A stretch of DNA of 64,000 nt, from NCBI RefSeq assembly GCF_004403515.1, contig NZ_SOHH01000038.1, positions 36,783 to 100,782 on the forward strand. Direction: 5' to 3'. Made by a program: the position numbers and the translations under genes. The notes beneath the pieces were generated by a model. The model had not been told where the DNA came from and did not search any database. It worked only from the letters and a program-made list of their open reading frames with translations. This DNA comes from Cryobacterium fucosi (GTDB lineage: Bacteria > Actinomycetota > Actinomycetes > Actinomycetales > Microbacteriaceae). Shown here one piece after another: positions 1-64,000 of the stretch (its first letter is position 1; the number at the start of each line of letters is the position of its first letter).

Positions 1-1091
<1,091 letters not shown>

Positions 1092-1410
1092 GAAAAATTG
1101 TCCTTTCCCCTGGCGTGAAAAAGGTGGGCCAGGGAAGCTGTGTGCAGCGTCTCACGCGCTGCGGGTGGTCCAGTCCTGAAGTGATGTGGACTGGAGTGAA
1201 CACACACAGCTACGCACAGATGAGGCGATAGCAGTGAGTTACAGGGAATGCACCGGAGAAGGGATCCGTTCGTTAGGCGGTTCCATCGGGTACGCCTCAA
1301 CCCTAGCAGAACGTTCGGACGCTGAAGACGCCCCCACCCGGGGCACATCCGCCGCTGGGCCGGCGGGCCCCAGAGGCCGGGTCGCCTCGGCGGCGGTCCG
1401 GCCGCCACGG
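1092..1410 (-). promoter_or_regulatory. rho leader and thr operon/rho intergenic region
   Basis: This is a 319-bp gap with no convincing gene. On the minus strand a TAGGGT hexamer at 1305–1300 is a plausible -10 element for rho, which would give a leader of about 200 nt. Within it GCAGCG (1144–1149) and CGCTGC (1157–1162) form a small hairpin. Close behind thrB, GGCGG and CCGCC arms near 1391–1405 could act as a weak terminator. rho genes are commonly autoregulated through long leaders, so the leader may matter, but no experiment supports that here. Confidence 0.4.
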
Positions 1411-2364
1411 TCAGACGTCGGTGCGGGTGACCGTCGCTCCCATGAAGTCGACGGCGAGCATGAGCGCCTGCCAGGGAGTCTCGGACTCCGCGGCAACGAG
1501 CTCGGCGGCGACGAGCCGCTGGCCGGGGTCGCTGGCGAGCACGAGGATCGACGGGCCGGCGCCGGAGACAACGGCCGCGAAGCCGTGCTCCCGAAGCAGG
1601 GTGATCAGCCGGTTGGTCTCCGGCATGGCGGCGGCGCGGTAGCTCTGGTGCAGTTTGTCCTCGGTGGCGGCCAGCAGCAGTTCGGGGCTTTGGATCAACG
1701 CGGCGATGAGCAGGGCGGAGCGGGACACGTTGAAGACGGCGTCTTCGTGCGGCACCGACTCCGGCTGAAGGCTGCGGGCGAGCGCGGTCGACATGGCGTG
1801 GTCCGGCACGAAGACGAGCGGCTTCACGCCGCGGTGCACCATCAGCTTCTTGTGCCGGGGACCCTCCGGCGTCATCCAGGCGATCGTCAGACCGCCGAAC
1901 AGGGCGGGCGCCACGTTGTCCGGGTGCCCTTCCATCTCCGTGGCGAGGGAGAGGAGAGCCTCGGCGTCGATGTCGACGACGCCTTCGAGCAGGCCCTTCG
2001 CGGCCATGATGCCGGAAACGATGGCGGCACCGGAGGAGCCCATGCCCCGACCGTGCGGGATGACGTTGTGCGCAACGAGCTCCAGACCGGGAAGCGGCTG
2101 GCCGTAGGCGGCGAAGGTGTGGATGATGGCGCGCACGACGAGGTTGGACTCGTCGGTCGGCACCTCTCCCTCGCCCACGCCGTGCACCTCGACCGTGACC
2201 CCTGATCCGTCGCGAACGGCAACGTCGAGGTGGTCGTAGTGGGCGAGCGCGAGGCCGAGGGTGTCGAAGCCGGGGCCGAGATTCGCCGTCGTCGCGGGGA
2301 CCTGGACCGTGACGGAGCGCCCGGAGAGCACCGAGCGGCCGGAGAGGGCCTCGGCGATGGTCAC
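1411..2364 (-). CDS. thrB: Homoserine kinase
   Basis: Phosphorylates homoserine to O-phosphohomoserine, the substrate of threonine synthase, in the cytoplasm. The 317-residue GHMP-kinase protein shows the N-terminal substrate motif VPATTANLGPGFDTLG at residues ~22–37 and the ATP-binding loop HGRGMGSSGA at ~104–113, and its length is normal for the family. The GTG start overlaps the thrC stop by four bases (GTGA), so translation is probably coupled. It is the last gene of the lysA-hom-thrC-thrB operon. No anomalies are visible. Confidence 0.95.
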   Translation of the reverse strand: MTIAEALSGRSVLSGRSVTVQVPATTANLGPGFDTLGLALAHYDHLDVAVRDGSGVTVEVHGVGEGEVPTDESNLVVRAIIHTFAAYGQPLPGLELVAHNVIPHGRGMGSSGAAIVSGIMAAKGLLEGVVDIDAEALLSLATEMEGHPDNVAPALFGGLTIAWMTPEGPRHKKLMVHRGVKPLVFVPDHAMSTALARSLQPESVPHEDAVFNVSRSALLIAALIQSPELLLAATEDKLHQSYRAAAMPETNRLITLLREHGFAAVVSGAGPSILVLASDPGQRLVAAELVAAESETPWQALMLAVDFMGATVTRTDV

Positions 2365-3482
2365 TTGTGGACCAGCCCGAGCACGCTGGCGACCTCGGCG
2401 GTGTCGACCGGCACGATGGTCGGCTTCACGTCGGAGCCGTCAGCGGTGCGGAGGGCCCACTGCGGGTCTTTCAGGCCGTGGCCGGTCACCGTGAGAACGA
2501 CGGTGGCGCCGGCGGGAATGAGCCCGGCTTCGGCGCGCTCGAGCAGGCCCGCGACGCTGATCGCGGAGGCGGGCTCGACGAAGATGCCAACCTCGGCGGA
2601 GAGGATGCGGTACGCCTCGAGGATCTTCTCGTCGGTGATGGCGCCGAAGTACCCGTTCGTGAACTTCTGCGCCGCGAGGGCGAGGTCCCACGACGCCGGG
2701 TTGCCGATCCGGATCGCGCTGGCGATGGTCTCGGGGTGGTCGACGCGGTGGCCGAGCACGATCGGGGCGCTGCCTGCGGCCTGGAAGCCGAACATCCGGG
2801 GCATCCTCGTGGTGGCGCCGCGTTCGAGTTCTTCCGTGTAGCCGCGGGTGTACGCGGTGTAGTTCCCGGCGTTTCCGACCGGGACGATGTGAATGTCAGG
2901 GGCGTCGCCGAGAACCTCGACGACCTCGAACGCCGCCGTCTTCTGGCCCTCGATGCGGTCGGGATTGACCGAGTTCACGAGGTGAACGGGATAGTTCGCC
3001 GACAGATCGCGGGCGATGTCGAGGCAGTCGTCGAAGTTGCCCTGCACCTGCAGGAGCTGCGCGTTGTGCGCGATGGCCTGGCTGAGCTTGCCCATGGCGA
3101 TCTTGCCCTCCGGCACGAGCACGACTGCCTGGATGCCGGCGTGGGTCGCATACGCGGCGGCCGAGGCGGAGGTGTTGCCGGTGGACGCGCAGATGACGGC
3201 CTTGGCGCCGTCTTCCATGGCCTTGGAGATGGCCATGGTCATGCCGCGGTCCTTGAAGGACCCGGTGGGGTTCATGCCCTCGTACTTGACCCAGACCTGC
3301 GCACCCGTGCGGGCGGACAGCGCGGGGGCGGGGATGAGCGGGGTGCCACCCTCGCCGAGGGTGATGATGGGCGTTTCAGACGTGATGTTCAGGCGGTCCG
3401 CGTATTCGCGCAGCACTCCGCGCCACTGCCGGGACAGTGTCTTCACGGCCGGCTGCAGCAGGGACTCTCGTTCGCTGGACAT
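2361..3482 (-). CDS. thrC: Threonine synthase
   Basis: Converts O-phosphohomoserine to threonine with pyridoxal phosphate. The 373-residue protein belongs to the short class seen in actinobacteria. The PLP lysine lies in NPTGSFKDRG (Lys77), followed by the Ser/Thr-rich phosphate-binding segment ASTGNTSASAAAYA. The ATG start shares one base with the hom stop (TGATG), and the gene overlaps thrB downstream, so four genes are tightly coupled. Assignment is by motif and operon context. Confidence 0.95.
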   Translation of the reverse strand: MSSERESLLQPAVKTLSRQWRGVLREYADRLNITSETPIITLGEGGTPLIPAPALSARTGAQVWVKYEGMNPTGSFKDRGMTMAISKAMEDGAKAVICASTGNTSASAAAYATHAGIQAVVLVPEGKIAMGKLSQAIAHNAQLLQVQGNFDDCLDIARDLSANYPVHLVNSVNPDRIEGQKTAAFEVVEVLGDAPDIHIVPVGNAGNYTAYTRGYTEELERGATTRMPRMFGFQAAGSAPIVLGHRVDHPETIASAIRIGNPASWDLALAAQKFTNGYFGAITDEKILEAYRILSAEVGIFVEPASAISVAGLLERAEAGLIPAGATVVLTVTGHGLKDPQWALRTADGSDVKPTIVPVDTAEVASVLGLVHK

Positions 3483-4819
3483 CAGACTCCTTCAACTCTC
3501 AAAACGGATGCGACATTGGTGACGAATTTGTTCCCGGCGAGGTCTTTCACGGTGGCGGCGAGTGCCGCTTCCGTTGCCTCGTGCGTTCCGATGACAAGGG
3601 TAGCCGTGGACGACACGGCCGCGTTACTGGCCGTGCCCGGCTGGGCGGGGGTCATCGACTGCTCGACCAAGGCGAGCGAGACGCCGTGGTCGCTGAACAC
3701 CCCGGCGAGCGTGGCGAGCACGCCTGGTTCGTCGGTGACCTCGAGCGTGACCGCATACCGGGTGGTGATGCTGTCGATCGAGAACACGGGCAGATCGGCG
3801 TGGCTGGACGCGGCAACCCCGGGGCCGCCGGCGATGTGGCGCCTGGCCAGCGAAACGAGGTCGCCGAGCACGGCGGAGGCCGTCTCCACTCCCCCCGCGC
3901 CTGCCCCGTAGAACATCAGGCTGCCGGCCGCCTCCGCCTCGACGAAGACCGCGTTGTTGGCGCCGTGCACCGACGCGAGCGGGTGGCTGCGGTGCACCAT
4001 GGCCGGGTAGACCCGGGCGGAGACGCCCTCCCTGCCGGTCGCGGCGTCGACGAGCCGCTCACAGATCGCGAGCAGTTTCACGACGTAGCCGGCCTTCCGG
4101 GCCGATTCGATCTGGGCCGGGGTGACGGAGGTGATTCCCTCGCGATACACGGATTCGAGCGGCACGTTGGTGTGGAACGCGAGGCTGGCCAGGATGGCCG
4201 CCTTCTGCGCGGCGTCATAGCCGCCGATGTCGGCGGTCGGGTCGGCCTCGGCGTAGCCGAGGTCTGTGGCGAGCCGGAGGGCTTCCTCCAGGGTGTCCCC
4301 GTCGGTGTCCATCCGGTCGAGGATGAAGTTGGTGGTGCCGTTCACGATGCCGAGGATGCGGTTGACCTGGTCGCCGCCGAGGCTGTCCCGCAGCGGGCGC
4401 ACGATCGGGATGGCGCCGGCGACGGCGGCCTCATAGTTCAGCTGGGCGCCGACCTGGTCGGCGGCCGCGAACAGTTCGGGGCCGTGCGTGGCCAACAGTG
4501 CCTTGTTGGCGGTGACGACATCCGCGCCGGAGTTGATCGCCATCAGGATGTAGCTGCGGGCCGGTTCCAGGCCGCCCATCAGCTCGATCACGACGTCGGC
4601 GCCGAGGATCAGCGACTCGGCGTCGGTGGTGAACAGTTCGCGCGGCAGGTCGACGGTGCGCTCCGCATCGACGTCGCGCACGAGGATGCCGACCAGTTCG
4701 AGGCTCGCTCCCACCCGGTTCGCAAGCTCCTCCTTCTGTTCGAGAAGGAGTCGGGCCACCTGCGCGCCGACGGAGCCGCCGCCCAGCAGGGCGACGCGCA
4801 GATTGCGGTATTCGATCAT
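3482..4819 (-). CDS. hom: Homoserine dehydrogenase with C-terminal ACT domain
   Basis: Reduces aspartate semialdehyde to homoserine, the branch point toward threonine and methionine. The 445-residue protein begins with a Rossmann NAD(P) motif (LLGGGSVGAQVARLL), has the catalytic-domain signature around ADPTADIGGYDAAQKA, and ends with an ACT domain starting near YAVTLEVTDEPGVLATLAG, the usual site of threonine feedback inhibition. Its ATG overlaps the lysA stop by four bases (ATGA). Length and order of domains are standard. Confidence 0.95.
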   Translation of the reverse strand: MIEYRNLRVALLGGGSVGAQVARLLLEQKEELANRVGASLELVGILVRDVDAERTVDLPRELFTTDAESLILGADVVIELMGGLEPARSYILMAINSGADVVTANKALLATHGPELFAAADQVGAQLNYEAAVAGAIPIVRPLRDSLGGDQVNRILGIVNGTTNFILDRMDTDGDTLEEALRLATDLGYAEADPTADIGGYDAAQKAAILASLAFHTNVPLESVYREGITSVTPAQIESARKAGYVVKLLAICERLVDAATGREGVSARVYPAMVHRSHPLASVHGANNAVFVEAEAAGSLMFYGAGAGGVETASAVLGDLVSLARRHIAGGPGVAASSHADLPVFSIDSITTRYAVTLEVTDEPGVLATLAGVFSDHGVSLALVEQSMTPAQPGTASNAAVSSTATLVIGTHEATEAALAATVKDLAGNKFVTNVASVLRVEGV

Positions 4820-6396
4820 CGGATGGATTCCTTCGGTTGATCGGTGGTCGGGCCTGTCGAGACCCCGCCCCCGCTGGTCGAGCCGCCAGTGGTCGAGCCC
4901 CCGGTGGTCGAGCCTGTCGAGACCGAGCCCGTCGAGACCCCGCCGCCGGTGGTCGAGCCTGTCGAGACCGAGCCTGTCGAGACCCCGCCATCGCGCGCCA
5001 GGAGGTCGGCGATGCTCTCGCCGCGCACGAGAATCCGCGCCTCGCCGTCACGCACGGCGACCACCGCCGGTCGGCCGACGAAGTTGTAGTTGCTGGCCAG
5101 CGACCAGCAATAGGCGCCGGTCGCGGCCACGGCGACCAGGTCGCCCGGTGCGACGTCGCCGGGAAGGTAGTCGGCGTCCACGACGATGTCGCCGCTCTCG
5201 CAGTGCTTGCCGGCGATGCGCACGAGCACGGGTTCGGCGGTGGAGGCACGGCCGGCCAGCCGCACGGAGTAGTCGGCGCCGTAGAGGGCGAAGCGGGCGT
5301 TGTCGCTCATCCCGCCGTCGACGCTCACGTAAAAGCGGGTGCTGCCCGACACGTCGACGGCCTTGACGGTGCCCACCTCGTACAGGGTGATCCCGGCGGG
5401 GCCGGCGATGTAGCGGCCCGGCTCGAACGCGACCACGGGAACGGGGATGCCGCGATCGGCGCACTCCGCGGCGACGATGTCGGCCAGGCGGGCGGCCAGC
5501 TCGGCCACCGGGGTGGGCCGGTCGGCGGAGGTGTAGGCGATCCCGAAGCCGCCGCCGAGGTTGAGCTCGGGCACCGGGCCGCCGGCGAGCAGGGCGGCGT
5601 GCACGGCCAGCAGGCGGGACGCGGACTCGGCGAAACCGTCGGCGCCGAAGATCTGCGAGCCGATGTGGCAGTGCAGGCCGACGAAACGAAGGCTCGCCTC
5701 CGCACGGATGCGGGCGACCAGCGCGGAGGCGTCCTCGAGCACGACGCCGAATTTCTGGTCCTCGTGGGAGGTGGCCAGGAACTCGTGGGTGTGCGCGTGC
5801 ACTCCGCTGTTGACCCGGAGGCGCACCGCCTGCACGATGCCGTGCCGGGCCGCGGCCTCGGCGACCCGGCCGATTTCGAGCGGCGAGTCGATCACGATCG
5901 TGCCGACGCCGAGCCGGCAGGCGTCGTCGATCTCGGCGGGGGACTTGTTGTTGCCGTGGAAGCCGAGCCGGTGCGGCGGGGTACCGGCCGCGAGCGCCAC
6001 GGCGAGTTCGCCGCCGCTGCAGATGTCGATGTTCAGCCCCTCGCCGACCATCCAGCGGGCGAACTCGGTGGAGAGGAACGCCTTGCCCGCGTAGTAGATG
6101 CGCACGCTGGTGCCGATGCGGGCGAACTCGGCCTCGAAGGCGGTGCGGAGCTCGGCCGCGCGGGTGCGGGCATCCGTTTCGTCGACGACGTAGAGCGGAG
6201 TGCCGAACCGTGCGGCTAGGGAGCCGGCGCTGCAGCCGCCGATGACGAGTTCGCCGTTGCCGTCGCGAGTGGCGGAGACGGGCCAGAGGCCTGCGGCGAG
6301 CGCGTTGGCGTCGCCGGGCAGGCCGAGCCAGTCGGGGGCGAGCGGGTTGGTGGCCACGGGTGAAAACCTCACGGGAAAGTCGAGTGGGTGTCTCAC
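4816..6396 (-). CDS. lysA: Diaminopimelate decarboxylase with a repeat-derived C-terminal tail
   Basis: Decarboxylates meso-diaminopimelate to lysine. The PLP lysine is in YYAGKAFLS (~Lys105); the glycine-rich loop LNLGGGFGIAY and the CESGDIV motif place it in the fold-III decarboxylases. The last ~55 residues are a low-complexity Gly/Ser/Thr tail (repeated STGSTTGG) encoded by a copy of the intergenic TCGAG repeat, so the normal C-terminus seems to have been replaced or extended. The longest frame starts at GTG 6396; GTG 6357, with GTGAGG upstream and beginning VATNPLAPDW, is an equally good start. The gene heads the operon with hom, thrC and thrB. Confidence 0.93.
   Translation of the reverse strand: MRHPLDFPVRFSPVATNPLAPDWLGLPGDANALAAGLWPVSATRDGNGELVIGGCSAGSLAARFGTPLYVVDETDARTRAAELRTAFEAEFARIGTSVRIYYAGKAFLSTEFARWMVGEGLNIDICSGGELAVALAAGTPPHRLGFHGNNKSPAEIDDACRLGVGTIVIDSPLEIGRVAEAAARHGIVQAVRLRVNSGVHAHTHEFLATSHEDQKFGVVLEDASALVARIRAEASLRFVGLHCHIGSQIFGADGFAESASRLLAVHAALLAGGPVPELNLGGGFGIAYTSADRPTPVAELAARLADIVAAECADRGIPVPVVAFEPGRYIAGPAGITLYEVGTVKAVDVSGSTRFYVSVDGGMSDNARFALYGADYSVRLAGRASTAEPVLVRIAGKHCESGDIVVDADYLPGDVAPGDLVAVAATGAYCWSLASNYNFVGRPAVVAVRDGEARILVRGESIADLLARDGGVSTGSVSTGSTTGGGVSTGSVSTGSTTGGSTTGGSTSGGGVSTGPTTDQPKESIR
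4845..4990. repeat. TCGAG repeat array inside the lysA 3' end
   Basis: Several imperfect copies of a unit such as GGTGGTCGAGCCTGTCGAG lie head to tail, some separated by CCCCGCC spacers. The same unit occurs in seven other arrays and, as a variant, inside prpD. This copy is inside a coding sequence, in a frame that stays open. Confidence 0.85.
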
Positions 6397-6472
6397 TGAG
6401 TGGCGAGCGAACCCGGGTTGGTCCCTGAAGCCAGTGAAGATGCCGCCGCTGGGAGAGCGGGGACCTGCGGCA

Positions 6473-6478
6473 ATTCTA
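6473..6478 (-). promoter_or_regulatory. Probable -10 element of the lysA operon
   Basis: The minus strand reads CTAGAATTG, containing TAGAAT, a near-perfect -10 hexamer, about 75–115 bases before the two candidate lysA starts. No clear -35 element is visible. The 190-bp gap also holds two direct copies of GGCGAGCGGTGCC (6558–6570 and 6571–6583), enclosed by GAGCCGG (6547–6553) and CCGGCTC (6582–6588), which could fold as a hairpin at the end of the upstream gene. Confidence 0.5.
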
Positions 6479-6586
6479 GCGACCGGGTGCGGGATGCGCC
6501 GAATCGGTGTTACGCCGCGATTCGGCGCCCTCGTGCCGCTTGCCCAGAGCCGGAACCGGCGAGCGGTGCCGGCGAGCGGTGCCGGC

Positions 6587-7369
6587 TCAGCCGGCGTCGC
6601 AGGTGCCGAGCGTGGTGAGCGACTTGCGGGTGAGCAGCAGGCTGCTGGACTCGAGCGTGATCCGCGCCCGCTCCGGCGTGACGTTCACTCCGGCCAGGCT
6701 GACGCCCTCCGGCAGGTACTTCGCCACGCACACCCTGACCGGTTGCTGGCCGACGATCAGCGGCAGGAGCTGGTCCGCGTCGATGCTTCCGGAGCCGGTG
6801 GTGACCTTGGCGCTTTTCGGCGCGAACAGCAGCGAATCGGCGACGGCGGTCGGGGTGGCGGTGGCCTCGTAGCCGATGGGGAACCCGAGCACGGAGACGC
6901 TGCCGGCGTAGCTCACCTCACCGGCGCCCAGCACGAGTTGGGCGTCGGGGGCATCCGCCGCCAGCGAGCTGCGCAGCAGGGTGTTCAGCGCAGTCTGGTC
7001 CAGGTCGACCAGGCCGCGAACGTCGCCGACGGGCTTGCCCTGGTCGACGGGGACCTGGGTGGCCACGACCCGCACGGATGCCGCCACGCCGTCGACGGTG
7101 AGGGCCGGCGCGGTCAGTGCGACCCGGTCGAAGCTGCCGGCCAGGTATTGGGCGATCACCGAGATGCCGCCGATGGACACGCCGACGTCACCGGTGACGG
7201 TGTCGGGGAGGTTGTCGGCGATTTCCTGCTTGACCCGCCCTTCGGCGTAGCTACGGGCTCCCGCGTCGACGATGAAGAACGCGGCGATGAGTCCCAGCAC
7301 CGTGAGGCTGGCGATGACGATCGCGCTCATCCCGCGGCGACGGCGGGTTCGTGCTGCCCTGTCCGCCAT
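6587..7369 (-). CDS. LmeA-like (DUF2993) membrane-anchored protein
   Basis: A 260-residue protein with a basic N-terminus (RTRRRRG) and one hydrophobic segment at residues ~14–38 that acts as a signal anchor; the rest is predicted to lie outside the membrane. The beta-rich body (SFDRVALTAPALTVDGVAA and similar) resembles DUF2993/LmeA, a periplasmic lipid-binding protein linked to lipomannan maturation in mycobacteria. Its ATG shares one base with the argS stop (TAATG), so it is probably translated from the argS message. It is inserted between argS and lysA, which are direct neighbours in corynebacteria. Function here is inferred from family only. Confidence 0.75.
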   Translation of the reverse strand: MADRAARTRRRRGMSAIVIASLTVLGLIAAFFIVDAGARSYAEGRVKQEIADNLPDTVTGDVGVSIGGISVIAQYLAGSFDRVALTAPALTVDGVAASVRVVATQVPVDQGKPVGDVRGLVDLDQTALNTLLRSSLAADAPDAQLVLGAGEVSYAGSVSVLGFPIGYEATATPTAVADSLLFAPKSAKVTTGSGSIDADQLLPLIVGQQPVRVCVAKYLPEGVSLAGVNVTPERARITLESSSLLLTRKSLTTLGTCDAG

Positions 7370-9042
7370 TACATGCGCTCCGGGGCGGAGACGCCGAGCA
7401 GGTCGAGGCCGTTGCGGATGACCTGGCCGGTGGCGTCGTTCAGCCACAGCCGGGTGCGGTGCAGGTCGGTCACCGGTTCGTCGCCGAGCGGGATGACCCG
7501 GCAGTTGTCGTACCAGCGGTGGTAGTAGCCGGCGACCTCTTCGATGTAGCGGGCGATGCGATGGGGCTCCCGCAGTTCGGCGGCCTGGCCGACGACGCGC
7601 GGATACTCCTGGAGCACGCCGAGCAGGGCCGACTCGCTGTCATGCGTGAGCAGCTCCGGGGAGAACGCCGAGCGGTCCACGCCGGCGGCGACCGCGTTGC
7701 GGGCGACGGACCGGGTGCGGGCGTGCGCGTACTGCACGTAGAAGACGGGGTTCTCGTTGGTGCGCTTGCCGAGCAGGTCGAGGTCGATGTCCAGCTGCGA
7801 GTCGCTGCTCGAGCGCACGAGGGAGTAGCGGCCGGCGTCCACGCCGACGGCGTCGACCAGGTCGTCGAGGGTCACGATGGTGCCGTTGCGCTTCGACATC
7901 CGCATCGGTTCGCCGTCTTTGACGAGGTTGACCATCTGGCCGATCAGGATCTGTAGGTTGACCCCTGGCACGTCGCCGAACGCCTCGACCATGGCCATCA
8001 TCCGGCCGATATAGCCGTGGTGGTCGGCGCCGAGCATGATCAGGTTCTGGTCGAAGCCGCGTTCGCGCTTGTCGAGGTAGTAGCCGAGGTCGCCGGAGAT
8101 GTAGGCCGGTTCGCCGTTGGAACGGATGATGACCCGGTCGCGGTCGTCGCCGAACGTTGTCGTGCGCAGCCAGATGGCGCCGTCCGATTCGAAGATGTGG
8201 CCCTGCTCGCGGAGCCGCGCGATGGCGCGGTTGACGGCGCCGGACTCGTGCAGGGAGTCCTCGTGGAAGTACACGTCGAAGTCCACGCCGAAGCCGTGCA
8301 GCTTGTCCTTGATCTCGGTGAACATGAGGTCCACGCCGATCTGCCGGAAGACCTCCTGCTGCTCGTCCCTGGGCAGCGACGCGATGTCGCCGTCGAATTC
8401 CGCGACGACCTGGTCGGCGATGTCGCCGATGTAGGCGCCGCCGTAGCCGTCTTCCGGGGTGGGCTCGCCGAGGTAGGCGGCCAGCACGCTGCGGGCGAAC
8501 CGGTCGATCTGAGATCCGTGGTCGTTGAAGTAATACTCGCGCGTGACATCCGCGCCCTCGGCCTTGAGCACCCGGGCCAGGCTGTCACCGACGGCCGCCC
8601 AGCGCACCCCGCCCATGTGGATCGGGCCGGTGGGGTTGGCCGAGACGAACTCGAGGTTGATCTTGATGCCGTCATAGAGGTGGCCGGTGCCGTAGCCCGG
8701 CCCGGCGTCGACGATGGTCTTCGCGAGCGCGCCGGCGGCGGCGGCCTCGAGGCGGATGTTGACGAAGCCGGGGCCGGCGATTTCGACGGAGGCGACGTCG
8801 GGGAGGGCCTCGAGCCCCTCGGCGAGTTGCGCGGCGACCGCCCGGGGCGTCGAGCCGAGCGGCTTGGCGATCTTCATCGCGATGCTGGAGGACCAGTCGC
8901 CGTGGTCGCGGTTGCGCGGGCGCTCGAGGGTGACGTCGGCGGGGGTCAGATCGAGGGTGGTTTCGCTTCCCGACTGGCGTCGGCGCTCGCCCAACTGCTG
9001 GATCAGGGCGAACAGGGATTCGGAAAGCTCGGCGGGAGTCAC
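7369..9042 (-). CDS. argS: Arginyl-tRNA synthetase
   Basis: Charges tRNA-Arg. The 557-residue class-I synthetase has the N-terminal Add-1 domain, the ATP-binding HxGH-like motif within [14 protein letters not shown] (HMGG, the usual actinobacterial variant) and KMSK-like [10 protein letters not shown], then the DALR anticodon-binding domain. I chose GTG at 9042 ([10 protein letters not shown]) because upstream sequence is a low-quality continuation of the frame; a TAAGCT hexamer ends eight bases before it, so the leader is absent or very short. Its neighbour tRNA-Arg(CCG) at 9827 is on the other strand. Confidence 0.95.
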
Positions 9043-9096
9043 GGAAACCAAGCTTACCGGCCCGGTTATCGGCCCCCTGCTTGGTAGGGTCAACCC

Positions 9097-9720
9097 GTGA
9101 CTGACTCCTTCTCGCGCTCCCTCCTCCGCAGCCGGCGCCTGCGTGCCGGCCTTGTCCTCGCGACCGCCAGCCTCGCCCTCGCCGCGCTCACCGGATGCTC
9201 CCCCGCGGCAACGCCGTCGGCCTCGGGCAGCAGCACGCCGAGCGCCTCGGCGAGCGCGAGCCCCACCGCGACTCCGACGCCCACGCCCACCCCGGCCGGA
9301 GCCGCGGTCACGCTGACCTGCGACCAGTTGCTCACCCCGGACGACGTTTACGCGTTCAACCCGAACTACGGCACCGCGCCCGGCTTCACGGCAACGTCGG
9401 CGACCGCCAAGACGGCGCTGTCCTACCAGGGCCTCGCCTGCGGTCTGCTCAACCAGACCAGCGGCGAGATCATCGAGATCTCGGTGGCCCTGCCCAACCC
9501 GGTTCTGATGACCACGCTGACCGACAAGGCCATCGCCTCCAGCAACCCCGTTCCCACCTACGGCGCCACGCCCGTCTCCGGGTTCTTCACCACCAAGGGC
9601 GGGAACGGCGAGGCTCAGGTCTTCACCGAGAAGTACTGGGTCACCTTCAGCTCCCCCGTTTTCGGCGAGCCGGGCGACGCCGAGCAGCTCATGTCGGCTG
9701 CACTCTCGCACCTCCAGTAG
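9097..9720 (+). CDS. Putative lipoprotein
   Basis: A 207-residue exported protein. The signal peptide (residues 1–33) is followed by a lipobox LTGC, so the mature protein should be lipid-anchored. Next comes a Ser/Ala/Thr/Pro linker of ~35 residues (PTPTPTP) and a C-terminal domain of ~135 residues with two cysteines (TCDQLL and LACGLL) that could pair. I do not recognise the family. TAGGGT ends six bases before the GTG start, so the message is probably leaderless. It diverges from argS across 54 bp. Confidence 0.8.
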
Positions 9721-9826
9721 CCGGAAGGTCGCCGTCGCCGCCCCTCTGCGGCGACGTGCGACCGGCAGATCGCGGTCGAAGCGAACCACCGGGCCCCAGG
9801 ATGCTGATAACCTAGTGTTTTCCTTG

Positions 9827-9898
9827 GCCCCCATAGCTCAGGGGATAGAGCACTGCCCTCCGGAGGCAGGGGCGGCAGTTCGAATCTGCCTGGGGGCA
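9827..9898 (+). tRNA. tRNA-Arg (anticodon CCG)
   Basis: A full cloverleaf can be drawn: acceptor GCCCCCA/TGGGGGC, D-stem GCTC/GAGC, anticodon stem CTGCC/GGCAG around loop CTCCGGA (anticodon CCG, reading CGG), T-arm GGCAG-TTCGAAT-CTGCC, discriminator A at 9898. The genome encodes only CC and not the full CCA after the discriminator. A repeat array follows almost at once. Confidence 0.95.
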
Positions 9899-9918
9899 CC
9901 TGATGAGTCTGCCGGTCC

Positions 9919-10182
9919 GCCGGTGGTCGAGCGAACGGGCGGCGTTTGAGCCCGCAAGCCGGTGGTCGAGTCCGTCAGCCGGTGGTCGAGCCGCTCACCC
10001 GGTGGCCGAGGCGGTCAACCGGTGGTCGAGCCCGTCGAGAGCCCACCCGCCGGTGGTCGAGCCCGTCGAGACCCCACCCGCCGGTGGTCGAGCCCGTCGA
10101 GACCCCACCCGCCGGTGGTCGAGCCCGTCGAGACCCCACCCGCCGGTGGTCGAGCCCGTCGAGAGCCCACCCGCTGCGTGGT
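9919..10182. repeat. TCGAG repeat array downstream of tRNA-Arg
   Basis: Degenerate copies (GGTGGTCGAG followed by variable bases) give way to four or more nearly identical 31-bp units built on GGTGGTCGAGCCCGTCGAGA plus CCCCACCCGCC. The regular period suggests recent tandem amplification at the right end. No credible gene uses this stretch. Confidence 0.9.
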
Positions 10183-10290
10183 CTCGTCGCCAGCACGAAC
10201 CCGAGGATCCCGGTGGCCGGATCCTCGGCAGTGATCCAGCATTCTGCACGGTCGAACTTCGGCCGAGCCCGCTCGGCCACTCCGGCGACC
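10182..10290 (-). pseudogene. Possible gene fragment cut off by the repeat array
   Basis: On the minus strand a frame reads FDRAECWITAEDPATGILGF, which looks like real protein and resembles the core of a GNAT acetyltransferase (acidic segment, then a hydrophobic GFVLA strand). It runs directly into the repeat array at 10182 with no intact gene around it. A perfect 10-bp inverted repeat, CCGAGGATCC (10201–10210) and GGATCCTCGG (10219–10228), lies inside it. Most likely a remnant, but the evidence is only sequence feel and the family call is weak. Confidence 0.35.
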
Positions 10291-10383
10291 GCGGGCGGCG
10301 CACGCCTCGACCCACAGTCGATACAGGTTCCCGACGGATGCCCCGCTCCCGGCGACAGGCTCTTCCAGCTATAGAGTCTGAAC

Positions 10384-10914
10384 GTGATCATCTGGCTCAA
10401 CGGACCGTTCGGCGGAGGCAAGACGGCTGTCGCTCGATCGCTGTGTGAGCGTGATGAGTCCAGGGTCCTCTTCGATACCGAAGAAGTCGGCCAGATGCTG
10501 CGTCACGCGCTCAACGCCAAGCGCCCAGTCACCGACTTCCAGGATTGGCCTGCATGGCGCGCCCTGGTCGTTGCCACTGCCATCGAGTTGGTGGCATGCC
10601 TCGAGTGCGATCTCGTGATCCCTCAATCCGTGTTCACACACGCCTATTGGCACGAATTGACCACCGGATTCGCCTCCGCCGACGTCGAAATGCGCGCATT
10701 CACTCTCACCGCGCAACCCGAGGAACTCGAGAAACGCATCGCTCGGGACGCCAAGGAGCCCAGCGCGGTGGACTGGCGTCTCGCCCGAATCCCGGCCTTT
10801 CAGGACGCGCTGCCGTGGCTTGCGACGGAAACCACCGTGATCGACACATCCGGGCGCACGCCGGCCGAAATCGCAGCCCGCATCCTCGAGGACGTCGTCG
10901 CCGACCGACACTGA
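10384..10914 (+). CDS. TmrB-like P-loop NTP-binding protein
   Basis: A 176-residue protein that opens MIIWLNGPFGGGKTAVA, a Walker A motif at residues 7–15, very similar to the start of Bacillus subtilis TmrB (tunicamycin resistance ATPase). Later matches include FQDWPAWRALV and LDVVIPQSV-like segments and the LID-like region LEKRIARDAKEPSAVDW. Overall fold is kinase-like; the substrate is unknown. TAGAGT ends six bases before the GTG start, so it is probably leaderless and stands alone. It may be a small-molecule kinase rather than a resistance determinant. Confidence 0.75.
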   Translation: MIIWLNGPFGGGKTAVARSLCERDESRVLFDTEEVGQMLRHALNAKRPVTDFQDWPAWRALVVATAIELVACLECDLVIPQSVFTHAYWHELTTGFASADVEMRAFTLTAQPEELEKRIARDAKEPSAVDWRLARIPAFQDALPWLATETTVIDTSGRTPAEIAARILEDVVADRH

Positions 10915-10942
10915 GGCGCAGAACCGGCCCGGACTTGCGTCC

Positions 10943-11476
10943 CTACGCGTTGAAGATTCGACGCTCCTCCACGATCCGGAGAATCCACGCGCAGGCAATC
11001 AGCAGCACGCCAAGCGGAAGCATGACCGCGTTCAACAACGGTGCGAGATAGACCACGAAATCTCTGAAGAAGGTCGCATCGCCCTGGATTGCGAACGTCC
11101 ATTGCTCCAAATAGAGCTGGCTCGCCAGGCCCAGGACCAAAAGCGCCAGCCCGATCGCCACGGCGATTCGAGAGTTGACTCGCGGGGGAACCGACGGCGC
11201 ATCCTCACGATCCTCGGTGAGGCCCGTCTCGCTGATACTGGGCGGGTGGACGAGTGCCCTGGCAACCAGGGACAAGGCCATCAACGTCAGCCCCAGTGGC
11301 AGCAGTGCACCGGCGAAGAAATAGACCACGAATCGGACAGCTTCATTCGATGCCAGCTCCTGCCCGCCGCCGAGGCCGAACATCACGGTGATGAGGAACG
11401 TTCCGACGGCCAGGCCGAGGACGGTGAGAACCGCCCCGACCCAGAATCCCCGCACCGGCGTCAACATACGTGACAT
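10943..11476 (-). CDS. Four-helix integral membrane protein of unknown function
   Basis: A 177-residue protein with two pairs of predicted membrane helices: residues ~10–32, ~48–70, ~100–120 and ~135–162. A polar linker of ~30 residues (SISETGLTEDREDAPSVPPR) joins the halves, and each half contains LLPLG or MLPLG, which suggests an internal duplication. The ATG at 11476 has GAGGGGAA upstream; the longer frame to 11551 lacks such a site. It is convergent with the TmrB-like gene. Family not recognised. Confidence 0.7.
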   Translation of the reverse strand: MSRMLTPVRGFWVGAVLTVLGLAVGTFLITVMFGLGGGQELASNEAVRFVVYFFAGALLPLGLTLMALSLVARALVHPPSISETGLTEDREDAPSVPPRVNSRIAVAIGLALLVLGLASQLYLEQWTFAIQGDATFFRDFVVYLAPLLNAVMLPLGVLLIACAWILRIVEERRIFNA

Positions 11477-11607
11477 CGTCGATTCCCCTCTGTCTGTTGA
11501 GCCCTGCCCGACTCCGTGCCGCCCCAGGGTGGCCGCGGGTACTGTGCCCACGTCGTCAAGCTAGCAGCGATGTATGCCGCGCTGTGCGAAATCTTGGAGG
11601 GCGAGAC

Positions 11608-11765
11608 GGGGATCTCGACAGGCTCGATCACCGACGGTGCCGAGCCCGGACCGGTCGTCGAGCCTGTCGAGACGCGGGGATCTCGACAGGCTCGATCACC
11701 GGGGCGCGATCTCGACAGGCTCGATCACCGGGACGCGATCTCGACAGGCTCGATCACCGGAGCTC
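11608..11765. repeat. TCGAG repeat array (third copy)
   Basis: Four copies of GATCTCGACAGGCTCGATCACCG in direct orientation, plus one unit in the opposite orientation (GTCGTCGAGCCTGTCGAGAC) near 11657. The mixed orientation shows the units can be inverted relative to each other. Confidence 0.85.
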
Positions 11766-11805
11766 GGCGTTCCGACCCTGTTGTGGGAGCATGCCCGCGT
11801 GACCG

Positions 11806-12126
11806 ATCACCGTGAACGCCGTCCGCGGGCTGCTCGACATCATCACCCGGCTGGCCTCCGAGTTCCGGCCGACCGAAATCGTCGCCTGCCGGGACGACGA
11901 CTGGCGCCCTGAGTGGCGAAGACTCCCGCCAGGTGCAGGTGATCTACACCGGGCGCGGCATGGCCCGGCTGGCACGAGGTTTCGTTGCTTTACGGCGCAC
12001 CGCACCAGCGATGGCGAAATGGTCGATGATGGCATAGTCGGCACTCCGCGCCGGCCTGCCGAGCGTTTCCGCCTGACCAGGAAGACCCAACCTCATGCCG
12101 CACAACGCGATCGCCCGGCGGGGTGA
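11806..12126 (+). other. Region with broken coding signal; likely a decayed gene
   Basis: About 320 bases between a repeat array and a membrane cytochrome gene. One frame from GTG 11812 gives NAVRGLLDIITRLASEFRPT, then loses protein character near 11905. A second frame then reads SGEDSRQVQVIYTGRGMARL and stops at a TAG near 12037. A third frame carries a plausible segment after that. The pattern fits a gene broken by frameshifts, but no family was recognised. Confidence 0.3.
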
Positions 12127-12129
12127 ACG

Positions 12130-13062
12130 GTGACCGCGGAGAGCTCCCGGCTCTTCGGCCCGGGCCGGAGCATCTGGTTCACGCTGGCCTGGGCCGTCCC
12201 AGTCGCGGTCCTTGCCCTTGCCGGGGCCGTGCTCGCCGCGAAGGGCATTCGCGCCCTGCCCGCGGTCGAGTCCTTCCTGGTCGACTATCCGGGCGCCTCA
12301 CCGCTGCCGGCCTGGGCGCCCGTCGGGTTTCCCGCCTGGCTCGCCTGGCAGCACGGCCTCAATGTCTTCTTCATCCTGTTCATCGTGCGCTCGGGCTGGC
12401 AGGTTCGCACGGCCGGGCGGCCGACCACGTTCTGGACCCGGCGGAACACCGGCGCCCTGCGCACCAGGCGGGCACCGACCCGGATGGGAATCAATCTCTG
12501 GCTGCACCTCACCGTCGACCTCCTCTGGGTGCTCAACGGGCTGGTCTTCTACGTGCTGCTCTTCGCCACCGGCCAGTGGGTGCGAATCGTGCCGGTCAGC
12601 TGGGACATCGTCCCGAACGCCGTCTCCGCCGCGATCCAGTACGCGTCACTGGGCTGGCCCGTCGGCGACGGCTGGGTGAACTACAACGCCTTGCAGACGC
12701 TGAGTTACTTCAGCATCGTGTTCGTGGCCGCCCCCCTCGCCCTGGCCACCGGCATCCGGCTGTCTCCGCTCTGGACCTCGCGCAGACTCAGCAAACTGAT
12801 CCCGCTCGCCCCGACCAGGGTCGTTCATGTCGGCGTGATGGTCTTCTTCCTTGTCTTCATCGCGGTGCACGTCACGCTGGTCCTCGCGACCGGCGCCCTC
12901 CGCAATCTGAACCACATGTACGCGGCGACGAGCGGCGACGGCTGGACCGGGTTCTGGATCTTCGCCGCGTCGCTGGCCGTGATGGTCGTGGCCTGGTTCG
13001 CCGCCGGCCCCCGCCTGCTGCGCGCCGTCGCCTCACTCGGCGGCACCGTCACGACCCGCTGA
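12130..13062 (+). CDS. Cytochrome b561/b6-type integral membrane protein
   Basis: A 310-residue protein with about five predicted membrane helices. Helix-embedded histidines occur in WQHGLNVFFILF, LWLHLTVDLLW, RVVHVGVMVF and IAVHVTLVLA, the pattern of a di-heme b-type cytochrome (cytochrome b561, Ni-hydrogenase or formate-dehydrogenase-gamma-like). It probably carries electrons in the membrane, but no soluble partner gene is adjacent. GTG 12130 is the chosen start; no strong ribosome site is visible. Partner and donor are unknown. Confidence 0.7.
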   Translation: MTAESSRLFGPGRSIWFTLAWAVPVAVLALAGAVLAAKGIRALPAVESFLVDYPGASPLPAWAPVGFPAWLAWQHGLNVFFILFIVRSGWQVRTAGRPTTFWTRRNTGALRTRRAPTRMGINLWLHLTVDLLWVLNGLVFYVLLFATGQWVRIVPVSWDIVPNAVSAAIQYASLGWPVGDGWVNYNALQTLSYFSIVFVAAPLALATGIRLSPLWTSRRLSKLIPLAPTRVVHVGVMVFFLVFIAVHVTLVLATGALRNLNHMYAATSGDGWTGFWIFAASLAVMVVAWFAAGPRLLRAVASLGGTVTTR

Positions 13063-13074
13063 GTCGCTTCGCTG

Positions 13075-13446
13075 TCACGGCGCCACGATCTCATCCGCGT
13101 TGTCGGCGATCCAGTCCATCAGGGGTAACAGGCGGCGGGTGAGTTCGCGGCCCCGCTCCGTCAGCTCATAGTCGACACGCGGCGGGATGGATGCCTGCGC
13201 CTCCCGGTTGACGAAACCGTCCGCCTCGAGCGTGCGCAAGGTCGACGCGAGCATCTTCTCACTGATTCCCTCGATGGACCGCCGCAGCTCGCCCCAGCGC
13301 AGGGACTCCTGCTCGAGCGCCAGCAGCACCAGCACGCCCCACTTGCTGGTCACATGGTCAAGCACCGTTCGGGTGGCGCACTTCGCCGGATACAGGCCGC
13401 CGACCGCGCCGGGCCGCGCGCGGGAAACCTCGAAACTTACCTTCAT
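13075..13446 (-). CDS. HxlR-family (DUF24) transcriptional regulator, QorR-like
   Basis: A 123-residue winged-helix protein. A single cysteine (Cys23 in YPAKCATRTVL) occupies the conserved redox-sensing position of the family, followed by the HTH segment SKWGVLVLLAL and the wing GELRRSIEGISEKMLASTLR. It is divergent from a QorB-like quinone reductase, the arrangement known for redox-sensing QorR in Corynebacterium. TAAGCT ends six bases before the ATG, so the message is probably leaderless, and a palindrome covers this -10 element, which suggests autoregulation. Downstream it converges on the cytochrome gene. Confidence 0.85.
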   Translation of the reverse strand: MKVSFEVSRARPGAVGGLYPAKCATRTVLDHVTSKWGVLVLLALEQESLRWGELRRSIEGISEKMLASTLRTLEADGFVNREAQASIPPRVDYELTERGRELTRRLLPLMDWIADNADEIVAP

Positions 13447-13449
13447 GGG

Positions 13450-13474
13450 GGTAGCTTACCAAAAAGTGGGTACC
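13450..13474. promoter_or_regulatory. Candidate operator of the HxlR regulator
   Basis: Two GGTA…TACC elements lie side by side in the divergent region: GGTAGCTTACC (13450–13460) and GGTACC (13469–13474). The first overlaps the -10 element of the regulator gene. Position and symmetry fit binding by a dimeric winged-helix repressor controlling both genes; this is inference. Confidence 0.5.
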
Positions 13475-13538
13475 TGCGTTGGGGAAGTAATGGCGCTGGC
13501 CTGTCGTTGACACCGGCAAGCAACCGAAAGGGCATCAC

Positions 13539-14393
13539 ATGTCATACATCGTCACGGCCACCACCGGCCACCTCGGCCGTCTCATCGTCGAGTCCCTGCT
13601 CGCACGCGGCGCGGCTCCCGCCGACATCATCGCCACGGCCCGCAATGCGAACAAGCTCCCGGCTCTGGCCGAACTCGGCGTGAGGACGGCCGTGCTCGAC
13701 TACGCGAGGCCCGAGACGGTGACCACGGTCGTCACGCCCGGCGACGTGATCGCCCTGGTGTCGGGCTCCGAGCTCGGCCGGCGCTTCCTCCAACACTCCA
13801 CCGTGATCACGGCGGCCACAGACGCCGGCGCGAGCCGCATCGTCTACACCAGCGCGCCCAAGGCCACCACCTCAGGCCTGCTGCTGGCCCCCGAGCACAA
13901 GGCGACCGAGGAGTTCCTGGTGGCGTCCGGGGTTCCGTTCACGATCCTGCGCAACGGCTGGTACACCGAGAACTACACCGGGGAGATCGAGAAGGCGCGC
14001 CAGTCAGGGGAGATCGTCGCGAGCGTCGGTTCCGGCAGGGTCGCCAGCGCCAGCCGGGCCGACTATGCGGATGCCGCGGCGATCGCCCTCCTGGACGACT
14101 CCCTCGCGGGCCGCACTCTCGAGCTCTCGGGCGACCACGCCTGGGACTTCGACGAACTCGCGGCGACGATCGGAACGCTGATCGGCAGGGACGTGACCTT
14201 CCGCAACCTCACACCGTCGGAGCATTCGAATATGCTCGCGGGCTTCGGGCTGGACGAGGGCACGGTGGGCTTCATCGTCGGGCTCGACGCCAACATCCGT
14301 GACGGCCTGCTCGCCGAGACCAGCGGTGACCTTGCCCGCCTCATCGGCAGGCCGACGACTCCGCTCGCGGCAGGGCTTGCTGCCGCGGCATAG
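13539..14393 (+). CDS. NmrA-type NAD(P)H:quinone oxidoreductase, QorB-like
   Basis: A 284-residue short-chain-reductase-fold protein. The N-terminal nucleotide motif ATTGHLGR and the segments YTSAPKATTSGL, LRNGWYTENYTGEI and ASASRADYADAAA follow E. coli QorB closely along the whole length, so reduction of quinones with NADPH is the likely role. GAAAGGGCATCAC precedes the ATG. It is transcribed away from the HxlR regulator and is probably de-repressed by thiol or quinone stress. The exact electrophile is unknown. Confidence 0.85.
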   Translation: MSYIVTATTGHLGRLIVESLLARGAAPADIIATARNANKLPALAELGVRTAVLDYARPETVTTVVTPGDVIALVSGSELGRRFLQHSTVITAATDAGASRIVYTSAPKATTSGLLLAPEHKATEEFLVASGVPFTILRNGWYTENYTGEIEKARQSGEIVASVGSGRVASASRADYADAAAIALLDDSLAGRTLELSGDHAWDFDELAATIGTLIGRDVTFRNLTPSEHSNMLAGFGLDEGTVGFIVGLDANIRDGLLAETSGDLARLIGRPTTPLAAGLAAAA

Positions 14394-14479
14394 ACCCGGG
14401 CCCAGTGGCCGTCCTTGCGCTCGATGCCGACGGTGAGGCGGCTTGTCATCGAGTTCGCGGCGGCTGGACCCGGCTCGCG

Positions 14480-14537
14480 GCGCAGGTTTGAGAAGCGGGC
14501 GCACGGCAGAACGTGCGCCCGCTTCCCGGACCTGCGC
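14480..14537. repeat. Long hairpin, family A
   Basis: Two 26-base arms (14480–14505 and 14512–14537) pair at 23 positions around a 6-base loop; the arm core is GAAGCGGGCGCACG. A second member with the same core lies at 27567–27626. It sits after the quinone reductase and could work as a terminator, but there is no adjacent T-run, and the second copy shows it is a dispersed element. Confidence 0.75.
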
Positions 14538-14614
14538 GACGAGGCCGTAGGCCGGGCAACTGGCCAATGACCTGACCTTTTTTCGGGGCCCGCTCGCCTC
14601 GAGCGCGCCCGAAG

Positions 14615-14652
14615 CGCCGCTGCGCGCCCGGCGTGCCTGGCGCGCAGCGGCG
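14615..14652. repeat. Perfect 14-bp inverted repeat before mshA
   Basis: CGCCGCTGCGCGCC (14615–14628) and its exact complement (14639–14652) surround a 10-base loop. With the hairpin at 14480 it accounts for most of the 324-bp gap 14394–14717, which holds no gene; T-runs near 14577–14583 lie between the two. It ends about 65 bases before the mshA start. Confidence 0.7.
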
Positions 14653-14717
14653 AAGTTGGCGCGCTCGCCGGGCAGGCCTCCCAGAGAACGCCGAATCTGC
14701 TGGGCTACGCTCTTCTG

Positions 14718-15947
14718 GTGCCTCACCCGTTGCCTCCCCTCCACATCGCCCTCGTCTGCCTGCACACCTCGCCGGGCGCGGAGCCAGGTTCGGGTGACGC
14801 CGGAGGCATGAATGTCGTGGTCCGCCAGCAGGCGGAAGCCCTGGCGGCGGCAGGCCACACCGTCGACATCCTGACCCGGCGCTCGTCGTTCGAGCTGGCC
14901 GGCAACGTGCAGCTCACCCCGGGGGTCACCCTGCGGTTCCTCGACGCCGGCCCGGCGGAGCCCGTGGCGAAGGGCGACCACGAGGCTTTCATCGACGAGT
15001 TCCGGCTGCGGATGAGCGCCCTCGGCCCGTACGACGTCTACCACTCCCACCACTGGTTCTCCGGGATGGCCGCCCTGCCTCTCGCCCGTCTCCGCGGGGT
15101 GCCGCACGTGCAGAGCTTCCACAGCATCGCGGCCGACGAGTCCACCCCGCTGTCGGCCGGTGAACGCCCGGAATCCCCGGGTCGAATGGCCGGCGAGGCC
15201 TGGCTGGCCCGCGAATCCGACGCCGTCGTGGCGATCAGCGCGGCCGAGGCCGACACCGTGGTGGAGCGCCTCGGCGGTTCACCGGATCGCGTCGCGATCG
15301 TGCCGCCCGGCGTCGACGGGAGCCTCTTCCGTCCGACCACGCCGGAACCCGGCGCTGGCCGCGGCTATGCGATCGTGGCCGCGCGCCTGCAGCCGCTGAA
15401 GGGCCTGGACCTGGCGATCGAGGCCATCGCGGCGGTGCCGGAAGCGGTGCGCCCCGACCTGGTCATCGCGGGGGATGCCTCGGCCGACTTCGACGGCTAC
15501 GTCGACGAGCTGAAGGCACTCGCGTCCCGGCACGGGATCGAAGCCGGGGTGCGGTTCGTCGGACCGCAGTCCCGGGTCGCCCTGGCCGCCCTGCTGCGCG
15601 GGGCACGCGTGGTGCTCATCCCCTCCCACTCGGAGACCTTCGGCCTGGTCGCCCTCGAGGGCGCGGCGAGCGGCGTGCCCGTGGTCGCCGCGGCATCCGG
15701 CGGCCTGCGCGAGGCCGTGCTGCACGGCGACACCGGCGTGGTGCTCGAGTCGCGCGACCCGGCGGCCTGGGCCGGAGCCATCACGACGATCCTGTCGAAC
15801 CCCGGACTGGCCAGGCGCCTGTCCGTCGCGGGGCGCGAGCATGCGGAAGACCTGGACTGGCCCCGGTCAGCGGCCGGCCTGCTGGTCGTCTACCGTGCTC
15901 TCGCCGGCCCCGGCGCCGACCACCACCAGCACCTCGCGATCGCGTGA
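14718..15947 (+). CDS. mshA: MshA-like glycosyltransferase (mycothiol biosynthesis)
   Basis: Likely joins UDP-GlcNAc to inositol-3-phosphate, the first step of mycothiol synthesis. The 409-residue GT4 protein has the MshA signature HTSPGAEPGSGDAGGMNV at residues ~16–33, YHSHHWFSG, and the donor-site pattern IPSHSETFGLVALEGAASG near the C-terminus. The GTG start lies six bases after TACGCT, so it is probably leaderless. The stop overlaps the next gene by four bases. Close paralogues such as sucrose-phosphate-synthase-like GT4 enzymes share parts of these motifs, hence not full certainty. Confidence 0.82.
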   Translation: MPHPLPPLHIALVCLHTSPGAEPGSGDAGGMNVVVRQQAEALAAAGHTVDILTRRSSFELAGNVQLTPGVTLRFLDAGPAEPVAKGDHEAFIDEFRLRMSALGPYDVYHSHHWFSGMAALPLARLRGVPHVQSFHSIAADESTPLSAGERPESPGRMAGEAWLARESDAVVAISAAEADTVVERLGGSPDRVAIVPPGVDGSLFRPTTPEPGAGRGYAIVAARLQPLKGLDLAIEAIAAVPEAVRPDLVIAGDASADFDGYVDELKALASRHGIEAGVRFVGPQSRVALAALLRGARVVLIPSHSETFGLVALEGAASGVPVVAAASGGLREAVLHGDTGVVLESRDPAAWAGAITTILSNPGLARRLSVAGREHAEDLDWPRSAAGLLVVYRALAGPGADHHQHLAIA

Positions 15948-16738
15948 GCCTGCTCGACTTGGGCGCATCCGTGCTCCTCGTGCACGCCCACCCCGACGAT
16001 GAGACGATCTCAACGGGGGCGCTGATCGCGGAAATGATCGAGCGAGGCATCCGGGTTTCGCTGCTCACCGCCTCCCGCGGCGAGCGTGGCGAGGTCGTTC
16101 CCGGGCCGCTCTCGGGCCTCGAGGGCACCGCCGCGCTCACCACGGCGCGGGAAGAAGAGTTGCAGCGGGCCGCGGCCGCGCTCGGAGTCTCGGAACGGTT
16201 CTGGCTCGGCGAGCCCCCCGCGCGGGCAGCCGGTCTGGCTCCGCGCCGCTACCGGGACTCGGGCATGACCTGGATCCGCCCGGGCCTGGCCGGACCGGCG
16301 GACGACGTCGACGACGACGCCCTCGCGATCGCACCCCTGCACGAGGTGGTGGCGGATGTCGCCGCCCTCATCCTGGCGCTGCGGCCGGCGCTCGTCATCA
16401 GCTACGACAGCGGCGGGGGCTACGGCCACCCAGACCATGTCCGGACGCACGTGGCCGCCCTCGCCGCGTGCGGCATCGTCGGCACGCCCCTCGCGGAGAT
16501 CCTGCACGACCGCGCCGACGACGGCGAGTGGTTCGCCCTCGACCGGCACCTGGCCACCGTGACCGCTGCCCTCCGCTGCCACGCAAGCCAGCTCACCGTC
16601 GACGGTTCGGACATCGTGCACTCCGGCGGGCAGCGGGAGCCAATCACGACATCGATCGGCCTGCGCGTCCTCCGTGTCCAAAACGGATGCCCGCCACGGC
16701 GCGCGGTGCAGGCAAAAGGGGGTTTGATTGAGGAATGA
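15944..16738 (+). CDS. mshB: PIG-L family deacetylase, MshB-like
   Basis: A 264-residue zinc-dependent deacetylase. The metal/catalytic motif HAHPDDET lies at residues ~14–21 and the second metal ligand in GGGYGHPDHVRTH, both diagnostic of PIG-L/MshB enzymes. Coupling to the MshA-like gene (GTGA overlap) makes deacetylation of GlcNAc-inositol the most likely reaction, the second step of mycothiol synthesis. It is shorter than mycobacterial MshB (~300 residues). It also overlaps the next gene by four bases. Confidence 0.8.
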   Translation: MSLLDLGASVLLVHAHPDDETISTGALIAEMIERGIRVSLLTASRGERGEVVPGPLSGLEGTAALTTAREEELQRAAAALGVSERFWLGEPPARAAGLAPRRYRDSGMTWIRPGLAGPADDVDDDALAIAPLHEVVADVAALILALRPALVISYDSGGGYGHPDHVRTHVAALAACGIVGTPLAEILHDRADDGEWFALDRHLATVTAALRCHASQLTVDGSDIVHSGGQREPITTSIGLRVLRVQNGCPPRRAVQAKGGLIEE

Positions 16739-17316
16739 CCAGCATTGACAAGAACGCGGCACTCGTCATCATCGATGTGCAGCAGGGTTTCGACGAATCC
16801 GAATGGGGCTCCACTACCAATCCCGGCTGTGAGGACAACATCGACGCCCTCGCCGCGGCCTGGGTCTCGACCGGCCGACCGATCGTCGTCGTGCGCCACG
16901 ACAGTAAGAATGCGGGATCGTCGCTCCATCCGGGGCAGCCCGGCAATGCGCTCAAACCGAGCGTCGCCGCGCTCCCGGCCAGCCTGTTGGTGACCAAGAA
17001 CGTCAACTCCGCCTTCATCGGCGACCCGGACCTGCACCAGTGGCTGGGCCGGCAGGGCATCCGTCAGCTCGTGATGTGCGGCATCCAGACCAATATGTGC
17101 GTGGAAACCACGGCCCGGATGGGCGGCAACCTCGGCTACGACGTGATCGTTCCCCTGGACGCCACCCGCACCTTCGGACTGGTCGAAGTGGCACCACGGA
17201 ACGGGACCACTCTGTCGGCCACGGCCGATGAGGTCATGCGCATGACGGCGCTGAACCTGGCCGCCGGCGGGTTCGCCACGGTCACCAGCACCGCGGACTT
17301 GCTCCCGCTGATCTGA
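16735..17316 (+). CDS. Cysteine hydrolase, isochorismatase-like family
   Basis: A 193-residue protein with the family triad: Asp in LVIIDVQQGF, Lys in VTKNVNSAF and Cys in GIQTNMCVETTARMGGNLG. Members hydrolyse nicotinamide, isochorismate or small amides; the substrate here is unclear. Its ATG overlaps the mshB-like stop (ATGA), so all three genes form one transcription unit. Whether it takes part in mycothiol metabolism is unknown. Confidence 0.85.
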   Translation: MTSIDKNAALVIIDVQQGFDESEWGSTTNPGCEDNIDALAAAWVSTGRPIVVVRHDSKNAGSSLHPGQPGNALKPSVAALPASLLVTKNVNSAFIGDPDLHQWLGRQGIRQLVMCGIQTNMCVETTARMGGNLGYDVIVPLDATRTFGLVEVAPRNGTTLSATADEVMRMTALNLAAGGFATVTSTADLLPLI

Positions 17317-17326
17317 CCGGCGCACC

Positions 17327-17485
17327 GGGTCTCGACAAGCTCGACCACCGGGGACACGCTCGACCACCGGGCGGTGAATGAGCCCGTCGAAATCGGCCGG
17401 GTCTCGACAAGCTCGACCACCGGAGACACGCTCGACCACCGGAGACACGCTCGACCACCGGGCGGTGATTGAGCCCGTCGAAATC
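17327..17485. repeat. TCGAG repeat array (fourth copy)
   Basis: Units of GGTCTCGACAAGCTCGACCACCGG alternate with shorter ACACGCTCGACCACCGG copies and two copies of GTGAATGAGCCCGTCGAAATC-like sequence (the second reads GTGATTGAG). It fills the 181-bp gap between convergent genes and leaves no room for another gene. Confidence 0.85.
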
Positions 17486-17497
17486 ACGCGCGAACCG

Positions 17498-17935
17498 TTA
17501 TCCGGCCATCCCTCCGGACAGCAGCAGCGAGGTCAGCCCCACGAAGGCAACCACATTCAGCACCACGGTCCCCCAGAAGGCCGAACGAAAGCTCGCCTTC
17601 TTCGTCTTGTGACGAAGAGTCTGCTGGGCGACGATGGCACCGGGCCAGCCACCCACGGCACCCCAGACGAGCAGGGTGCTCTCCGGTACTCGCCAGCGGC
17701 CCGCTGTCGCCGCCGACTTGTCCACCGCGTAGGCCACGAAGCAGCACGCACTCGCGGCCAGATAGACGGCCGCGACCCAGACCGACAGCGGCCGGATCGC
17801 GTTCAGCACCAGGCAGAGAGCGACAAACGCCGGAATCGCCAGGTACGCGCCCGCGCCTGAGCCCGACCCCGGCGAGGCCGACCGGCGGCTCTGGTTCCGG
17901 CGCCCCGGTGTGCTGCGTGATCTGCCCTGGCCCAT
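17498..17935 (-). CDS. DUF1294 membrane protein
   Basis: A 145-residue protein with a basic Arg/Ser-rich N-terminus (residues 1–25) and about four predicted membrane helices. The segments FVAYAVDKSAA, WGAVGGWPGAIVAQQ and HKTKKASFRSAFW are typical of DUF1294, whose role is unknown; some members carry a cold-shock domain at the N-terminus, absent here. TACGCT ends seven bases before the ATG, so it may be leaderless. It diverges from the PLP enzyme at 17990. Confidence 0.85.
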   Translation of the reverse strand: MGQGRSRSTPGRRNQSRRSASPGSGSGAGAYLAIPAFVALCLVLNAIRPLSVWVAAVYLAASACCFVAYAVDKSAATAGRWRVPESTLLVWGAVGGWPGAIVAQQTLRHKTKKASFRSAFWGTVVLNVVAFVGLTSLLLSGGMAG

Positions 17936-17989
17936 GTAGACGAGCGTAACGTTCCGGCGCGCCGCGGCATCCGACCGTAGGTTGGAAGC

Positions 17990-19207
17990 ATGACCTCGCC
18001 GCGCACCCTGCCCAGACCCGACAAGCACGACCCGCAGAGCCTCGGGTTCGCCACCCAGTCGGTGCACGCCGGGAATCAGGTCGACGCCGGGTCCGGTGCG
18101 CTCCGCACGCCCATCGTGATGGCGAATTCCTACGCGCTCCCCGACGACCCGGCGGCCTTGAGCTGGTCGGGCACCGACGTTCCCCTGTACACCCGCAACA
18201 GCGGGTCCAATCAGCTGGGACTGCAGCGCAAGCTCGCCGTGCTCGAGGGCGGTGAGGATGCCGTCGCCCTCGCGAGCGGCGTCGCTGCCCTGCACGCGGT
18301 CTTCTTCACGCTCCTGCGAACCGGTGACCACGTCGTCGTCGCGGATGTGACCTACGAGGCGGTCTTCCGGCTCTTCACCGAGCTGCTGCCGGAGAAATAC
18401 GGCATCCAGGCCAGCTTCGTCGACCCGACCGACCCGGACGCCGTGCGGGCAGCCATCCGCCCGGAAACCCGGCTGGTGCACATCGAGTCGGTCGGCAACC
18501 CGACCACCAAGGTGACGGATGTCGCGGCGATCGCCCGCATCGCCCACGAGGCCGGAGCCCTTCTCTCGATCGACAACACCTTCACTCCCCCGCCGCTGTT
18601 CCGCCCTCTCGCGCTGGGCGCCGACCTGGTCGTGCACTCCCTGACGAAGTACATCAACGGGCACGGCGACGCGATGGGCGGCGCCGTCATCGGCCGCGCC
18701 GACCTGATCCGTCGGATCAAGCTCGACGCCATGGTGGATGTCGGCGGAGTGATCAGCCCCTTCAACGCCTGGCTGATCATGCGCGGCTCGGTCACCCTGC
18801 CCCTTCGCCTGCGCCAGCACTGCGCCTCGGCGCAGGCGATCGCGGAGTTCCTCGAGGCCGACCCGCGGGTGGCCTACGTCGCCTACCCGGGGCTGGAGTC
18901 GCATCCGCAGCACGCCGTCGCGGCGCGCCAGTTCGGCCAGGGGTTCGGCGGCATGATGGCGTTCGCGGTCGCCGGCGACGCGGCCACCCAGAACCGGTTC
19001 GTGTCGAACCTGCGGGTGATCACCTCCGCCGTGTCGCTCGGGCACGACGAGACCCTGATCGTGCACGTCGACGCCTCCGGCCCGCGGGTGGCGGCCTACC
19101 CGCCGGCGTTCCGGGAGTTCGGGCACCTGCGGCTCTCGGTGGGGCTGGAAGACGCCGACGACCTCGTCGCCGACCTCTCCGCCGCCCTCGCCGCGACGTT
19201 CCCGTGA
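17990..19207 (+). CDS. Cys/Met-metabolism PLP enzyme (methionine gamma-lyase-like)
   Basis: A 405-residue PLP enzyme of the cystathionine gamma-synthase family. Key segments are YTRNSGSNQLGLQRKLAVLE, the Asp-containing LLSIDNTFTPP and the PLP lysine in HSLTKYINGHGDAMGG. The N-terminus and substrate-loop residues resemble gamma-lyases more than synthases, so breakdown of methionine or cystathionine is likely, but specificity is not readable from motifs. TAGGTT lies six bases before ATG 17990, which suggests a leaderless message. Confidence 0.82.
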   Translation: MTSPRTLPRPDKHDPQSLGFATQSVHAGNQVDAGSGALRTPIVMANSYALPDDPAALSWSGTDVPLYTRNSGSNQLGLQRKLAVLEGGEDAVALASGVAALHAVFFTLLRTGDHVVVADVTYEAVFRLFTELLPEKYGIQASFVDPTDPDAVRAAIRPETRLVHIESVGNPTTKVTDVAAIARIAHEAGALLSIDNTFTPPPLFRPLALGADLVVHSLTKYINGHGDAMGGAVIGRADLIRRIKLDAMVDVGGVISPFNAWLIMRGSVTLPLRLRQHCASAQAIAEFLEADPRVAYVAYPGLESHPQHAVAARQFGQGFGGMMAFAVAGDAATQNRFVSNLRVITSAVSLGHDETLIVHVDASGPRVAAYPPAFREFGHLRLSVGLEDADDLVADLSAALAATFP

Positions 19208-19229
19208 GCCGATACGGGATCGGGAGCCG

Positions 19230-19289
19230 TTACGGGATGTAGTTGAACTCGTCCGGGTTCGGGCCGGTGCGCTCGATGCGAGTCTGCGG
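19230..19289 (-). pseudogene. Short 3' remnant of an unknown gene
   Basis: Directly after the stop of the amidotransferase-like gene, the minus strand continues in frame as RIERTGPNPDEFNYIP followed by TAA at 19230. The peptide looks like a genuine C-terminus but has no start and no upstream body, so a deletion may have joined the next gene to this tail. Family unknown. Confidence 0.3.
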
Positions 19290-20117
19290 TCAGGCCGCGA
19301 CGAGGTCGGCGACGCGTGCGTCGGCGACCTGACGCTGCAACGCCGAGAGGAGGAGCGGCAACTGCTCGGCCGGGGCATCCGGCGCCTCGGGGTGCCACTG
19401 CACTCCGGTGATCGGCGCCGACTCGTGTTCGACCGCCTCGACCAGGCCGTCCGGGGCGATAGCCGCGGGAACCAGACCGGCGCCGAGCCGGCCGACGCTC
19501 TGGTGGTGGGCGCTCTGCACCGAGACGGCGACGGAGCCGAGGCTGTCGAGCAGCCCGGTGCCGTCGAGGAGCTCGACGGGGTGCTCGCGCAGGGTCTGGT
19601 CGACCGGAACGTCCACAGTGCGGTGGATGCCGTCTTCGATGTGCTGCACGATGCCGCCGCCGAGGGCGACGTTGATGACCTGCAGTCCGCGGCAGATTCC
19701 GAGGAGCGGGGTGTCCCTCGCCACGGCGCGGTGCACGAGGGCGATCTGCCCCTCGTCGGCGGCGTCGTAGTGGCGGGTTTCACCCTCGTAGCCGTCTGCG
19801 CCGCCGTAGAACCGGGGCGTGATGTCCTCGCCGCCCATGATCAGGATGGCGTCGCAGTCATCCGTCGCCTCGAGCAATTCGGCCGGGGTCATGTCGGCGG
19901 CCGCGAGACGCGTGACTCGCCAGCCGCCCCGCTCACCGGCGGAGACCGCGGAGGCATTGAGCACCTGGACCTTGGCGTGGTACGCCGGGCGGTCCGGGCG
20001 GTGGCGGGTCACCTCGACGACGGCGAGGCGGGGCAGGTCCGCGGTGGAGCCATGCTCGGGCGCGAAGGCCACAGGGGTCGTGGCGGCGAGCTGCGGCGGT
20101 GAGAAGTGCCTGGTCAT
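19290..20117 (-). CDS. Gamma-glutamyl-gamma-aminobutyrate hydrolase family protein
   Basis: A 275-residue class-I glutamine-amidotransferase-fold hydrolase (PuuD family). The nucleophile Cys lies in LLGICRGLQVINVALGG, and the catalytic His-Glu in GVQWHPEA. In polyamine breakdown this family releases GABA from gamma-glutamyl-GABA, but no glutamine-synthetase-like partner is adjacent. ATG 20117 was chosen because GGAGG sits eight bases upstream. About 230 bp of divergent space separates it from the TPM gene. Confidence 0.85.
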   Translation of the reverse strand: MTRHFSPPQLAATTPVAFAPEHGSTADLPRLAVVEVTRHRPDRPAYHAKVQVLNASAVSAGERGGWRVTRLAAADMTPAELLEATDDCDAILIMGGEDITPRFYGGADGYEGETRHYDAADEGQIALVHRAVARDTPLLGICRGLQVINVALGGGIVQHIEDGIHRTVDVPVDQTLREHPVELLDGTGLLDSLGSVAVSVQSAHHQSVGRLGAGLVPAAIAPDGLVEAVEHESAPITGVQWHPEAPDAPAEQLPLLLSALQRQVADARVADLVAA

Positions 20118-20349
20118 GTTCGCCTCCGCCCCGGTTGTTGTGGTTTCCCCAGTCTGGAGACTGGACCGAGATCCCGCCAGCGGACCCGTAACAGTGCGAA
20201 ACAGTGCGGACCGGGGTGCCCGCCGGCGGCGCATCGGCCGCCTGCCCTGCCCGCCGAAAGTGGGGCCGCCGGTTCCTGGACGCGTCGCACCTGACCGTTC
20301 TATGCTCGGCACGAGAAACACCAGCGTATCGACGGTCTTGTGAGGATGT

Positions 20350-22461
20350 GTGCCCATGCGGTCACGGTGGTTGATCCCTGTCGCAGTGGCGGCCCTGTTC
20401 GCCGTCTCCGTTCCCGCCCTGGCCGTTCCCACCCTCGCCTGGGCCGAGGATCCCGTCACGTTCGGCGCGAGCCACATCGCGGACAAGGTCGGCGCGGTCA
20501 CCACACGCAGCGCCGAGGTGACCGCCGCTCTCGACCGGCTCTATGCCGACACGCGCACCGACCTCTTCGTCGTCTACGTCGACGCGTTCACCGGGGTGGC
20601 CGACCGCCAGCAGTGGGCCGACCAGACCGCCGACGACAACGGTCTGGGCACCAACGACGTGTTGCTGGCCATCGCCACGGGCGATCGGGAGTACCAATTG
20701 TCGGTCGCCCCCGACTTCGCCCTGACGGATGCCCAGCTCCGCGAGGTCGAGACCGTCGCGATCGAGCCGGCGCTCCGGGTCAACGACTGGGCCGGCGCGG
20801 CCATCGGCGCGGCGAACGGCCTCGCCGCCGGCATCACGGGCACAGCCATCACCGCCCCCGAGATCACCCCGGGGGATGCCTCCCCCGGCCAGTCCGCCGG
20901 CGGATCGATCGGCATCATCCTGGTGATACTGGTCGTGATCGCCCTCCTCGTCGTGGGCGCCGTGGTCTTCTTCGTCGTGCGCGGGAGGCGGAAGGCCGCG
21001 CTCCCGCCGGCCGGGCCGCCGACGACGGGCCTGCAGGCCCTGCCGACCACAGAGCTGAAGCGGCGCGCGGCGAGCGCACTCGTGCAGACGGATGACGCGG
21101 TCAAGTCGAGCGAACAGGAGCTCGGCTTCGCAATCGCCCAGTACGGTTCCGCGGCGACGGGCGCCTTCCAGACCGCCCTGGCCTCCGCGAAGGGGCAGCT
21201 CACCGAGGCGTTCACCCTGCAGCAACGGCTCGACGACTCCGAGCCGGACTCGGAGGAACAGCAACGGGCCTGGTATGCCGGGATCATCGACCTGTGCGGC
21301 ACGGCCAACGCGGCCCTCGACGAACAGACCGACGATTTCGACGAACTCCGGCAGCTGGAGAAGAAGGCGCCGGAGGCCATTGCCGCGGCAACCCAGGAGG
21401 TCGCCGCGATCGAGGCGCGCGTCACCTCGGCCGATGCGGCCCTGGCCGCCCTGGCCGCCCGGTACACCGACAACGCGATCGCGACGGTCGCCGACAACCC
21501 GCGTCAGGCACGCGAACGAATCGCATTCGCCGGGGCGGCCCTGGCCGAGGCGAACACGCGCCTGACCGCCGGAGAGACCGCCGCCGCGGCCGTGGGCGTA
21601 CGCGCCGCCGAGGAATCGGCCGACCAGGCAAGACTGCTGCTGGACGCCGTCGACCGGCTCGGCTCGGACCTGCAGACCGCGACCGCCGGCGTGGCCGCGA
21701 CCCTCGCCGAGCTGCAGGCCGACCTCGTCACCGCGCGCGGGCTCCCTGCCGGCACCTCCGCCTCCGGCGCCCTGCCCGGCGTGATCGCCGTCACCGAGCA
21801 GGCCATCAGCGAGGTCACCGGGCGGCTCTCCACCGCCCGGATCGACCCGCTCGAGCTGATGCACAGGCTCGAGGTCGCCAACACCCAGATGGACGCGGCG
21901 CTGCAGGACGTGCGCGACGCCGTGTCCAGCGCGCAACGCGCCCGGGCGGCCCTGAACCAGAACCTGCTGGCCGCCCGCGCCCAGGTCTCCGCCGCCGAGG
22001 ACTTCATCACGGCCAGGCGGGGCGCGGTCGGCGCGGAGGCGCGCACGCGTCTGGCCGAGGCCGGGCGCCTCCTGGTCGAGGCGGAGTCGGCGAGCGCCGT
22101 GAACCCGGATGCCGCCCTCGCCGCCGCCGCCCGGGCCAACTCCCTGGCCGCGAACGCCATCGCCCTCGCCCGGAACGACGTCAATGAGTTCTCGGGCGGA
22201 CAGGCGGCAGGCGGCCTCGGCGACGTCTTCGGCGGCGGAGGCGGCGGAGGCGGCAGCCGCGGCGGGAGCGGCAACGGCATGATGGGCGCCATCCTCGGGG
22301 GCATCATCATCAACTCGATCCTTGGCGGCGGCGGGGGCGGCGGGGGCATCTTCGGCGGAGGCGGGGGCGGGCGTCGCGGCGGGGGCGGCGGCTTCGGCAT
22401 CCCCGGCGGATTCGGCGGGGCGGCCACCCGTTCCCGGCGAGGCGGCGGCGGCAGGTTCTAG
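20350..22461 (+). CDS. TPM-domain membrane protein with coiled coil and glycine-rich tail
   Basis: A 703-residue envelope protein. Order of parts: signal peptide (~1–32), TPM domain (~35–165, with ADTRTDLFVVYVDAFTG and NDVLLAIATGDREYQLSVA), one membrane helix (~185–212), a long alanine-rich coiled-coil region (~235–600), and a Gly-rich tail with clustered glycines plus a hydrophobic AILGGIIINSIL patch. It precedes pspA in the same direction, so a role in membrane integrity is plausible. GTG 20350 or ATG 20356 could be the start; GAGG lies 4 or 10 bases upstream. Confidence 0.85.
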   Translation: MPMRSRWLIPVAVAALFAVSVPALAVPTLAWAEDPVTFGASHIADKVGAVTTRSAEVTAALDRLYADTRTDLFVVYVDAFTGVADRQQWADQTADDNGLGTNDVLLAIATGDREYQLSVAPDFALTDAQLREVETVAIEPALRVNDWAGAAIGAANGLAAGITGTAITAPEITPGDASPGQSAGGSIGIILVILVVIALLVVGAVVFFVVRGRRKAALPPAGPPTTGLQALPTTELKRRAASALVQTDDAVKSSEQELGFAIAQYGSAATGAFQTALASAKGQLTEAFTLQQRLDDSEPDSEEQQRAWYAGIIDLCGTANAALDEQTDDFDELRQLEKKAPEAIAAATQEVAAIEARVTSADAALAALAARYTDNAIATVADNPRQARERIAFAGAALAEANTRLTAGETAAAAVGVRAAEESADQARLLLDAVDRLGSDLQTATAGVAATLAELQADLVTARGLPAGTSASGALPGVIAVTEQAISEVTGRLSTARIDPLELMHRLEVANTQMDAALQDVRDAVSSAQRARAALNQNLLAARAQVSAAEDFITARRGAVGAEARTRLAEAGRLLVEAESASAVNPDAALAAAARANSLAANAIALARNDVNEFSGGQAAGGLGDVFGGGGGGGGSRGGSGNGMMGAILGGIIINSILGGGGGGGGIFGGGGGGRRGGGGGFGIPGGFGGAATRSRRGGGGRF

Positions 22462-22572
22462 GTTCACCGCGGCATCCAGCTGCCAGCTTTTTCACAGACA
22501 ACCGGCACATTCACCCAGCACACACCGACAGAATGGGCTTATCCCCGTCTGATCCCTCGAAAGGACACTGCA

Positions 22573-23304
22573 ATGACAAAACAGTCCATCTTCGGCCGCG
22601 TCGCCCAGCTCGCCAAGGCCAACATCAATGCGCTCCTGGATTCCGCCGAGGATCCGAAGCTCATGCTCGACCAGATGGTGCGCGACTACACCAATAGCAT
22701 CGCCGACGCCGAGAGCGCCATCGCCGAGACCATCGGCAACCTGCGCCTGCTTGAGGACGACCACCGCGAAGACGTGGAAGCGGCCGCCGAATGGGGCGGC
22801 AAGGCGCTGGCCGCGAGCCGCAAGGCCGACGAGCTGCGTTCGGCGGGAGCCACGGCCGACGCCGACCGCTTCGACAACCTGGCGAAGGTGGCGCTGGGCC
22901 GCCAGCTGCAGTCCGAGAAGGAGGCGAAGATCGCCGAGCCGCAGATCGCGTCGCAGTCGGCCGTCGTCTCCCAGCTCAAGAACGGCCTCAACGCCATGAA
23001 GGAGAAGCTGAACCAGCTGGCCTCCAAGCGGAACGAACTGATCGCGCGGTCGAAGACCGCAGAGGCCCAGACCAAGGTGATGGATGCCGTCAAGAGCATC
23101 GACATCATGGACCCGACCAGCGAGGTCTCCCGGTTCGAGGACAAGATCCGCCGCGAGGAGGCCCGGGTCCGGGGTGCGAGCGAGCTGGCCGCATCCAGCC
23201 TCGACGCCCAGTTCGAGAGCCTCGAGGACCTCGGCGAGCTCACCGAGGTCGACGCGCGCCTCGCCACACTCAAGGCCGGCGGCGCGAGCGAGATCGAGAA
23301 GTAG
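22573..23304 (+). CDS. pspA: PspA/IM30 (ESCRT-III-like) family protein
   Basis: A 243-residue, almost wholly helical protein. It opens SIFGRVAQLAKANINALLD and continues EDPKLMLDQMVRDY, the classic PspA/Vipp1 N-terminal amphipathic helix and helix-1 pattern, then a long Ala/Glu/Lys coiled coil. These proteins assemble on stressed membranes and help keep the proton gradient. GAAAGGACACTGCA precedes the ATG. It follows the TPM protein gene by 111 bp, probably as part of one stress unit. No phage-shock regulator gene is next to it. Confidence 0.92.
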   Translation: MTKQSIFGRVAQLAKANINALLDSAEDPKLMLDQMVRDYTNSIADAESAIAETIGNLRLLEDDHREDVEAAAEWGGKALAASRKADELRSAGATADADRFDNLAKVALGRQLQSEKEAKIAEPQIASQSAVVSQLKNGLNAMKEKLNQLASKRNELIARSKTAEAQTKVMDAVKSIDIMDPTSEVSRFEDKIRREEARVRGASELAASSLDAQFESLEDLGELTEVDARLATLKAGGASEIEK

Positions 23305-23378
23305 CCGGCTCGAGAAAAAAGTCCTGGCAATCGGGCGCCGGTGGGAACACCCTGCCGGCGCCCGTCGTTGTCGATGGC

Positions 23379-24026
23379 ATGACAACCATCGGACTCATCG
23401 GCGCCGGCAACATCGGCAGCCAGCTCGCACGACTCGGCGTGGCCAACGGCTATGACGTGGTCATCAGCAACTCGCGCGGACCGGAAACCCTGCGCGACCT
23501 CATCGAGGAGCTCGGTCCCCGCGCCAGGGCCGCCACCCCCGCCGAGACGGCCGCGGCGGGGGACCTCGTCGTCGTGACCATCCCGCTGGGCCAGATCGAC
23601 ACCCTGCCCGTGAGCGAGCTCGCCGGCAAGGTCGTCATCGACACGAACAACTACTACCCCCAGCGAGACGGCGACATCGCCCCCCTCGACGACGAAACCA
23701 CGACCACCGCCGAGCTGCTGCAGGATCGGCTGCCCACCTCGACAGTCGTGAAGGCGTTCAACCACATCTACGCGGCCGACCTCACAACGGATGGCCAGCC
23801 CGCCGGCTCGGAGAACCGACGCGCTCTCGTCGTCGCCGGCGATGACACTGCGGCCGCCGCCACGGTGACTGCGCTGCTCGACGATTTCGGCTTCGACACC
23901 GTCAACCTCGGCCCGCTCGCCGAGGGCTGGCGGATCCAGCGCGACACCCCCGGCTACGGTCCGCGCCTCAACGCCGGTGAGCTCCGGGACGCCACGACCG
24001 CCGCGCGGCGGTACCGGGACCAGTAG
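23379..24026 (+). CDS. NADPH-dependent F420 reductase-like oxidoreductase
   Basis: A 215-residue Rossmann protein starting MTTIGLIGAGNIGSQLARLG (nucleotide motif), with SNSRGPETLRDLIEELG, the TNNYYPQRDG segment and the conserved FNHIYAADL. The family includes Fno (F420H2:NADP oxidoreductase) and related dinucleotide-dependent reductases; F420 use is not proven. The ATG lies 74 bp after pspA with no strong ribosome site. It could be read from the pspA transcript. Confidence 0.75.
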   Translation: MTTIGLIGAGNIGSQLARLGVANGYDVVISNSRGPETLRDLIEELGPRARAATPAETAAAGDLVVVTIPLGQIDTLPVSELAGKVVIDTNNYYPQRDGDIAPLDDETTTTAELLQDRLPTSTVVKAFNHIYAADLTTDGQPAGSENRRALVVAGDDTAAAATVTALLDDFGFDTVNLGPLAEGWRIQRDTPGYGPRLNAGELRDATTAARRYRDQ

Positions 24027-24090
24027 CCGGGGGTGCCGCTCGCGCGCCACACGCTCGCACGCCGCAAGCGGAGGGGAGCATACTGAGGGT

Positions 24091-24924
24091 ATGGCTCCCA
24101 CCTTCGTTGTTGTGCCGCAGTGGCAGGGTTCGGTTTCTCCTCGCGCGATGCGCCTGAGTGACGGTGCGGAGGCCATCCGAGGAGATCTTCCCGCGTCCGC
24201 GACGCGGGAGGTGCCCGTCCCGGTCGAGGCAGGCGACGCCCTCGACACCGGGATCGACCGGTTCTCCACCCTGGTCATGGTGCGCGAGCGCCTGGCGTCG
24301 GCGCTGCGCTCCGCCGCGACGCCGGTGCTGACGATCGGCGGTGACTGCGGGGTGTCCCTCGCGTCCGTCGAACACGCCGCCCGGCAGCATCCGGCCGACC
24401 TCGCCCTGGTCTGGCTCGACGCACACCCTGACCTGCACACGGCGGAGACGTCCCCGTCCGGCGCGTTCAACGGCATGGTGCTGCGCGCCATCACCGGAGA
24501 GGGCACCGACGGTCTGGCGCTGACCGGTGACGACCGCGTGCCGCTGCAGCGGGTGATCCTCGGCGGGGCGCGGGACATCGATCCGGCCGAGGCGGAACTC
24601 ATCCGGGAACGCAAGGTCGCGAGCCTCTCCATCGACGACCTCGCCTCCCCCGACGCCCTGCTCGCCGCGGTGCGCGCCACCGGTGCGAGCTCGTTCTACC
24701 TGCATATCGACCTCGACGTGCTCGACCCGGCGATCCTGGCCGGCCTGGCCGACCTGATGCCGTTCGGGCTGAGCGTCGAGGCGCTCAACCGCACGATCAC
24801 CGCCCTGCGCGGCGAGTTCACCCTCGCCGGGGCGACCATCGCCGGCTTCGCCCCTGCCTCGCCGGAGGCCGCTCCCGACGACCTGCCGAGCATCCTCCGC
24901 ATCATCGGGGCCCTCACGCGCTGA
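24091..24924 (+). CDS. Arginase/agmatinase-family hydrolase
   Basis: A 277-residue ureohydrolase-fold protein. The metal-binding motifs are all present: LTIGGDCGVSL, VWLDAHPDLHT and YLHIDLDVLDP. The family cleaves arginine, agmatine, guanidinobutyrate or formiminoglutamate; the substrate is not evident, because the usual specificity loop is short. CATACT ends six bases before the ATG, so it may be leaderless. It is in line with its upstream and downstream neighbours. Confidence 0.82.
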   Translation: MAPTFVVVPQWQGSVSPRAMRLSDGAEAIRGDLPASATREVPVPVEAGDALDTGIDRFSTLVMVRERLASALRSAATPVLTIGGDCGVSLASVEHAARQHPADLALVWLDAHPDLHTAETSPSGAFNGMVLRAITGEGTDGLALTGDDRVPLQRVILGGARDIDPAEAELIRERKVASLSIDDLASPDALLAAVRATGASSFYLHIDLDVLDPAILAGLADLMPFGLSVEALNRTITALRGEFTLAGATIAGFAPASPEAAPDDLPSILRIIGALTR

Positions 24925-25010
24925 CCGGGGGTTCCCGTCAGCGCATCCGGAAGCCCGACCCGTAGCATGGGACCGACGCGCCGAGCGTCACGACGCCGAG
25001 GGAGGCATCC

Positions 25011-25817
25011 GTGAGCCTGCAAGACACCGTTCCCGACCAGCCGAGGATCATCACCGAGCGGCGGGGACACGTGTTCCTGATCGGGTTCAACCGGCCGGAG
25101 AAGCGCAATGCCGCCGACCTTGCGCTGCTGCAGCAGCTCGCGCTCGCCTACGGGGAGCTGGAGCGCGACCCCGAACTCCGCGTCGGCCTGGTCTATGCGG
25201 TCGGCGACCACTTCACCGCCGGCCTCGACCTGGCCGACATCGGGCCACGTCTCGGGCCGGACGGCATCGACATCGTGCCGGAGGGCGGCATCCACCCCTG
25301 GCAGGTCGGCGGCCAGAGCCTGTCCAAGCCCGTCGTGATCGCCGTGCAGGGCACCTGCCTCACCCTCGGCATCGAGCTCATGCTGGCCAGCGACATCTCG
25401 GTCGCGGCCGAGTCCACCCGGTTCGGGCAGATCGAGGTGGCCCGCGGGATCCTCCCCTTCGGCGGCGCCACCCTCCGTTTCCCCCGCACCGCGGGCTGGG
25501 GAAACGCGATGCGATGGATCCTCACCGGCGACATGTTCGATGCGGCCGAAGCCCACCGGATCGGACTGGTGCAGGAGGTCGTGCCGGACGGCACCGAATT
25601 CGACCGCGCCCTCGAGCTGGCCGAGCGCGTCGCCGGCCAGGCGCCGCTCGCCGTGCAGGCTACGCTCGCGAATGCCCGCACCGCCGTGCGCGACGGCGTC
25701 GCCGCGGCCGAGGCCCGACTGCAGCCGGCTTTGGCCCGCCTCGCCGCGACCGAGGATTCCCGGATCGGCATGGAGTCGTTCCTGACCCGCACGCCGGCGA
25801 CCTTCATCGGCCGCTGA
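25011..25817 (+). CDS. Enoyl-CoA hydratase/isomerase (crotonase) family protein
   Basis: A 268-residue crotonase-fold enzyme. FNRPEKRNAADLALLQ, the oxyanion-hole segment VQGTCLTLGIELMLASDI and GILPFGGATLRFPRTAGW are recognisable. The usual catalytic Glu pair of hydratases is not clearly preserved (FGQIEVARGILPF carries one), so the activity could be hydratase or isomerase. GAGGGAGG lies a few bases before the GTG start, and TAGCAT at about -50 may be the promoter. The natural acyl-CoA is unknown. Confidence 0.82.
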   Translation: MSLQDTVPDQPRIITERRGHVFLIGFNRPEKRNAADLALLQQLALAYGELERDPELRVGLVYAVGDHFTAGLDLADIGPRLGPDGIDIVPEGGIHPWQVGGQSLSKPVVIAVQGTCLTLGIELMLASDISVAAESTRFGQIEVARGILPFGGATLRFPRTAGWGNAMRWILTGDMFDAAEAHRIGLVQEVVPDGTEFDRALELAERVAGQAPLAVQATLANARTAVRDGVAAAEARLQPALARLAATEDSRIGMESFLTRTPATFIGR

Positions 25818-25874
25818 GCCGGAACAGCCCCCGCCCCACGACCTCACCCCCACCCGGAAGTCAGGAGAACAGCA

Positions 25875-27353
25875 ATGGCCGAACCGACCGGAAGCAGCAG
25901 CACCACCACCACCACCACCACCACGGACTATGACGTGATCGTGATCGGCGCCGGGGCGGTGGGGGAGAACGTCGCCGACCGCACGGTGCAGGGCGGCCTG
26001 CGCACGGTGATCGTCGAGAGTGAACTGGTCGGCGGCGAATGCTCGTACTGGGCCTGCATGCCCTCGAAGGCACTCCTCCGCAGCGGGGCCGCCGTCACCG
26101 CCGCCGGGCGCGTCGGCGGCGCGGCCGAAGCCGTCACCGGCGAACTGGATGTCGCGGCCGTGCTGCGCCGCCGCGATTCCTTCACGAGCAACTGGTCGGA
26201 CGAGGGCCAGGTGAGCTGGCTGGAGAAGTCCGGGATCGCCCTCGTGCGCGGCCACGCCCGGCTGACCGGGGTGCGCGAGGTGACCGTGACCCACCAGAAC
26301 GGCTCCACGACCGTGCTGACGGCGGCCCACGCGGTGGTCGTGAGCACCGGGTCCGCCGCACTGCTGCCCGACATCCCCGGCCTGGCCGAGGTCGCGCCGT
26401 GGACCAGCCGAGAGGCCACCAGCGCCCAGAGAATCCCGGCGGGCCTCGCCGTCATCGGCGGGGGCGTCGTCGCGGTCGAGATGGCCACCGCCTACGCAAC
26501 CCTCGGCGCCACCGTCACGATGATCGTGCGCCACGGCCTGCTCGGCGGGATGGAGCCGTTCGCGGCGGACCTCGTCACGGCCTCGCTCCGGGAGAGCGGC
26601 GTCACGGTCCTCACCGGGGTGTCCACGACGGGCGCCGCGCGCACCGAAGACGGCCAGGTCGCGCTCACCCTCGACGACGGCACGACGGTCACGGCCGCCG
26701 AGGTGCTGGTCGCCACCGGCCGGGTGCCGCACACCGGTGACCTCGGCCTCGAGACGGTCGGGCTCACCCCGGGCGAGTGGCTCACGGTCGACGACACCAT
26801 GCTCGTGCGGGGCGCCGCGCCGGAGCTGGCGGGGCACTGGCTGTACGCGACCGGGGACGTCAACCACCGGGCCCTGTTCACCCACCAGGGGAAGTACCAG
26901 GCCAGGGCCGCCGGCGACGTGATCGCCGCACGGGCCGCCGGTCGGCCGGTCGATGACGCACCCTGGGGAACCCACGTCGCCACCGCCGACCACGCCGCGG
27001 TCCCCCAGGTGACCTTCGGCGACCCAGAGGTCGCGTCGGTCGGACTGACGCAGGCGGCCGCGGAGAAGGCCGGGCATCGCATCCGGGTGCTCGACTACAA
27101 CCTGGGCTGGGTCGCCGGGTCGAGCGTGCACGCCGACGGCTACACCGGGACGGCCCGGGCGATCGTCGACCTCGACCGGGAGGTGCTGCTCGGAGTCACG
27201 TTCGTCGGTCCGGACGTCGCGGAGCTGCTGCACGCGGCGACGATCGCCGTGGTCGGCGAGGTGCCGATCGGCAGGCTCTGGCACGCCGTGCCGAGCTACC
27301 CGACGATGAGCGAGATCTGGCTGCGCCTGCTCGAGGAGTACGGCCGCCCCTGA
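25875..27353 (+). CDS. FAD-dependent pyridine-nucleotide-disulfide oxidoreductase
   Basis: A 492-residue flavoprotein of the dihydrolipoamide dehydrogenase/mercuric reductase family. The FAD motif IGAGAVGENVAD is followed by the active-site disulfide in GGECSYWACMPSKAL (Cys-x4-Cys), the NAD(P) motif IGGGVVAVEMA and a dimerisation domain ending HAVPSYPTMSEIW. The last motif has His-Ala rather than the His-Pro of classic reductases, but the base position is kept. The exact disulfide substrate is unknown. Its N-terminus carries a poly-Thr stretch encoded by an ACC microsatellite. It is 57 bp from the crotonase gene. Confidence 0.85.
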   Translation: MAEPTGSSSTTTTTTTTDYDVIVIGAGAVGENVADRTVQGGLRTVIVESELVGGECSYWACMPSKALLRSGAAVTAAGRVGGAAEAVTGELDVAAVLRRRDSFTSNWSDEGQVSWLEKSGIALVRGHARLTGVREVTVTHQNGSTTVLTAAHAVVVSTGSAALLPDIPGLAEVAPWTSREATSAQRIPAGLAVIGGGVVAVEMATAYATLGATVTMIVRHGLLGGMEPFAADLVTASLRESGVTVLTGVSTTGAARTEDGQVALTLDDGTTVTAAEVLVATGRVPHTGDLGLETVGLTPGEWLTVDDTMLVRGAAPELAGHWLYATGDVNHRALFTHQGKYQARAAGDVIAARAAGRPVDDAPWGTHVATADHAAVPQVTFGDPEVASVGLTQAAAEKAGHRIRVLDYNLGWVAGSSVHADGYTGTARAIVDLDREVLLGVTFVGPDVAELLHAATIAVVGEVPIGRLWHAVPSYPTMSEIWLRLLEEYGRP

Positions 27354-27357
27354 CCCC

Positions 27358-27562
27358 GGTGCTCGAGCCCCGGTGCTCGAGCCGGTCGAGCCCCCGCCGC
27401 CACCCCGCCGCCACCCCGCACCCCGAGCCGGTGGTCGAGCCTGTCGAGACCCCGCCGCCACCCGCGTCCGCCCTGGCCCCCGAGCCGGTGGTCGAGCCTG
27501 TCGAGACCCCGCCGCCACCCGCGTCCGCCCCGCACCCCGCACCCCGAGCCGGTGGTCGAGGC
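27358..27562. repeat. TCGAG repeat array (fifth copy)
   Basis: Head-to-tail copies of GGTGGTCGAGCCTGTCGAGA joined by proline-codon-like CCCCGCCGCCACCC spacers and CCGCGTCCGCCC segments. It starts four bases after the stop of the flavoprotein and ends against a long hairpin. No gene lies within it. Confidence 0.85.
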
Positions 27563-27566
27563 TCAC

Positions 27567-27626
27567 GGCTGAGGTTGGAGAAGCCGGCGCAGGATGGAAC
27601 GTGCGCCCGCTTCTCCAACCTGCGCC
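27567..27626. repeat. Long hairpin, family A (second member)
   Basis: Two 26-base arms (27567–27592 and 27601–27626) pair at about 22 positions around an 8-base loop; the right arm carries GTGCGCCCGCTTCTCCAACC. The arm core matches the hairpin at 14480–14537. Beyond it, the remaining gap to 27755 holds the TerC leader and no other feature I can support; a TATATCC sequence near 27707 may be its promoter. Confidence 0.75.
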
Positions 27627-27755
27627 ACGAGGATCATGGAGCGCGGTCGCCGCGGATTCGAACGGTTGGCCCGCGTGCGGATGCGCGCAGGATTGCCGTC
27701 CCACGCCTATATCCTTGGTGAACGCCGGATTCGTTTCGATCGACGGGAAAGCACC

Positions 27756-28760
27756 ATGCTCGAAGTAACCGCGCTCCGCTGGGCGCTCACCATCGCCCTC
27801 ATCCTGGGGCTGCTCGCCCTGGACCTGGGTCTCGCTGCGGCACGGCCGCACGTTGTCAAGTTCCGCGAAGCCGTGATCTCGTCGATCCTCTACATTGCCG
27901 TGGCAATCGGGTTCGGCCTCGTCTTCGCCGCCCAGGTGGGTTGGGACTTCGGTGCGGAATACTTCGCCGGCTACATCGTGGAGAAGAGCCTGTCCATCGA
28001 CAACCTCTTCGTTTTCACGATCATCATGACGACCTTCGCCGTGCCGGACAGATACCAGCAGAAGGTTCTCATCTTCGGGATCGCCCTGGCCCTGATCATG
28101 CGAGCGATCTTCATCGCGCTGGGTGCCGCACTGCTCTCGCTATTCTCCTTCATGTTCCTGATCTTCGGTCTCGTGCTGATCGTGACGGCCGTTCAGCTCT
28201 ACCGGCACCGCAACGCCGACCCTGACGTGCAGGACAACGTCCTGGTGCGAGTGGCTCGTCGCGGACTTACGGTCACCGAGGATTACGACGGCGGCCGATT
28301 GTTCTCCCGCAGCGCCGGCCGCCGAGCGGTGACGCCGCTCTTCATCGTGCTGCTGGCCATCGGCAGCACAGACCTGTTGTTCGCGCTCGACTCGATCCCG
28401 GCGATTTTCGGGATCACCGACGAACCGTACATCGTCTTCACCGCGAACGCCTTCGCCCTGCTCGGGCTTCGCGCGCTCTTCTTCCTCGTGAAGGGACTCC
28501 TTGACCGCCTGGTCTACCTCTCCACCGGGCTGTCGCTCATCCTGGCGTTCATCGGCGTGAAGCTCGTCCTGCACTGGGGGCATGGCATCGATGACCGCGT
28601 ACCGGAGGTCAGCACCAATGCCAGCCTCATCGTCATCGGTGTCGTCTTGACCGTGACCACGATTGCCAGCCTGATCAAGGTTCGCCAGGACCCCACCGCA
28701 CGCGCCCACGCCGGCTCGCTGACAGCGGAGGATCCGCATGATTCCGGCCGCTCGAGATGA
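27756..28760 (+). CDS. TerC/Alx family integral membrane protein
   Basis: A 334-residue protein with about nine predicted membrane helices. Diagnostic segments are the acidic-helix pattern EKSLSIDNLFVF (early) and LFALDSIPAIFGIT (later), conserved in TerC/Alx metal-ion (mainly manganese) exporters and tellurite-linked proteins. GGGAAAG lies seven bases before the ATG at 27756. No manganese riboswitch of the yybP-ykoY type could be recognised upstream. A polar C-terminal tail of ~30 residues follows the last helix. Confidence 0.9.
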   Translation: MLEVTALRWALTIALILGLLALDLGLAAARPHVVKFREAVISSILYIAVAIGFGLVFAAQVGWDFGAEYFAGYIVEKSLSIDNLFVFTIIMTTFAVPDRYQQKVLIFGIALALIMRAIFIALGAALLSLFSFMFLIFGLVLIVTAVQLYRHRNADPDVQDNVLVRVARRGLTVTEDYDGGRLFSRSAGRRAVTPLFIVLLAIGSTDLLFALDSIPAIFGITDEPYIVFTANAFALLGLRALFFLVKGLLDRLVYLSTGLSLILAFIGVKLVLHWGHGIDDRVPEVSTNASLIVIGVVLTVTTIASLIKVRQDPTARAHAGSLTAEDPHDSGRSR

Positions 28761-28831
28761 CCGTCTGATCAGCCGGGTCGGGTTATGCCGTGACGAGGGC
28801 CTCGGTCGCCCGTAGCGCCTACGCTGGTGAT

Positions 28832-29206
28832 GTGCGCAGCATCCTCTTCGACTCCCCCGTCAGCCGGGCCGGCTACCTCTACGCCACCCTGGTCGCCCTG
28901 GTCTGGGGTTTTTTCTGGAGCACCGGCCGGGTCGAACGCCGGGGTGGCCTTGTCGTCTTCCGCGGGATGCCGGCCTGGGCCTTCGGCCGCGGCGGCTCGT
29001 GCGTGGGCGGCTGTTACCTGACCAACCAGAACGTCACCGACCGGATCCTGGAGCACGAGGCCGTGCACAAGCGCCAGTGGCAGCGGTACGGGATGGTCTT
29101 CCCGCTGCTCTACCTGGTGGCCGGCCGCAATCCGCTCCGGAACCGATTCGAAATCGAAGCAGGACTCGACAAGGGCGGCTACCTCGCCCGTGGGGAACAC
29201 AGATGA
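28832..29206 (+). CDS. Small HExxH-motif membrane-associated protein
   Basis: A 124-residue protein with a hydrophobic segment (residues ~11–30), Cys-rich GGSCVGGCYLT, and a zinc-protease-like motif HEAVHKRQW followed by FPLLYLVAGRNPLRNRFEIEAGL. Actinobacterial homologues are usually called Fe-S oxidoreductase without proof; the HExxH motif fits a small metallopeptidase or zinc protein better. GTG 28832 was chosen because TACGCT ends six bases before it (leaderless pattern). Its stop overlaps the next gene by four bases (ATGA). Confidence 0.7.
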   Translation: MRSILFDSPVSRAGYLYATLVALVWGFFWSTGRVERRGGLVVFRGMPAWAFGRGGSCVGGCYLTNQNVTDRILEHEAVHKRQWQRYGMVFPLLYLVAGRNPLRNRFEIEAGLDKGGYLARGEHR

Positions 29207-30045
29207 ACCAGCGAACGATCATCATCACCGGCGCCAGTGACGGCATCGGGGCCGCCGCGGCGCGCAAGCTCAGCCGTGACGGCGCACACGTCGTGATCGT
29301 GGGGCGCTCCCCCGCCAAGACGGCGTCGGTCGCCGCCGAGCTCGGCGCGGACCACCTCGTGGCCGACTTCGCCCGGCTGGACGAGGTGCGCGGGCTCGCC
29401 GCCGAGTTGCGAGAGCGCTACCCGCGGATCGACGTCCTGGCCAACAACGCCGGCGGCATCATGGGCGCCCGGCAGCTCACCGTCGACGGCCACGAGAAGA
29501 CCTTCCAGGTGAACCACCTCGCGCCGTTCCTGCTGACGACGCTCCTGATCGACCGGCTCAGCGAAAGCTCGGCCACCGTGGTCAACACGTCCAGCGCCGC
29601 GAACAGCGTCTTCGGCAAGTTCGACCTCGACGACCTCGAGGCGGATCGTTCGTACTCGCCTAACCGCGCCTACGGGAATGCCAAGCTCGCCAACATCCTC
29701 TTCACCAGGGAACTGCACGACCGTTATCACGACCAGGGAATCTCCACCGCCTCCTTCCACCCGGGCGTTGTCGCGACCGGTTTCGCCGCCGGCTCGACGA
29801 GCGTCATGCGCCTGATCTACCGCACCCCGCTCAAGCGCTTCCTGATTCCGCCGGAGCAGGGTGCCGACACCCTGACCTGGCTTGCCACGGCCACGCCGGG
29901 CACCGACTGGATCTCGGGCGAGTACTACGAGAAGCGAATCGTGCAGAAGGCGAATCCGCAGGCGTACGACCCGGCCCCCGCCGCCGGCCTCTGGGCCCGC
30001 AGCGAGGCCATGACCCGCGAATCCGCGGCACCCGTACCTGAGTGA
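29203..30045 (+). CDS. Short-chain dehydrogenase/reductase
   Basis: A 280-residue SDR of the retinol-dehydrogenase/WWOX-like group. The cofactor motif is TGASDGIGAAAA, followed by NNAGGIMGA and the catalytic pattern with YGNAKLAN. Its substrate cannot be told. The ATG overlaps the HExxH gene, so both are translated from one message, and the DUF302 gene follows by 33 bp. Confidence 0.88.
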   Translation: MNQRTIIITGASDGIGAAAARKLSRDGAHVVIVGRSPAKTASVAAELGADHLVADFARLDEVRGLAAELRERYPRIDVLANNAGGIMGARQLTVDGHEKTFQVNHLAPFLLTTLLIDRLSESSATVVNTSSAANSVFGKFDLDDLEADRSYSPNRAYGNAKLANILFTRELHDRYHDQGISTASFHPGVVATGFAAGSTSVMRLIYRTPLKRFLIPPEQGADTLTWLATATPGTDWISGEYYEKRIVQKANPQAYDPAPAAGLWARSEAMTRESAAPVPE

Positions 30046-30078
30046 CCAAGCCAACCAATCCAACCAAGGAGAAGAACG

Positions 30079-30492
30079 ATGAGCTACGCACACACCATCA
30101 CCGTGGACAAGCCGTTCGACGAGGCCGTCCGACTCACCAGGGAGGCCCTGGCCGACCAGGGCTTCGGAGTCCTGACCGAGATCGACGTCCACGCCACCTT
30201 CACCGCCAAGCTCGGGGCCGAGCAGGCGGATGCCGTGGGCGACTACCTCATCCTCGGCGCCTGCAATCCCCAGCTGGCCAGCAGGGCCATTGCCGCCGAT
30301 CCCAGCATCGGGGCGCTGCTGCCCTGCAACGTGGTCGTGCGGCGCGCGCCCGGCGCCGCGCAGACCACGGTTCAGGCGATCGACCCGGCCATCATGGTGC
30401 AGTTGAGCCATTCGCCGGAGATCAAGGACGTCGCGGCGGAGGCGGACGCCCGCCTGCGTGCGGCCCTCACCACCCTGCTCCCGCCCGCGTGA
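30079..30492 (+). CDS. DUF302 domain protein
   Basis: A 137-residue cytoplasmic protein. The segments HTITVDKPFDEAVRLTREAL, FGVLTEIDVHATF and YLILGACNPQLA are typical of DUF302, a small alpha/beta domain of unknown function often found near redox or metal-stress genes. The AAGGAG site lies seven bases before the ATG. It is the last gene of the HExxH-SDR-DUF302 group, and a strong terminator follows. Confidence 0.85.
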   Translation: MSYAHTITVDKPFDEAVRLTREALADQGFGVLTEIDVHATFTAKLGAEQADAVGDYLILGACNPQLASRAIAADPSIGALLPCNVVVRRAPGAAQTTVQAIDPAIMVQLSHSPEIKDVAAEADARLRAALTTLLPPA

Positions 30493-30537
30493 CCCCGTAG
30501 CGGGGACCCCGTAGCGGGGGCCGCGAAGCAGAATCGA

Positions 30538-30569
30538 AACGCCCGGCCTCCGCGAGGAGACCGGGCGTT
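30538..30569. terminator. Strong bidirectional hairpin terminator
   Basis: AACGCCCGG (30538–30546) pairs with CCGGGCGTT (30561–30569), and an inner CTCC/GGAG stem closes a GCGA loop. The stem ends with AA/TT on both sides, so it can work in both directions. It lies between the convergent DUF302 and katA genes, the expected place. Confidence 0.85.
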
Positions 30570-30597
30570 CCTGTCAGCGCTGAGGCTGCGGGTTCGG

Positions 30598-32094
30598 CTA
30601 CTCGGCTGCGTAGCCGGCGGATGCCTCGGCCAGCAGGTCTGCCTCGGCCCAGGCCGCGAGGTTGGCCCGCAGCTTCGCACCGAGGTCCGCGTCCACGCTG
30701 GTCCAGTAGCCGATGGCCCGCTCGGTGACCTCCGGGCGCTCGACGCCGCTGATGGCACCGGTGATGGTGTCCAGGAACCGCGCCCTGGCCGCGTCGTCGA
30801 AGACGTCTCGGTAGAGCGTGCCGGCCTGTCCGAAGTCGCTGTCCTCGCTGCGCAGCCGTGCGGCGGCGCGGAGCAGCTCGCCGTCGTTCTCCCAGCCGCC
30901 CTCCGCCGCGAGCAGCGGGTCGGCGACGGGGCCACCGAGCGAGTTCGGAGCGTAGTTCGGCGCCTCCGGGGCGTTGTAGTGGTGGCGCGCCGCGCCATCC
31001 TGCGAGTAGTTGTTCACCGGGGCCTTCGGTGCGTTGACGGGCAGCTCGGCGAAGTTGGTGCCCACCCGGTAGCGCTGCGCGTCGGGGTAGGAGAAGATGC
31101 GCGCCATCAGCATCTTGTCGGGGCTCGCCGCGATGCCCGGCACGAAGTTGGCCGGCGAGAACGCCGCCTGTTCGATCTCCGCGAAGAAGTTCTGCGGGTT
31201 GCGGTTCAGGGTGTGCGTGCCGATCAACACCCGCGGGTAGTCGGCGTGCGGCCAGACCTTGGTGATGTCGAACGGGTTGAACCGATAGGTCTTGCCGTCT
31301 TCGTAGGGCATGATCTGCACCGACACGTCCCAGGACGGGAAGTCGCCGGCCTCGATGGCGTCGTGCAGGTCGCGACGGTAATAGTCGGCGTCGGCGCCGG
31401 CGATGAGCTCGGCCTCCGAGCCCTCCATCTCGATGTTTCCCTGGTTGGAGGTGAAGTGGTACTTCACCCAGAAGCGCTCGCCCTCGGCGTTGATCCACTG
31501 GTAGGTGTGCGAGCCGAAGCCGGGCATCTCACGCCAGGAGCGCGGCAGGCCGCGGTCGCCCATCAGGTAGGTGACCTGGTGCGCGGATTCGGGAGAGAGC
31601 GTCCAGAAGTCCCACTGCATCGTGGCGTCGCGCAGGCCGGAACCCGGCAGGCGCTTCTGCGAGTGGATGAAGTCGGGGAACTTGATGCCGTCACGGATGA
31701 AGAACACGGGCGTGTTGTTGCCGACGATGTCGTAGTTGCCCTCTGAGGTGTAGAACTTCACCGAGAAGCCGCGCACGTCGCGCCAGGTGTCGGGGCTGCC
31801 CTGCTCGCCGGCGACGCTGGAGAAGCGCTGCAGCGTGTCGGTGGTCGTGCCGGGCTGGAAGACGGCGGCGCGGGTGTACGCGGACACGTCACCGGTGACC
31901 TCGAAGGTGCCGTGCGCCCCGCCGCCCTTGGCGTGGACGATTCGCTCCGGGATGCGCTCGCGGTTGAACTGGGCGAGCTTCTCGACCAGGTAGCGGTCGT
32001 GCAGGGCCGTGACTCCGTCGGTTCCCACGGTCAGGGAGTGCTCGTCGCTGGCGACGGGCGTTCCCGTCTGCGTGGTGGTGGGCTTGATAGTCAT
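30598..32094 (-). CDS. katA: Catalase (monofunctional heme catalase)
   Basis: Splits hydrogen peroxide to water and oxygen. The 498-residue protein has the distal His in [14 protein letters not shown], the essential Asn in [11 protein letters not shown], and the proximal Tyr in [14 protein letters not shown]. Length and motifs fit small-subunit (clade 3) catalases. The ATG overlaps the fur stop (ATGA), with AAAGGAG upstream inside fur, so the two are co-translated. A bidirectional terminator lies beyond the stop. Confidence 0.95.
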
Positions 32095-32618
32095 CGTGCT
32101 CCTTTGTTCGACAGCAGTGGTGGTCCGGTAAGCGTGGTGGCCAGCTCCACCTGGCAGGCGGGGCACAGGCCCCAGTAGGTGACCTCGGCGGCCCGCACGG
32201 CGAAGCCGGCGGCGTCGTCTGGCGTCAGGCAGGGTGCCTCGCCGACGGCGCAGTCGACGTCGCGCACCGTGCCGCAGCGGGTGCAGACGATGTGGTGGTG
32301 GTTGTCGCCGACCCGGCGTTCGAACAGGGCCGCGGAGCCGGACGGTTCGATCTTGCGGGCGAGCCCGCCCGCGGTGAAGGCGGCGAGCACCCCGTAGACG
32401 GCCTGCAGAGACGTGCCGGGCAGCTCGGTGCGCACGTCGGTGAACAACCGGTCCGCGGTCGAGTGCGGGGCGTCGGCCAGAGCCCGAAGCACGGCCAGAC
32501 GCGGCGCCGTGACCTTGAGTCCGGCGGCACGGATGCTGTCGGCGAGCGCATCCACGGTGCGGACCGGAGCCGGGTGGGCGGCCTCGGCGCTCGTCTCCGT
32601 CATCCCCGTCGTCGTCAT
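32091..32618 (-). CDS. Fur-family regulator upstream of katA
   Basis: A 175-residue regulator. The winged-helix segment [20 protein letters not shown] is followed by the metal-binding [12 protein letters not shown] and a second CPAC motif near the C-terminus, giving two Cys pairs for structural zinc. Coupled to katA, it is most likely a peroxide- or iron-sensing repressor of the pair, as FurA is for katG in mycobacteria. TAGCGT lies six bases before the ATG (leaderless pattern), and a perfect palindrome overlaps the -35 element. Confidence 0.92.
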
Positions 32619-32624
32619 GCCTCC

Positions 32625-32655
32625 ACGCTAGCCGTTGTTTTGAGTTATTCAAAAC
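32625..32655 (-). promoter_or_regulatory. fur-katA promoter with a 19-bp palindromic operator
   Basis: On the minus strand TTGAAT (32652–32647) and TAGCGT (32630–32625) are 16 bases apart, a good -35/-10 pair. Overlapping the -35 element is GTTTTGAGTTATTCAAAAC (32637–32655, plus-strand reading), two perfect 7-base arms around a 5-base centre. Position and symmetry make it the probable Fur-family binding site. Binding is inferred. Confidence 0.75.
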
Positions 32656-32667
32656 ACGCACGTGATG

Positions 32668-32832
32668 CAGCCGGGCCTCGACGAGCTCGACCACCGCGGC
32701 CGGGTTGACGGGCTCGACCACCGCAGCCGGGCCTCGACGAGCTCGACCACCGCGGCCGGGTTGACGGGCTCGACCACCGCAGCCGGGCCTCGACGAGTTC
32801 GACCACCGGCACGAGCTCGACCACCGGCGCGC
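32668..32832. repeat. TCGAG repeat array (sixth copy)
   Basis: Alternating units of GCCTCGACGAGCTCGACCACCG and GGTTGACGGGCTCGACCACCG, about 20–25 bases each. It lies between the fur promoter and the broken DUF222 gene. With the array at 34428–34622 it brackets that gene on both sides. Confidence 0.85.
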
Positions 32833-32866
32833 CCCGGGCGATTCGTTCTCGCCGCAATCGAAACCC

Positions 32867-34173
32867 TCAGAAGGGGGCGGGCTCGGTATCGGTTTGGTCC
32901 GGTGGTGCGGCCTCCGGGTCGGGTGGCGGGGCGGCCGTGCTGGGTTTGGGTGGGGCGTGGATGATGGTGGCGGGCTCGGTGGTGAAGCTCTGGCCGGTCG
33001 GCGAGGTCCAGTGCAGGAACCCGCCGTCAAGGTGTGTGACGGTCCAGCCGGTCTCGCTTTTGAGGGCGTGGCAGGGTCCACAGAGATTTGCGAGATTGTC
33101 GTGGGCGGTGAGTCCGTCGAATTGCCAGTCCAGCGAATGATCGAGATCGCAGTGCGCCGCCGGGTTGTTGCAACCCGGGAATCGGCAGGTCTCATCGCGC
33201 AGCCGGAGCCATTTCTTCAACGGCTTCGGGAATGATCCCGGCCGACGGAGAGCACCACCCCGGTCTCTGGATGCGTGAGCAACCGGGTGAAACCGGTCGC
33301 CCCACCGGCGAGTTTCCTGGCCGTGTCGGGGTCGATCGGCCCGCACCCTTCCAGGTGTCCGGGTTCCTCGGTCTGGCCCAGCAGGGTCAGCACCGGCACG
33401 GTCACATTCACGGTGGCGCGGATCCCTTTGCCGACCCCGGAGGGGGTGACACCGTCCAGGAGCAGGTCGGTGAGCACATCCGCCCGCAATTGGGACAGCG
33501 TGCGAGACTCGGTCGGGCCTTGCAGGCCCGGTCTCTGTAAGCTCTGGGCGGTGACGCTGACCCGGTGATATGCGGCGTTGACCTTCTCGGCGGTGTCGTA
33601 GAGCAAGAGCGACGCCATCCCGTCAGCGTCAGCCTCGATCAGCACCTTCCGGTCGGCCGCGCAGATAGTGTGCCGGGCCAGGATCGTCTCGGGATGCACC
33701 CGCTCCCGAAGCAGCCGGGCCTTGTACTTGAGTTTCGCGACGGTCAGGTGCCCGGCCGTGCGGAGCAGCGCCGCCTCGAACCCGGCCTTCGCCGCATCGG
33801 GGACCGACCCGGCCTGCTCGATCAGGATCTGCGCGTGCCGGTAACTGATCAGCCCGGCCGCCAACGCCGCCCGGGTGCCGGGCAGCTCCTCGGCCAGCGC
33901 CCGGCTGGCCTCGATCAGGTTCTCCGTGGTGCGCTGCGGGAACCGCAACCTCACCGCGAGTTCGCTGACGAACTCCCGCTCCGCGACCATCCCCGGCGAC
34001 CACCGGCCCCCCGGAACCACCTCGGACGAGGCGGTCGCCTCGCTGAACCGGCGGGCCTCATCGACCTGCGCCGCCCGCCGCGCGAACGCGGCCGCGATCT
34101 CCCGCTCAGTCTGCTCGATCGCCTCAAACCGTGCATCGAGGCCCTCCTGCCGGGCAATGAACGATGCTGTCAT
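32867..34173 (-). pseudogene. DUF222/HNH endonuclease (13E12-type), frameshifted
   Basis: The N-terminal DUF222 region (about 312 residues, from ATG 34173; segment YRHAQILIEQAGSVPDAA) is open to a TGA at 33217. The C-terminal HNH part continues in another frame: [20 protein letters not shown], then [13 protein letters not shown], to a TGA at 32867. The break is near 33231–33237, between VVLSVGRDH and [14 protein letters not shown]; the missing bases suggest a small deletion, or a sequencing error. DUF222-HNH proteins are repeated 13E12-like elements in actinobacteria. Repeat arrays flank it on both sides. Confidence 0.85.
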
Positions 34174-34427
34174 ACCGGTCACGCTACGGGCACCCACCGA
34201 CATTCCCGCGCCCGAAACAACCCCCTCACACACGCCGTGGATAAGCTGATCAAACCCAGAATGTGGAGGAACGGCGGGCACCCGCTGGGGCGGCATCCCC
34301 GGGCACGCGGGGGTGCCACCGTGGAGGGCGGGATGCCCTCTCGCGGCGCCCGAATCGGCAGGGCGCTACCGCGGCCGCGGACGCGGGCTGCCGAAACCGG
34401 CGCGGCGGCGGGACCCCGGGGCGAGCG

Positions 34428-34622
34428 GGTCTCGACGAGCTCGACCACCGGGGGTGAGCGGGTCTCGACGGGCTCGACCACCGGGGGTGAACGGGTCTCG
34501 ACGAGCCCGACCACCGACACCCGGTCTCGACGAGCTCGACCACCGACACCCGGTCTCGACGAGCCCGACCACCACTGGACTCGATCACCGGCACGACTCG
34601 ACCAGCGGCGCGGGTCTCGACC
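34428..34622. repeat. TCGAG repeat array (seventh copy)
   Basis: Copies of GGTCTCGACGAGCTCGACCACC and GGTCTCGACGGGCTCGACCACC separated by GGGGGTGAGC or ACACCC spacers. The stretch 34174–34427 before it holds only weak coding potential and no gene I can support. It ends just before the 3' end of the MarR-type gene. Confidence 0.85.
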
Positions 34623-34636
34623 GGCCGGACGGGAGG

Positions 34637-35191
34637 TCACGCGGCGGACGGCCCGCCAGCATCCATCGCCCGGTCGGGGGCGAGCGCCGACTCGTAGACG
34701 CCGACAACCCGGGTGAGGAAGGCCTCGATCACGGTGCGCTCCTCGGGTGAAAGCTCCTGGGTGAGCGAGGCGACGCCGCCGATGACGGGCATCAGCTCGT
34801 CGACGGCCCGCGCCACCGAGGCGGCGGCCGGCACGACCACGACCTTCCGCCGATCGGAAGCGTGCGGATGCCGCTGCGCATGACCCAGTGCCACCAGCCG
34901 GTCCACGACCAGGGTCGTCGCCGCCGTGGAGATGTCCAATCGCCGGGAGAGCTCGCTCGGGGTCAGCGACCCGGAGACCATCAGGTGCTCCATCGCGGAC
35001 AGGTCGGTCGCATTCACGTCGAGGGCGGCGCCGACGTGGCGCTCGAAGTCCCGGGAAAGCGTGACGATCTTGCGCAGCTGATTCCCGACCCCGCCGGAGC
35101 GCGGCAGGCCGATGGCGTTGACCCCGGTCTCTCCGGCCGAGTCCCCGCCGCCCCGCGCGGCGTCGGGGGCTGAGTTGCGGCGCTGATCCAT
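34637..35191 (-). CDS. MarR-family transcriptional regulator
   Basis: A 184-residue winged-helix regulator. The HTH region is ATDLSAMEHLMVSGSLTPSE, LSRRLDISTAATTLVVDRLV and the wing HASDRRKVVVVPA. A Gly/Asp-rich N-terminus of ~30 residues precedes the domain. ATG 35191 (MDQRR) was chosen because TAGTAT ends seven bases before it; longer frames would run through the promoter. It is divergent from the MMPL transporter, which it probably represses in the usual MarR arrangement. Confidence 0.85.
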   Translation of the reverse strand: MDQRRNSAPDAARGGGDSAGETGVNAIGLPRSGGVGNQLRKIVTLSRDFERHVGAALDVNATDLSAMEHLMVSGSLTPSELSRRLDISTAATTLVVDRLVALGHAQRHPHASDRRKVVVVPAAASVARAVDELMPVIGGVASLTQELSPEERTVIEAFLTRVVGVYESALAPDRAMDAGGPSAA

Positions 35192-35253
35192 AACGGACAT
35201 ACTAGTACAAACATAGCTAGGATGCTTAGCAATAAGGCTCATTGGAGGAAATT
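35192..35253. promoter_or_regulatory. marR/MMPL divergent promoter region
   Basis: A 62-base gap. The minus-strand -10 for the regulator (TAGTAT, 35204–35199) lies within the palindrome TACTAGTA. On the plus strand TAGGAT (35218–35223) may be the MMPL -10, inside GCTA-7nt-TAGC (35216–35230 region). GGAGGA precedes the GTG of the transporter. The palindromes are candidate MarR operators; none is long enough to be sure. Confidence 0.5.
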
Positions 35254-37317
35254 GTGATCGCAATCCTGCGGTTCATCACCGGGCAACGAACGGCCTGGGC
35301 TGTCTTGATCGCAACAATCGTGGCGGTAGGGCTCCTCTTCAGCCTGCTTCCCTCCAGCGAGTCCGAGGATTTCCCGACCTCAGGGCTGCCCTCCTCGAGC
35401 CAGACCGCCCAGGTCGACAGGCTCCTCGCCGACTTCCCCTCCGCGAAGCAGACCTCGGCGGTCGTGGTGTGGAGCCGCGACGGCGAGAACCTGGACTCCG
35501 CAGACGTTGCCGCCATCACCGAGCGGGCGGCGGCCCTGGGCGAGCGGTCCATCGCCCCCCGGGCGACGGCCCCGAAATTCAGCTCCGACGAGCAGGCCGC
35601 GATCAGTGTTGTGCCTCTCGAGGCGCAGACCACGTCGGCCGACATCGGCGAGACGGCCACGGACATCCGCGCGCAGGCGTCGAAGGACCTTCCCGACGGG
35701 CTCAGGGCCTATCTCACCGGGCCGGTCGGCTTCCAGTCGGACATCTCCAATGCCTTCGCCGGCGCGGACCTCCGGCTCCTCCTCGTCACCGTGATCGTGG
35801 TCGCGGTGCTGCTCATCGTCACCTACCGCAGCCCCGTGCTGTGGATCGTGCCCCTCGTCGTCGTCGGCATCGCCGACGGTCTCTCCACGGTCGTCGTCGG
35901 CGCACTGGCCGACCCGTTCGGAATCACCGTCGACGCCTCGGTGGCCGGCATCCAGTCCGTGCTGGTCTTCGGCGCGGGCACCAACTATGCCCTGCTGCTG
36001 GTTGCCAGGTACCGGGAGGAACTGCTCCGGGTGGAGAGCCGCAGTGCGGCCATGCTCACCGCCGTGCGCAGTGCCGGGCCGGCCATCGCCGCCAGTGGCG
36101 GCACGGTCGCGCTGAGCCTGCTCACGCTGCTCTTCGCCGAGCTCTCCGGCAACCGGGCTCTCGGCTTCGCCTGCGCGATCGGCGTCGTCATCGCGATCCT
36201 CTTCGCCCTGATCGTGCTGCCGGCCGCGCTCGTCGTCTGCGGCCGCGGGCTGTTCTGGCCGTTCGTCCCGCGGTTCCAGTCCGGGGCGGATGCCGGCAAG
36301 GCCGGGTTCTGGACCAGGCTCGGCCGTGTGGTCGACCGCCGGCCGGCTCCGGTCGTGTTCGCCTCCATCCTCGGCATCGGGGCGCTCAGCCTGGGGCTGA
36401 TCGGCGCATCCGTGGGCCTCTCCCAGGCCGACCAGCTTCTGGGCGAGCCGGAGTCGGTGCAGGCGCAGAAGATCGTCGATGGGTCCTTCTCGGCGGGCCT
36501 GACAAGCCAGACGGTGGTCCTTGCCCCGGATGCCGCGGCCGCCGACGCCGCCGACCTTGCCTCAGCGACTCGCGGGGTCGACGCCGTGCAGCCGGGCGAG
36601 AGCGCGAACGGGCTCACCCGGCTGAACCTCTCCCTGGCCAGCGCACCGGGCAGCGACGAGACGTTCGGCACCATCGCCGCCCTGCGGGGCAGCTATGCGG
36701 ATGCCTCCGGTGCGCTCTCCGAGACGCTGGTCGGCGGCACGGATGCCACCGCACTCGACAACCTCACGAGTGCTCAGGCCGATCAGGACCTGATCATCCC
36801 GATGATCCTGGCGATCGTCTTTACGATCCTGGCGATCCTCCTCCGGTCGCTCGTCGCGCCGGTGCTGCTGATCGTGAGCGTCCTGGCGACCTACTTCGCC
36901 AGCCTCGGCGCCTCGAACTGGATCTTCCAGAACCTGATGGGGTTCCCTGCCTTCAACACGAACGTCCTGCTCTTGGCCTTCCTGTTCCTGGTCGCGCTCG
37001 GGGTGGACTACAACATCTTCCTCACCACCCGGGCCAGGGAGGAGGCGCACAGACACGGCACACGGGAGGGCATGGTGCGCGCCCTGTCGTCGACCGGCGC
37101 GGTGATCACGAGCGCCGGCATCCTGATCGCGGCGGTGTTCGCCGTGCTCGGCGTGCTGCCGGTGGTCGCCCTGACCCAGATCGGCGTGATCGTCTGCATC
37201 GGCGTGCTGCTGGACACCCTCGTCGTGCGCACCCTGGTGGTGCCGGCGCTGGTCTTCCTCACCGGTGACCGCTTCTGGTGGCCGTCGCGTCCCGCCGCGC
37301 GGGCCCCGCGGATCTGA
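35254..37317 (+). CDS. MMPL/RND-family transporter
   Basis: A 687-residue membrane exporter with two repeats, each made of one helix, a large outer loop and a helix bundle. Typical segments are PVGFQSDISNAFAGAD, the acidic pattern GAGTNYALLLVARYREE in the first half and LGVDYNIFLTTRAREEA in the second, with ALSSTGAVITSAG. MMPL proteins move lipids or drugs using the proton gradient. GTG 35254 follows GGAGGA by four bases. The divergent MarR-type gene is its likely regulator. Confidence 0.92.
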   Translation: MIAILRFITGQRTAWAVLIATIVAVGLLFSLLPSSESEDFPTSGLPSSSQTAQVDRLLADFPSAKQTSAVVVWSRDGENLDSADVAAITERAAALGERSIAPRATAPKFSSDEQAAISVVPLEAQTTSADIGETATDIRAQASKDLPDGLRAYLTGPVGFQSDISNAFAGADLRLLLVTVIVVAVLLIVTYRSPVLWIVPLVVVGIADGLSTVVVGALADPFGITVDASVAGIQSVLVFGAGTNYALLLVARYREELLRVESRSAAMLTAVRSAGPAIAASGGTVALSLLTLLFAELSGNRALGFACAIGVVIAILFALIVLPAALVVCGRGLFWPFVPRFQSGADAGKAGFWTRLGRVVDRRPAPVVFASILGIGALSLGLIGASVGLSQADQLLGEPESVQAQKIVDGSFSAGLTSQTVVLAPDAAAADAADLASATRGVDAVQPGESANGLTRLNLSLASAPGSDETFGTIAALRGSYADASGALSETLVGGTDATALDNLTSAQADQDLIIPMILAIVFTILAILLRSLVAPVLLIVSVLATYFASLGASNWIFQNLMGFPAFNTNVLLLAFLFLVALGVDYNIFLTTRAREEAHRHGTREGMVRALSSTGAVITSAGILIAAVFAVLGVLPVVALTQIGVIVCIGVLLDTLVVRTLVVPALVFLTGDRFWWPSRPAARAPRI

Positions 37318-37333
37318 CCCGGCCGCACCATCG

Positions 37334-38761
37334 TCACGCCTCGGGCGGCACCCGGTGCTGCCAGCGCAGGCGCCGCTCGAGCTGGGCGCCCAGGGAGAGC
37401 AGGGTCGCCTCGCCGCCGGGCCGGCCGATCAGCTGCACGCCCATCGGCAGGCCGCCCTCGGTCTGCAGCACCGGCAGGACGATGGCCGGCAGCCCGGCCA
37501 CGTTCACCATCGACGTGAACGGGGTGTACCGCACCTGCTGGGCGAAGTTCGCCTCTCCGTCCTCCGGGTCATACCAGCCGACCGGGCGCGGGATCATGGC
37601 CAGCGCCGGGGTGAGCACGGCGTCGAACCGGGAGAGCTGGCCGATGAACGACCGCTCGTAGGCGGCCAGCGCGGCGAGCGCCTCGGCCAGGGTGCGCGCC
37701 GAGAGGGCGCGGCCCCGGCCGACGAGCCACCGGGTGAGCGGTTCGAGCAGCCGAAGCTCCTCTTCGGTCTCGGCGGGGATGCTCGCAGCCCCGGCCTGCC
37801 AGATCGTGCGGAAGGCGGGCGCGTAGCTCTCGTCCGGGGTGAGCGCGGTCTCCTCCAGCCCGTGCCCGGCGGCGGCGAATTCGGCGACCGCAAGGTCCAG
37901 CGCCGCACGCGCCTCCGGCGCGAGGTCGATCGGGTAGTCGTCGTCCCAGGCCGAGGTGGTCATCACCCCGAGCTGGAACCGGCCCTCGCCGCGCACGGCG
38001 GCCGCGAGCAGCGGGGCCTCGTCGCCGGGGGCGCGAAGGGCGAAAGGGTGCAGCGGATGCCCGCCCCGCGGCGTGATCATCGCGTCCAGCAGCAGGGCGG
38101 CATCCGCCACGGTCCTCGCCAGAGGTCCGCCCACGCTGAGGCCGCCGAGCCTGTCGATGCCGGACGCGGCCGGCACCCTGCCGCGGGACGGCTTGAGCCC
38201 GACCAGGCCGCATGCCGCCGCAGGTATACGAATCGATCCGCCGCCGTCGGAGCCGGGCGCGAACGGGAGCAGGCGCGCCGCGACGGCGACCGCCGCGCCG
38301 CCGCTCGATCCTCCGGCGCCGAGGTCGCGGTTCCACGGGTTGCGGGCCGGGGCCTCCGCAAGGCTTTCGGTGTACGACGGCAGCCCGAACTCGGGGGTGT
38401 TGGTCTTACCGAGGCTCACCCCGCCAGCCGCATCGAGGGCGACCACGAGGTCGTCCGACTCTGCGGGAACGAAGTCCCGCATCAGCCGGGAGCCGAACCG
38501 TGTCGGCACGCCGGCGCGCAGCTGGAGGTCCTTGTCGGCGAAGGGGAGCCCCCAGAGCGGCGCCGTGCGCGGCACCTGCTCCTCGACGAAGCGGGCGCGC
38601 GCCAGTGCGGCATCCGAGGTGACGGTGACGAACGCGCCGAGGGCGGCGTTGGCCGCGTGGATCCGGGCCAGGTAGTGCCCGGTCAGCTCGGAGGGGCTGA
38701 GTTCGCCGTGTTGCAGCGCCTGCCACTGTTCGAGGGCGGTCAGTTCGTGTGGTTCGGCCAT
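37334..38761 (-). CDS. Amidase, amidase-signature family
   Basis: A 475-residue hydrolase. The Ser-Ser-Lys triad is visible: Lys in LPFADKDLQLR, cis-Ser in the linker GSDGGGSIRIPAA and nucleophile Ser in DLGAGGSSGGAAVAVAA. The protein may act on aliphatic or aryl amides, or as a GatA-like enzyme; no gatB/gatC is adjacent, so a free amidase is more likely. TAGGCT ends six bases before the ATG, suggesting a leaderless message. It is convergent with the MMPL gene. Confidence 0.9.
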   Translation of the reverse strand: MAEPHELTALEQWQALQHGELSPSELTGHYLARIHAANAALGAFVTVTSDAALARARFVEEQVPRTAPLWGLPFADKDLQLRAGVPTRFGSRLMRDFVPAESDDLVVALDAAGGVSLGKTNTPEFGLPSYTESLAEAPARNPWNRDLGAGGSSGGAAVAVAARLLPFAPGSDGGGSIRIPAAACGLVGLKPSRGRVPAASGIDRLGGLSVGGPLARTVADAALLLDAMITPRGGHPLHPFALRAPGDEAPLLAAAVRGEGRFQLGVMTTSAWDDDYPIDLAPEARAALDLAVAEFAAAGHGLEETALTPDESYAPAFRTIWQAGAASIPAETEEELRLLEPLTRWLVGRGRALSARTLAEALAALAAYERSFIGQLSRFDAVLTPALAMIPRPVGWYDPEDGEANFAQQVRYTPFTSMVNVAGLPAIVLPVLQTEGGLPMGVQLIGRPGGEATLLSLGAQLERRLRWQHRVPPEA

Positions 38762-38817
38762 CCCCCGAGCCTACCCAGCGGCCGGGCCCGGCCGGCGGTA
38801 CCCGGGGCGGAGCCCGG

Positions 38818-39174
38818 TCAGGTGCCGAGCCCGGTCAGGAGAGCCTGGAACGCCCGCGGCGCCGCCGTGAGCACGGAACGAGCCGCCCAGGTGCCTGCCC
38901 AGTGTGCGACCTGAGCCACGTTGATGATCTCGTATTGCACGACCGACCCGGAATCCTCCTCCAGCACCCGGTACTCGCCGCGGTACCACCAGCCTCCCTG
39001 AACCACGATCAGGCGCTGCGCCGGGTCGGAGAGGAACCTGCCGCCGGCGCCGGTGCGCGGCTCGAGAGCACGCAGGAGACGCGGGTAGACGACGGTCGGG
39101 GCGGCGTCGAGGTGGCCGGCGAAGGAACGCAGTACCGTGTGCCGCTCGGGCAGGTCGAGGGGTGCATCGGTCAT
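38818..39174 (-). CDS. Hypothetical SRPBCC-like protein
   Basis: A 118-residue soluble protein with alternating beta strands (LIVVQGGWWYRGEYRVLEED, VVQYEIINVAQ) and a C-terminal helix, like the START/SRPBCC fold of small ligand-binding proteins. I do not recognise the family with certainty. TACAGT ends six bases before the ATG (leaderless pattern). It is divergent from the SDR gene across only 40 bp, so both promoters lie almost back to back. Confidence 0.6.
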   Translation of the reverse strand: MTDAPLDLPERHTVLRSFAGHLDAAPTVVYPRLLRALEPRTGAGGRFLSDPAQRLIVVQGGWWYRGEYRVLEEDSGSVVQYEIINVAQVAHWAGTWAARSVLTAAPRAFQALLTGLGT

Positions 39175-39214
39175 CCCTCGACTGTACGCGGGCCGACGGC
39201 GCTAGCCTGAAACA

Positions 39215-40039
39215 ATGAGAAACACAGTCTTCAACCCGATCGGAACCGTCGCCCTGGTCACGGGGGCCTCGAGCGGACTGGGCGCCGGATTCGCGCGCGA
39301 GCTCGCCGAGCGTGGGGCGGATCTCGTGCTCACTGCCCGGCGTCAGGACCGCCTCGAAGGGCTGGCCGTGGAACTGACCGAGAAGTACGGCACGGTGTCG
39401 ACGGTGATCCCCCTCGACCTCGCCGCGCCAGGCGCCGTCGCCGAACTGGTCGCGGATCTGCACACCCGCGGCATCACCGTCGGCACACTCGTCAACAATG
39501 CCGGTTTTGCCACCTACGGCGACCTGGTCGACGCCGACCCCGTGCGGCTCGCCGGCGAGGTCGCGCTCAACGTCACGGCCCTGAGCATGCTCACCCGCGC
39601 CCTGCTGCCCGACCTGATCCAGACCAGCCGGACCCAGCCGGCCAGCGCGGCCCTGGTGAACCTGGCGAGCACCGCCGCCTTCCAGCCGGTGCCGAAGATG
39701 GCGGTCTACGGCGCGACGAAGGCATACGTGCTCAGCTTCACGGAGGCGCTCTGGTACGAGACGCGGAAGTCAGGCCTCAAGGTGACGGCGATCTGCCCCG
39801 GCCCGGTGGACACCGAGTTCTTCGAGGTCGCCGGGCGCAGCGCCGACTCGTACCGGGGCCTGCTCACGGTGGCCGACGTCATGCGCACGACCTTCACGGC
39901 CCTCGACCGGGCCACTACGCCACCGCACGCCGTGAGCGGCCTGCGCAACTCCGTGTTCGCCCAGGTCGCCGGCCGGCTCCCCCACCGCACGGTCGTCACC
40001 GTGGTGGGCCGGATGAACCGCTCGGGTCCGACCGCCTGA
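39215..40039 (+). CDS. Short-chain dehydrogenase/reductase
   Basis: A 274-residue SDR. The cofactor motif TGASSGLGAGFAREL and the catalytic pair Ser (NLASTAAF) and Tyr-Lys (YGATKAYV) are all present, with CPGPVDTEF after. The sequence resembles the DltE/YqjQ-type reductases of unknown substrate. TAGCCT lies six bases before the ATG (leaderless pattern). It converges on the GNAT gene. Confidence 0.88.
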   Translation: MRNTVFNPIGTVALVTGASSGLGAGFARELAERGADLVLTARRQDRLEGLAVELTEKYGTVSTVIPLDLAAPGAVAELVADLHTRGITVGTLVNNAGFATYGDLVDADPVRLAGEVALNVTALSMLTRALLPDLIQTSRTQPASAALVNLASTAAFQPVPKMAVYGATKAYVLSFTEALWYETRKSGLKVTAICPGPVDTEFFEVAGRSADSYRGLLTVADVMRTTFTALDRATTPPHAVSGLRNSVFAQVAGRLPHRTVVTVVGRMNRSGPTA

Positions 40040-40051
40040 CGCGCCTCGGTC

Positions 40052-40630
40052 CTACTTGAGGCTCTTCTGCATCAGCACGGTGCCGAGCCAGCGGTCGAAC
40101 TTGTAGCCGACCTTGCCCATTCGGCCGATTTCCTCGAAGCCGAAGTCCCGGTGCAGCTTGATCGAGGCGTCCGCGCCCTGGTCGGCGATCACCGCGATGA
40201 TCTCCTTGAGTCCGGCCGCCTTCGACCGGGTGATCAGTTCGCCCAGCAGCACCCGGCCGAGGCCCTTGCCGGTGGAGGCCGCGCCGAGGTAGATCGAGTT
40301 CTCGACCGTGAAGCGGTACGCCCGCTTCTCCTTCCAGGGGCTGACCAGCGCGTAGCCGAGGATCTGCCCGGCCGGCGACACGGCCACGATGAACGGCATC
40401 CCGAGCTTGCCGAGATAGTAGAACTTGCTCCGCCACGCGGCGAGGGTCATCGCGTCCACGTCGAAGGTCACCGTGCTGTTGGCGACGTAGTAGTTGTAGA
40501 TCTCGCGGATGTCCGGCAGGTCCGTGATCTGGGCGTCGCGCATCGTGTAGTCGAACGGGGCCTCGGCCTCCGGCTGCGGCCGGAGGTGCCGGGGCAGCTG
40601 CCTGCGCGGCTGGTATTCCTCTTCAAGCAC
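40052..40630 (-). CDS. GNAT N-acetyltransferase, phosphinothricin-acetyltransferase-like
   Basis: A 192-residue acetyltransferase. An N-terminal basic tail of ~30 residues is followed by the domain starting RDAQITDLPDIREIYNYYVA, the hallmark of the PAT/MddA group, and the acetyl-CoA loop GKGLGRVLLGELI. The family acetylates phosphinothricin, methionine sulfoximine or similar amino acids; the substrate is not certain. GAGGAG lies seven bases before the GTG start. It follows ung by 30 bp, probably as the last gene of the same unit. Confidence 0.85.
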   Translation of the reverse strand: MLEEEYQPRRQLPRHLRPQPEAEAPFDYTMRDAQITDLPDIREIYNYYVANSTVTFDVDAMTLAAWRSKFYYLGKLGMPFIVAVSPAGQILGYALVSPWKEKRAYRFTVENSIYLGAASTGKGLGRVLLGELITRSKAAGLKEIIAVIADQGADASIKLHRDFGFEEIGRMGKVGYKFDRWLGTVLMQKSLK

Positions 40631-40660
40631 GTACTGCTCCTCACCCCTGAAGGTTCCAGA

Positions 40661-41350
40661 TTACCCGAGCGACCAGTCCACCGGGGCCGCCCCGGCCGCC
40701 ACGAGGTACTCGTTCGCGCGGCTGAACGGCCGGGACCCGAAGAAGCCGCGGCGCGCCGACAGGGGGCTCGGGTGCGCGGACCCGATCACGGGCGTGTCGC
40801 CGAGCAGCGGCCGGGCCTGGCCGGCATCCCTGCCCCAGAGGATCGCGACCAGCGGGCGCCGCCTCGCGACGAGGGCCCGAATGGCCTGCTCGGTGACTCG
40901 CTCCCAGCCGCGCCGCCGGTGCGAACCGGCCGCGCCGGCCTGCACGGTGAGCACCCGGTTGAGCAGCAGCACGCCCTGGTCGGCCCACGCCGACAGGTCG
41001 CCGTCGGCGAGCGTGGCGCCCACGTCGTCGCGCAGCTCCGCGGCGATGTTCCGGAGGCTGCGCGGCAGCGGGCGCACGTGTCGCTCCGCCGCGAAGGCCA
41101 GGCCGATCGGATGCCCGGGGGTCGGATACGGGTCCTGGCCGAGGATGAGCACCGAGACGTCGTCGAACGGGTCCCGGAAGGCCCGGAAGACAGTGTCGGC
41201 CGGCGGCAGCCACGGCCGCCCGGCCGCGGTCTCCGCGCTGAGGAACCCGGCCATCGCGTCGATCTCGGCTGACACCGGTTCGAGCGCCAGCGCCCAGCCT
41301 GGGTCGACCGCGCCGGAGCGGGCGAGCGTCTCCAGGGTTGTCGGGGGCAC
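40661..41350 (-). CDS. ung: Uracil-DNA glycosylase
   Basis: Removes uracil from DNA. The 229-residue protein has the catalytic motif [16 protein letters not shown] (Asp and His region) and the C-terminal [18 protein letters not shown] loop, both standard for family-1 UDG. I chose GTG 41350 (VPPTTLETL), which lies 11 bases after the previous stop and keeps normal length. It is coupled to the peptidase S51-like gene before it. Confidence 0.92.
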
Positions 41351-41361
41351 CGGCGGGCGGC

Positions 41362-42081
41362 TCAGGCGCCGAAGGTGCTGACGAGCACGCCGCCGTCGGC
41401 CTGGCTGACCCGCCAGACGCTGCCGGACCCGACGACGCTGAGGGCGCCGACGCCCACGACCAGGGCCGTGCTCTCGTCGACGGCCAGTCCACCGTCGATC
41501 AGGCCGGCCTCCGTGGCCGCGACGAGCCGGGACAGCGTGCCCCACTGCGCCGCGTGCACCTCCACGGTGACGTCGAGGAGCCCGATGCCTGGCTCGATGG
41601 TCACCTCGTCGAGGCCTTCGGCGGCATCCTGGGCGTTCACCTCGACCCCGCCCATCCGCCAGCCGCCGATCAGGGCGCGCTCGGCCGCGATCATGGCGCC
41701 GGCGGAGAATCCGAGGTAGGGGATGCCGGCGGCCACCTGGCGGCGGATCTCGCCCGCGATCGGTGCGACCGCCGCGAGGTAGGCGGGGGTGAGGCCGCCG
41801 CCGATGACGATGCCGTCGACCTCGGAGACGGCGAGCAGCCCGGCGAGTTCGCCGTGCGCGAGGGTGGTGATCTTCGGTTCGAGTTCGCCGGCGGCGCCGA
41901 CGGCCGCCACGAGGTTCGCCGCGTGTTCGGCACCGTCGGTGTCGCGCACCGCGATGATCGCGATCCGCGGCGCGGTGCGGCCCTGGGCCACGCCCCGGGC
42001 GGTGGCCTCGACCAGGAACGGCCCGTAGACGGCGGCGTCGTGTTCGGCATTCCAGCCGCCGCCGACCAGGTGCACGCTCAC
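41362..42081 (-). CDS. Peptidase S51 (cyanophycinase-like) family protein
   Basis: A 239-residue protein. The nucleophile Ser sits in [13 protein letters not shown], as in S51 dipeptidase E and cyanophycinase; a preceding [10 protein letters not shown] loop supports the fold. The Glu/Asp partner residues are not certain. Its substrate is unknown. GTG 42081 overlaps the stop of the upstream phosphoribosyltransferase gene by four bases, so the two are coupled. Confidence 0.82.
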
Positions 42082-42632
42082 GCGAGGACTCCCTCGGGTG
42101 CGACGGTCGAGTCGGCCGTGAGCGGCGCGACCACCAGGGGCAGGGACGACCACGGGAAGACGATCCAGCGGTCCGTCTCCCGCCAGGTGTAGTCGGGGAC
42201 GAGCGCCGTCCGCGGCTTCGTGTACAGGGTGGCCGTGCGCACCTCAGCGGCGGATTCGCGCAGCAGCGCGACGACGAGCGCGAGGGTGTGCCCGGAGTCG
42301 GAGACGTCGTCGACTAGGAGCACGCGCAGTCCGGCGAGCGCCGGGGCGTCGAGCATCGGGCCGGACAGCACCGGCTCGGGCAGCCGCTGGTCGACGCCGG
42401 TGTAGAACTGCACGTTGATGCTGCCGCAGTTCTTGGTGCCGAGCGCGTAGGACATGGCTCCCGCGAGCAGCAGGCCGCCGCGGGCGATGGCGATCACGAC
42501 ATCCGTCTGGTAGCCGCTGGCCAAAACCGACGCGGCCAGTGTGCGGGCCGCGTCGGCGAAGACGTTCCATTCGAGGACTTCTCGTTGAATCCCGGTCAGG
42601 TCTGTGCCTGCGTCCTGCGCGTCGAATGCCAT
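42078..42632 (-). CDS. Phosphoribosyltransferase domain protein
   Basis: A 184-residue protein with the PRPP-binding loop [18 protein letters not shown] and the upstream [14 protein letters not shown] strand, typical of xanthine/hypoxanthine-type transferases. It may be a purine-salvage enzyme; the hood region is not diagnostic. TAGCAT lies six bases before the ATG, so it is probably leaderless and starts its own unit (PRT, S51, ung, GNAT). Confidence 0.85.
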
Positions 42633-42657
42633 CCGTCAATGCTAGGTCACGAGCGGG

Positions 42658-43788
42658 TCACGCAAGGTGCCGCTCCTCGTGGCCGTTGTAGAGCGACAGG
42701 GGCCGGATGAGCGCGTTCGCGGCGGTCTGCTCGATGATGTGGGCGGTCCAGCCGGTGAGCCTGGCCGCCACGAAGATGGGCGTGAAGGTGAGGGTGTCGA
42801 AGCCCATCAGGTGGTACGCCGGGCCGGACGGGTAGTCGAGGTTGGGCAGGATGCCCGTGCGCGCCTTCATCGCCGCGGCGAGCGATTCGTAGAGTTCGAG
42901 CAGGTCGGGCCGGTCGTAGTGCTCGATCATGGTGATCAGCGCCGTGTACATGGTCGGCACCCGGGAGTCGCCGTGCTTGTAGACCCGGTGCCCGAAGCCC
43001 ATCACCTTGTGCTTGGCGTCCAGGGTGCGGTGCAACCAGGCCTCGGCCCGCTCCCCCGCGCCGGGGCCCGCGCCGATCTCGTCGAAGGTGTGCAGGACGG
43101 CCTCGTTCGCGCCGCCGTGCAGGGGCCCTTTGAGCGCTCCGATCGCTCCGGTGATCGCGGAGTGCAGGTCGGACATGGTCGAGGTGATCACCCGCGCGGT
43201 GAAGGTGGACGCGTTGAACGAGTGCTCCGCGTACATGATCATCGACACGTCGAAGGCCTCGACCACGACGAGTTCCGGCACCTCGCCGAACGTCATGAAC
43301 AGGAAGTTCGCCGAATAGCCGAGGTCGTCGCGGGGCTCGATCAGGTCGAGTCCGTGCCTGCGGCGCTGGTCGTAGGCGACGATCGACGGCATCTGCGCCC
43401 ACAGGCGCAGCCCCTTCGCCCGGTTGGCCTCGGGCGACGCGTCGTCGACCTGGGGGTCGTTCGCGCCGATCAGGCTCACCGCGGTGCGCACGACGTCCAT
43501 CGGGTGCGCGGTCTCAGGCAGTTCGTCGATGACCCGGCGCACGGCCGGGGCGAGGTGCCGCAGCGACCGCTCCTGCTCCTCGAACTCGGCCAGTTCGTCT
43601 TCGGTGGGCAGTTCCCCGTTCCAGAGCAGGTAGGCGACCTCCTCGAAGCTGCGCTGCGCGGCCAGTTCCTGCACCGGGTAGCCGCGGTAGAGCAGCGAGT
43701 TGGAGTCGGGGTCGACCTTGGAGACGGCCGTCCTGTCGACGACAACCCCCGCGAGGCCCTTGAAAACCGTTGGTTCATTCTGAGTCAT
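42658..43788 (-). CDS. prpC: 2-methylcitrate synthase
   Basis: Condenses propionyl-CoA with oxaloacetate, the first step of the methylcitrate cycle. The 376-residue type-II citrate-synthase-fold enzyme has catalytic His in GALKGPLHGGANEAVLH, FGHRVYKHGDSRVP and the Asp-containing SGPAYHLMGFDTLTFTP. The prpB and prpD neighbours make methylcitrate synthase more likely than citrate synthase. AAAGGAGC lies before the ATG, 17 bp after prpB. It is the last gene of the prpDBC set. Confidence 0.93.
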   Translation of the reverse strand: MTQNEPTVFKGLAGVVVDRTAVSKVDPDSNSLLYRGYPVQELAAQRSFEEVAYLLWNGELPTEDELAEFEEQERSLRHLAPAVRRVIDELPETAHPMDVVRTAVSLIGANDPQVDDASPEANRAKGLRLWAQMPSIVAYDQRRRHGLDLIEPRDDLGYSANFLFMTFGEVPELVVVEAFDVSMIMYAEHSFNASTFTARVITSTMSDLHSAITGAIGALKGPLHGGANEAVLHTFDEIGAGPGAGERAEAWLHRTLDAKHKVMGFGHRVYKHGDSRVPTMYTALITMIEHYDRPDLLELYESLAAAMKARTGILPNLDYPSGPAYHLMGFDTLTFTPIFVAARLTGWTAHIIEQTAANALIRPLSLYNGHEERHLA

Positions 43789-43805
43789 GACGCTCCTTTA
43801 CGTTT

Positions 43806-44717
43806 CTACGAGGGAAGATCCGGGTTGAGGGTGAAGTTGAACACCCCGGAGTCGAAGTGGTTGTAAGCCGGGTAGTCGAGCAGCTCGTAGAGCTCCGCCC
43901 GGTGCTGCATTTCCGGCAGGAGCGAGGTCAGGGACCCCTCCGCTTCGATGGTATCGAGGCCGCGCTCCGCCGCGCCCATGGCCAGCCGCAGAAGCGAGAC
44001 GGGGAAGATGACGATGTTCATGCCCACGTCGGCGAGCTGCCGCACGGTGAACAGTTCGCCCTTGCCGAACTCGGTCATGTTCGCCAGGATCGGCACGTCG
44101 ACGGCAGCACGGATCGCGGCGAACTCGGCCAGCGACGCCATCGCCTCGGGGAAGATCGCGTCCGCGCCGGCGTCGACGAGCTTCTTCGCCCGGTCGACGG
44201 CGGCGGCCAGGCCGTCGACGGCACGGATGTCGGTGCGCGCCATGACCAGGAAGTTCGGGTCCCGCCGCGCGTCGACCGCCGCGCGGATGCGCTTGGCGGC
44301 CGTTGCCTCGTCGACGACCTGCTTGCCGTCGAGGTGCCCGCACCGCTTGGGGTTGACCTGGTCCTCGATGTGCATCCCGGCCAGGCCCGCGTCTTCGAGG
44401 GTCTGGATGGTGCGCGCCACGTTCATCGGCTCGCCGAAGCCGGTGTCGGCGTCGACGATGGCGGGAAGGTCGGTCATCCGGCTGATCTGCTGGCTGCGCC
44501 CGGCGACCTCGGTGAGGGTGGTCAGGCCGATGTCGGGCAGGCCCAGGTCGGCCGACAGCACCGCTCCGGAGATGTACACGCCCTCGAAGCCCTTGGCCGC
44601 GATCAGCCGGGCCGAGAGCGGGTTGAACGCGCCGGGGAAGCGGAGCAGGCGCCCGCCGGCGAGCGCCGCCCGGAAGTCTGCGCGCTTCCGGGTCGGGGTG
44701 ACGGTGGAGTAGAGCAT
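43806..44717 (-). CDS. prpB: 2-methylisocitrate lyase
   Basis: Splits 2-methylisocitrate into pyruvate and succinate. The 303-residue ICL-family protein has the metal/substrate motif IVDADTGFGEP, the catalytic segment IEDQVNPKRCGHLDGK and RTDIRAVDG. The KKRCGH-like loop is the family signature. Its ATG shares one base with the prpD stop (TGATG), so it is coupled. Confidence 0.94.
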   Translation of the reverse strand: MLYSTVTPTRKRADFRAALAGGRLLRFPGAFNPLSARLIAAKGFEGVYISGAVLSADLGLPDIGLTTLTEVAGRSQQISRMTDLPAIVDADTGFGEPMNVARTIQTLEDAGLAGMHIEDQVNPKRCGHLDGKQVVDEATAAKRIRAAVDARRDPNFLVMARTDIRAVDGLAAAVDRAKKLVDAGADAIFPEAMASLAEFAAIRAAVDVPILANMTEFGKGELFTVRQLADVGMNIVIFPVSLLRLAMGAAERGLDTIEAEGSLTSLLPEMQHRAELYELLDYPAYNHFDSGVFNFTLNPDLPS

Positions 44718-46291
44718 CAGAAGATTCCGTTCGGGGTGGGGAGGGAGGCGAGCAGGCCGTTGGCGGCCACGATGGTGAGCTCGCCGAGTTCCTCGGGAGC
44801 CAGTCGCGGGAGGCGCTCGGCGGCGCTGAGGAAGCGCACGATCTCGCTCTCTTCGAGCACGTCGGCGGCGAGCACGCGGAACTTGTTGATGTATTCGGCG
44901 CGGCCGAACGGCCTGGCGCCGAGCGGGTGCGCGTCGGCGACCGCGAGCTCGTCGACGATGCGGGTGCCGTCGGTGAGCAGGATCTCCACCCGGCCGCCGA
45001 AGGCCTTCTCGGCCGGGTCGAGCGAGTGGTACCGCCGGGTCCACTCGGGGTCTTCGGTGGTGGTGACCCGGTTCCAGAGGGCGATCGTGTCGGCGCGACC
45101 GGCGCGTTCGGGCCGGTAGGAATCGACGTGGTGCCAGCTGCCGTCCTGCAGGGCCACCGTGAAGATGTACGGGATCGAGTGGTCCAGGGTTTCCCGGCTG
45201 GCGGTCGGGTCGTACTTCTGCGGATCGTTGGCCCCGGAGCCGATCACGGTGTGCGTGTGGTGGCTGGTGTGGATGACGATGGATTCCACGATGTCCCTGC
45301 CGTCCGGTCCCTGAGCCTGCCCGTCCGGTCCCTGAGCCTGTCGAAGGGCGGGGTGCTCGCGGTGCAGCTTGCGGGCGAGATCGATCAGGGCCTGGGCCTG
45401 GTATTCGGCCGAGTGCTCTTTGGTGTAGCTGTCGAGGATCGCCCGCTTCGCCTCGCCTGCGCCCGGCAGGGACACATCGTAGGCGGCATCCGGGCCGTCG
45501 AGCAGCCAGGCGATCACGCCGTCTTCGCCCTCATAGATCGGTGTCGGGCTGGTTTCGCCCCGCATTGCGCGGTCGACGGCTTCGACCGCCATCTTGCCGG
45601 CGAAGGCCGGCGCATAGGCCTTCCAGCTGGAGATCTCGCCCTTGCGGGACTGCCTGGTCGCCGTCGTGGTGTGCAGGGCCTGGCCGACCGCCTGGAAGAT
45701 CGTCGCCGGGTCGAGGCCGAGCAGGGTGCCGATGCCGGCCGCTGCCGACGGACCGAGGTGGGCGACGTGGTCGATCTTGTGGGCGTGCAGGCTGATCGCC
45801 TTGACCAGGTCGATCTGCACCTCGTAGCCGGTGGCGATCCCCCGCACGAGGTCGCGCCCGGTCAGACCCCGGGAGGTGGCGAGGTGCTGGGCCACCGCGA
45901 CGACCGGCGGGATGTTGTCGCCGGGGTGGGAGTACTCGGCGGCGAGGAACGTGTCGTGGTAGTCCAGTTCGCGCACGGCCACGCCGTTCGCCCAGGCCGC
46001 CCACTCCGGCGACACCCGGCGCGAGCGCTGTTCGCCGAACACGGCCCCGCCGACCCCGTTGAAGGAACGCGGATGGGCCAGCGCCTGCGACCGGGCGGCG
46101 ACCACGGGTCGACGGGTCAGGGAGGCCGCCGCGACGGCCGCGTTGTCGATGACCCGGTTGATGATCATCTCGGTCACCTCGTCGGAAACCGGCACCGGGT
46201 CGGCGGCGCACTCGGCGATCTTCCAGGCGAGCTGATCGGTGCGGGCCAGGGTCTCGTCGCTGCGGTGAACACGAACGTGGTGCTGCTGCAC
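44717..46291 (-). CDS. prpD: 2-methylcitrate dehydratase, MmgE/PrpD family
   Basis: Dehydrates 2-methylcitrate in the second step of the cycle. The 524-residue protein has [19 protein letters not shown] near the start, [17 protein letters not shown] and the C-terminal [15 protein letters not shown], all normal for PrpD. About residue 317 an insert reading [16 protein letters not shown] is encoded by a 21-bp tandem duplication (45301–45342) of the repeat family. The GTG start has AAAGGAACC upstream. The GntR gene precedes it on the same strand. Confidence 0.94.
45301..45342. repeat. 21-bp tandem duplication inside prpD
   Basis: Two units of CGTCCGGTCCCTGAGCCTG plus two bases lie head to tail within prpD, followed by TCGAAGGG. 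The unit length (21) keeps the reading frame and adds QAQGPDG. CCTGAGCCTGTCGAAGG is a known type of dispersed repeat in high-GC genomes and resembles the TCGAG units of this window. Confidence 0.8.
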
Positions 46292-46306
46292 GGTGGTTCC
46301 TTTCGG

Positions 46307-46978
46307 TTAGGCGACCGGGCCGGTCGGCTGCCCCTGGATCGCCGCGAGGACGTTCGTGAGGCTCTGCTGGAGGTGGACGTGGGTGGCGTGGGCCGCCAGC
46401 GACGTGTCGCCGGCGATGATGGCGTCGATGATCAGCAGGTGCTCGGTCGCCGCGCTGCGCAGCCGGTCCGGGTTGCCTCTGGCCAGGCGGCGGATGCGGG
46501 CCAGGTGCGTGCGCACGGTGGCCAGCGCGCCGACCAGGAACGGGTTCGCGACGGCATCGCCGACGGCATCGTCGAACTCGTCGATCAGGTCGTAGTAGCG
46601 GTGCAGGCCGGCCGTGCCCTGGGCGAGCAGCTCCGGGGCGGCGAGGAACTGGTCCCGCAGCGCCAGGAAGACCGCGGGGTCGCGGCGGTCGGCGGCGATC
46701 CGGGCGGCGTGCTCCTCGAGCGCCCGGCGCACCTCGTACAGTTCGCGGATGCTGTCCACCGACATCTCGGTGACCATGAAGCCCCGGCCCGGCCGGCCGG
46801 CGACGAGGCCGTCGGCGATCAGTCGGGCGATGGCGGCGCGCAGCGGCGTGCGCGACACGCCGATCCGCGCCGACTGCTCGATTTCGAGCAGCCCGGCGCC
46901 CGGGGTCAGGATCCCGTCGAGGATTTCCCCGCGCAACTGACGGTAGGCGCGCTCGCTGGCACGTACCGGTGCGGCCAT
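46307..46978 (-). CDS. GntR (FadR-subfamily) regulator of the prp locus
   Basis: A 223-residue repressor-like protein. The winged HTH (ERAYRQLRGEILDGILTPG, then IGVSRTPLRAAIARL) is followed by an all-helical FCD ligand domain (HRYYDLIDEFDDAV; ATEHLLIIDAII). Placed between prpD and divergent prpE, it probably senses propionate or methylcitrate. ATG 46978 was chosen because the TGTATACA operator and promoter lie upstream; a longer start at ATG 47014 with AAAGGGA is possible but would place the palindrome in coding sequence. Confidence 0.88.
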   Translation of the reverse strand: MAAPVRASERAYRQLRGEILDGILTPGAGLLEIEQSARIGVSRTPLRAAIARLIADGLVAGRPGRGFMVTEMSVDSIRELYEVRRALEEHAARIAADRRDPAVFLALRDQFLAAPELLAQGTAGLHRYYDLIDEFDDAVGDAVANPFLVGALATVRTHLARIRRLARGNPDRLRSAATEHLLIIDAIIAGDTSLAAHATHVHLQQSLTNVLAAIQGQPTGPVA

Positions 46979-46996
46979 CCCCACCGTTGGGGTTTC

Positions 46997-47070
46997 TGTA
47001 TACACAAACCACATGTTATTCCCTTTGAGGGGGTTCTATGCAAGACTTCGAGCATTCTATGTATACATAG
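46997..47070. promoter_or_regulatory. Two TGTATACA palindromes in the prp divergent region
   Basis: TGTATACA (46997–47004) lies just before the GntR gene, and a 14-bp perfect palindrome CTATGTATACATAG (47057–47070) lies 24 bases before the prpE start. The two share the same 8-bp core. Such paired sites between divergent operons are the pattern for GntR/FCD regulators, so both are likely operators. Confidence 0.75.
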
Positions 47071-47093
47071 GAGCTTCAATGGGGAGGTTCACA

Positions 47094-49058
47094 ATGACAA
47101 GCGACAACACCGTCGGTTATCACGAAACGTGGCAGCGGAGCATCGACACCGACACGCGCGCCGGTTTCTGGCTCGAGGCCGCGCAGGCCGTCGACTGGAT
47201 CACGCCGCCCCGCGTCGCCCTCCAGGAGCGCTCCCCCGGCACCTGGCGCTGGTTCCCCGACGGCGAGCTGAACACGAGTTACAACGCCCTCGACCGCCAC
47301 GTGCTCGCCGGGCGCGGAGAGCAGACCGCCGTGATCTACGACTCCGCGATGTCGGGAACGCGCATCCGGATCAGCTACCTCGAACTCCTCGGCCGGGTGT
47401 CCCGCTTCGCCGGCGTGCTCAGGGAGAACGGCGTCGGCACGGGCGACCGGGTGATCGTCTACCTGCCGATGATCCCGGAGGCCATCGTCGCGATGCTCGC
47501 CTGCGCCAGGATCGGCGCCGTCCACTCCGTCGTGTTCGGCGGCTTCGCCGCGAGCGAGCTGGCCGTGCGCATCGACGACGCCCGGCCGACCGTGATCGTG
47601 ACGGCATCCGGCGGCCTGGAGCCCGGCCGCGCGGTCGAATACCTGCCCCTGGTGCAACGGGCCATGGCCCAGAGCGCCGGATCGGTGCGTACGGTGATCG
47701 TGCGGGACCGGGAGATGATCCCGGGTAGTGCGGCCGACTATGCCGGCGCCGATGACGGGGTCGCCTGGCTGGACTGGGCGATCGAGGAAGCGAAGGCCAC
47801 GCCCGCCGACCCGGTGGCCCTGCGTTCAGAGGACCCGCTGTACATCCTCTATACCTCGGGAACGACCGGGAACCCGAAGGGCATCGTGCGCGACAACGGC
47901 GGCCATGCCGTCGCGCTGGCCTGGTCGATGCGCAACATCTACGCTGCCGGGATCGGCGACGTGTTCTGGGCCGCATCCGACGTCGGCTGGGTGGTCGGCC
48001 ATTCCTACATCGTCTACGCCCCGCTCCTGGTCGGGGCGACCACCGTGATCTACGAGGGGAAGCCCATCGGCACCCCGGATGCCGGCGCGTTCTGGCGCGT
48101 CATCGAGGAATACAAGGTGAAGGTCCTGTTCACCGCGCCGACCGCGATCCGCGCCATCCGCCGGGTCGACCCTGAGCTGCGGGAGCTCGAGAAGTACGAC
48201 CTGTCCAGCCTGCACGGGCTGTTCCTGGCCGGGGAACGCCTCGACCCGGAGACCTACCACTGGGCCAATGACGGCCTGCACTGCCCCGTCGTCGACCACT
48301 GGTGGCAGACCGAGACCGGCTGGGCGATCTGCGCCAACCCCCGAGGCATCGCCGAGCTCGAGACGAAGCCGGGTTCGGCCACCTTCCCCGTGCCCGGCTA
48401 CGACGTCGTCATCCTCGACTCGAAGGGCAAACCGGTCACCCGGGTCGGCAAGGACGGCAACATCGCCATCCGGCTGCCGCTGCCGCCGGGCAACCTGCTC
48501 GGCATCTGGGGCAGCGAGGAGCGCTTCGCGAGCGCCTACCTCACCGCCTTCCCCGGCTTCTACGCCACCGGCGACTCCGGCCACTTCGACGACGACGGCT
48601 ACCTCTACGTGATGGGCCGCACCGACGACGTGATCAACGTGGCCGGGCACCGTCTCTCCACCGGCTCGCTCGAGGAGGTGCTCACCCTGCATCCGGCGGT
48701 CGCCGAGTGCGCGGTGCTCGGCGTGCACGACCCGCTCAAGGGCCAGCGCGCCGCCGGTTTCGTCACGCTGAAGGCCGGCGCGTCGATCGACCACGACACC
48801 CTCGCGACGGAGCTCGTCGCCCTGGTGCGCGAGCATGTCGGCCCCGTCGCCGCGTTCAGGGACGTGACCATCCTCGACCGGCTGCCGAAGACCCGCTCGG
48901 GCAAGATCCTGCGCAAGACGATCCGGCAGATCGTCGACGGCGAGCCGTACACGGTGCCGCCCACGATCGAGGATCCGTCCACCCTCGACGCCCTCGCCCT
49001 GGCCGTCCACGGCGCGACCGCGCACGGCGCTGCCGGCACCCACCAGGTCACCCCGTAG
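47094..49058 (+). CDS. prpE: Propionyl-CoA synthetase
   Basis: Activates propionate to propionyl-CoA with ATP. The 654-residue ANL enzyme has the P-loop-like YTSGTTGNPKGIVRDNGGH, the A5-type motif WWQTETGWAI and the catalytic Lys in RSGKILRK near the C-terminus. The RDNGGH variant separates PrpE from acetyl-CoA synthetase. GGGGAGG lies six bases before ATG 47094. It is divergent from the GntR-prpDBC set. Confidence 0.94.
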   Translation: MTSDNTVGYHETWQRSIDTDTRAGFWLEAAQAVDWITPPRVALQERSPGTWRWFPDGELNTSYNALDRHVLAGRGEQTAVIYDSAMSGTRIRISYLELLGRVSRFAGVLRENGVGTGDRVIVYLPMIPEAIVAMLACARIGAVHSVVFGGFAASELAVRIDDARPTVIVTASGGLEPGRAVEYLPLVQRAMAQSAGSVRTVIVRDREMIPGSAADYAGADDGVAWLDWAIEEAKATPADPVALRSEDPLYILYTSGTTGNPKGIVRDNGGHAVALAWSMRNIYAAGIGDVFWAASDVGWVVGHSYIVYAPLLVGATTVIYEGKPIGTPDAGAFWRVIEEYKVKVLFTAPTAIRAIRRVDPELRELEKYDLSSLHGLFLAGERLDPETYHWANDGLHCPVVDHWWQTETGWAICANPRGIAELETKPGSATFPVPGYDVVILDSKGKPVTRVGKDGNIAIRLPLPPGNLLGIWGSEERFASAYLTAFPGFYATGDSGHFDDDGYLYVMGRTDDVINVAGHRLSTGSLEEVLTLHPAVAECAVLGVHDPLKGQRAAGFVTLKAGASIDHDTLATELVALVREHVGPVAAFRDVTILDRLPKTRSGKILRKTIRQIVDGEPYTVPPTIEDPSTLDALALAVHGATAHGAAGTHQVTP

Positions 49059-49094
49059 CATCCGTCACCACCCTCACCGGAGCAAAGGAGCCCC

Positions 49095-49454
49095 ATGCAG
49101 GAACCAACGAAAGACTCACTCCCGGATGGCCCGTCGCCGTCGACCATCGACTACGTCGCGTTTGAACAAACAGCAGGGTTCCTCAACCTGAGGCACAAGA
49201 GACGCAGTTTCGTGCTGCCTCTCGCGGCGATCTTCCTGCTCTGGTACTTCGCGTTCGTTCTCGTCGCGGCCTACCTGCCCGACGTGATGGCCATCCCGGT
49301 CTTCGGCCGGATCAACCTGGGCCTCGTGCTCGGGCTCGGCCAGTTCGTCACGACCTTCGCCATCACCATGTGGTACGTCTCCTACTCGAACCGCGTCCTG
49401 GACCCCCTGGGCCAGACCCTCCGCTCCGAACTCGAAGGGCTGGTCCAGAAATGA
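49095..49454 (+). CDS. DUF485 membrane protein (YjcH-like)
   Basis: A 119-residue protein with two membrane helices (residues ~43–62 and ~75–97). FLNLRHKRRSFVLPLAA and ITMWYVSYSNRVLDPL match DUF485, whose members sit next to acetate permeases and may be accessory subunits. The ATG of the symporter gene overlaps its stop (ATGA). Confidence 0.9.
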   Translation: MQEPTKDSLPDGPSPSTIDYVAFEQTAGFLNLRHKRRSFVLPLAAIFLLWYFAFVLVAAYLPDVMAIPVFGRINLGLVLGLGQFVTTFAITMWYVSYSNRVLDPLGQTLRSELEGLVQK

Positions 49455-51094
49455 CCGCCACCATCATCGCGCAGGCCCTCGCCGCGCAGGCGGCCCAGGC
49501 CGTCAAACCGGCCGAGAACAACCCCGTGCTCAACATCTCGATCTTCCTCGCCTTCGTGGCGGTGACGCTGATCGTGGTCATCCGCGTCGGGCGCAACAAC
49601 AAGACCGCGGCCGACTACTACACCGGCGGCCGCTCCTTCACCGGGCCGCAGAACGGCTTCGCGATCGCCGGGGACTACCTCTCCGCCGCGTCGTTCCTCG
49701 GCATCGTCGGGGCCATCGCGGTCAGCGGCTACGACGGCTTCCTCTACTCGATCGGCTTCCTGGTCGCCTGGCTCGTCGCCCTGCTGCTGGTGGCCGAGCT
49801 GATGCGCAACACCGGCAAGTACACGATGGCCGATGTTCTCTCCTTCCGGCTGAAGCAGGGGCCGGTACGGGTGGCGGCGGCCACGACCACCCTGGCCGTG
49901 TGCTTCTTCTATCTCCTCGCCCAGATGGCCGGAGCCGGCGGACTCGTCTCGCTGCTCCTGGGCATCAATGACAAGCTCGGGCAGTCCATCGTGGTCACGG
50001 TCGTCGGCGGCCTGATGATCCTCTACGTGCTGATCGGCGGGATGAAGGGCACCACCTGGGTGCAGATCATCAAGGCGTTCCTGCTCATCATCGGCGCCTT
50101 CGCGATGACCGTCTGGGTGCTCGCCATCAACGGCTTCAACTTCTCGGCGCTGCTCGACACCGCCGTCGCGGCCTCCACGAGCGCCCCTGGCTCGGCGATT
50201 CTGGTTCCCGGGCTGAAGTACGGCACCAACCCGCTGGACTTCATCTCCCTGGCCATCGCCCTCGTGCTCGGCACGGCGGGACTGCCGCACGTGCTGATGC
50301 GCTTCTACACGGTTCCCACCGCCAAGGAGGCCCGTCGCTCCGTCGTCTGGGCGATCTGGTTGATCGGCGCGTTCTACCTGTTCACCCTGGTGCTCGGGTT
50401 CGGTGCGGCCGCGCTCGTCGGGGCCGACACCATCCTCGCCGCCCCCGGCGGAGTGAACTCGGCGGCACCGCTGCTCTCGCTCGCGCTCGGCGGGCCGATC
50501 CTCCTCGGCTTCATCTCGGCGATCGCGTTCGCGACGATCCTCGCCGTCGTGGCCGGGATCACGATCACCGCCGCCACGTCGTTCGCGCATGACATCTACA
50601 TGAGCGTGATCCGGAAGGGCAAGGGAAACCCCGACAGTGAGGTCAAGGTGGCCCGTCGCACGGTGGTCGTCATCGGCATCCTCGCGATCGCCGGCGGAAT
50701 CGGCGTCCAGGGGCAGAACATCGCCTTCCTGGTCGCCCTCGCCTTCGCCGTCGCGGCGAGCGCGAACCTGCCGACCATCCTCTACTCGCTGTACTGGCGC
50801 GGCTTCACCACCCGCGGCGCGGTCTGGAGCATGTACGGCGGCCTCGGCGCCACCGTGGTCCTGATCGTGTTCTCTCCGGTCTTCTCCGGCACGCCGACCT
50901 CGATGTTCGGCGACGCGGTCAATTTCGCCTGGTTCCCGCTGAGCAACCCCGGCATCGTTTCCATCCCGCTCGGTTTCTTCCTCGGCTGGCTCGGTTCGGT
51001 CACGAGCACCACCAAGGAAGACCCGCTGCTCGCCTCCGAGATGGCGGTGCGCGCGCTCACCGGCCACGGTGCCGAGAAGGCTGTCGAGCACTAG
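49451..51094 (+). CDS. actP: Cation:acetate/propionate symporter (SSS family)
   Basis: A 547-residue sodium:solute symporter with about 13 predicted membrane helices. TAADYYTGGRSFTGPQNG, GDYLSAASFLG and LPHVLMRFYTVPTAKEAR are typical of ActP. Placed after prpE and DUF485, it most likely imports propionate or acetate for the PrpE reaction. Translation is coupled to the DUF485 gene. An inverted-repeat element lies about 60 bp after its stop. Confidence 0.9.
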   Translation: MTATIIAQALAAQAAQAVKPAENNPVLNISIFLAFVAVTLIVVIRVGRNNKTAADYYTGGRSFTGPQNGFAIAGDYLSAASFLGIVGAIAVSGYDGFLYSIGFLVAWLVALLLVAELMRNTGKYTMADVLSFRLKQGPVRVAAATTTLAVCFFYLLAQMAGAGGLVSLLLGINDKLGQSIVVTVVGGLMILYVLIGGMKGTTWVQIIKAFLLIIGAFAMTVWVLAINGFNFSALLDTAVAASTSAPGSAILVPGLKYGTNPLDFISLAIALVLGTAGLPHVLMRFYTVPTAKEARRSVVWAIWLIGAFYLFTLVLGFGAAALVGADTILAAPGGVNSAAPLLSLALGGPILLGFISAIAFATILAVVAGITITAATSFAHDIYMSVIRKGKGNPDSEVKVARRTVVVIGILAIAGGIGVQGQNIAFLVALAFAVAASANLPTILYSLYWRGFTTRGAVWSMYGGLGATVVLIVFSPVFSGTPTSMFGDAVNFAWFPLSNPGIVSIPLGFFLGWLGSVTSTTKEDPLLASEMAVRALTGHGAEKAVEH

Positions 51095-51155
51095 CCAGCC
51101 CTGCCCCTACCCGCGTTGTGCCGCGTTGTGCTGTGCTGTGCTGTGCCGTGCTGTG

Positions 51156-51245
51156 CTGTGCCGAATTCAGGAGTTGACGGGTGATTTGCGCCGAAACCGG
51201 GCCGAATCGGTCCCGATCGGGGCTCGACTCCTGAATTCGGCACAG
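51156..51245. mobile_element. MITE-shaped inverted-repeat element (family B, first copy)
   Basis: Two 22-base arms (51156–51177 and 51224–51245; core TGCCGAATTCAGGAGT) match at 21 positions and enclose 46 bases with no gene. The size (~90 bp) and arrangement resemble MITEs. It sits between actP and an SDR gene that converge. A short CTGTG-rich tandem (51117–51160) abuts the left end. Confidence 0.65.
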
Positions 51246-51281
51246 GCACGATGGCGTGAGTGGCCGGGCGGATGCCGCGGG

Positions 51282-52061
51282 TCAGGGCTTGGGGAGGAGG
51301 GGGCCGCGCGCGATTCGCGTGGGAGCAGCCTGGGCTACCGGCTTGATCGTGATCAGGTCGAGGTTGACATGGGCAGGGCGTTCGACGCTCGACACGATCG
51401 TCTCCGCGATGTCCTCCGCCGTGAGCGGGTTCGGCACCCCGGCATAGGCGGCCGCCGCCTTCTCCTCGTCGCCGCCGAACCGCACGAGGCCGAACTCGTC
51501 GGTCCTGACCATCCCGGGGGCAACCTCGATCACCCGGATGGGTTCGCCGTTGAGCTCGAGACGCAACACCTCCATCAGGGCGTGCGCGGCGAACTTCGCC
51601 GCGTTGTAGCCGCCCCCGCCGAGGTAGGCGACGTGCCCCGCGATCGAGGTGACCGTGACGATGTCGGCCGAACCGCCACCCGCGCGGATCGCCGCCCGGA
51701 GCAGCGGCAGCACTGCGCTCGTGACGCGTTTGACCGCGAGCACGTTGATCTCGAACATCCAGGCCCAGTCGTCGATCGACGAGTTCTCGACGCTGTCGAG
51801 CCCGAGCGCGCCGCCCGCGTTGTTGACCAGCGCGTGCACCGGCCCGGATGCCGCGAGGAAGTCGCGCAGGGCGTCGACGTCGGCCTGGCGCGTCAGATCG
51901 GCGGTGAACACCGCGGCTCCGGTCTCCGCGGCGAGCGCCGCGAGGCGGTCGGCCCGGCGGGCGACACCGACCACATCCCACCCACGTTCGCGGAACAGGC
52001 GCACCGTGGCGGCCCCGATTCCCGAGCTCGCACCGGTCACAACAACTCTTTTTGTACCCAT
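51282..52061 (-). CDS. Short-chain dehydrogenase/reductase
   Basis: A 259-residue SDR (YdfG-like). The cofactor loop TGASSGIGAATVRL, NNAGGALGLD and the catalytic Ser (TSIAGH) and YNAAKFA are present. Family members reduce 3-hydroxy acids or serine. CAGAAT lies six bases before the ATG (leaderless pattern), only a few bases from the opposite -10 of the acyltransferase gene. Confidence 0.88.
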   Translation of the reverse strand: MGTKRVVVTGASSGIGAATVRLFRERGWDVVGVARRADRLAALAAETGAAVFTADLTRQADVDALRDFLAASGPVHALVNNAGGALGLDSVENSSIDDWAWMFEINVLAVKRVTSAVLPLLRAAIRAGGGSADIVTVTSIAGHVAYLGGGGYNAAKFAAHALMEVLRLELNGEPIRVIEVAPGMVRTDEFGLVRFGGDEEKAAAAYAGVPNPLTAEDIAETIVSSVERPAHVNLDLITIKPVAQAAPTRIARGPLLPKP

Positions 52062-52090
52062 GGCACCATTCTGCTGGGAGAATGGTCTTG
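52062..52090. promoter_or_regulatory. Compact divergent promoter pair
   Basis: The two start codons are 29 bases apart. CAGAAT on the minus strand (52073–52068) and GAGAAT on the plus strand (52078–52083) are the two -10 elements, five bases apart, each 6–7 bases from its own start codon. Neither gene has room for a leader, and the promoters should compete for polymerase. Confidence 0.55.
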
Positions 52091-53206
52091 ATGAGTCCTC
52101 CAGTCACCGGCGCCCGCCACCCTCAGAAGCGTCGAGTCCCGCTCTGGGACAACGCCCGCTGGCTCACCATTGTTTTGGTGGTCATCGGTCACGCGATCCT
52201 GAAACTGATCGCCGAGTCGGATGTCGCCTACGAGGCGTACCTTTTCATCTACTCCTTCCACGTTCCTCTTTTCGTTGCCGTGAGCGGGTACTTCGCCCGC
52301 TCCGGCCCGCCTGGCACCCGGCAACTGCACCGGCTGCTGACCGATTTGGTCTTCCCCTACGTCGTCTTCGAGACGCTGTGGACACTCGTGCATTGGCTGC
52401 TTGGCGGCGAATTCCGGATGGACTACTCCAGCGCGTCCTGGACCCTCTGGTTCCTGATCGCACTCCTGGTCTGGCGCATCATGCTGCCGTACCTCGTGCT
52501 GCTGCGCTATCCGTTGTTGATCAGCATCGCCATCTCGATCGGGTCGGGATATGTGATCGCGATCGACAGCACCTTCACCCTGTCACGGACCCTCGGGCTG
52601 CTGCCCTTCTTCGTGTTCGGCTGGCACCTGCGGCAATGGCGCCTGACGTCCCGCTGGCTGACGTTGGACAACGGTGCGGTCTGGCGTTGGAGGGTCGGCG
52701 CCCTCACCCTGTTCACAGCCTTGTCGGGCGTCATCGTCCTGAACATCGACGCATTGCGGGGCCTCAGGATTCGTCGGTTCCTGCTCTACAACGAGGCATA
52801 CCCGCTCTTCGGCTACGACCAGATCTGGGCCGGTGGCATCCGTTTGGGCCTCATGCTGCTCGCCTTCGCCCTGATCATGGCGTTCCTGATGCTGGTGCCC
52901 CGGCGCCGAACCTGGTTTACGACGTTGGGCACGGCCACGATGTACGTGTATCTCTTCCACAGCGTGCTGCTGTTCCCGCTGCGAGAGACGGGCGTGCTTG
53001 ACGGACCGCAACCGGCCTGGGTCCTACCGGGGATGGTCGTGCTCAGTGTGCTGATCGCCATCGTGCTTTCCCTCCCGTTCGTTCGGAAAACCTTCCGTCC
53101 CCTGGTCGAGCCGCGGGCGCGCTGGCTGTTCCGCAAGCACGAGTCCACGCACACCGGCACGATCGTGCTGCCGCCGATGGATCCGCCGCCCGCCGAACCG
53201 TCCTGA
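52091..53206 (+). CDS. Acyltransferase-3 family membrane protein
   Basis: A 371-residue protein with about ten predicted membrane helices. The motif LTIVLVVIGHAILKLI (catalytic-His region) and FIYSFHVPLFVAVSGYF identify the acyltransferase-3/fucose-4-O-acetylase group, which adds acyl groups to cell-envelope sugars. A polar C-terminal tail follows. ATG 52091 was chosen; upstream in-frame starts would cross the promoter. Confidence 0.85.
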   Translation: MSPPVTGARHPQKRRVPLWDNARWLTIVLVVIGHAILKLIAESDVAYEAYLFIYSFHVPLFVAVSGYFARSGPPGTRQLHRLLTDLVFPYVVFETLWTLVHWLLGGEFRMDYSSASWTLWFLIALLVWRIMLPYLVLLRYPLLISIAISIGSGYVIAIDSTFTLSRTLGLLPFFVFGWHLRQWRLTSRWLTLDNGAVWRWRVGALTLFTALSGVIVLNIDALRGLRIRRFLLYNEAYPLFGYDQIWAGGIRLGLMLLAFALIMAFLMLVPRRRTWFTTLGTATMYVYLFHSVLLFPLRETGVLDGPQPAWVLPGMVVLSVLIAIVLSLPFVRKTFRPLVEPRARWLFRKHESTHTGTIVLPPMDPPPAEPS

Positions 53207-53346
53207 TCTCGCCGATTCACCGGCCATGCCCCGCGTGTGACGCCGTGTTTCATGGGCCGTTGCCACCCCTCGGGGCGGATGCCTAAACTCGCACCCAGAG
53301 CGATGGACGGTCCACGCTCGTCGAGGATTATCAGGGAGACCACCTC

Positions 53347-54678
53347 ATGAGCGACAACGCAAACGACTGGAAGTTCGAAACCAGGCAGGTTCACTCCGGC
53401 GCCCGGCCTGACCCCACCACGAACGCCCGGAACACCCCGATCTACCAGACGACCTCCTACGTCTTCAACAATGCCCAGCACGCGCAGAACCTGTTCGCGC
53501 TGGCCGAATTCGGCAACATCTACACCCGCATCATGAACCCGACCCAGGCCGTCGTCGAGGAGCGCGTCGCCGCCCTCGAAGGCGGGACCGCGGCGCTGCT
53601 GCTCGCGTCCGGCCAGGCCGCGTCGACGTTCGCGGTCCTGAACATCGCCGAGGCCGGCGACCACATCGTGTCGTCCAGCTCGATTTACGGCGGCACCTAC
53701 AACCTGTTCAAGTACACGCTCGCCAAGCTCGGCATCGAGACGACGTTCGTCGAGAACCAGGACGACGCGGCCGAGTGGGCCCGCGCCGTGCGCCCGAACA
53801 CCAAGCTCTTCTTCGCGGAGACGATCGGCAACCCGAAGATCAACGTGCTCGACATCACCCTCGTCGCCGGCGTCGCCCATGAGGCCGGCGTCCCGCTGAT
53901 CGTCGACAACACGATCGCGACCCCCTACCTGATCCGCCCGTTCGAGCACGGCGCCGACATCGTCGTCCACTCGGCCACCAAGTTCCTCGGCGGCCACGGC
54001 GCGGTCATCGGCGGCGTCATCGTCGACGGCGGCAGCTTCGAATGGTCGAAGAACGTCGAGAAGTTCCCGGGCCTGACCGAGCCGGACCCGTCCTACCACG
54101 GGGTCAGCTACACCGGCGCCGTCGGCGACCCCATCGCCTACATCATCAAGGCCCGCGTGCAGTTGTTGCGCGACCTGGGTGCCGCGATCGCCCCGGCGAG
54201 CGCCTGGCAGCTCATCCAGGGCATCGAAACCCTGAGCCTGCGGATCGAACGTCACGTGCAGAACGCCCAGGAGATCGCCGAGTGGCTCGAAAACCACCCG
54301 GACATCGCGTCGGTCAACTACGCCGGGCTGCCGACGAGCCCCTGGTATGCCGCCGCGAACAAGTACGCCCCCCAGGGCGTCGGCGCGGTGCTCTCCTTCG
54401 AGCTCAAGGGCGGGGTGGATGCCGGCCGCGCCCTGGTCGACAACCTCGAGCTGTTCAGCCACCTGGCCAACATCGGCGACGTGCGCTCGCTCGTGATCCA
54501 CCCGGCCTCGACCACCCACGCGCAGCTCACTCCTGAGCAGCAGCTGACGGCCGGCGTCACGCCCGGCCTGGTGCGCCTGTCCGTCGGCATCGAGAACATC
54601 GCCGACCTCACGGCCGACCTCGAGCTCGGCCTGGCCGCTGCACGCGCCGTCGTGGAGGCCTCCCGCGCCAACGCCTAG
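53347..54678 (+). CDS. metY: O-acetylhomoserine sulfhydrylase (bifunctional OAH/OAS type)
   Basis: Makes homocysteine from O-acetylhomoserine and sulfide. The 443-residue PLP enzyme has [42 protein letters not shown]-like segments, the PLP Lys in [16 protein letters not shown] and the C-terminal ASTTHAQLT that marks MetY rather than MetB. No SAM riboswitch could be recognised in the 140-bp upstream gap. metX follows after 195 bp. Confidence 0.93.
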
Positions 54679-54687
54679 CCCCTGGGT

Positions 54688-54772
54688 GTCAAATTCGACG
54701 GAGATTTTCCGTGATCCGGGGCTGAAACACAGTTTTCCGGGTCATTTCGTCAAAATCTCCGTCGAATTCGAC
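54688..54772. mobile_element. MITE-shaped inverted-repeat element (family B-like, second copy)
   Basis: Two 21-base arms (54688–54708 and 54752–54772; core TTCGACGGAGATTTT) match at 20 positions and enclose 43 bases. It has the same size and layout as 51156–51245 but a different arm sequence. It lies between metY and metX, so it may separate their transcripts. Confidence 0.65.
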
Positions 54773-54873
54773 GAGGCTCGGGGCAAGAAAGGTGTGGGAC
54801 GTACGGATGCTGCGCGCGAGTTCGCGCGTAACAATCAGACGGAGGTGCTCGAGGTTCGCCAGAATGGGGGCGT

Positions 54874-56070
54874 ATGGAATGGCAATTCTCGGCAGACACG
54901 GTCCCGTCCAGCTTCGTCACTGAAGCCCAGGCGCGCTCGCTCCTCGGCAAGCCACCGGCGACCGGCGCGTGGCGCGACGGCGACCCCGTCGGGTCGCGCC
55001 GCTTCCTCCACGTCGGCCCGCTGCGGTTCGAGGCCGGCGGCAGCCTGGGTGCCGTGCGCATCGCGTACGAGACCTGGGGCGAGCTCTCCCCGTCCCGCGA
55101 CAACGCCGTGCTCGTGCTGCACGCGCTCACCGGCGACAGCCACCTCGTCGGCGCCGCCGGCGACGGCCACGTCACGGCGGGCTGGTGGGGCGGCATCGTC
55201 GGTCCGGGGCTCGCCATCGACACCGACCGCTGGTTCGTGGTGGCGCCGAACATGCTGGGCGGCTGCCAGGGCAGCACCGGCCCCGCGTCGCTCGCGCCCG
55301 ACGGCACCGAGTGGGGCACCCGCTTCCCGTACCTCACGATCCGCGACCAGGTGGCCGCACAGATGGCCTTCGGCGACCGTCTCGGCATCGACCGCTGGGC
55401 CGCGGTCGTCGGCGGTTCGATGGGCGGGATGCACGCCCTCGAGTGGGCGATCGAGGCGCCTGAGCGGGTGGCGCGCGTCGCCGTCCTCGCAGCACCGCCC
55501 GTGACGACGGCCGACCAGATCGCCTTGAACTCGGTGCAGATCGAGGCGATCCGTTCCGATCCGCTGTTCCGGTCGGGGGACTATTACGACGCCGACGACG
55601 GTCCCACCCGCGGCCTTGCCCTGGCCCGCCGGATGGCCCTGCTCAATTACCGCAGCCCCGCCGAACTCAACCTCAGGTTCGAGCGCGCCTGGCAGAGCGA
55701 GATCAGCCCGCTGGGCGCCGGCGGCCGGTTCGCCGTCGAGTCCTACCTCGACTTCCACGGCAACAAGTTCACCCGCCGGTTCGACGCCAACAGCTACATC
55801 ACTCTCGTGCAGGCGATGGACTCGCACGATGTCGGCCGCGGCCGCGGCGGTGTCGCCGCCGCCCTCAGCCGGGTGACGGCCCGCGCCGTCGTCGTCGGCA
55901 TCGACAGTGACCGGCTGTTCCCGGTCGAGGGCCAGCGACGGATCGCCCGGCACCTCCGACACAACATCGACGGCGCCGACCCGGTCGTGCTCGAATCGGG
56001 GTACGGCCACGACGGTTTCCTGATTGAGACCGAGACCATCGGCGCCCAGCTGGACCGTCTGCTCGACTGA
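54874..56070 (+). CDS. metX: Homoserine O-acetyltransferase
   Basis: Acetylates homoserine for methionine synthesis. The 398-residue alpha/beta hydrolase-fold protein has the oxyanion motif MLGGCQGSTGPAS, nucleophile Ser in VVGGSMGGMHALEWA, Asp in IDSDRLFP and His in YGHDGFLIE, the MetX triad. ATG 54874 follows GGGGGCGT, a weak site. It works with metY in the direct sulfhydrylation route, supplied by hom. Confidence 0.94.
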   Translation: MEWQFSADTVPSSFVTEAQARSLLGKPPATGAWRDGDPVGSRRFLHVGPLRFEAGGSLGAVRIAYETWGELSPSRDNAVLVLHALTGDSHLVGAAGDGHVTAGWWGGIVGPGLAIDTDRWFVVAPNMLGGCQGSTGPASLAPDGTEWGTRFPYLTIRDQVAAQMAFGDRLGIDRWAAVVGGSMGGMHALEWAIEAPERVARVAVLAAPPVTTADQIALNSVQIEAIRSDPLFRSGDYYDADDGPTRGLALARRMALLNYRSPAELNLRFERAWQSEISPLGAGGRFAVESYLDFHGNKFTRRFDANSYITLVQAMDSHDVGRGRGGVAAALSRVTARAVVVGIDSDRLFPVEGQRRIARHLRHNIDGADPVVLESGYGHDGFLIETETIGAQLDRLLD

Positions 56071-56217
56071 CCTCGACGGACTTCGACTGGCCGCGGCTGG
56101 CCCGACTGGCCCGACCTCGCCGGCGACCGCGACGCCGAGGGGTTGACAGCCGCTGCATTCAGGGAAAGCCTGAAAATCGGGTGATTCCCCGCGAGGATGC
56201 CCGAGAGGATGTCTGCC

Positions 56218-56955
56218 ATGAAACCCGCCTACGTCGTCATGCTCGTGCTCGTGCTCGTGCTCGGAACGGTGTTCTCGCTGATCGGCCTCGGGATGCTGAC
56301 CGGCGGTGTGGCCGCCACAGCGGCGGGCTCCCAGCAGGCGGACAACAGATTCTTCAGCGCGCCGGCCGCCTCATTCTCCGCCGACTCCTACGCGCTCACC
56401 TCGCCCGGGCTGGACGTCGCCGGCACGTCCGGAATCCCCACCGGGGTCGCACGCATCCGGCTGGAGGCAACGAGCACCGGCGGCGATGTGTTCATCGGAA
56501 TCGCCCCGCAGGCCGAGGTCGACCGCTACCTCACCGGGGTGCACCACACCGAGCTCGTGGACGTGAGCGTCTCCCCGTTCCGGGCGGAGTACCGGGACGT
56601 CGCCGGTGCGGAACGCCCCACCCTTCCCGGCGACCAGGACTGGTGGACGGTGTCGGCCTCCGGACCGGGCACGCAGCAGGTGGTCTGGGACGTCCAGCCC
56701 GGCGCCTGGGCCGTCGTCGTGATGAACTCGGATGCGAGTCCGAACGTGGCCGTGCAACTGCGCGCCGGCGCCCGGCTCGGTCTGCTCGGCCCGCTCGCGA
56801 TCGGTCTGGTGATCGCCGGCATCCTGCTGCTGCTCGGAATGGCGCTTGTCGTTCTCGGCGCCATCGGGCTGGGGCGGGGCACCCAACCGCCACCCGGCAC
56901 ACCGCTGGCCGCCCAACCGCCACCCGGCGCGGAGCGGGTCGCATCGACCAGATGA
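56218..56955 (+). CDS. Membrane-anchored protein of unknown function
   Basis: A 245-residue protein. One membrane helix lies near the N-terminus (residues ~3–27), a ~150-residue extracytoplasmic beta-rich domain follows, and a second helix occurs at ~190–215 before a Pro-rich tail with a repeated AQPPPG motif. I do not recognise it. ATG 56218 (MKPAYVV) follows GAGAGG by nine bases; ATG 56197 is a longer alternative. It precedes the kinase gene in the same direction by 78 bp and may be part of that unit. Confidence 0.65.
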   Translation: MKPAYVVMLVLVLVLGTVFSLIGLGMLTGGVAATAAGSQQADNRFFSAPAASFSADSYALTSPGLDVAGTSGIPTGVARIRLEATSTGGDVFIGIAPQAEVDRYLTGVHHTELVDVSVSPFRAEYRDVAGAERPTLPGDQDWWTVSASGPGTQQVVWDVQPGAWAVVVMNSDASPNVAVQLRAGARLGLLGPLAIGLVIAGILLLLGMALVVLGAIGLGRGTQPPPGTPLAAQPPPGAERVASTR

Positions 56956-57033
56956 TCCACAAGCGCAGGAACCAGTGTCGGCCGGATCACGAGAAAACGG
57001 GTCAGGGCCGGATATGGTGCTTCATAGGGCAGC

Positions 57034-58224
57034 ATGAGGGGTAATCCAGACGACATGCAACGAATTAGCAAAGAGCGCGACCGCCTCCTGCGGAGAGCCG
57101 CCCGATTGTCCGGCCTCGCCGGGTCGGTGGCGGTTCTGCTCGTGATGCTGGTTCCCGGCGGTCTCAGTCTGGCCCTGCTCGGTCGTTGCCTGCCGGTGCT
57201 CCTGCTCATGGTCGTCGGCCAGTACCTGCTTGGCCGTTCCGGCCGGATTCGCTGGGTGGCCCTGATCGTGCTCTCCGGCAACGGGATCATCCTGCTGATC
57301 GGCTTTTCCGGCCAGCGGACCTCCGGCCTGAACCTGGTCGAGGAGACCGTCATCGGCGCAGTGGCCGCGACCGCGACGAGCTCCGTCGCACTCGTCCTGG
57401 TCGTCAGTACGCGCCGATTGATCCTGCTGTTCGCCTTGTTCTCGGCCACGCTGGCCAGCGTCCTCGCGACCATGATCACCTCCGCCGGGGCGATCGTCCC
57501 GCTGGCGATCACGATCTGCGGCTGGTTCGCCGTTGCGCTCGCAGGCTGGTGGATCGCCCAAAGCGTTCCCCGGGTGATGCAGCGCATCGCCGCGATCGGC
57601 CGCGCCCACCTGGCCGAACGACACGCCAGCGAACTGGAGGCGCAGCGCCGCCAGGACGCCAGGCTCCTGCACGACACCGTGCTCGCCACCCTCACGCTGC
57701 TCGCCCACTCCGGTGTCGGCGTCAGCCCGGCCGCGCTCCGCCAGCAGGCGGGCGATGACGCGCGGCTGTTGCGGCAGTTACGCCTGGGTGGACTGCCGAC
57801 GCCGCGTCGCTCGGGCGTGTACACCCTCGAACGGGCCACTGAGTCGACCCTGGGCAGCACCCTGGAATCGGTGAAGCAGCGCTTCGGCCGGCTGGGGCTC
57901 GAGGTGGACTGGCACGGCAGTGGGCAGGTGCTGCTGCCCAGCGACGTCCTCGACTCGTTCCTGCTCGCGCTGGGCGAATGCCTGGAGAACGTGCGCCGGC
58001 ATGCCGGGGTCGACCGGGCCGACGTCACGATCTCGGATGACGACACCACCGTGCGCGCCATGGTCACCGATGCCGGCGTCGGCTTCGATCTGCTCGGGGT
58101 GAGCGCCGAACGGCTCGGTTTTGCCGAATCCGTCGTGGCCCGGCTGCGAGACGTCGGCGGCAACGCCAGGCTGTTCTCCTCCCCCGGCTCCGGCACGACC
58201 GTTGTCCTGGAGGTGCCGAAGTGA
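57034..58224 (+). CDS. Sensor histidine kinase (HisKA_3/NarL-type)
   Basis: A 396-residue membrane kinase. About five or six membrane helices (residues ~30–180) form a sensory module without a large outer loop. A coiled coil follows (HLAERHASELEAQRRQDA), then the H-box ARLLHDTVLATLTLLA with the phosphoacceptor His, and the ATPase N-box (LGECLENVRRHAG) and G-boxes (VTDAGVGFDL; GSGTTVVLEV). The order suits partners with LuxR-type regulators. Its stop overlaps the next gene by four bases. ATG 57055 is an alternative start. Confidence 0.88.
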   Translation: MRGNPDDMQRISKERDRLLRRAARLSGLAGSVAVLLVMLVPGGLSLALLGRCLPVLLLMVVGQYLLGRSGRIRWVALIVLSGNGIILLIGFSGQRTSGLNLVEETVIGAVAATATSSVALVLVVSTRRLILLFALFSATLASVLATMITSAGAIVPLAITICGWFAVALAGWWIAQSVPRVMQRIAAIGRAHLAERHASELEAQRRQDARLLHDTVLATLTLLAHSGVGVSPAALRQQAGDDARLLRQLRLGGLPTPRRSGVYTLERATESTLGSTLESVKQRFGRLGLEVDWHGSGQVLLPSDVLDSFLLALGECLENVRRHAGVDRADVTISDDDTTVRAMVTDAGVGFDLLGVSAERLGFAESVVARLRDVGGNARLFSSPGSGTTVVLEVPK

Positions 58225-59513
58225 TCGGCCCCGACCTCGTCGACGTCTCGCTGGACGACGTCCGGGTCCCCCGCGCGAGCCGGAAGAACCTGCGCCTCAA
58301 AGAGGTCCAGGAGCGCCAGGACCGTCGGCGCACCTTCCGCCGCCCGGAGCGCACGGTCAAGACCACCCGCGCGAACCAGAGCGGCCTCGGCGGCCGTCAC
58401 CTCGGCATCGGCCTGTCCTTCAGCGGCGGGTTCATCGCCCTGTTCCTGTTCTGGCGTTTCATGATCCAATGGTTCGACTACTCGAATCCCCTGCCGAGCC
58501 TGGCGGCGTGGACGCTCCTGATGGCGACGACGACGCTCGCCCTGGTCACGGTGCAGCGGCTGTCGGCGCGCATGCCCGACTGGCTGTTCGCCGCGGCCCT
58601 GGCCAACGGAAGTGTCGTGGTCGTGCTCGACCTCGCCGGTTCACGCGGACCGGACGGGTCGGAGATCTACCCGACCGCGGCCGCGGCCGTCGGTTCGCTG
58701 TTGATCGCCCTCGTAACGGTGCGCCGCGGCCGCGATGTCGTCACGTCGGCCGCCGTGCTGGCCGCGGTTCTGTTCCTCGGCGCCATCACGGAGTCCCGCC
58801 CGGACCCGCTCACCCTCGCACCGGAACTGCTGGCCATCGGCCTGGCCATCATGCCGCCGCTGTTCGGAGTCGCGATCGTACGGTCGTTCCGCCGGATGGC
58901 CCAGCGAGAGCTTGATCTGGTGCTCGTGCAGAGCACGGTCTCCCAACCGCAATTCGCGGTGGGCATGCTCGCCTCCGAGGAACTCGCGCGGATCGACCTC
59001 GACGCGGAGACCCTGCTCGACGACGTCGCCCAGGGCCGGACCGCCCTTCCGCTCAGCGCCGACAAGTCGACGACGGCCTCCACCCTCGCCACCCAATTGC
59101 GCCTGCACCTGATCCGGGGCCGACGCGAAACGTGGCTGTACCATGCGATCACCGAGTCGGAGTTCCTCGGCCCTTCCGTGAACCTGCACGACCCCGCGGG
59201 CCTGGCCGGGTTGCTCGACCCGCCCCAACGCGACGCGCTGCTCCGCACGATTTGGCTCCTGATCAGCGACACAACTCGTGCCGAGGCCGCCGTTTCGCTC
59301 TCGCTCGGTCCGATCAGGTCCACGCACGGCGTCCGCGCCCGCCAGAAGTTGCGATTTCCAATCGAATTGACTACAACGGGTGTGCCACGGCGGCGTGTGG
59401 ACCCCGAGACGTGGCAAGCTATCCGAGTGGTCGGTCCTCACATCGATTCAACCAGGGACGGGAGTCTCCGGGTGGAAATCGAGTGCAGTATCCACAATCC
59501 CGCGGATGCTTGA
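58221..59513 (+). CDS. Kinase-shaped membrane protein lacking catalytic motifs
   Basis: A 430-residue protein coupled to the kinase gene (GTGA overlap). A basic cytoplasmic N-terminus (residues 1–60, many Arg/Lys) is followed by about six membrane helices (~62–225) and a ~200-residue cytoplasmic domain. That domain resembles a DHp-like helical pair (LLDDVAQGRTALP, then LRLHLIRGRRETWLYHAI) but has no H-box His and no N- or G-box. This points to a degenerate partner that senses or modulates the kinase. The family is not recognised and the function is inferred from context. Confidence 0.65.
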   Translation: MIGPDLVDVSLDDVRVPRASRKNLRLKEVQERQDRRRTFRRPERTVKTTRANQSGLGGRHLGIGLSFSGGFIALFLFWRFMIQWFDYSNPLPSLAAWTLLMATTTLALVTVQRLSARMPDWLFAAALANGSVVVVLDLAGSRGPDGSEIYPTAAAAVGSLLIALVTVRRGRDVVTSAAVLAAVLFLGAITESRPDPLTLAPELLAIGLAIMPPLFGVAIVRSFRRMAQRELDLVLVQSTVSQPQFAVGMLASEELARIDLDAETLLDDVAQGRTALPLSADKSTTASTLATQLRLHLIRGRRETWLYHAITESEFLGPSVNLHDPAGLAGLLDPPQRDALLRTIWLLISDTTRAEAAVSLSLGPIRSTHGVRARQKLRFPIELTTTGVPRRRVDPETWQAIRVVGPHIDSTRDGSLRVEIECSIHNPADA

Positions 59514-59519
59514 GGTCTG

Positions 59520-59543
59520 CGACGGAGAGCCGTCGGGCTTTTT
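59520..59543 (+). terminator. Intra-operon hairpin with T-run
   Basis: CGACGG (59520–59525) pairs with CCGTCG (59530–59535) around an AGAG loop and is followed by GGC and five T residues. This is a textbook intrinsic terminator, yet it sits 31 bases before the response-regulator start, so it probably lowers, rather than ends, read-through from the kinase genes. Confidence 0.65.
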
Positions 59544-59573
59544 GGTCGGGTGCAACGGCAGTAGGAGGCAGCA

Positions 59574-60260
59574 ATGACGAACATGACAATGACGAATATC
59601 GAAGTGCCGGGCAGGGAATGCCCCATCCGGCTGGCCTTGGTCGACGATCATCGAATGCTCCTCGGCGCCCTCACCGAGTGGATCAGGGGGGCGGCGGACG
59701 ACATCAACATGGTCGCCGCCGTCACGACCTGGCCGGAGCTGCTCACCCACCCCGAGTTCCCCGTCGACGTCGTGCTCCTCGACCTCGACCTCAAGGACAA
59801 CATCCCGGTCTCCCTGAAGATCTCCACCCTCAAGACCGCCGGCGTGAAGACCGTGCTGATGAGCACGTATTCCGAGCCCGGCCTCGTGCGCGAGGCGCTG
59901 GCTGCAGGGGCGCTCGGCTACCTCGTCAAGAGCGAAGAAGCGAACATGATCGTTGAGGCGATCCGCGCAGCCTACGAGGGTGAGTCCTACATTTCGGCCG
60001 AGCTGGACGAAGCGCTGAGCGCCGGCACCAGCGGCGGCTCCCCCCGGCTGAGCGCCCAGGAGCGCCGGGTGATGGCACTGTACGGCGCCGGCGAGCCGGT
60101 CAAGGCCGTGGCACACCAGCTCGGTATCTCCGAGGAGACCGCGAAGTCCTACCTCAAGCGGATTCGCGAGAAGTACCGTCTCGCGGGCTTCGACGTGGGC
60201 ACGAAGGTCGCCCTGCGGAAGCGCGCCATCCACGACGGCATCCTCCTGCAGACCGACTAG
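59574..60260 (+). CDS. LuxR-type (NarL family) response regulator
   Basis: A 228-residue regulator. The receiver domain has the acidic pair DDH (LALVDDHRML), the phospho-Asp in VVLLDLDLKD, and Lys in YLVKSEE; the C-terminal LuxR-type HTH is GEPVKAVAHQLGISEETAKS. GTAGGAGG precedes the ATG. It is the natural partner of the kinase at 57034, separated from it by the pseudokinase gene and a hairpin. Confidence 0.9.
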   Translation: MTNMTMTNIEVPGRECPIRLALVDDHRMLLGALTEWIRGAADDINMVAAVTTWPELLTHPEFPVDVVLLDLDLKDNIPVSLKISTLKTAGVKTVLMSTYSEPGLVREALAAGALGYLVKSEEANMIVEAIRAAYEGESYISAELDEALSAGTSGGSPRLSAQERRVMALYGAGEPVKAVAHQLGISEETAKSYLKRIREKYRLAGFDVGTKVALRKRAIHDGILLQTD

Positions 60261-60276
60261 CCGCCGCCCCCGCCCG

Positions 60277-60385
60277 CCCGGTGGTCGAGCCGCCCGGTGG
60301 TCGAGCCGCCCGGTGGTCGAGCCGCCCGGTGGTCGAGCCTGTCGAGACCCTGGCAACAAGGTCTCGACGAGTTCGACCACCGACT
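60277..60385. repeat. TCGAG repeat array (eighth copy)
   Basis: Four 16-bp units of CCGCCCGGTGGTCGAG head to tail, then CCTGTCGAGACC and an opposite-strand copy (GTCTCGACGAGTTCGACCACC). It lies between convergent genes at the end of the signalling cluster. Confidence 0.85.
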
Positions 60386-60389
60386 CAGG

Positions 60390-60692
60390 TCACGCCTCCA
60401 GCGCCGCCTCGAGCCGCTCGACCTTGCTCGTCAGCTCGCCGGTCCGGCCGGGTCGGATGTCCGCCTTCAGCACCAGGGACACCCGGGGCCCCCAGGCGCC
60501 GACGGCCTCGGTCGCCGCCTTCACCACGGCGAACACCTCGTCCCAGTCGCCCTCGATGGTCGTGAACATCGAATCGGTGTGGTTGGGCAGGCCGGACTCG
60601 CGCACAACCCGGACCGCTGCGGCGACGGCGTCGTGTACGGAGCCCTCGGCGTCGTGGCCGCCGGATGGTGCGACCGAGAATGCGACGAGCAT
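60390..60692 (-). CDS. MTH1187/YkoF-type thiamine-binding protein
   Basis: A 100-residue protein with a ferredoxin-like fold. MLVAFSVAPSGGHDAEGSVH and the conserved SMFTTIEGDWDEVFAVVKAA fit the thiamine-binding MTH1187 family, which may buffer or carry thiamine precursors. AGAAGGAG lies six bases before the ATG. It follows the GT87-like gene on the same strand by 29 bp. Confidence 0.82.
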   Translation of the reverse strand: MLVAFSVAPSGGHDAEGSVHDAVAAAVRVVRESGLPNHTDSMFTTIEGDWDEVFAVVKAATEAVGAWGPRVSLVLKADIRPGRTGELTSKVERLEAALEA

Positions 60693-60721
60693 GGGTTCTC
60701 CTTCTGATTGGTGGTGCCTGG

Positions 60722-62020
60722 TCACTGCGGAGCGGTCGTGGGGAGCGGGGCGGGGACGGACGGTTCCGCCTGCGGGGCCGAGAGCCAGACCTGGCCCAGC
60801 GCCCAGCCGAGGAGGACGAACTCGAGCAGGTTGCGCCCCGTCAGCACCAGCACCATCAGCGGGTCGGCGACGAGAAGCCACCGGTACAGATAAGGGTAGA
60901 CGAGCTGGGTGAGCGCGGCGATGACCAGGGCGAGGACGGCCGGCATCCGCCACGCGCGGCCCCGCACCAGGAGCCCGAGGATGACCGGCGCGGCGAGCCA
61001 GGCGACGAACTGCGGCGAACCGACCTTGTTCGCCAGGATCAGGGTCAGCACCAGCGCCAGCACGAGCGGCGGGTAGAGCCGGTCCCAGGTCGCTCCCCTG
61101 CGTCGGGCCTGCCAGCCGAGCAGGAGCACGGCGGCCACCGCCATCACGAGCAGCGGCGTCATCAGGGCGATCGCAACGTTGGTGCCCGTGCCGATGACCT
61201 GGTAGGTGAGGATCTGCTGGTCGTAGTAGATGAAGGCGCCCGGCAGTCCAAGCGCCGCCTGCCACAGCCACAGCCCGCCGACGGGGGATTCGATCTGGAT
61301 GCCCCGATCGGCCTGTTGGCTGAGGAAGCTGAACACGTTCGTCCCGCTGCCGAGGCCCAGTGCCACGGCGACGATCGCCGCGCTGGTGGCGGCGAGCACG
61401 GCGAGCACCTGCCAGCGCCGTCTCGACACCACGAACAGCGCCGCAACCAGCGCGACCGGCCAGACCTTCACCCAGGTGGCTGCGGTGAGCAGCACCGTCG
61501 CGGCGAGCGGCCTGGCGCGCACCCAGAGCACCGCGACCACCGCCATCGCCGCGGTGACCGCGTCGATCCGGGCCAGGGCGATCGGTCCGAGCAGCGGCAG
61601 GAAGGCCAGCCACCAGCCGGCGGCCAGGAGCGCGCGGCGGTCCCGGCCACGCCCGAGCAGAATCGCGAAGGCGACCCCGTCGAGCAGGATCACGATGCCC
61701 AGCCAGGTTGCCGGGTAGAGCTCCGGACCGAACGCGAGGGAGGCGAAGATCGGCACGACCGCGAGGATCGGGTACACGAAGCCTGTGTCGATGCCCACGA
61801 CCGCGTGGCCCAGCATGGCGTCCATGGCCCAGTCGAAGTAGACCTTCTGCACGTCACCGAGCGGCCAGCCCGGAGCGAGAAGGCAGAGCAGCACGAGCGC
61901 GAGGTGCACGAGGACGAAGCCGGCCCAGAGCGTCGCCCGGGGCGCGGATCCGAGCCGGGCCGCAAGGGTCGAACCGCGCGTCGGCTCACGCGTCGGCTCA
62001 CGGGCGGCGGGATCAGGCAC
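60722..62020 (-). CDS. GT87-like polyprenyl-phosphate-dependent mannosyltransferase
   Basis: A 432-residue protein with about ten to twelve predicted membrane helices. The Asp/Tyr-rich loop after helix one (GDVQKVYFDWAMDAML) and the later RPLAATVLLTAATWVKVWP pattern resemble DUF2029/GT87 alpha-mannosyltransferases of envelope glycolipids. GTG 62020 was chosen, with GGGAAAG upstream; GTG 62035 is possible. The donor and acceptor are unknown. It lies between nnrD and the thiamine-binding protein gene on the same strand. Confidence 0.75.
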   Translation of the reverse strand: MPDPAAREPTREPTRGSTLAARLGSAPRATLWAGFVLVHLALVLLCLLAPGWPLGDVQKVYFDWAMDAMLGHAVVGIDTGFVYPILAVVPIFASLAFGPELYPATWLGIVILLDGVAFAILLGRGRDRRALLAAGWWLAFLPLLGPIALARIDAVTAAMAVVAVLWVRARPLAATVLLTAATWVKVWPVALVAALFVVSRRRWQVLAVLAATSAAIVAVALGLGSGTNVFSFLSQQADRGIQIESPVGGLWLWQAALGLPGAFIYYDQQILTYQVIGTGTNVAIALMTPLLVMAVAAVLLLGWQARRRGATWDRLYPPLVLALVLTLILANKVGSPQFVAWLAAPVILGLLVRGRAWRMPAVLALVIAALTQLVYPYLYRWLLVADPLMVLVLTGRNLLEFVLLGWALGQVWLSAPQAEPSVPAPLPTTAPQ

Positions 62021-62073
62021 GCTCAACTTTCCCACACCGGAGAGCCCCGATGGGTGTCGTTCGGTCGCCCCGT

Positions 62074-62952
62074 TCAGACGGTCGTCGCCGCCCGGCGGCC
62101 GCCGGGCGCCGGCGCCAGGAGCGCCGCGATCGTGGCGGGTACCGCGCCTGCCACGTCCAGGGCCGTGATCGGGCCGCCATTCGACGCTCGCCCGGCGGCG
62201 AGCGCGTGCACCAGAGCCGCGGTCGCGGCGAGGGCGACGAGGGCGTCCGCATCGGTGTCGATGGTGGCGGAGTGCGTGGCGAGCAGGGCGCCGAGGATGC
62301 CGGCGAGCACGTCCCCGGAACCGGCCGTTGCCAGCCAGGCCGGCGCACCGGTGACGCGGAGGCGGACGCCGCCCGGCGACGCAACGAAGGTGGTGGCGCC
62401 CTTGAGCAGCACCGTGACGCCGAGCTCGGTTGCTGCGCGGCCGGCCCACTCCCCCGGTGAGACCGCGATCTGGGCCGCCGTGACCGGCTTGCCCGGGCGG
62501 CTGAGCAGCCCCGCCAGCTCCCGGAAGTGCGGGGTGACCACGGTCGGTCCGGTCGCGTGCGCGATCAGGTCGAGCACGCCGGCGTCGCACACGGTCGGCA
62601 GTCCGGCCGCGAGGGCCTCCACCAGCGCGGTGGCGGTCCCGTCGTCCCGGGCGGCCGCATCCATGCCCGAGCCCAGCAGCCACGCCTCCACCCGTCCGGG
62701 AACCGTGACGACCTCCGGCCGGCGCTGGAGCACGAGGTTCGACGCCCGGCGCGGTCCCAGGTAACGCACCATTCCCACGCCGGTGCGCGCGGCCGCTTCG
62801 ACTCCGAGCACGGCCGCGCCCGGGTACTGCCTCGACCCCGTGCGCACGCCGAGCACGCCGCGGCTATATTTGTCGTCCACCGGCTGGGGAACATCGATCC
62901 AGGCCCGCGCATGCCGCTCGTCCCACTCCAGCCAGTCCCGCGGTTCGCTCAT
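62074..62952 (-). CDS. nnrD: ADP-dependent NAD(P)H-hydrate dehydratase
   Basis: Repairs hydrated NAD(P)H. The 292-residue ribokinase-like protein has the nucleotide-site pattern TAGSGDVLAGILGALLA with catalytic Asp, NTHGGE-like TPHFRELAG, and VLLKGATTFVA. It lacks the fused epimerase domain often found in NnrDE, so it is the short form. TATCGT lies six bases before ATG 62952 (leaderless pattern). Confidence 0.88.
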   Translation of the reverse strand: MSEPRDWLEWDERHARAWIDVPQPVDDKYSRGVLGVRTGSRQYPGAAVLGVEAAARTGVGMVRYLGPRRASNLVLQRRPEVVTVPGRVEAWLLGSGMDAAARDDGTATALVEALAAGLPTVCDAGVLDLIAHATGPTVVTPHFRELAGLLSRPGKPVTAAQIAVSPGEWAGRAATELGVTVLLKGATTFVASPGGVRLRVTGAPAWLATAGSGDVLAGILGALLATHSATIDTDADALVALAATAALVHALAAGRASNGGPITALDVAGAVPATIAALLAPAPGGRRAATTV

Positions 62953-63106
62953 GCACTCACGATAGGTTGTTTCGGACAGATCCGGGCCGTCGGAGTTCGC
63001 GCGGTCCTCCGCCACCGACTACCCGCCGGGAGGCTGGCATGAGGACGACTCCGCCACCGTCGCCGGCTGGGCCGGGAGCTGCTGCGAGGTCCGCATTTCC
63101 CGCGGC

Positions 63107-63124
63107 GGGGCGCCTCGGCGCCCC
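63107..63124 (-). terminator. GC-rich hairpin after the CNNM gene
   Basis: GGGGCGC and GCGCCCC flank a CTCG loop. It lies just after the stop of the CNNM-like gene and before nnrD. No T-run follows, so it is a weak terminator candidate. Confidence 0.5.
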
Positions 63125-63140
63125 ACCGGAATCCGCACGG

Positions 63141-64000
63141 TCAGAGCCGGCGGGTCGCGTCCTGCACCTCGCCGACGAGTTCCTCGATGATGTCCTCGAG
63201 GAAGAGAACGCCGGTGGTCGCGCCGACCGCCGTGAACGAGCGCGCCAGGTGCGCTCCGGAGCGGCGCATGGTGGCGAGGGCGTCCTCGAGGTCGGTGCCC
63301 TCGAAGATCGACACGAGGCGGCGGATGCGCTTGGCCGGGATCGCCTCGGCGTAGCCGCCCTCGCCTGCCCCGGAGTCCCCGTCGAGGTCGAGGACGTCCT
63401 TCAAATGGATGTATCCAGTCGGTTCGCCGCCGTCGGTGACCAGCACATAGCGGGAGAACCCGTGCCTGGTCACGGCCTTCTCGACGTCGGCCGGAGTGGC
63501 CGATTCGGGGAGGCTGATCAGGTCGGCGAGGTTCACCGCGACATCCTTCACCTTGCGGGTGGTGAACTCGAAGGTGGCGCTGAGCGCGCCGGTGCCGTCG
63601 CGCAGCACGCCCTCCCTGGTCGACTGGGACACGATCGTGGCGACCTCGTCCAGCGTGTAGGTGCTGTTCGCCTCGTCCTTGGGCTGCACCCGGAACAGCC
63701 GCAGGACCAGGTTGGCCGTGGCGTTGAGGACCACGATGACGGGTTTGACCAGCCGGCCGAAGAGGACGAGCGGCGGGGCGAGGAGGAGCACCGCGCGGTC
63801 GGGGATGGAGAACGACAGGTTCTTCGGCACCATCTCACCGAACACGACGTGCAGGTACGAGACGAGGAGCAGGGTGATCACGAAGGCGATCGCGCTGATC
63901 GCCTCGACGGGCAGGCCGGTCAGGCCGAGCGGGTACTCGAGCAGGTGGTGGATCGCCGGCTCCGACACGTTCAGGATGAGCAGCGAACACACGGTGATGC
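63141..64000 (-). CDS. CNNM/CorC-like (hemolysin family) membrane protein, partial
   Basis: The 5' end lies beyond the window. The visible ~286 residues begin inside a DUF21 membrane domain (ISAIAFVITLLLVSYLHVVFGEMVPKNLS region), followed by a pair of CBS domains (STYTLDEVATIVSQSTREG; HGFSRYVLVTDGGEPTGYI). Such proteins are linked to magnesium or cobalt efflux. It ends at a TGA with a hairpin downstream. Confidence 0.88.
   Translation of the reverse strand, partial: ITVCSLLILNVSEPAIHHLLEYPLGLTGLPVEAISAIAFVITLLLVSYLHVVFGEMVPKNLSFSIPDRAVLLLAPPLVLFGRLVKPVIVVLNATANLVLRLFRVQPKDEANSTYTLDEVATIVSQSTREGVLRDGTGALSATFEFTTRKVKDVAVNLADLISLPESATPADVEKAVTRHGFSRYVLVTDGGEPTGYIHLKDVLDLDGDSGAGEGGYAEAIPAKRIRRLVSIFEGTDLEDALATMRRSGAHLARSFTAVGATTGVLFLEDIIEELVGEVQDATRRL

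Follow-up and report, generated by a model that had tools for sequence, protein, structure and literature searches.

Much work has been devoted to the pseudokinases of animals and plants, whereas bacterial two-component signalling has, to our knowledge, few known examples. Spo0B and ChpT have a degenerate CA domain and act through a phospho-His. The Caulobacter protein DivL, like the partner protein treated below, is kinase-shaped, has no phospho-His and controls the pathway of another kinase; it has Tyr in place of His, with the remaining H, N, G1, F and G2 box residues kept (PMC4211667). The LiaFSR system likewise combines a kinase and a regulator with an accessory third protein, LiaF, which PMC3543457 presents as a negative regulator. 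In Corynebacterium glutamicum, the native actinobacterial kinases ChrS and HrrS heterodimerise and a catalytically dead variant alters the output (PMC9491836). This variant is a ChrS pseudokinase that evolved from a normal kinase in the laboratory rather than a dedicated, conserved gene, and for the truncated ChrS no heterodimer signal reached significance. Bacterial pseudokinases and three-component systems are already known; among the titles and abstract openings listed in searches of the open-licence literature, we found no description of a unit made up of a kinase, a motif-less partner and a regulator.

A unit of this composition lies in the window, that is, the whole 64,000-nt stretch of Cryobacterium fucosi DNA that was analysed (contig NZ_SOHH01000038.1), within which all positions are counted. 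A preliminary description, made from the letters alone, had placed here three genes of one strand, encoding a membrane-bound histidine kinase that has the H, N and G boxes, a coupled 430-residue protein with six helices and a kinase-like shape but neither phospho-His nor ATPase motifs, and a NarL-type regulator. The genes were found where it put them, and these characters withstood the analyses that follow, the shape as a prediction. The kinase gene (57055..58224, + strand) had been given a start at 57034; since conservation and the ORFs of many relatives start at the ATG at 57055, the latter is probably the conserved start. Hydropathy gives the kinase about five or six membrane helices, and its motifs are all present: the H box LLHDTV (His codon at 57670-57672, + strand), the N box ECLENVRRH and the G boxes. 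The H box is kept in 107 of 108 relatives, the exception (L055) being a partial kinase ORF only, and the N, G1 and G2 patterns are kept in all 108. Together with a HATPase_c match in Pfam (29.6 bits, cut-off 26.4), these motifs identify a histidine kinase. The nearest named family is MacS (NF047322), with 63.6 bits, far under the 300-bit cut-off of that model; the Pfam HisKA_3 domain has no match in the window kinase, and the four HisKA_3 places of the genome are on other contigs. Mean pairwise identity over 39 loci is 31.9% for the membrane part of the kinase, 85.7% for its DHp and 78.7% for its CA domain. The regulator (59574..60260, + strand) is of the NarL/LuxR type, with receiver (Response_reg, 38.5 bits) and GerE (36.9 bits) domains each above the Pfam cut-off and identities over the same number of loci of 86.1% (receiver) and 90.1% (HTH).

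Between these two genes lies that of the partner, a putative pseudokinase (58221..59513, + strand; 430 aa), whose GTG start shares four nucleotides with the kinase stop (GTGA, 58221..58224, + strand). Hydropathy reveals six hydrophobic stretches, with which the helices of the structural model agree (residues about 58-223; 58392..58889, + strand). The catalytic motifs are missing: D.G.G and G.G[TS] each occur in 0 of 108 relatives, and so does H[DEN] within the initial 75 residues of the cytoplasmic part; a loose N-box pattern matched three. The partner thus has no phospho-acceptor His in the first DHp helix and no N and G boxes for ATP. Membership in a known family would, by its own terms, have told against the preliminary description; Pfam and NCBIfam, searched at E up to 1, yielded none, nor did the protein find any PDB sequence at E up to 10, and the single PDB match of the partner profile (E 3.3) was dismissed as meaningless. 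When 40 partners were run against Pfam, the window's own partner again had no match, and the 20 families that appeared matched weakly, in a few of the partners each, and were mostly membrane-protein families by description, the commonest being DUF2070 (4 of 40, best E 0.0014) and the one with the best E value Bax1-I (1.9e-4, 2 of 40). A direct profile comparison of kinase and partner gave no signal, and the only sequence link of the window partner to kinases runs through a second (type-2) class of partner, described below.

In the VIA comparison with the partner model, 36 of the 50 best matches covered the cytoplasmic part, and all 36 were kinases or their relatives. The model contains a DHp-like helical hairpin (residues 243-302; 58947..59126, + strand), where its confidence is modest, and a CA-like domain of the GHKL fold (residues 303-430; 59127..59510, + strand), devoid of N and G boxes and of an ATP lid. 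The predicted cytoplasmic part is thus similar to the DHp-CA domains of kinases, and the partner is predicted to be kinase-shaped there. Its fold neighbours include Spo0B (Foldseek), and the VIA listing has ChpT and a phosphotransferase-receiver complex.

These last two entries favour one alternative, namely, a transmitter split between two proteins, in which the kinase would phosphorylate the regulator and the partner, as the phosphatase half, would bind the regulator via its DHp-like hairpin and dephosphorylate it using Asp259 and Glu263. A DxxxQ phosphatase motif has been described for HisKA_3 kinases (PMC3510030), and the kinase here is without its Gln: all 107 kinases whose H box is readable have Ala at position D+4. 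The partner, in turn, has D-x-x-x-E (Asp259 and Glu263) in 108 of 108 sequences; with Ala for Gln in the kinase and this acidic pair in the partner, the partner might therefore hold the erasing function. However, in the motif as published the counterpart of the acid is an amide, where the partner has Glu, and the DxxxQ rule may not apply to a kinase without a HisKA_3 match. Moreover, a two-step profile alignment places the invariant Asp259 at the His of the kinase and not at the Asp after it, although a shift of one is possible, and the type-2 partners, as judged by eye, have not kept the acidic pair. We regard a split phosphatase as unlikely.

Is the partner, then, simply a decaying kinase paralogue whose function is gone? 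The lost catalytic motifs would fit such an origin, but the pattern of conservation makes it hardly credible. Over 39 loci, residues 223-347 of the partner have a mean pairwise identity of 76.8%, against the 78.7% of the active CA domain next door, and Asp259, Arg294, Arg301, Trp305 and Leu306 are invariant in 108 of 108 sequences; decay would also have to be reconciled with the presence of the partner in 58 of 85 genera. The membrane part (residues 56-222) is poorly conserved (36.9%), and the remainder stands at 48.8%. A motif-less core that is nearly as conserved as the neighbouring catalytic domain fits an interaction surface.

The distribution of the three genes was followed in 299 genomes of the same family, 206 of which have the partner and 207 the regulator (E up to 1e-80); when compared by eye, the two sets of genomes are the same save for one genome that is 77% complete (G113). 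A partner missing beside the kinase in most relatives would likewise have told against the preliminary description, and the opposite was found: all 110 loci have the kinase directly 5' of the partner and in the same orientation, and the regulator lies 3' of the partner in 109, the exception stopping at a contig end. These loci (one set of 30 and one of 80, which may share species; the best named matches in the larger set are Cryobacterium, at 93-94%) were gathered via the partner and so leave solitary kinases unexcluded, a matter on which the co-occurrence with the regulator bears. An in-frame ATGA or GTGA joins the start of the partner to the stop of the kinase by a 4-nt overlap in 108 of the 110 loci; at L044 and L069, the reading frames are fused or broken. 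Outside the family, the window-class partner profile matched none of 92 genomes of the order, while 3 of 7 genomes of the family in the same draw were matched, and the plasmid collection held no match to this class.

Some relatives depart from the single standard unit. Genomes that carry it can also have a diverged second copy of the window-type partner (about 30% identity; L146, L147, L148), each behind its own diverged kinase. Another NarL-type regulator (36-47% identity to that of the window) lies a few kb 5' of the partner in many non-Cryobacterium relatives (several of L076-L109), and a regulator about 50% identical to that of the window occurs in another family of the order (f16; L123-L131), where four regions examined by blastp and partner profile showed no kinase or partner match beside it.

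The same data weigh on another alternative, in which kinase and partner have no more than the operon in common: the partner, as an independent co-sensor or a membrane protein resembling a transporter, would act on the regulator or on some other target and make no contact with the kinase. Six membrane helices, the lack of any catalytic motif and a membrane part that diverges freely would suit such a protein. The overlap, which 108 of 110 loci have retained, argues against it, as do the joint occurrence with the regulator, the predicted kinase-like fold and the fusion of the related type-2 class with its kinase, and we find it rather improbable.

The type-2 class came to light through a weak third match in one genome (G007), restricted to the membrane part, which proved to be a 343-codon gene beside another MacS-like kinase. 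Partners of this class are present in 20 of 246 genomes across the class, and a profile search matched 13 of 148 genomes; the carriers include the window's own genome (contig 71), a genus of the same family (g85) in which no type-1 match was found among the genomes searched, and other families of the class. Examination of 19 regions, holding 20 of 25 places, plus the region of G007 showed that the partner gene immediately follows a kinase gene, with an overlap or end to end, in 18 of the 20 regions and is fused with it in the remaining 2 (L192, L193); a regulator match lies inside 18 of them, with none in L188 and L190. The type-2 unit of the window's genome (contig 71, L176:2006-5083) has the order regulator, kinase, partner and again a 4-nt overlap between kinase and partner. 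On a Pseudarthrobacter plasmid, the type-2 order is annotated as a LuxR-type regulator, an 'ATP-binding protein' and a 'hypothetical protein', the latter two overlapping by 4 nt, and this 'hypothetical protein' is the sole annotated type-2 partner encountered. A profile comparison of type-2 partners with window-type kinases alone gave no signal.

As a general principle, natural fusion of two proteins is a strong sign of joint action. Kinase and partner are fused into a single ORF in at least 15 of 149 genomes of the genus to which G657 belongs; examined in the 15 best loci (L213-L227), these ORFs encode 711-879 residues (longest-start lengths), with the H and G boxes of the kinase followed by the partner module. 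Two of them (L225, L227) were noted with one in-frame TGA in one search and appeared as a single open ORF in another. The fusions in this genus may come from few fusion events.

Two type-2-adjacent kinases (L191:5024-6178 and L194:8242-9423) have Arg in place of the phospho-His (VVRDEV) and retain N- and G-box-like motifs; near each lie a second kinase with an intact H box and a regulator. In L194, a second, weaker type-2 partner match, seen by the profile and missed by blastp, follows directly behind the intact kinase (L194:3317-4234; G558:C1:3643316-3644233).

Two neighbouring elements had also been linked to the unit, the second of them as a possibility, by the preliminary description. The hairpin behind which it set the regulator exists (59520-59535, 5' of the regulator), but its place in the unit did not stand: a hairpin with a T run (perfect stem of at least 5) occurs in only 5 of 109 loci, and we rejected it as a component and treat it as a local feature. 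The scan for terminator-like sites returned 2, against 1.6 in shuffled sequence. The second element, the gene at 56218-56955, encodes a membrane protein with N- and C-terminal hydrophobic stretches, a proline-rich tail and no match in Pfam; it was likewise rejected, as relatives (blastp, E up to 1e-5) are found in 20 of 80 loci, all titled Cryobacterium, a count in which three loci with less than 1.3 kb 5' of the kinase (L045, L077, L085) could not show one. The steady 5' neighbours are genes of two families, with products of about 400 and 443 aa (77 and 73 of 80 loci), which by size and position are the genes 54874-56070 and 53347-54678 and which we take to be metX and metY. Inspection by eye of seven loci (L074, L078, L094, L095, L100, L105 and L108) showed, shortly 5' of the kinase start, a shared CCCC...GGGG-like or ACCCCCA-like element and a GTGTGA-like stretch, possibly a promoter or a regulator site.

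We propose, with a probability of roughly 0.7, that the locus encodes a two-component system with a paired sensor, in which an active MacS-like membrane kinase is accompanied by a degenerate, catalytically dead relative that sets its output. This reading builds on the gene order, the overlap, the co-occurrence, the loss of motifs, the constraint on the core, the second partner class and the type-2 fusions, with the fold taken from the model. Translational coupling would have kinase and partner produced in step, and the two would pair in the membrane and via DHp-like helices, the partner being anchored by its own six helices while its hairpin could pair with that of the kinase. We infer direct contact and a heteromeric sensor; native ChrS-HrrS heterodimers, DivL and LiaF serve as precedents. 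The membrane part of the partner, or a ligand on its cytoplasmic part, could then impose a conformational change on the active kinase, and this conformation would set the amount of phosphate that reaches the NarL-type regulator; signals at either membrane part would thus alter the loading of the regulator by the active kinase. On this reading the partner would shape kinase output, as the preliminary description had supposed, and the direction of control may lean to restraint and co-sensing. A bolder version, which we put forward tentatively and hold to be doubtful, is that this is an unrecognised actinobacterial sensor built of a kinase and a pseudokinase as obligate halves: the active half would phosphorylate the regulator, the dead half, to which a separate membrane input would belong, would erase or block the phosphate, and at least two classes would exist, both in this genome, with the halves forming one polypeptide in some class-2 genomes.

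The partner would be a conserved dedicated pseudokinase without a database family, present in 58 of 85 sampled genera of its family, with a second class in other families. The unit lets the role of a non-catalytic kinase fold beside a live kinase be tested directly, and the natural kinase-partner fusions are ready-made constructs of fixed stoichiometry. Recurring kinase and pseudokinase pairs, some of them fused, suggest a built-in, unnamed control subunit for bacterial sensing. Set against the described systems, the unit has its nearest named kinase family in MacS, at the distance given above. Spo0B and ChpT resemble the partner in predicted fold, whereas the partner has no phospho-His and so is not a phosphotransferase of their type. 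LiaFSR differs from the window unit in gene order and in the architecture of LiaF, and the partner matches no family at E up to 1 in Pfam and NCBIfam, which presumably contain LiaF models. The ChrS pseudokinase arose in the laboratory, whereas the partner is a gene kept across genera. Unlike DivL, which has retained its other box residues, the partner lacks the H, N and G boxes as well as the lid, and it is the coupled neighbour of its kinase.
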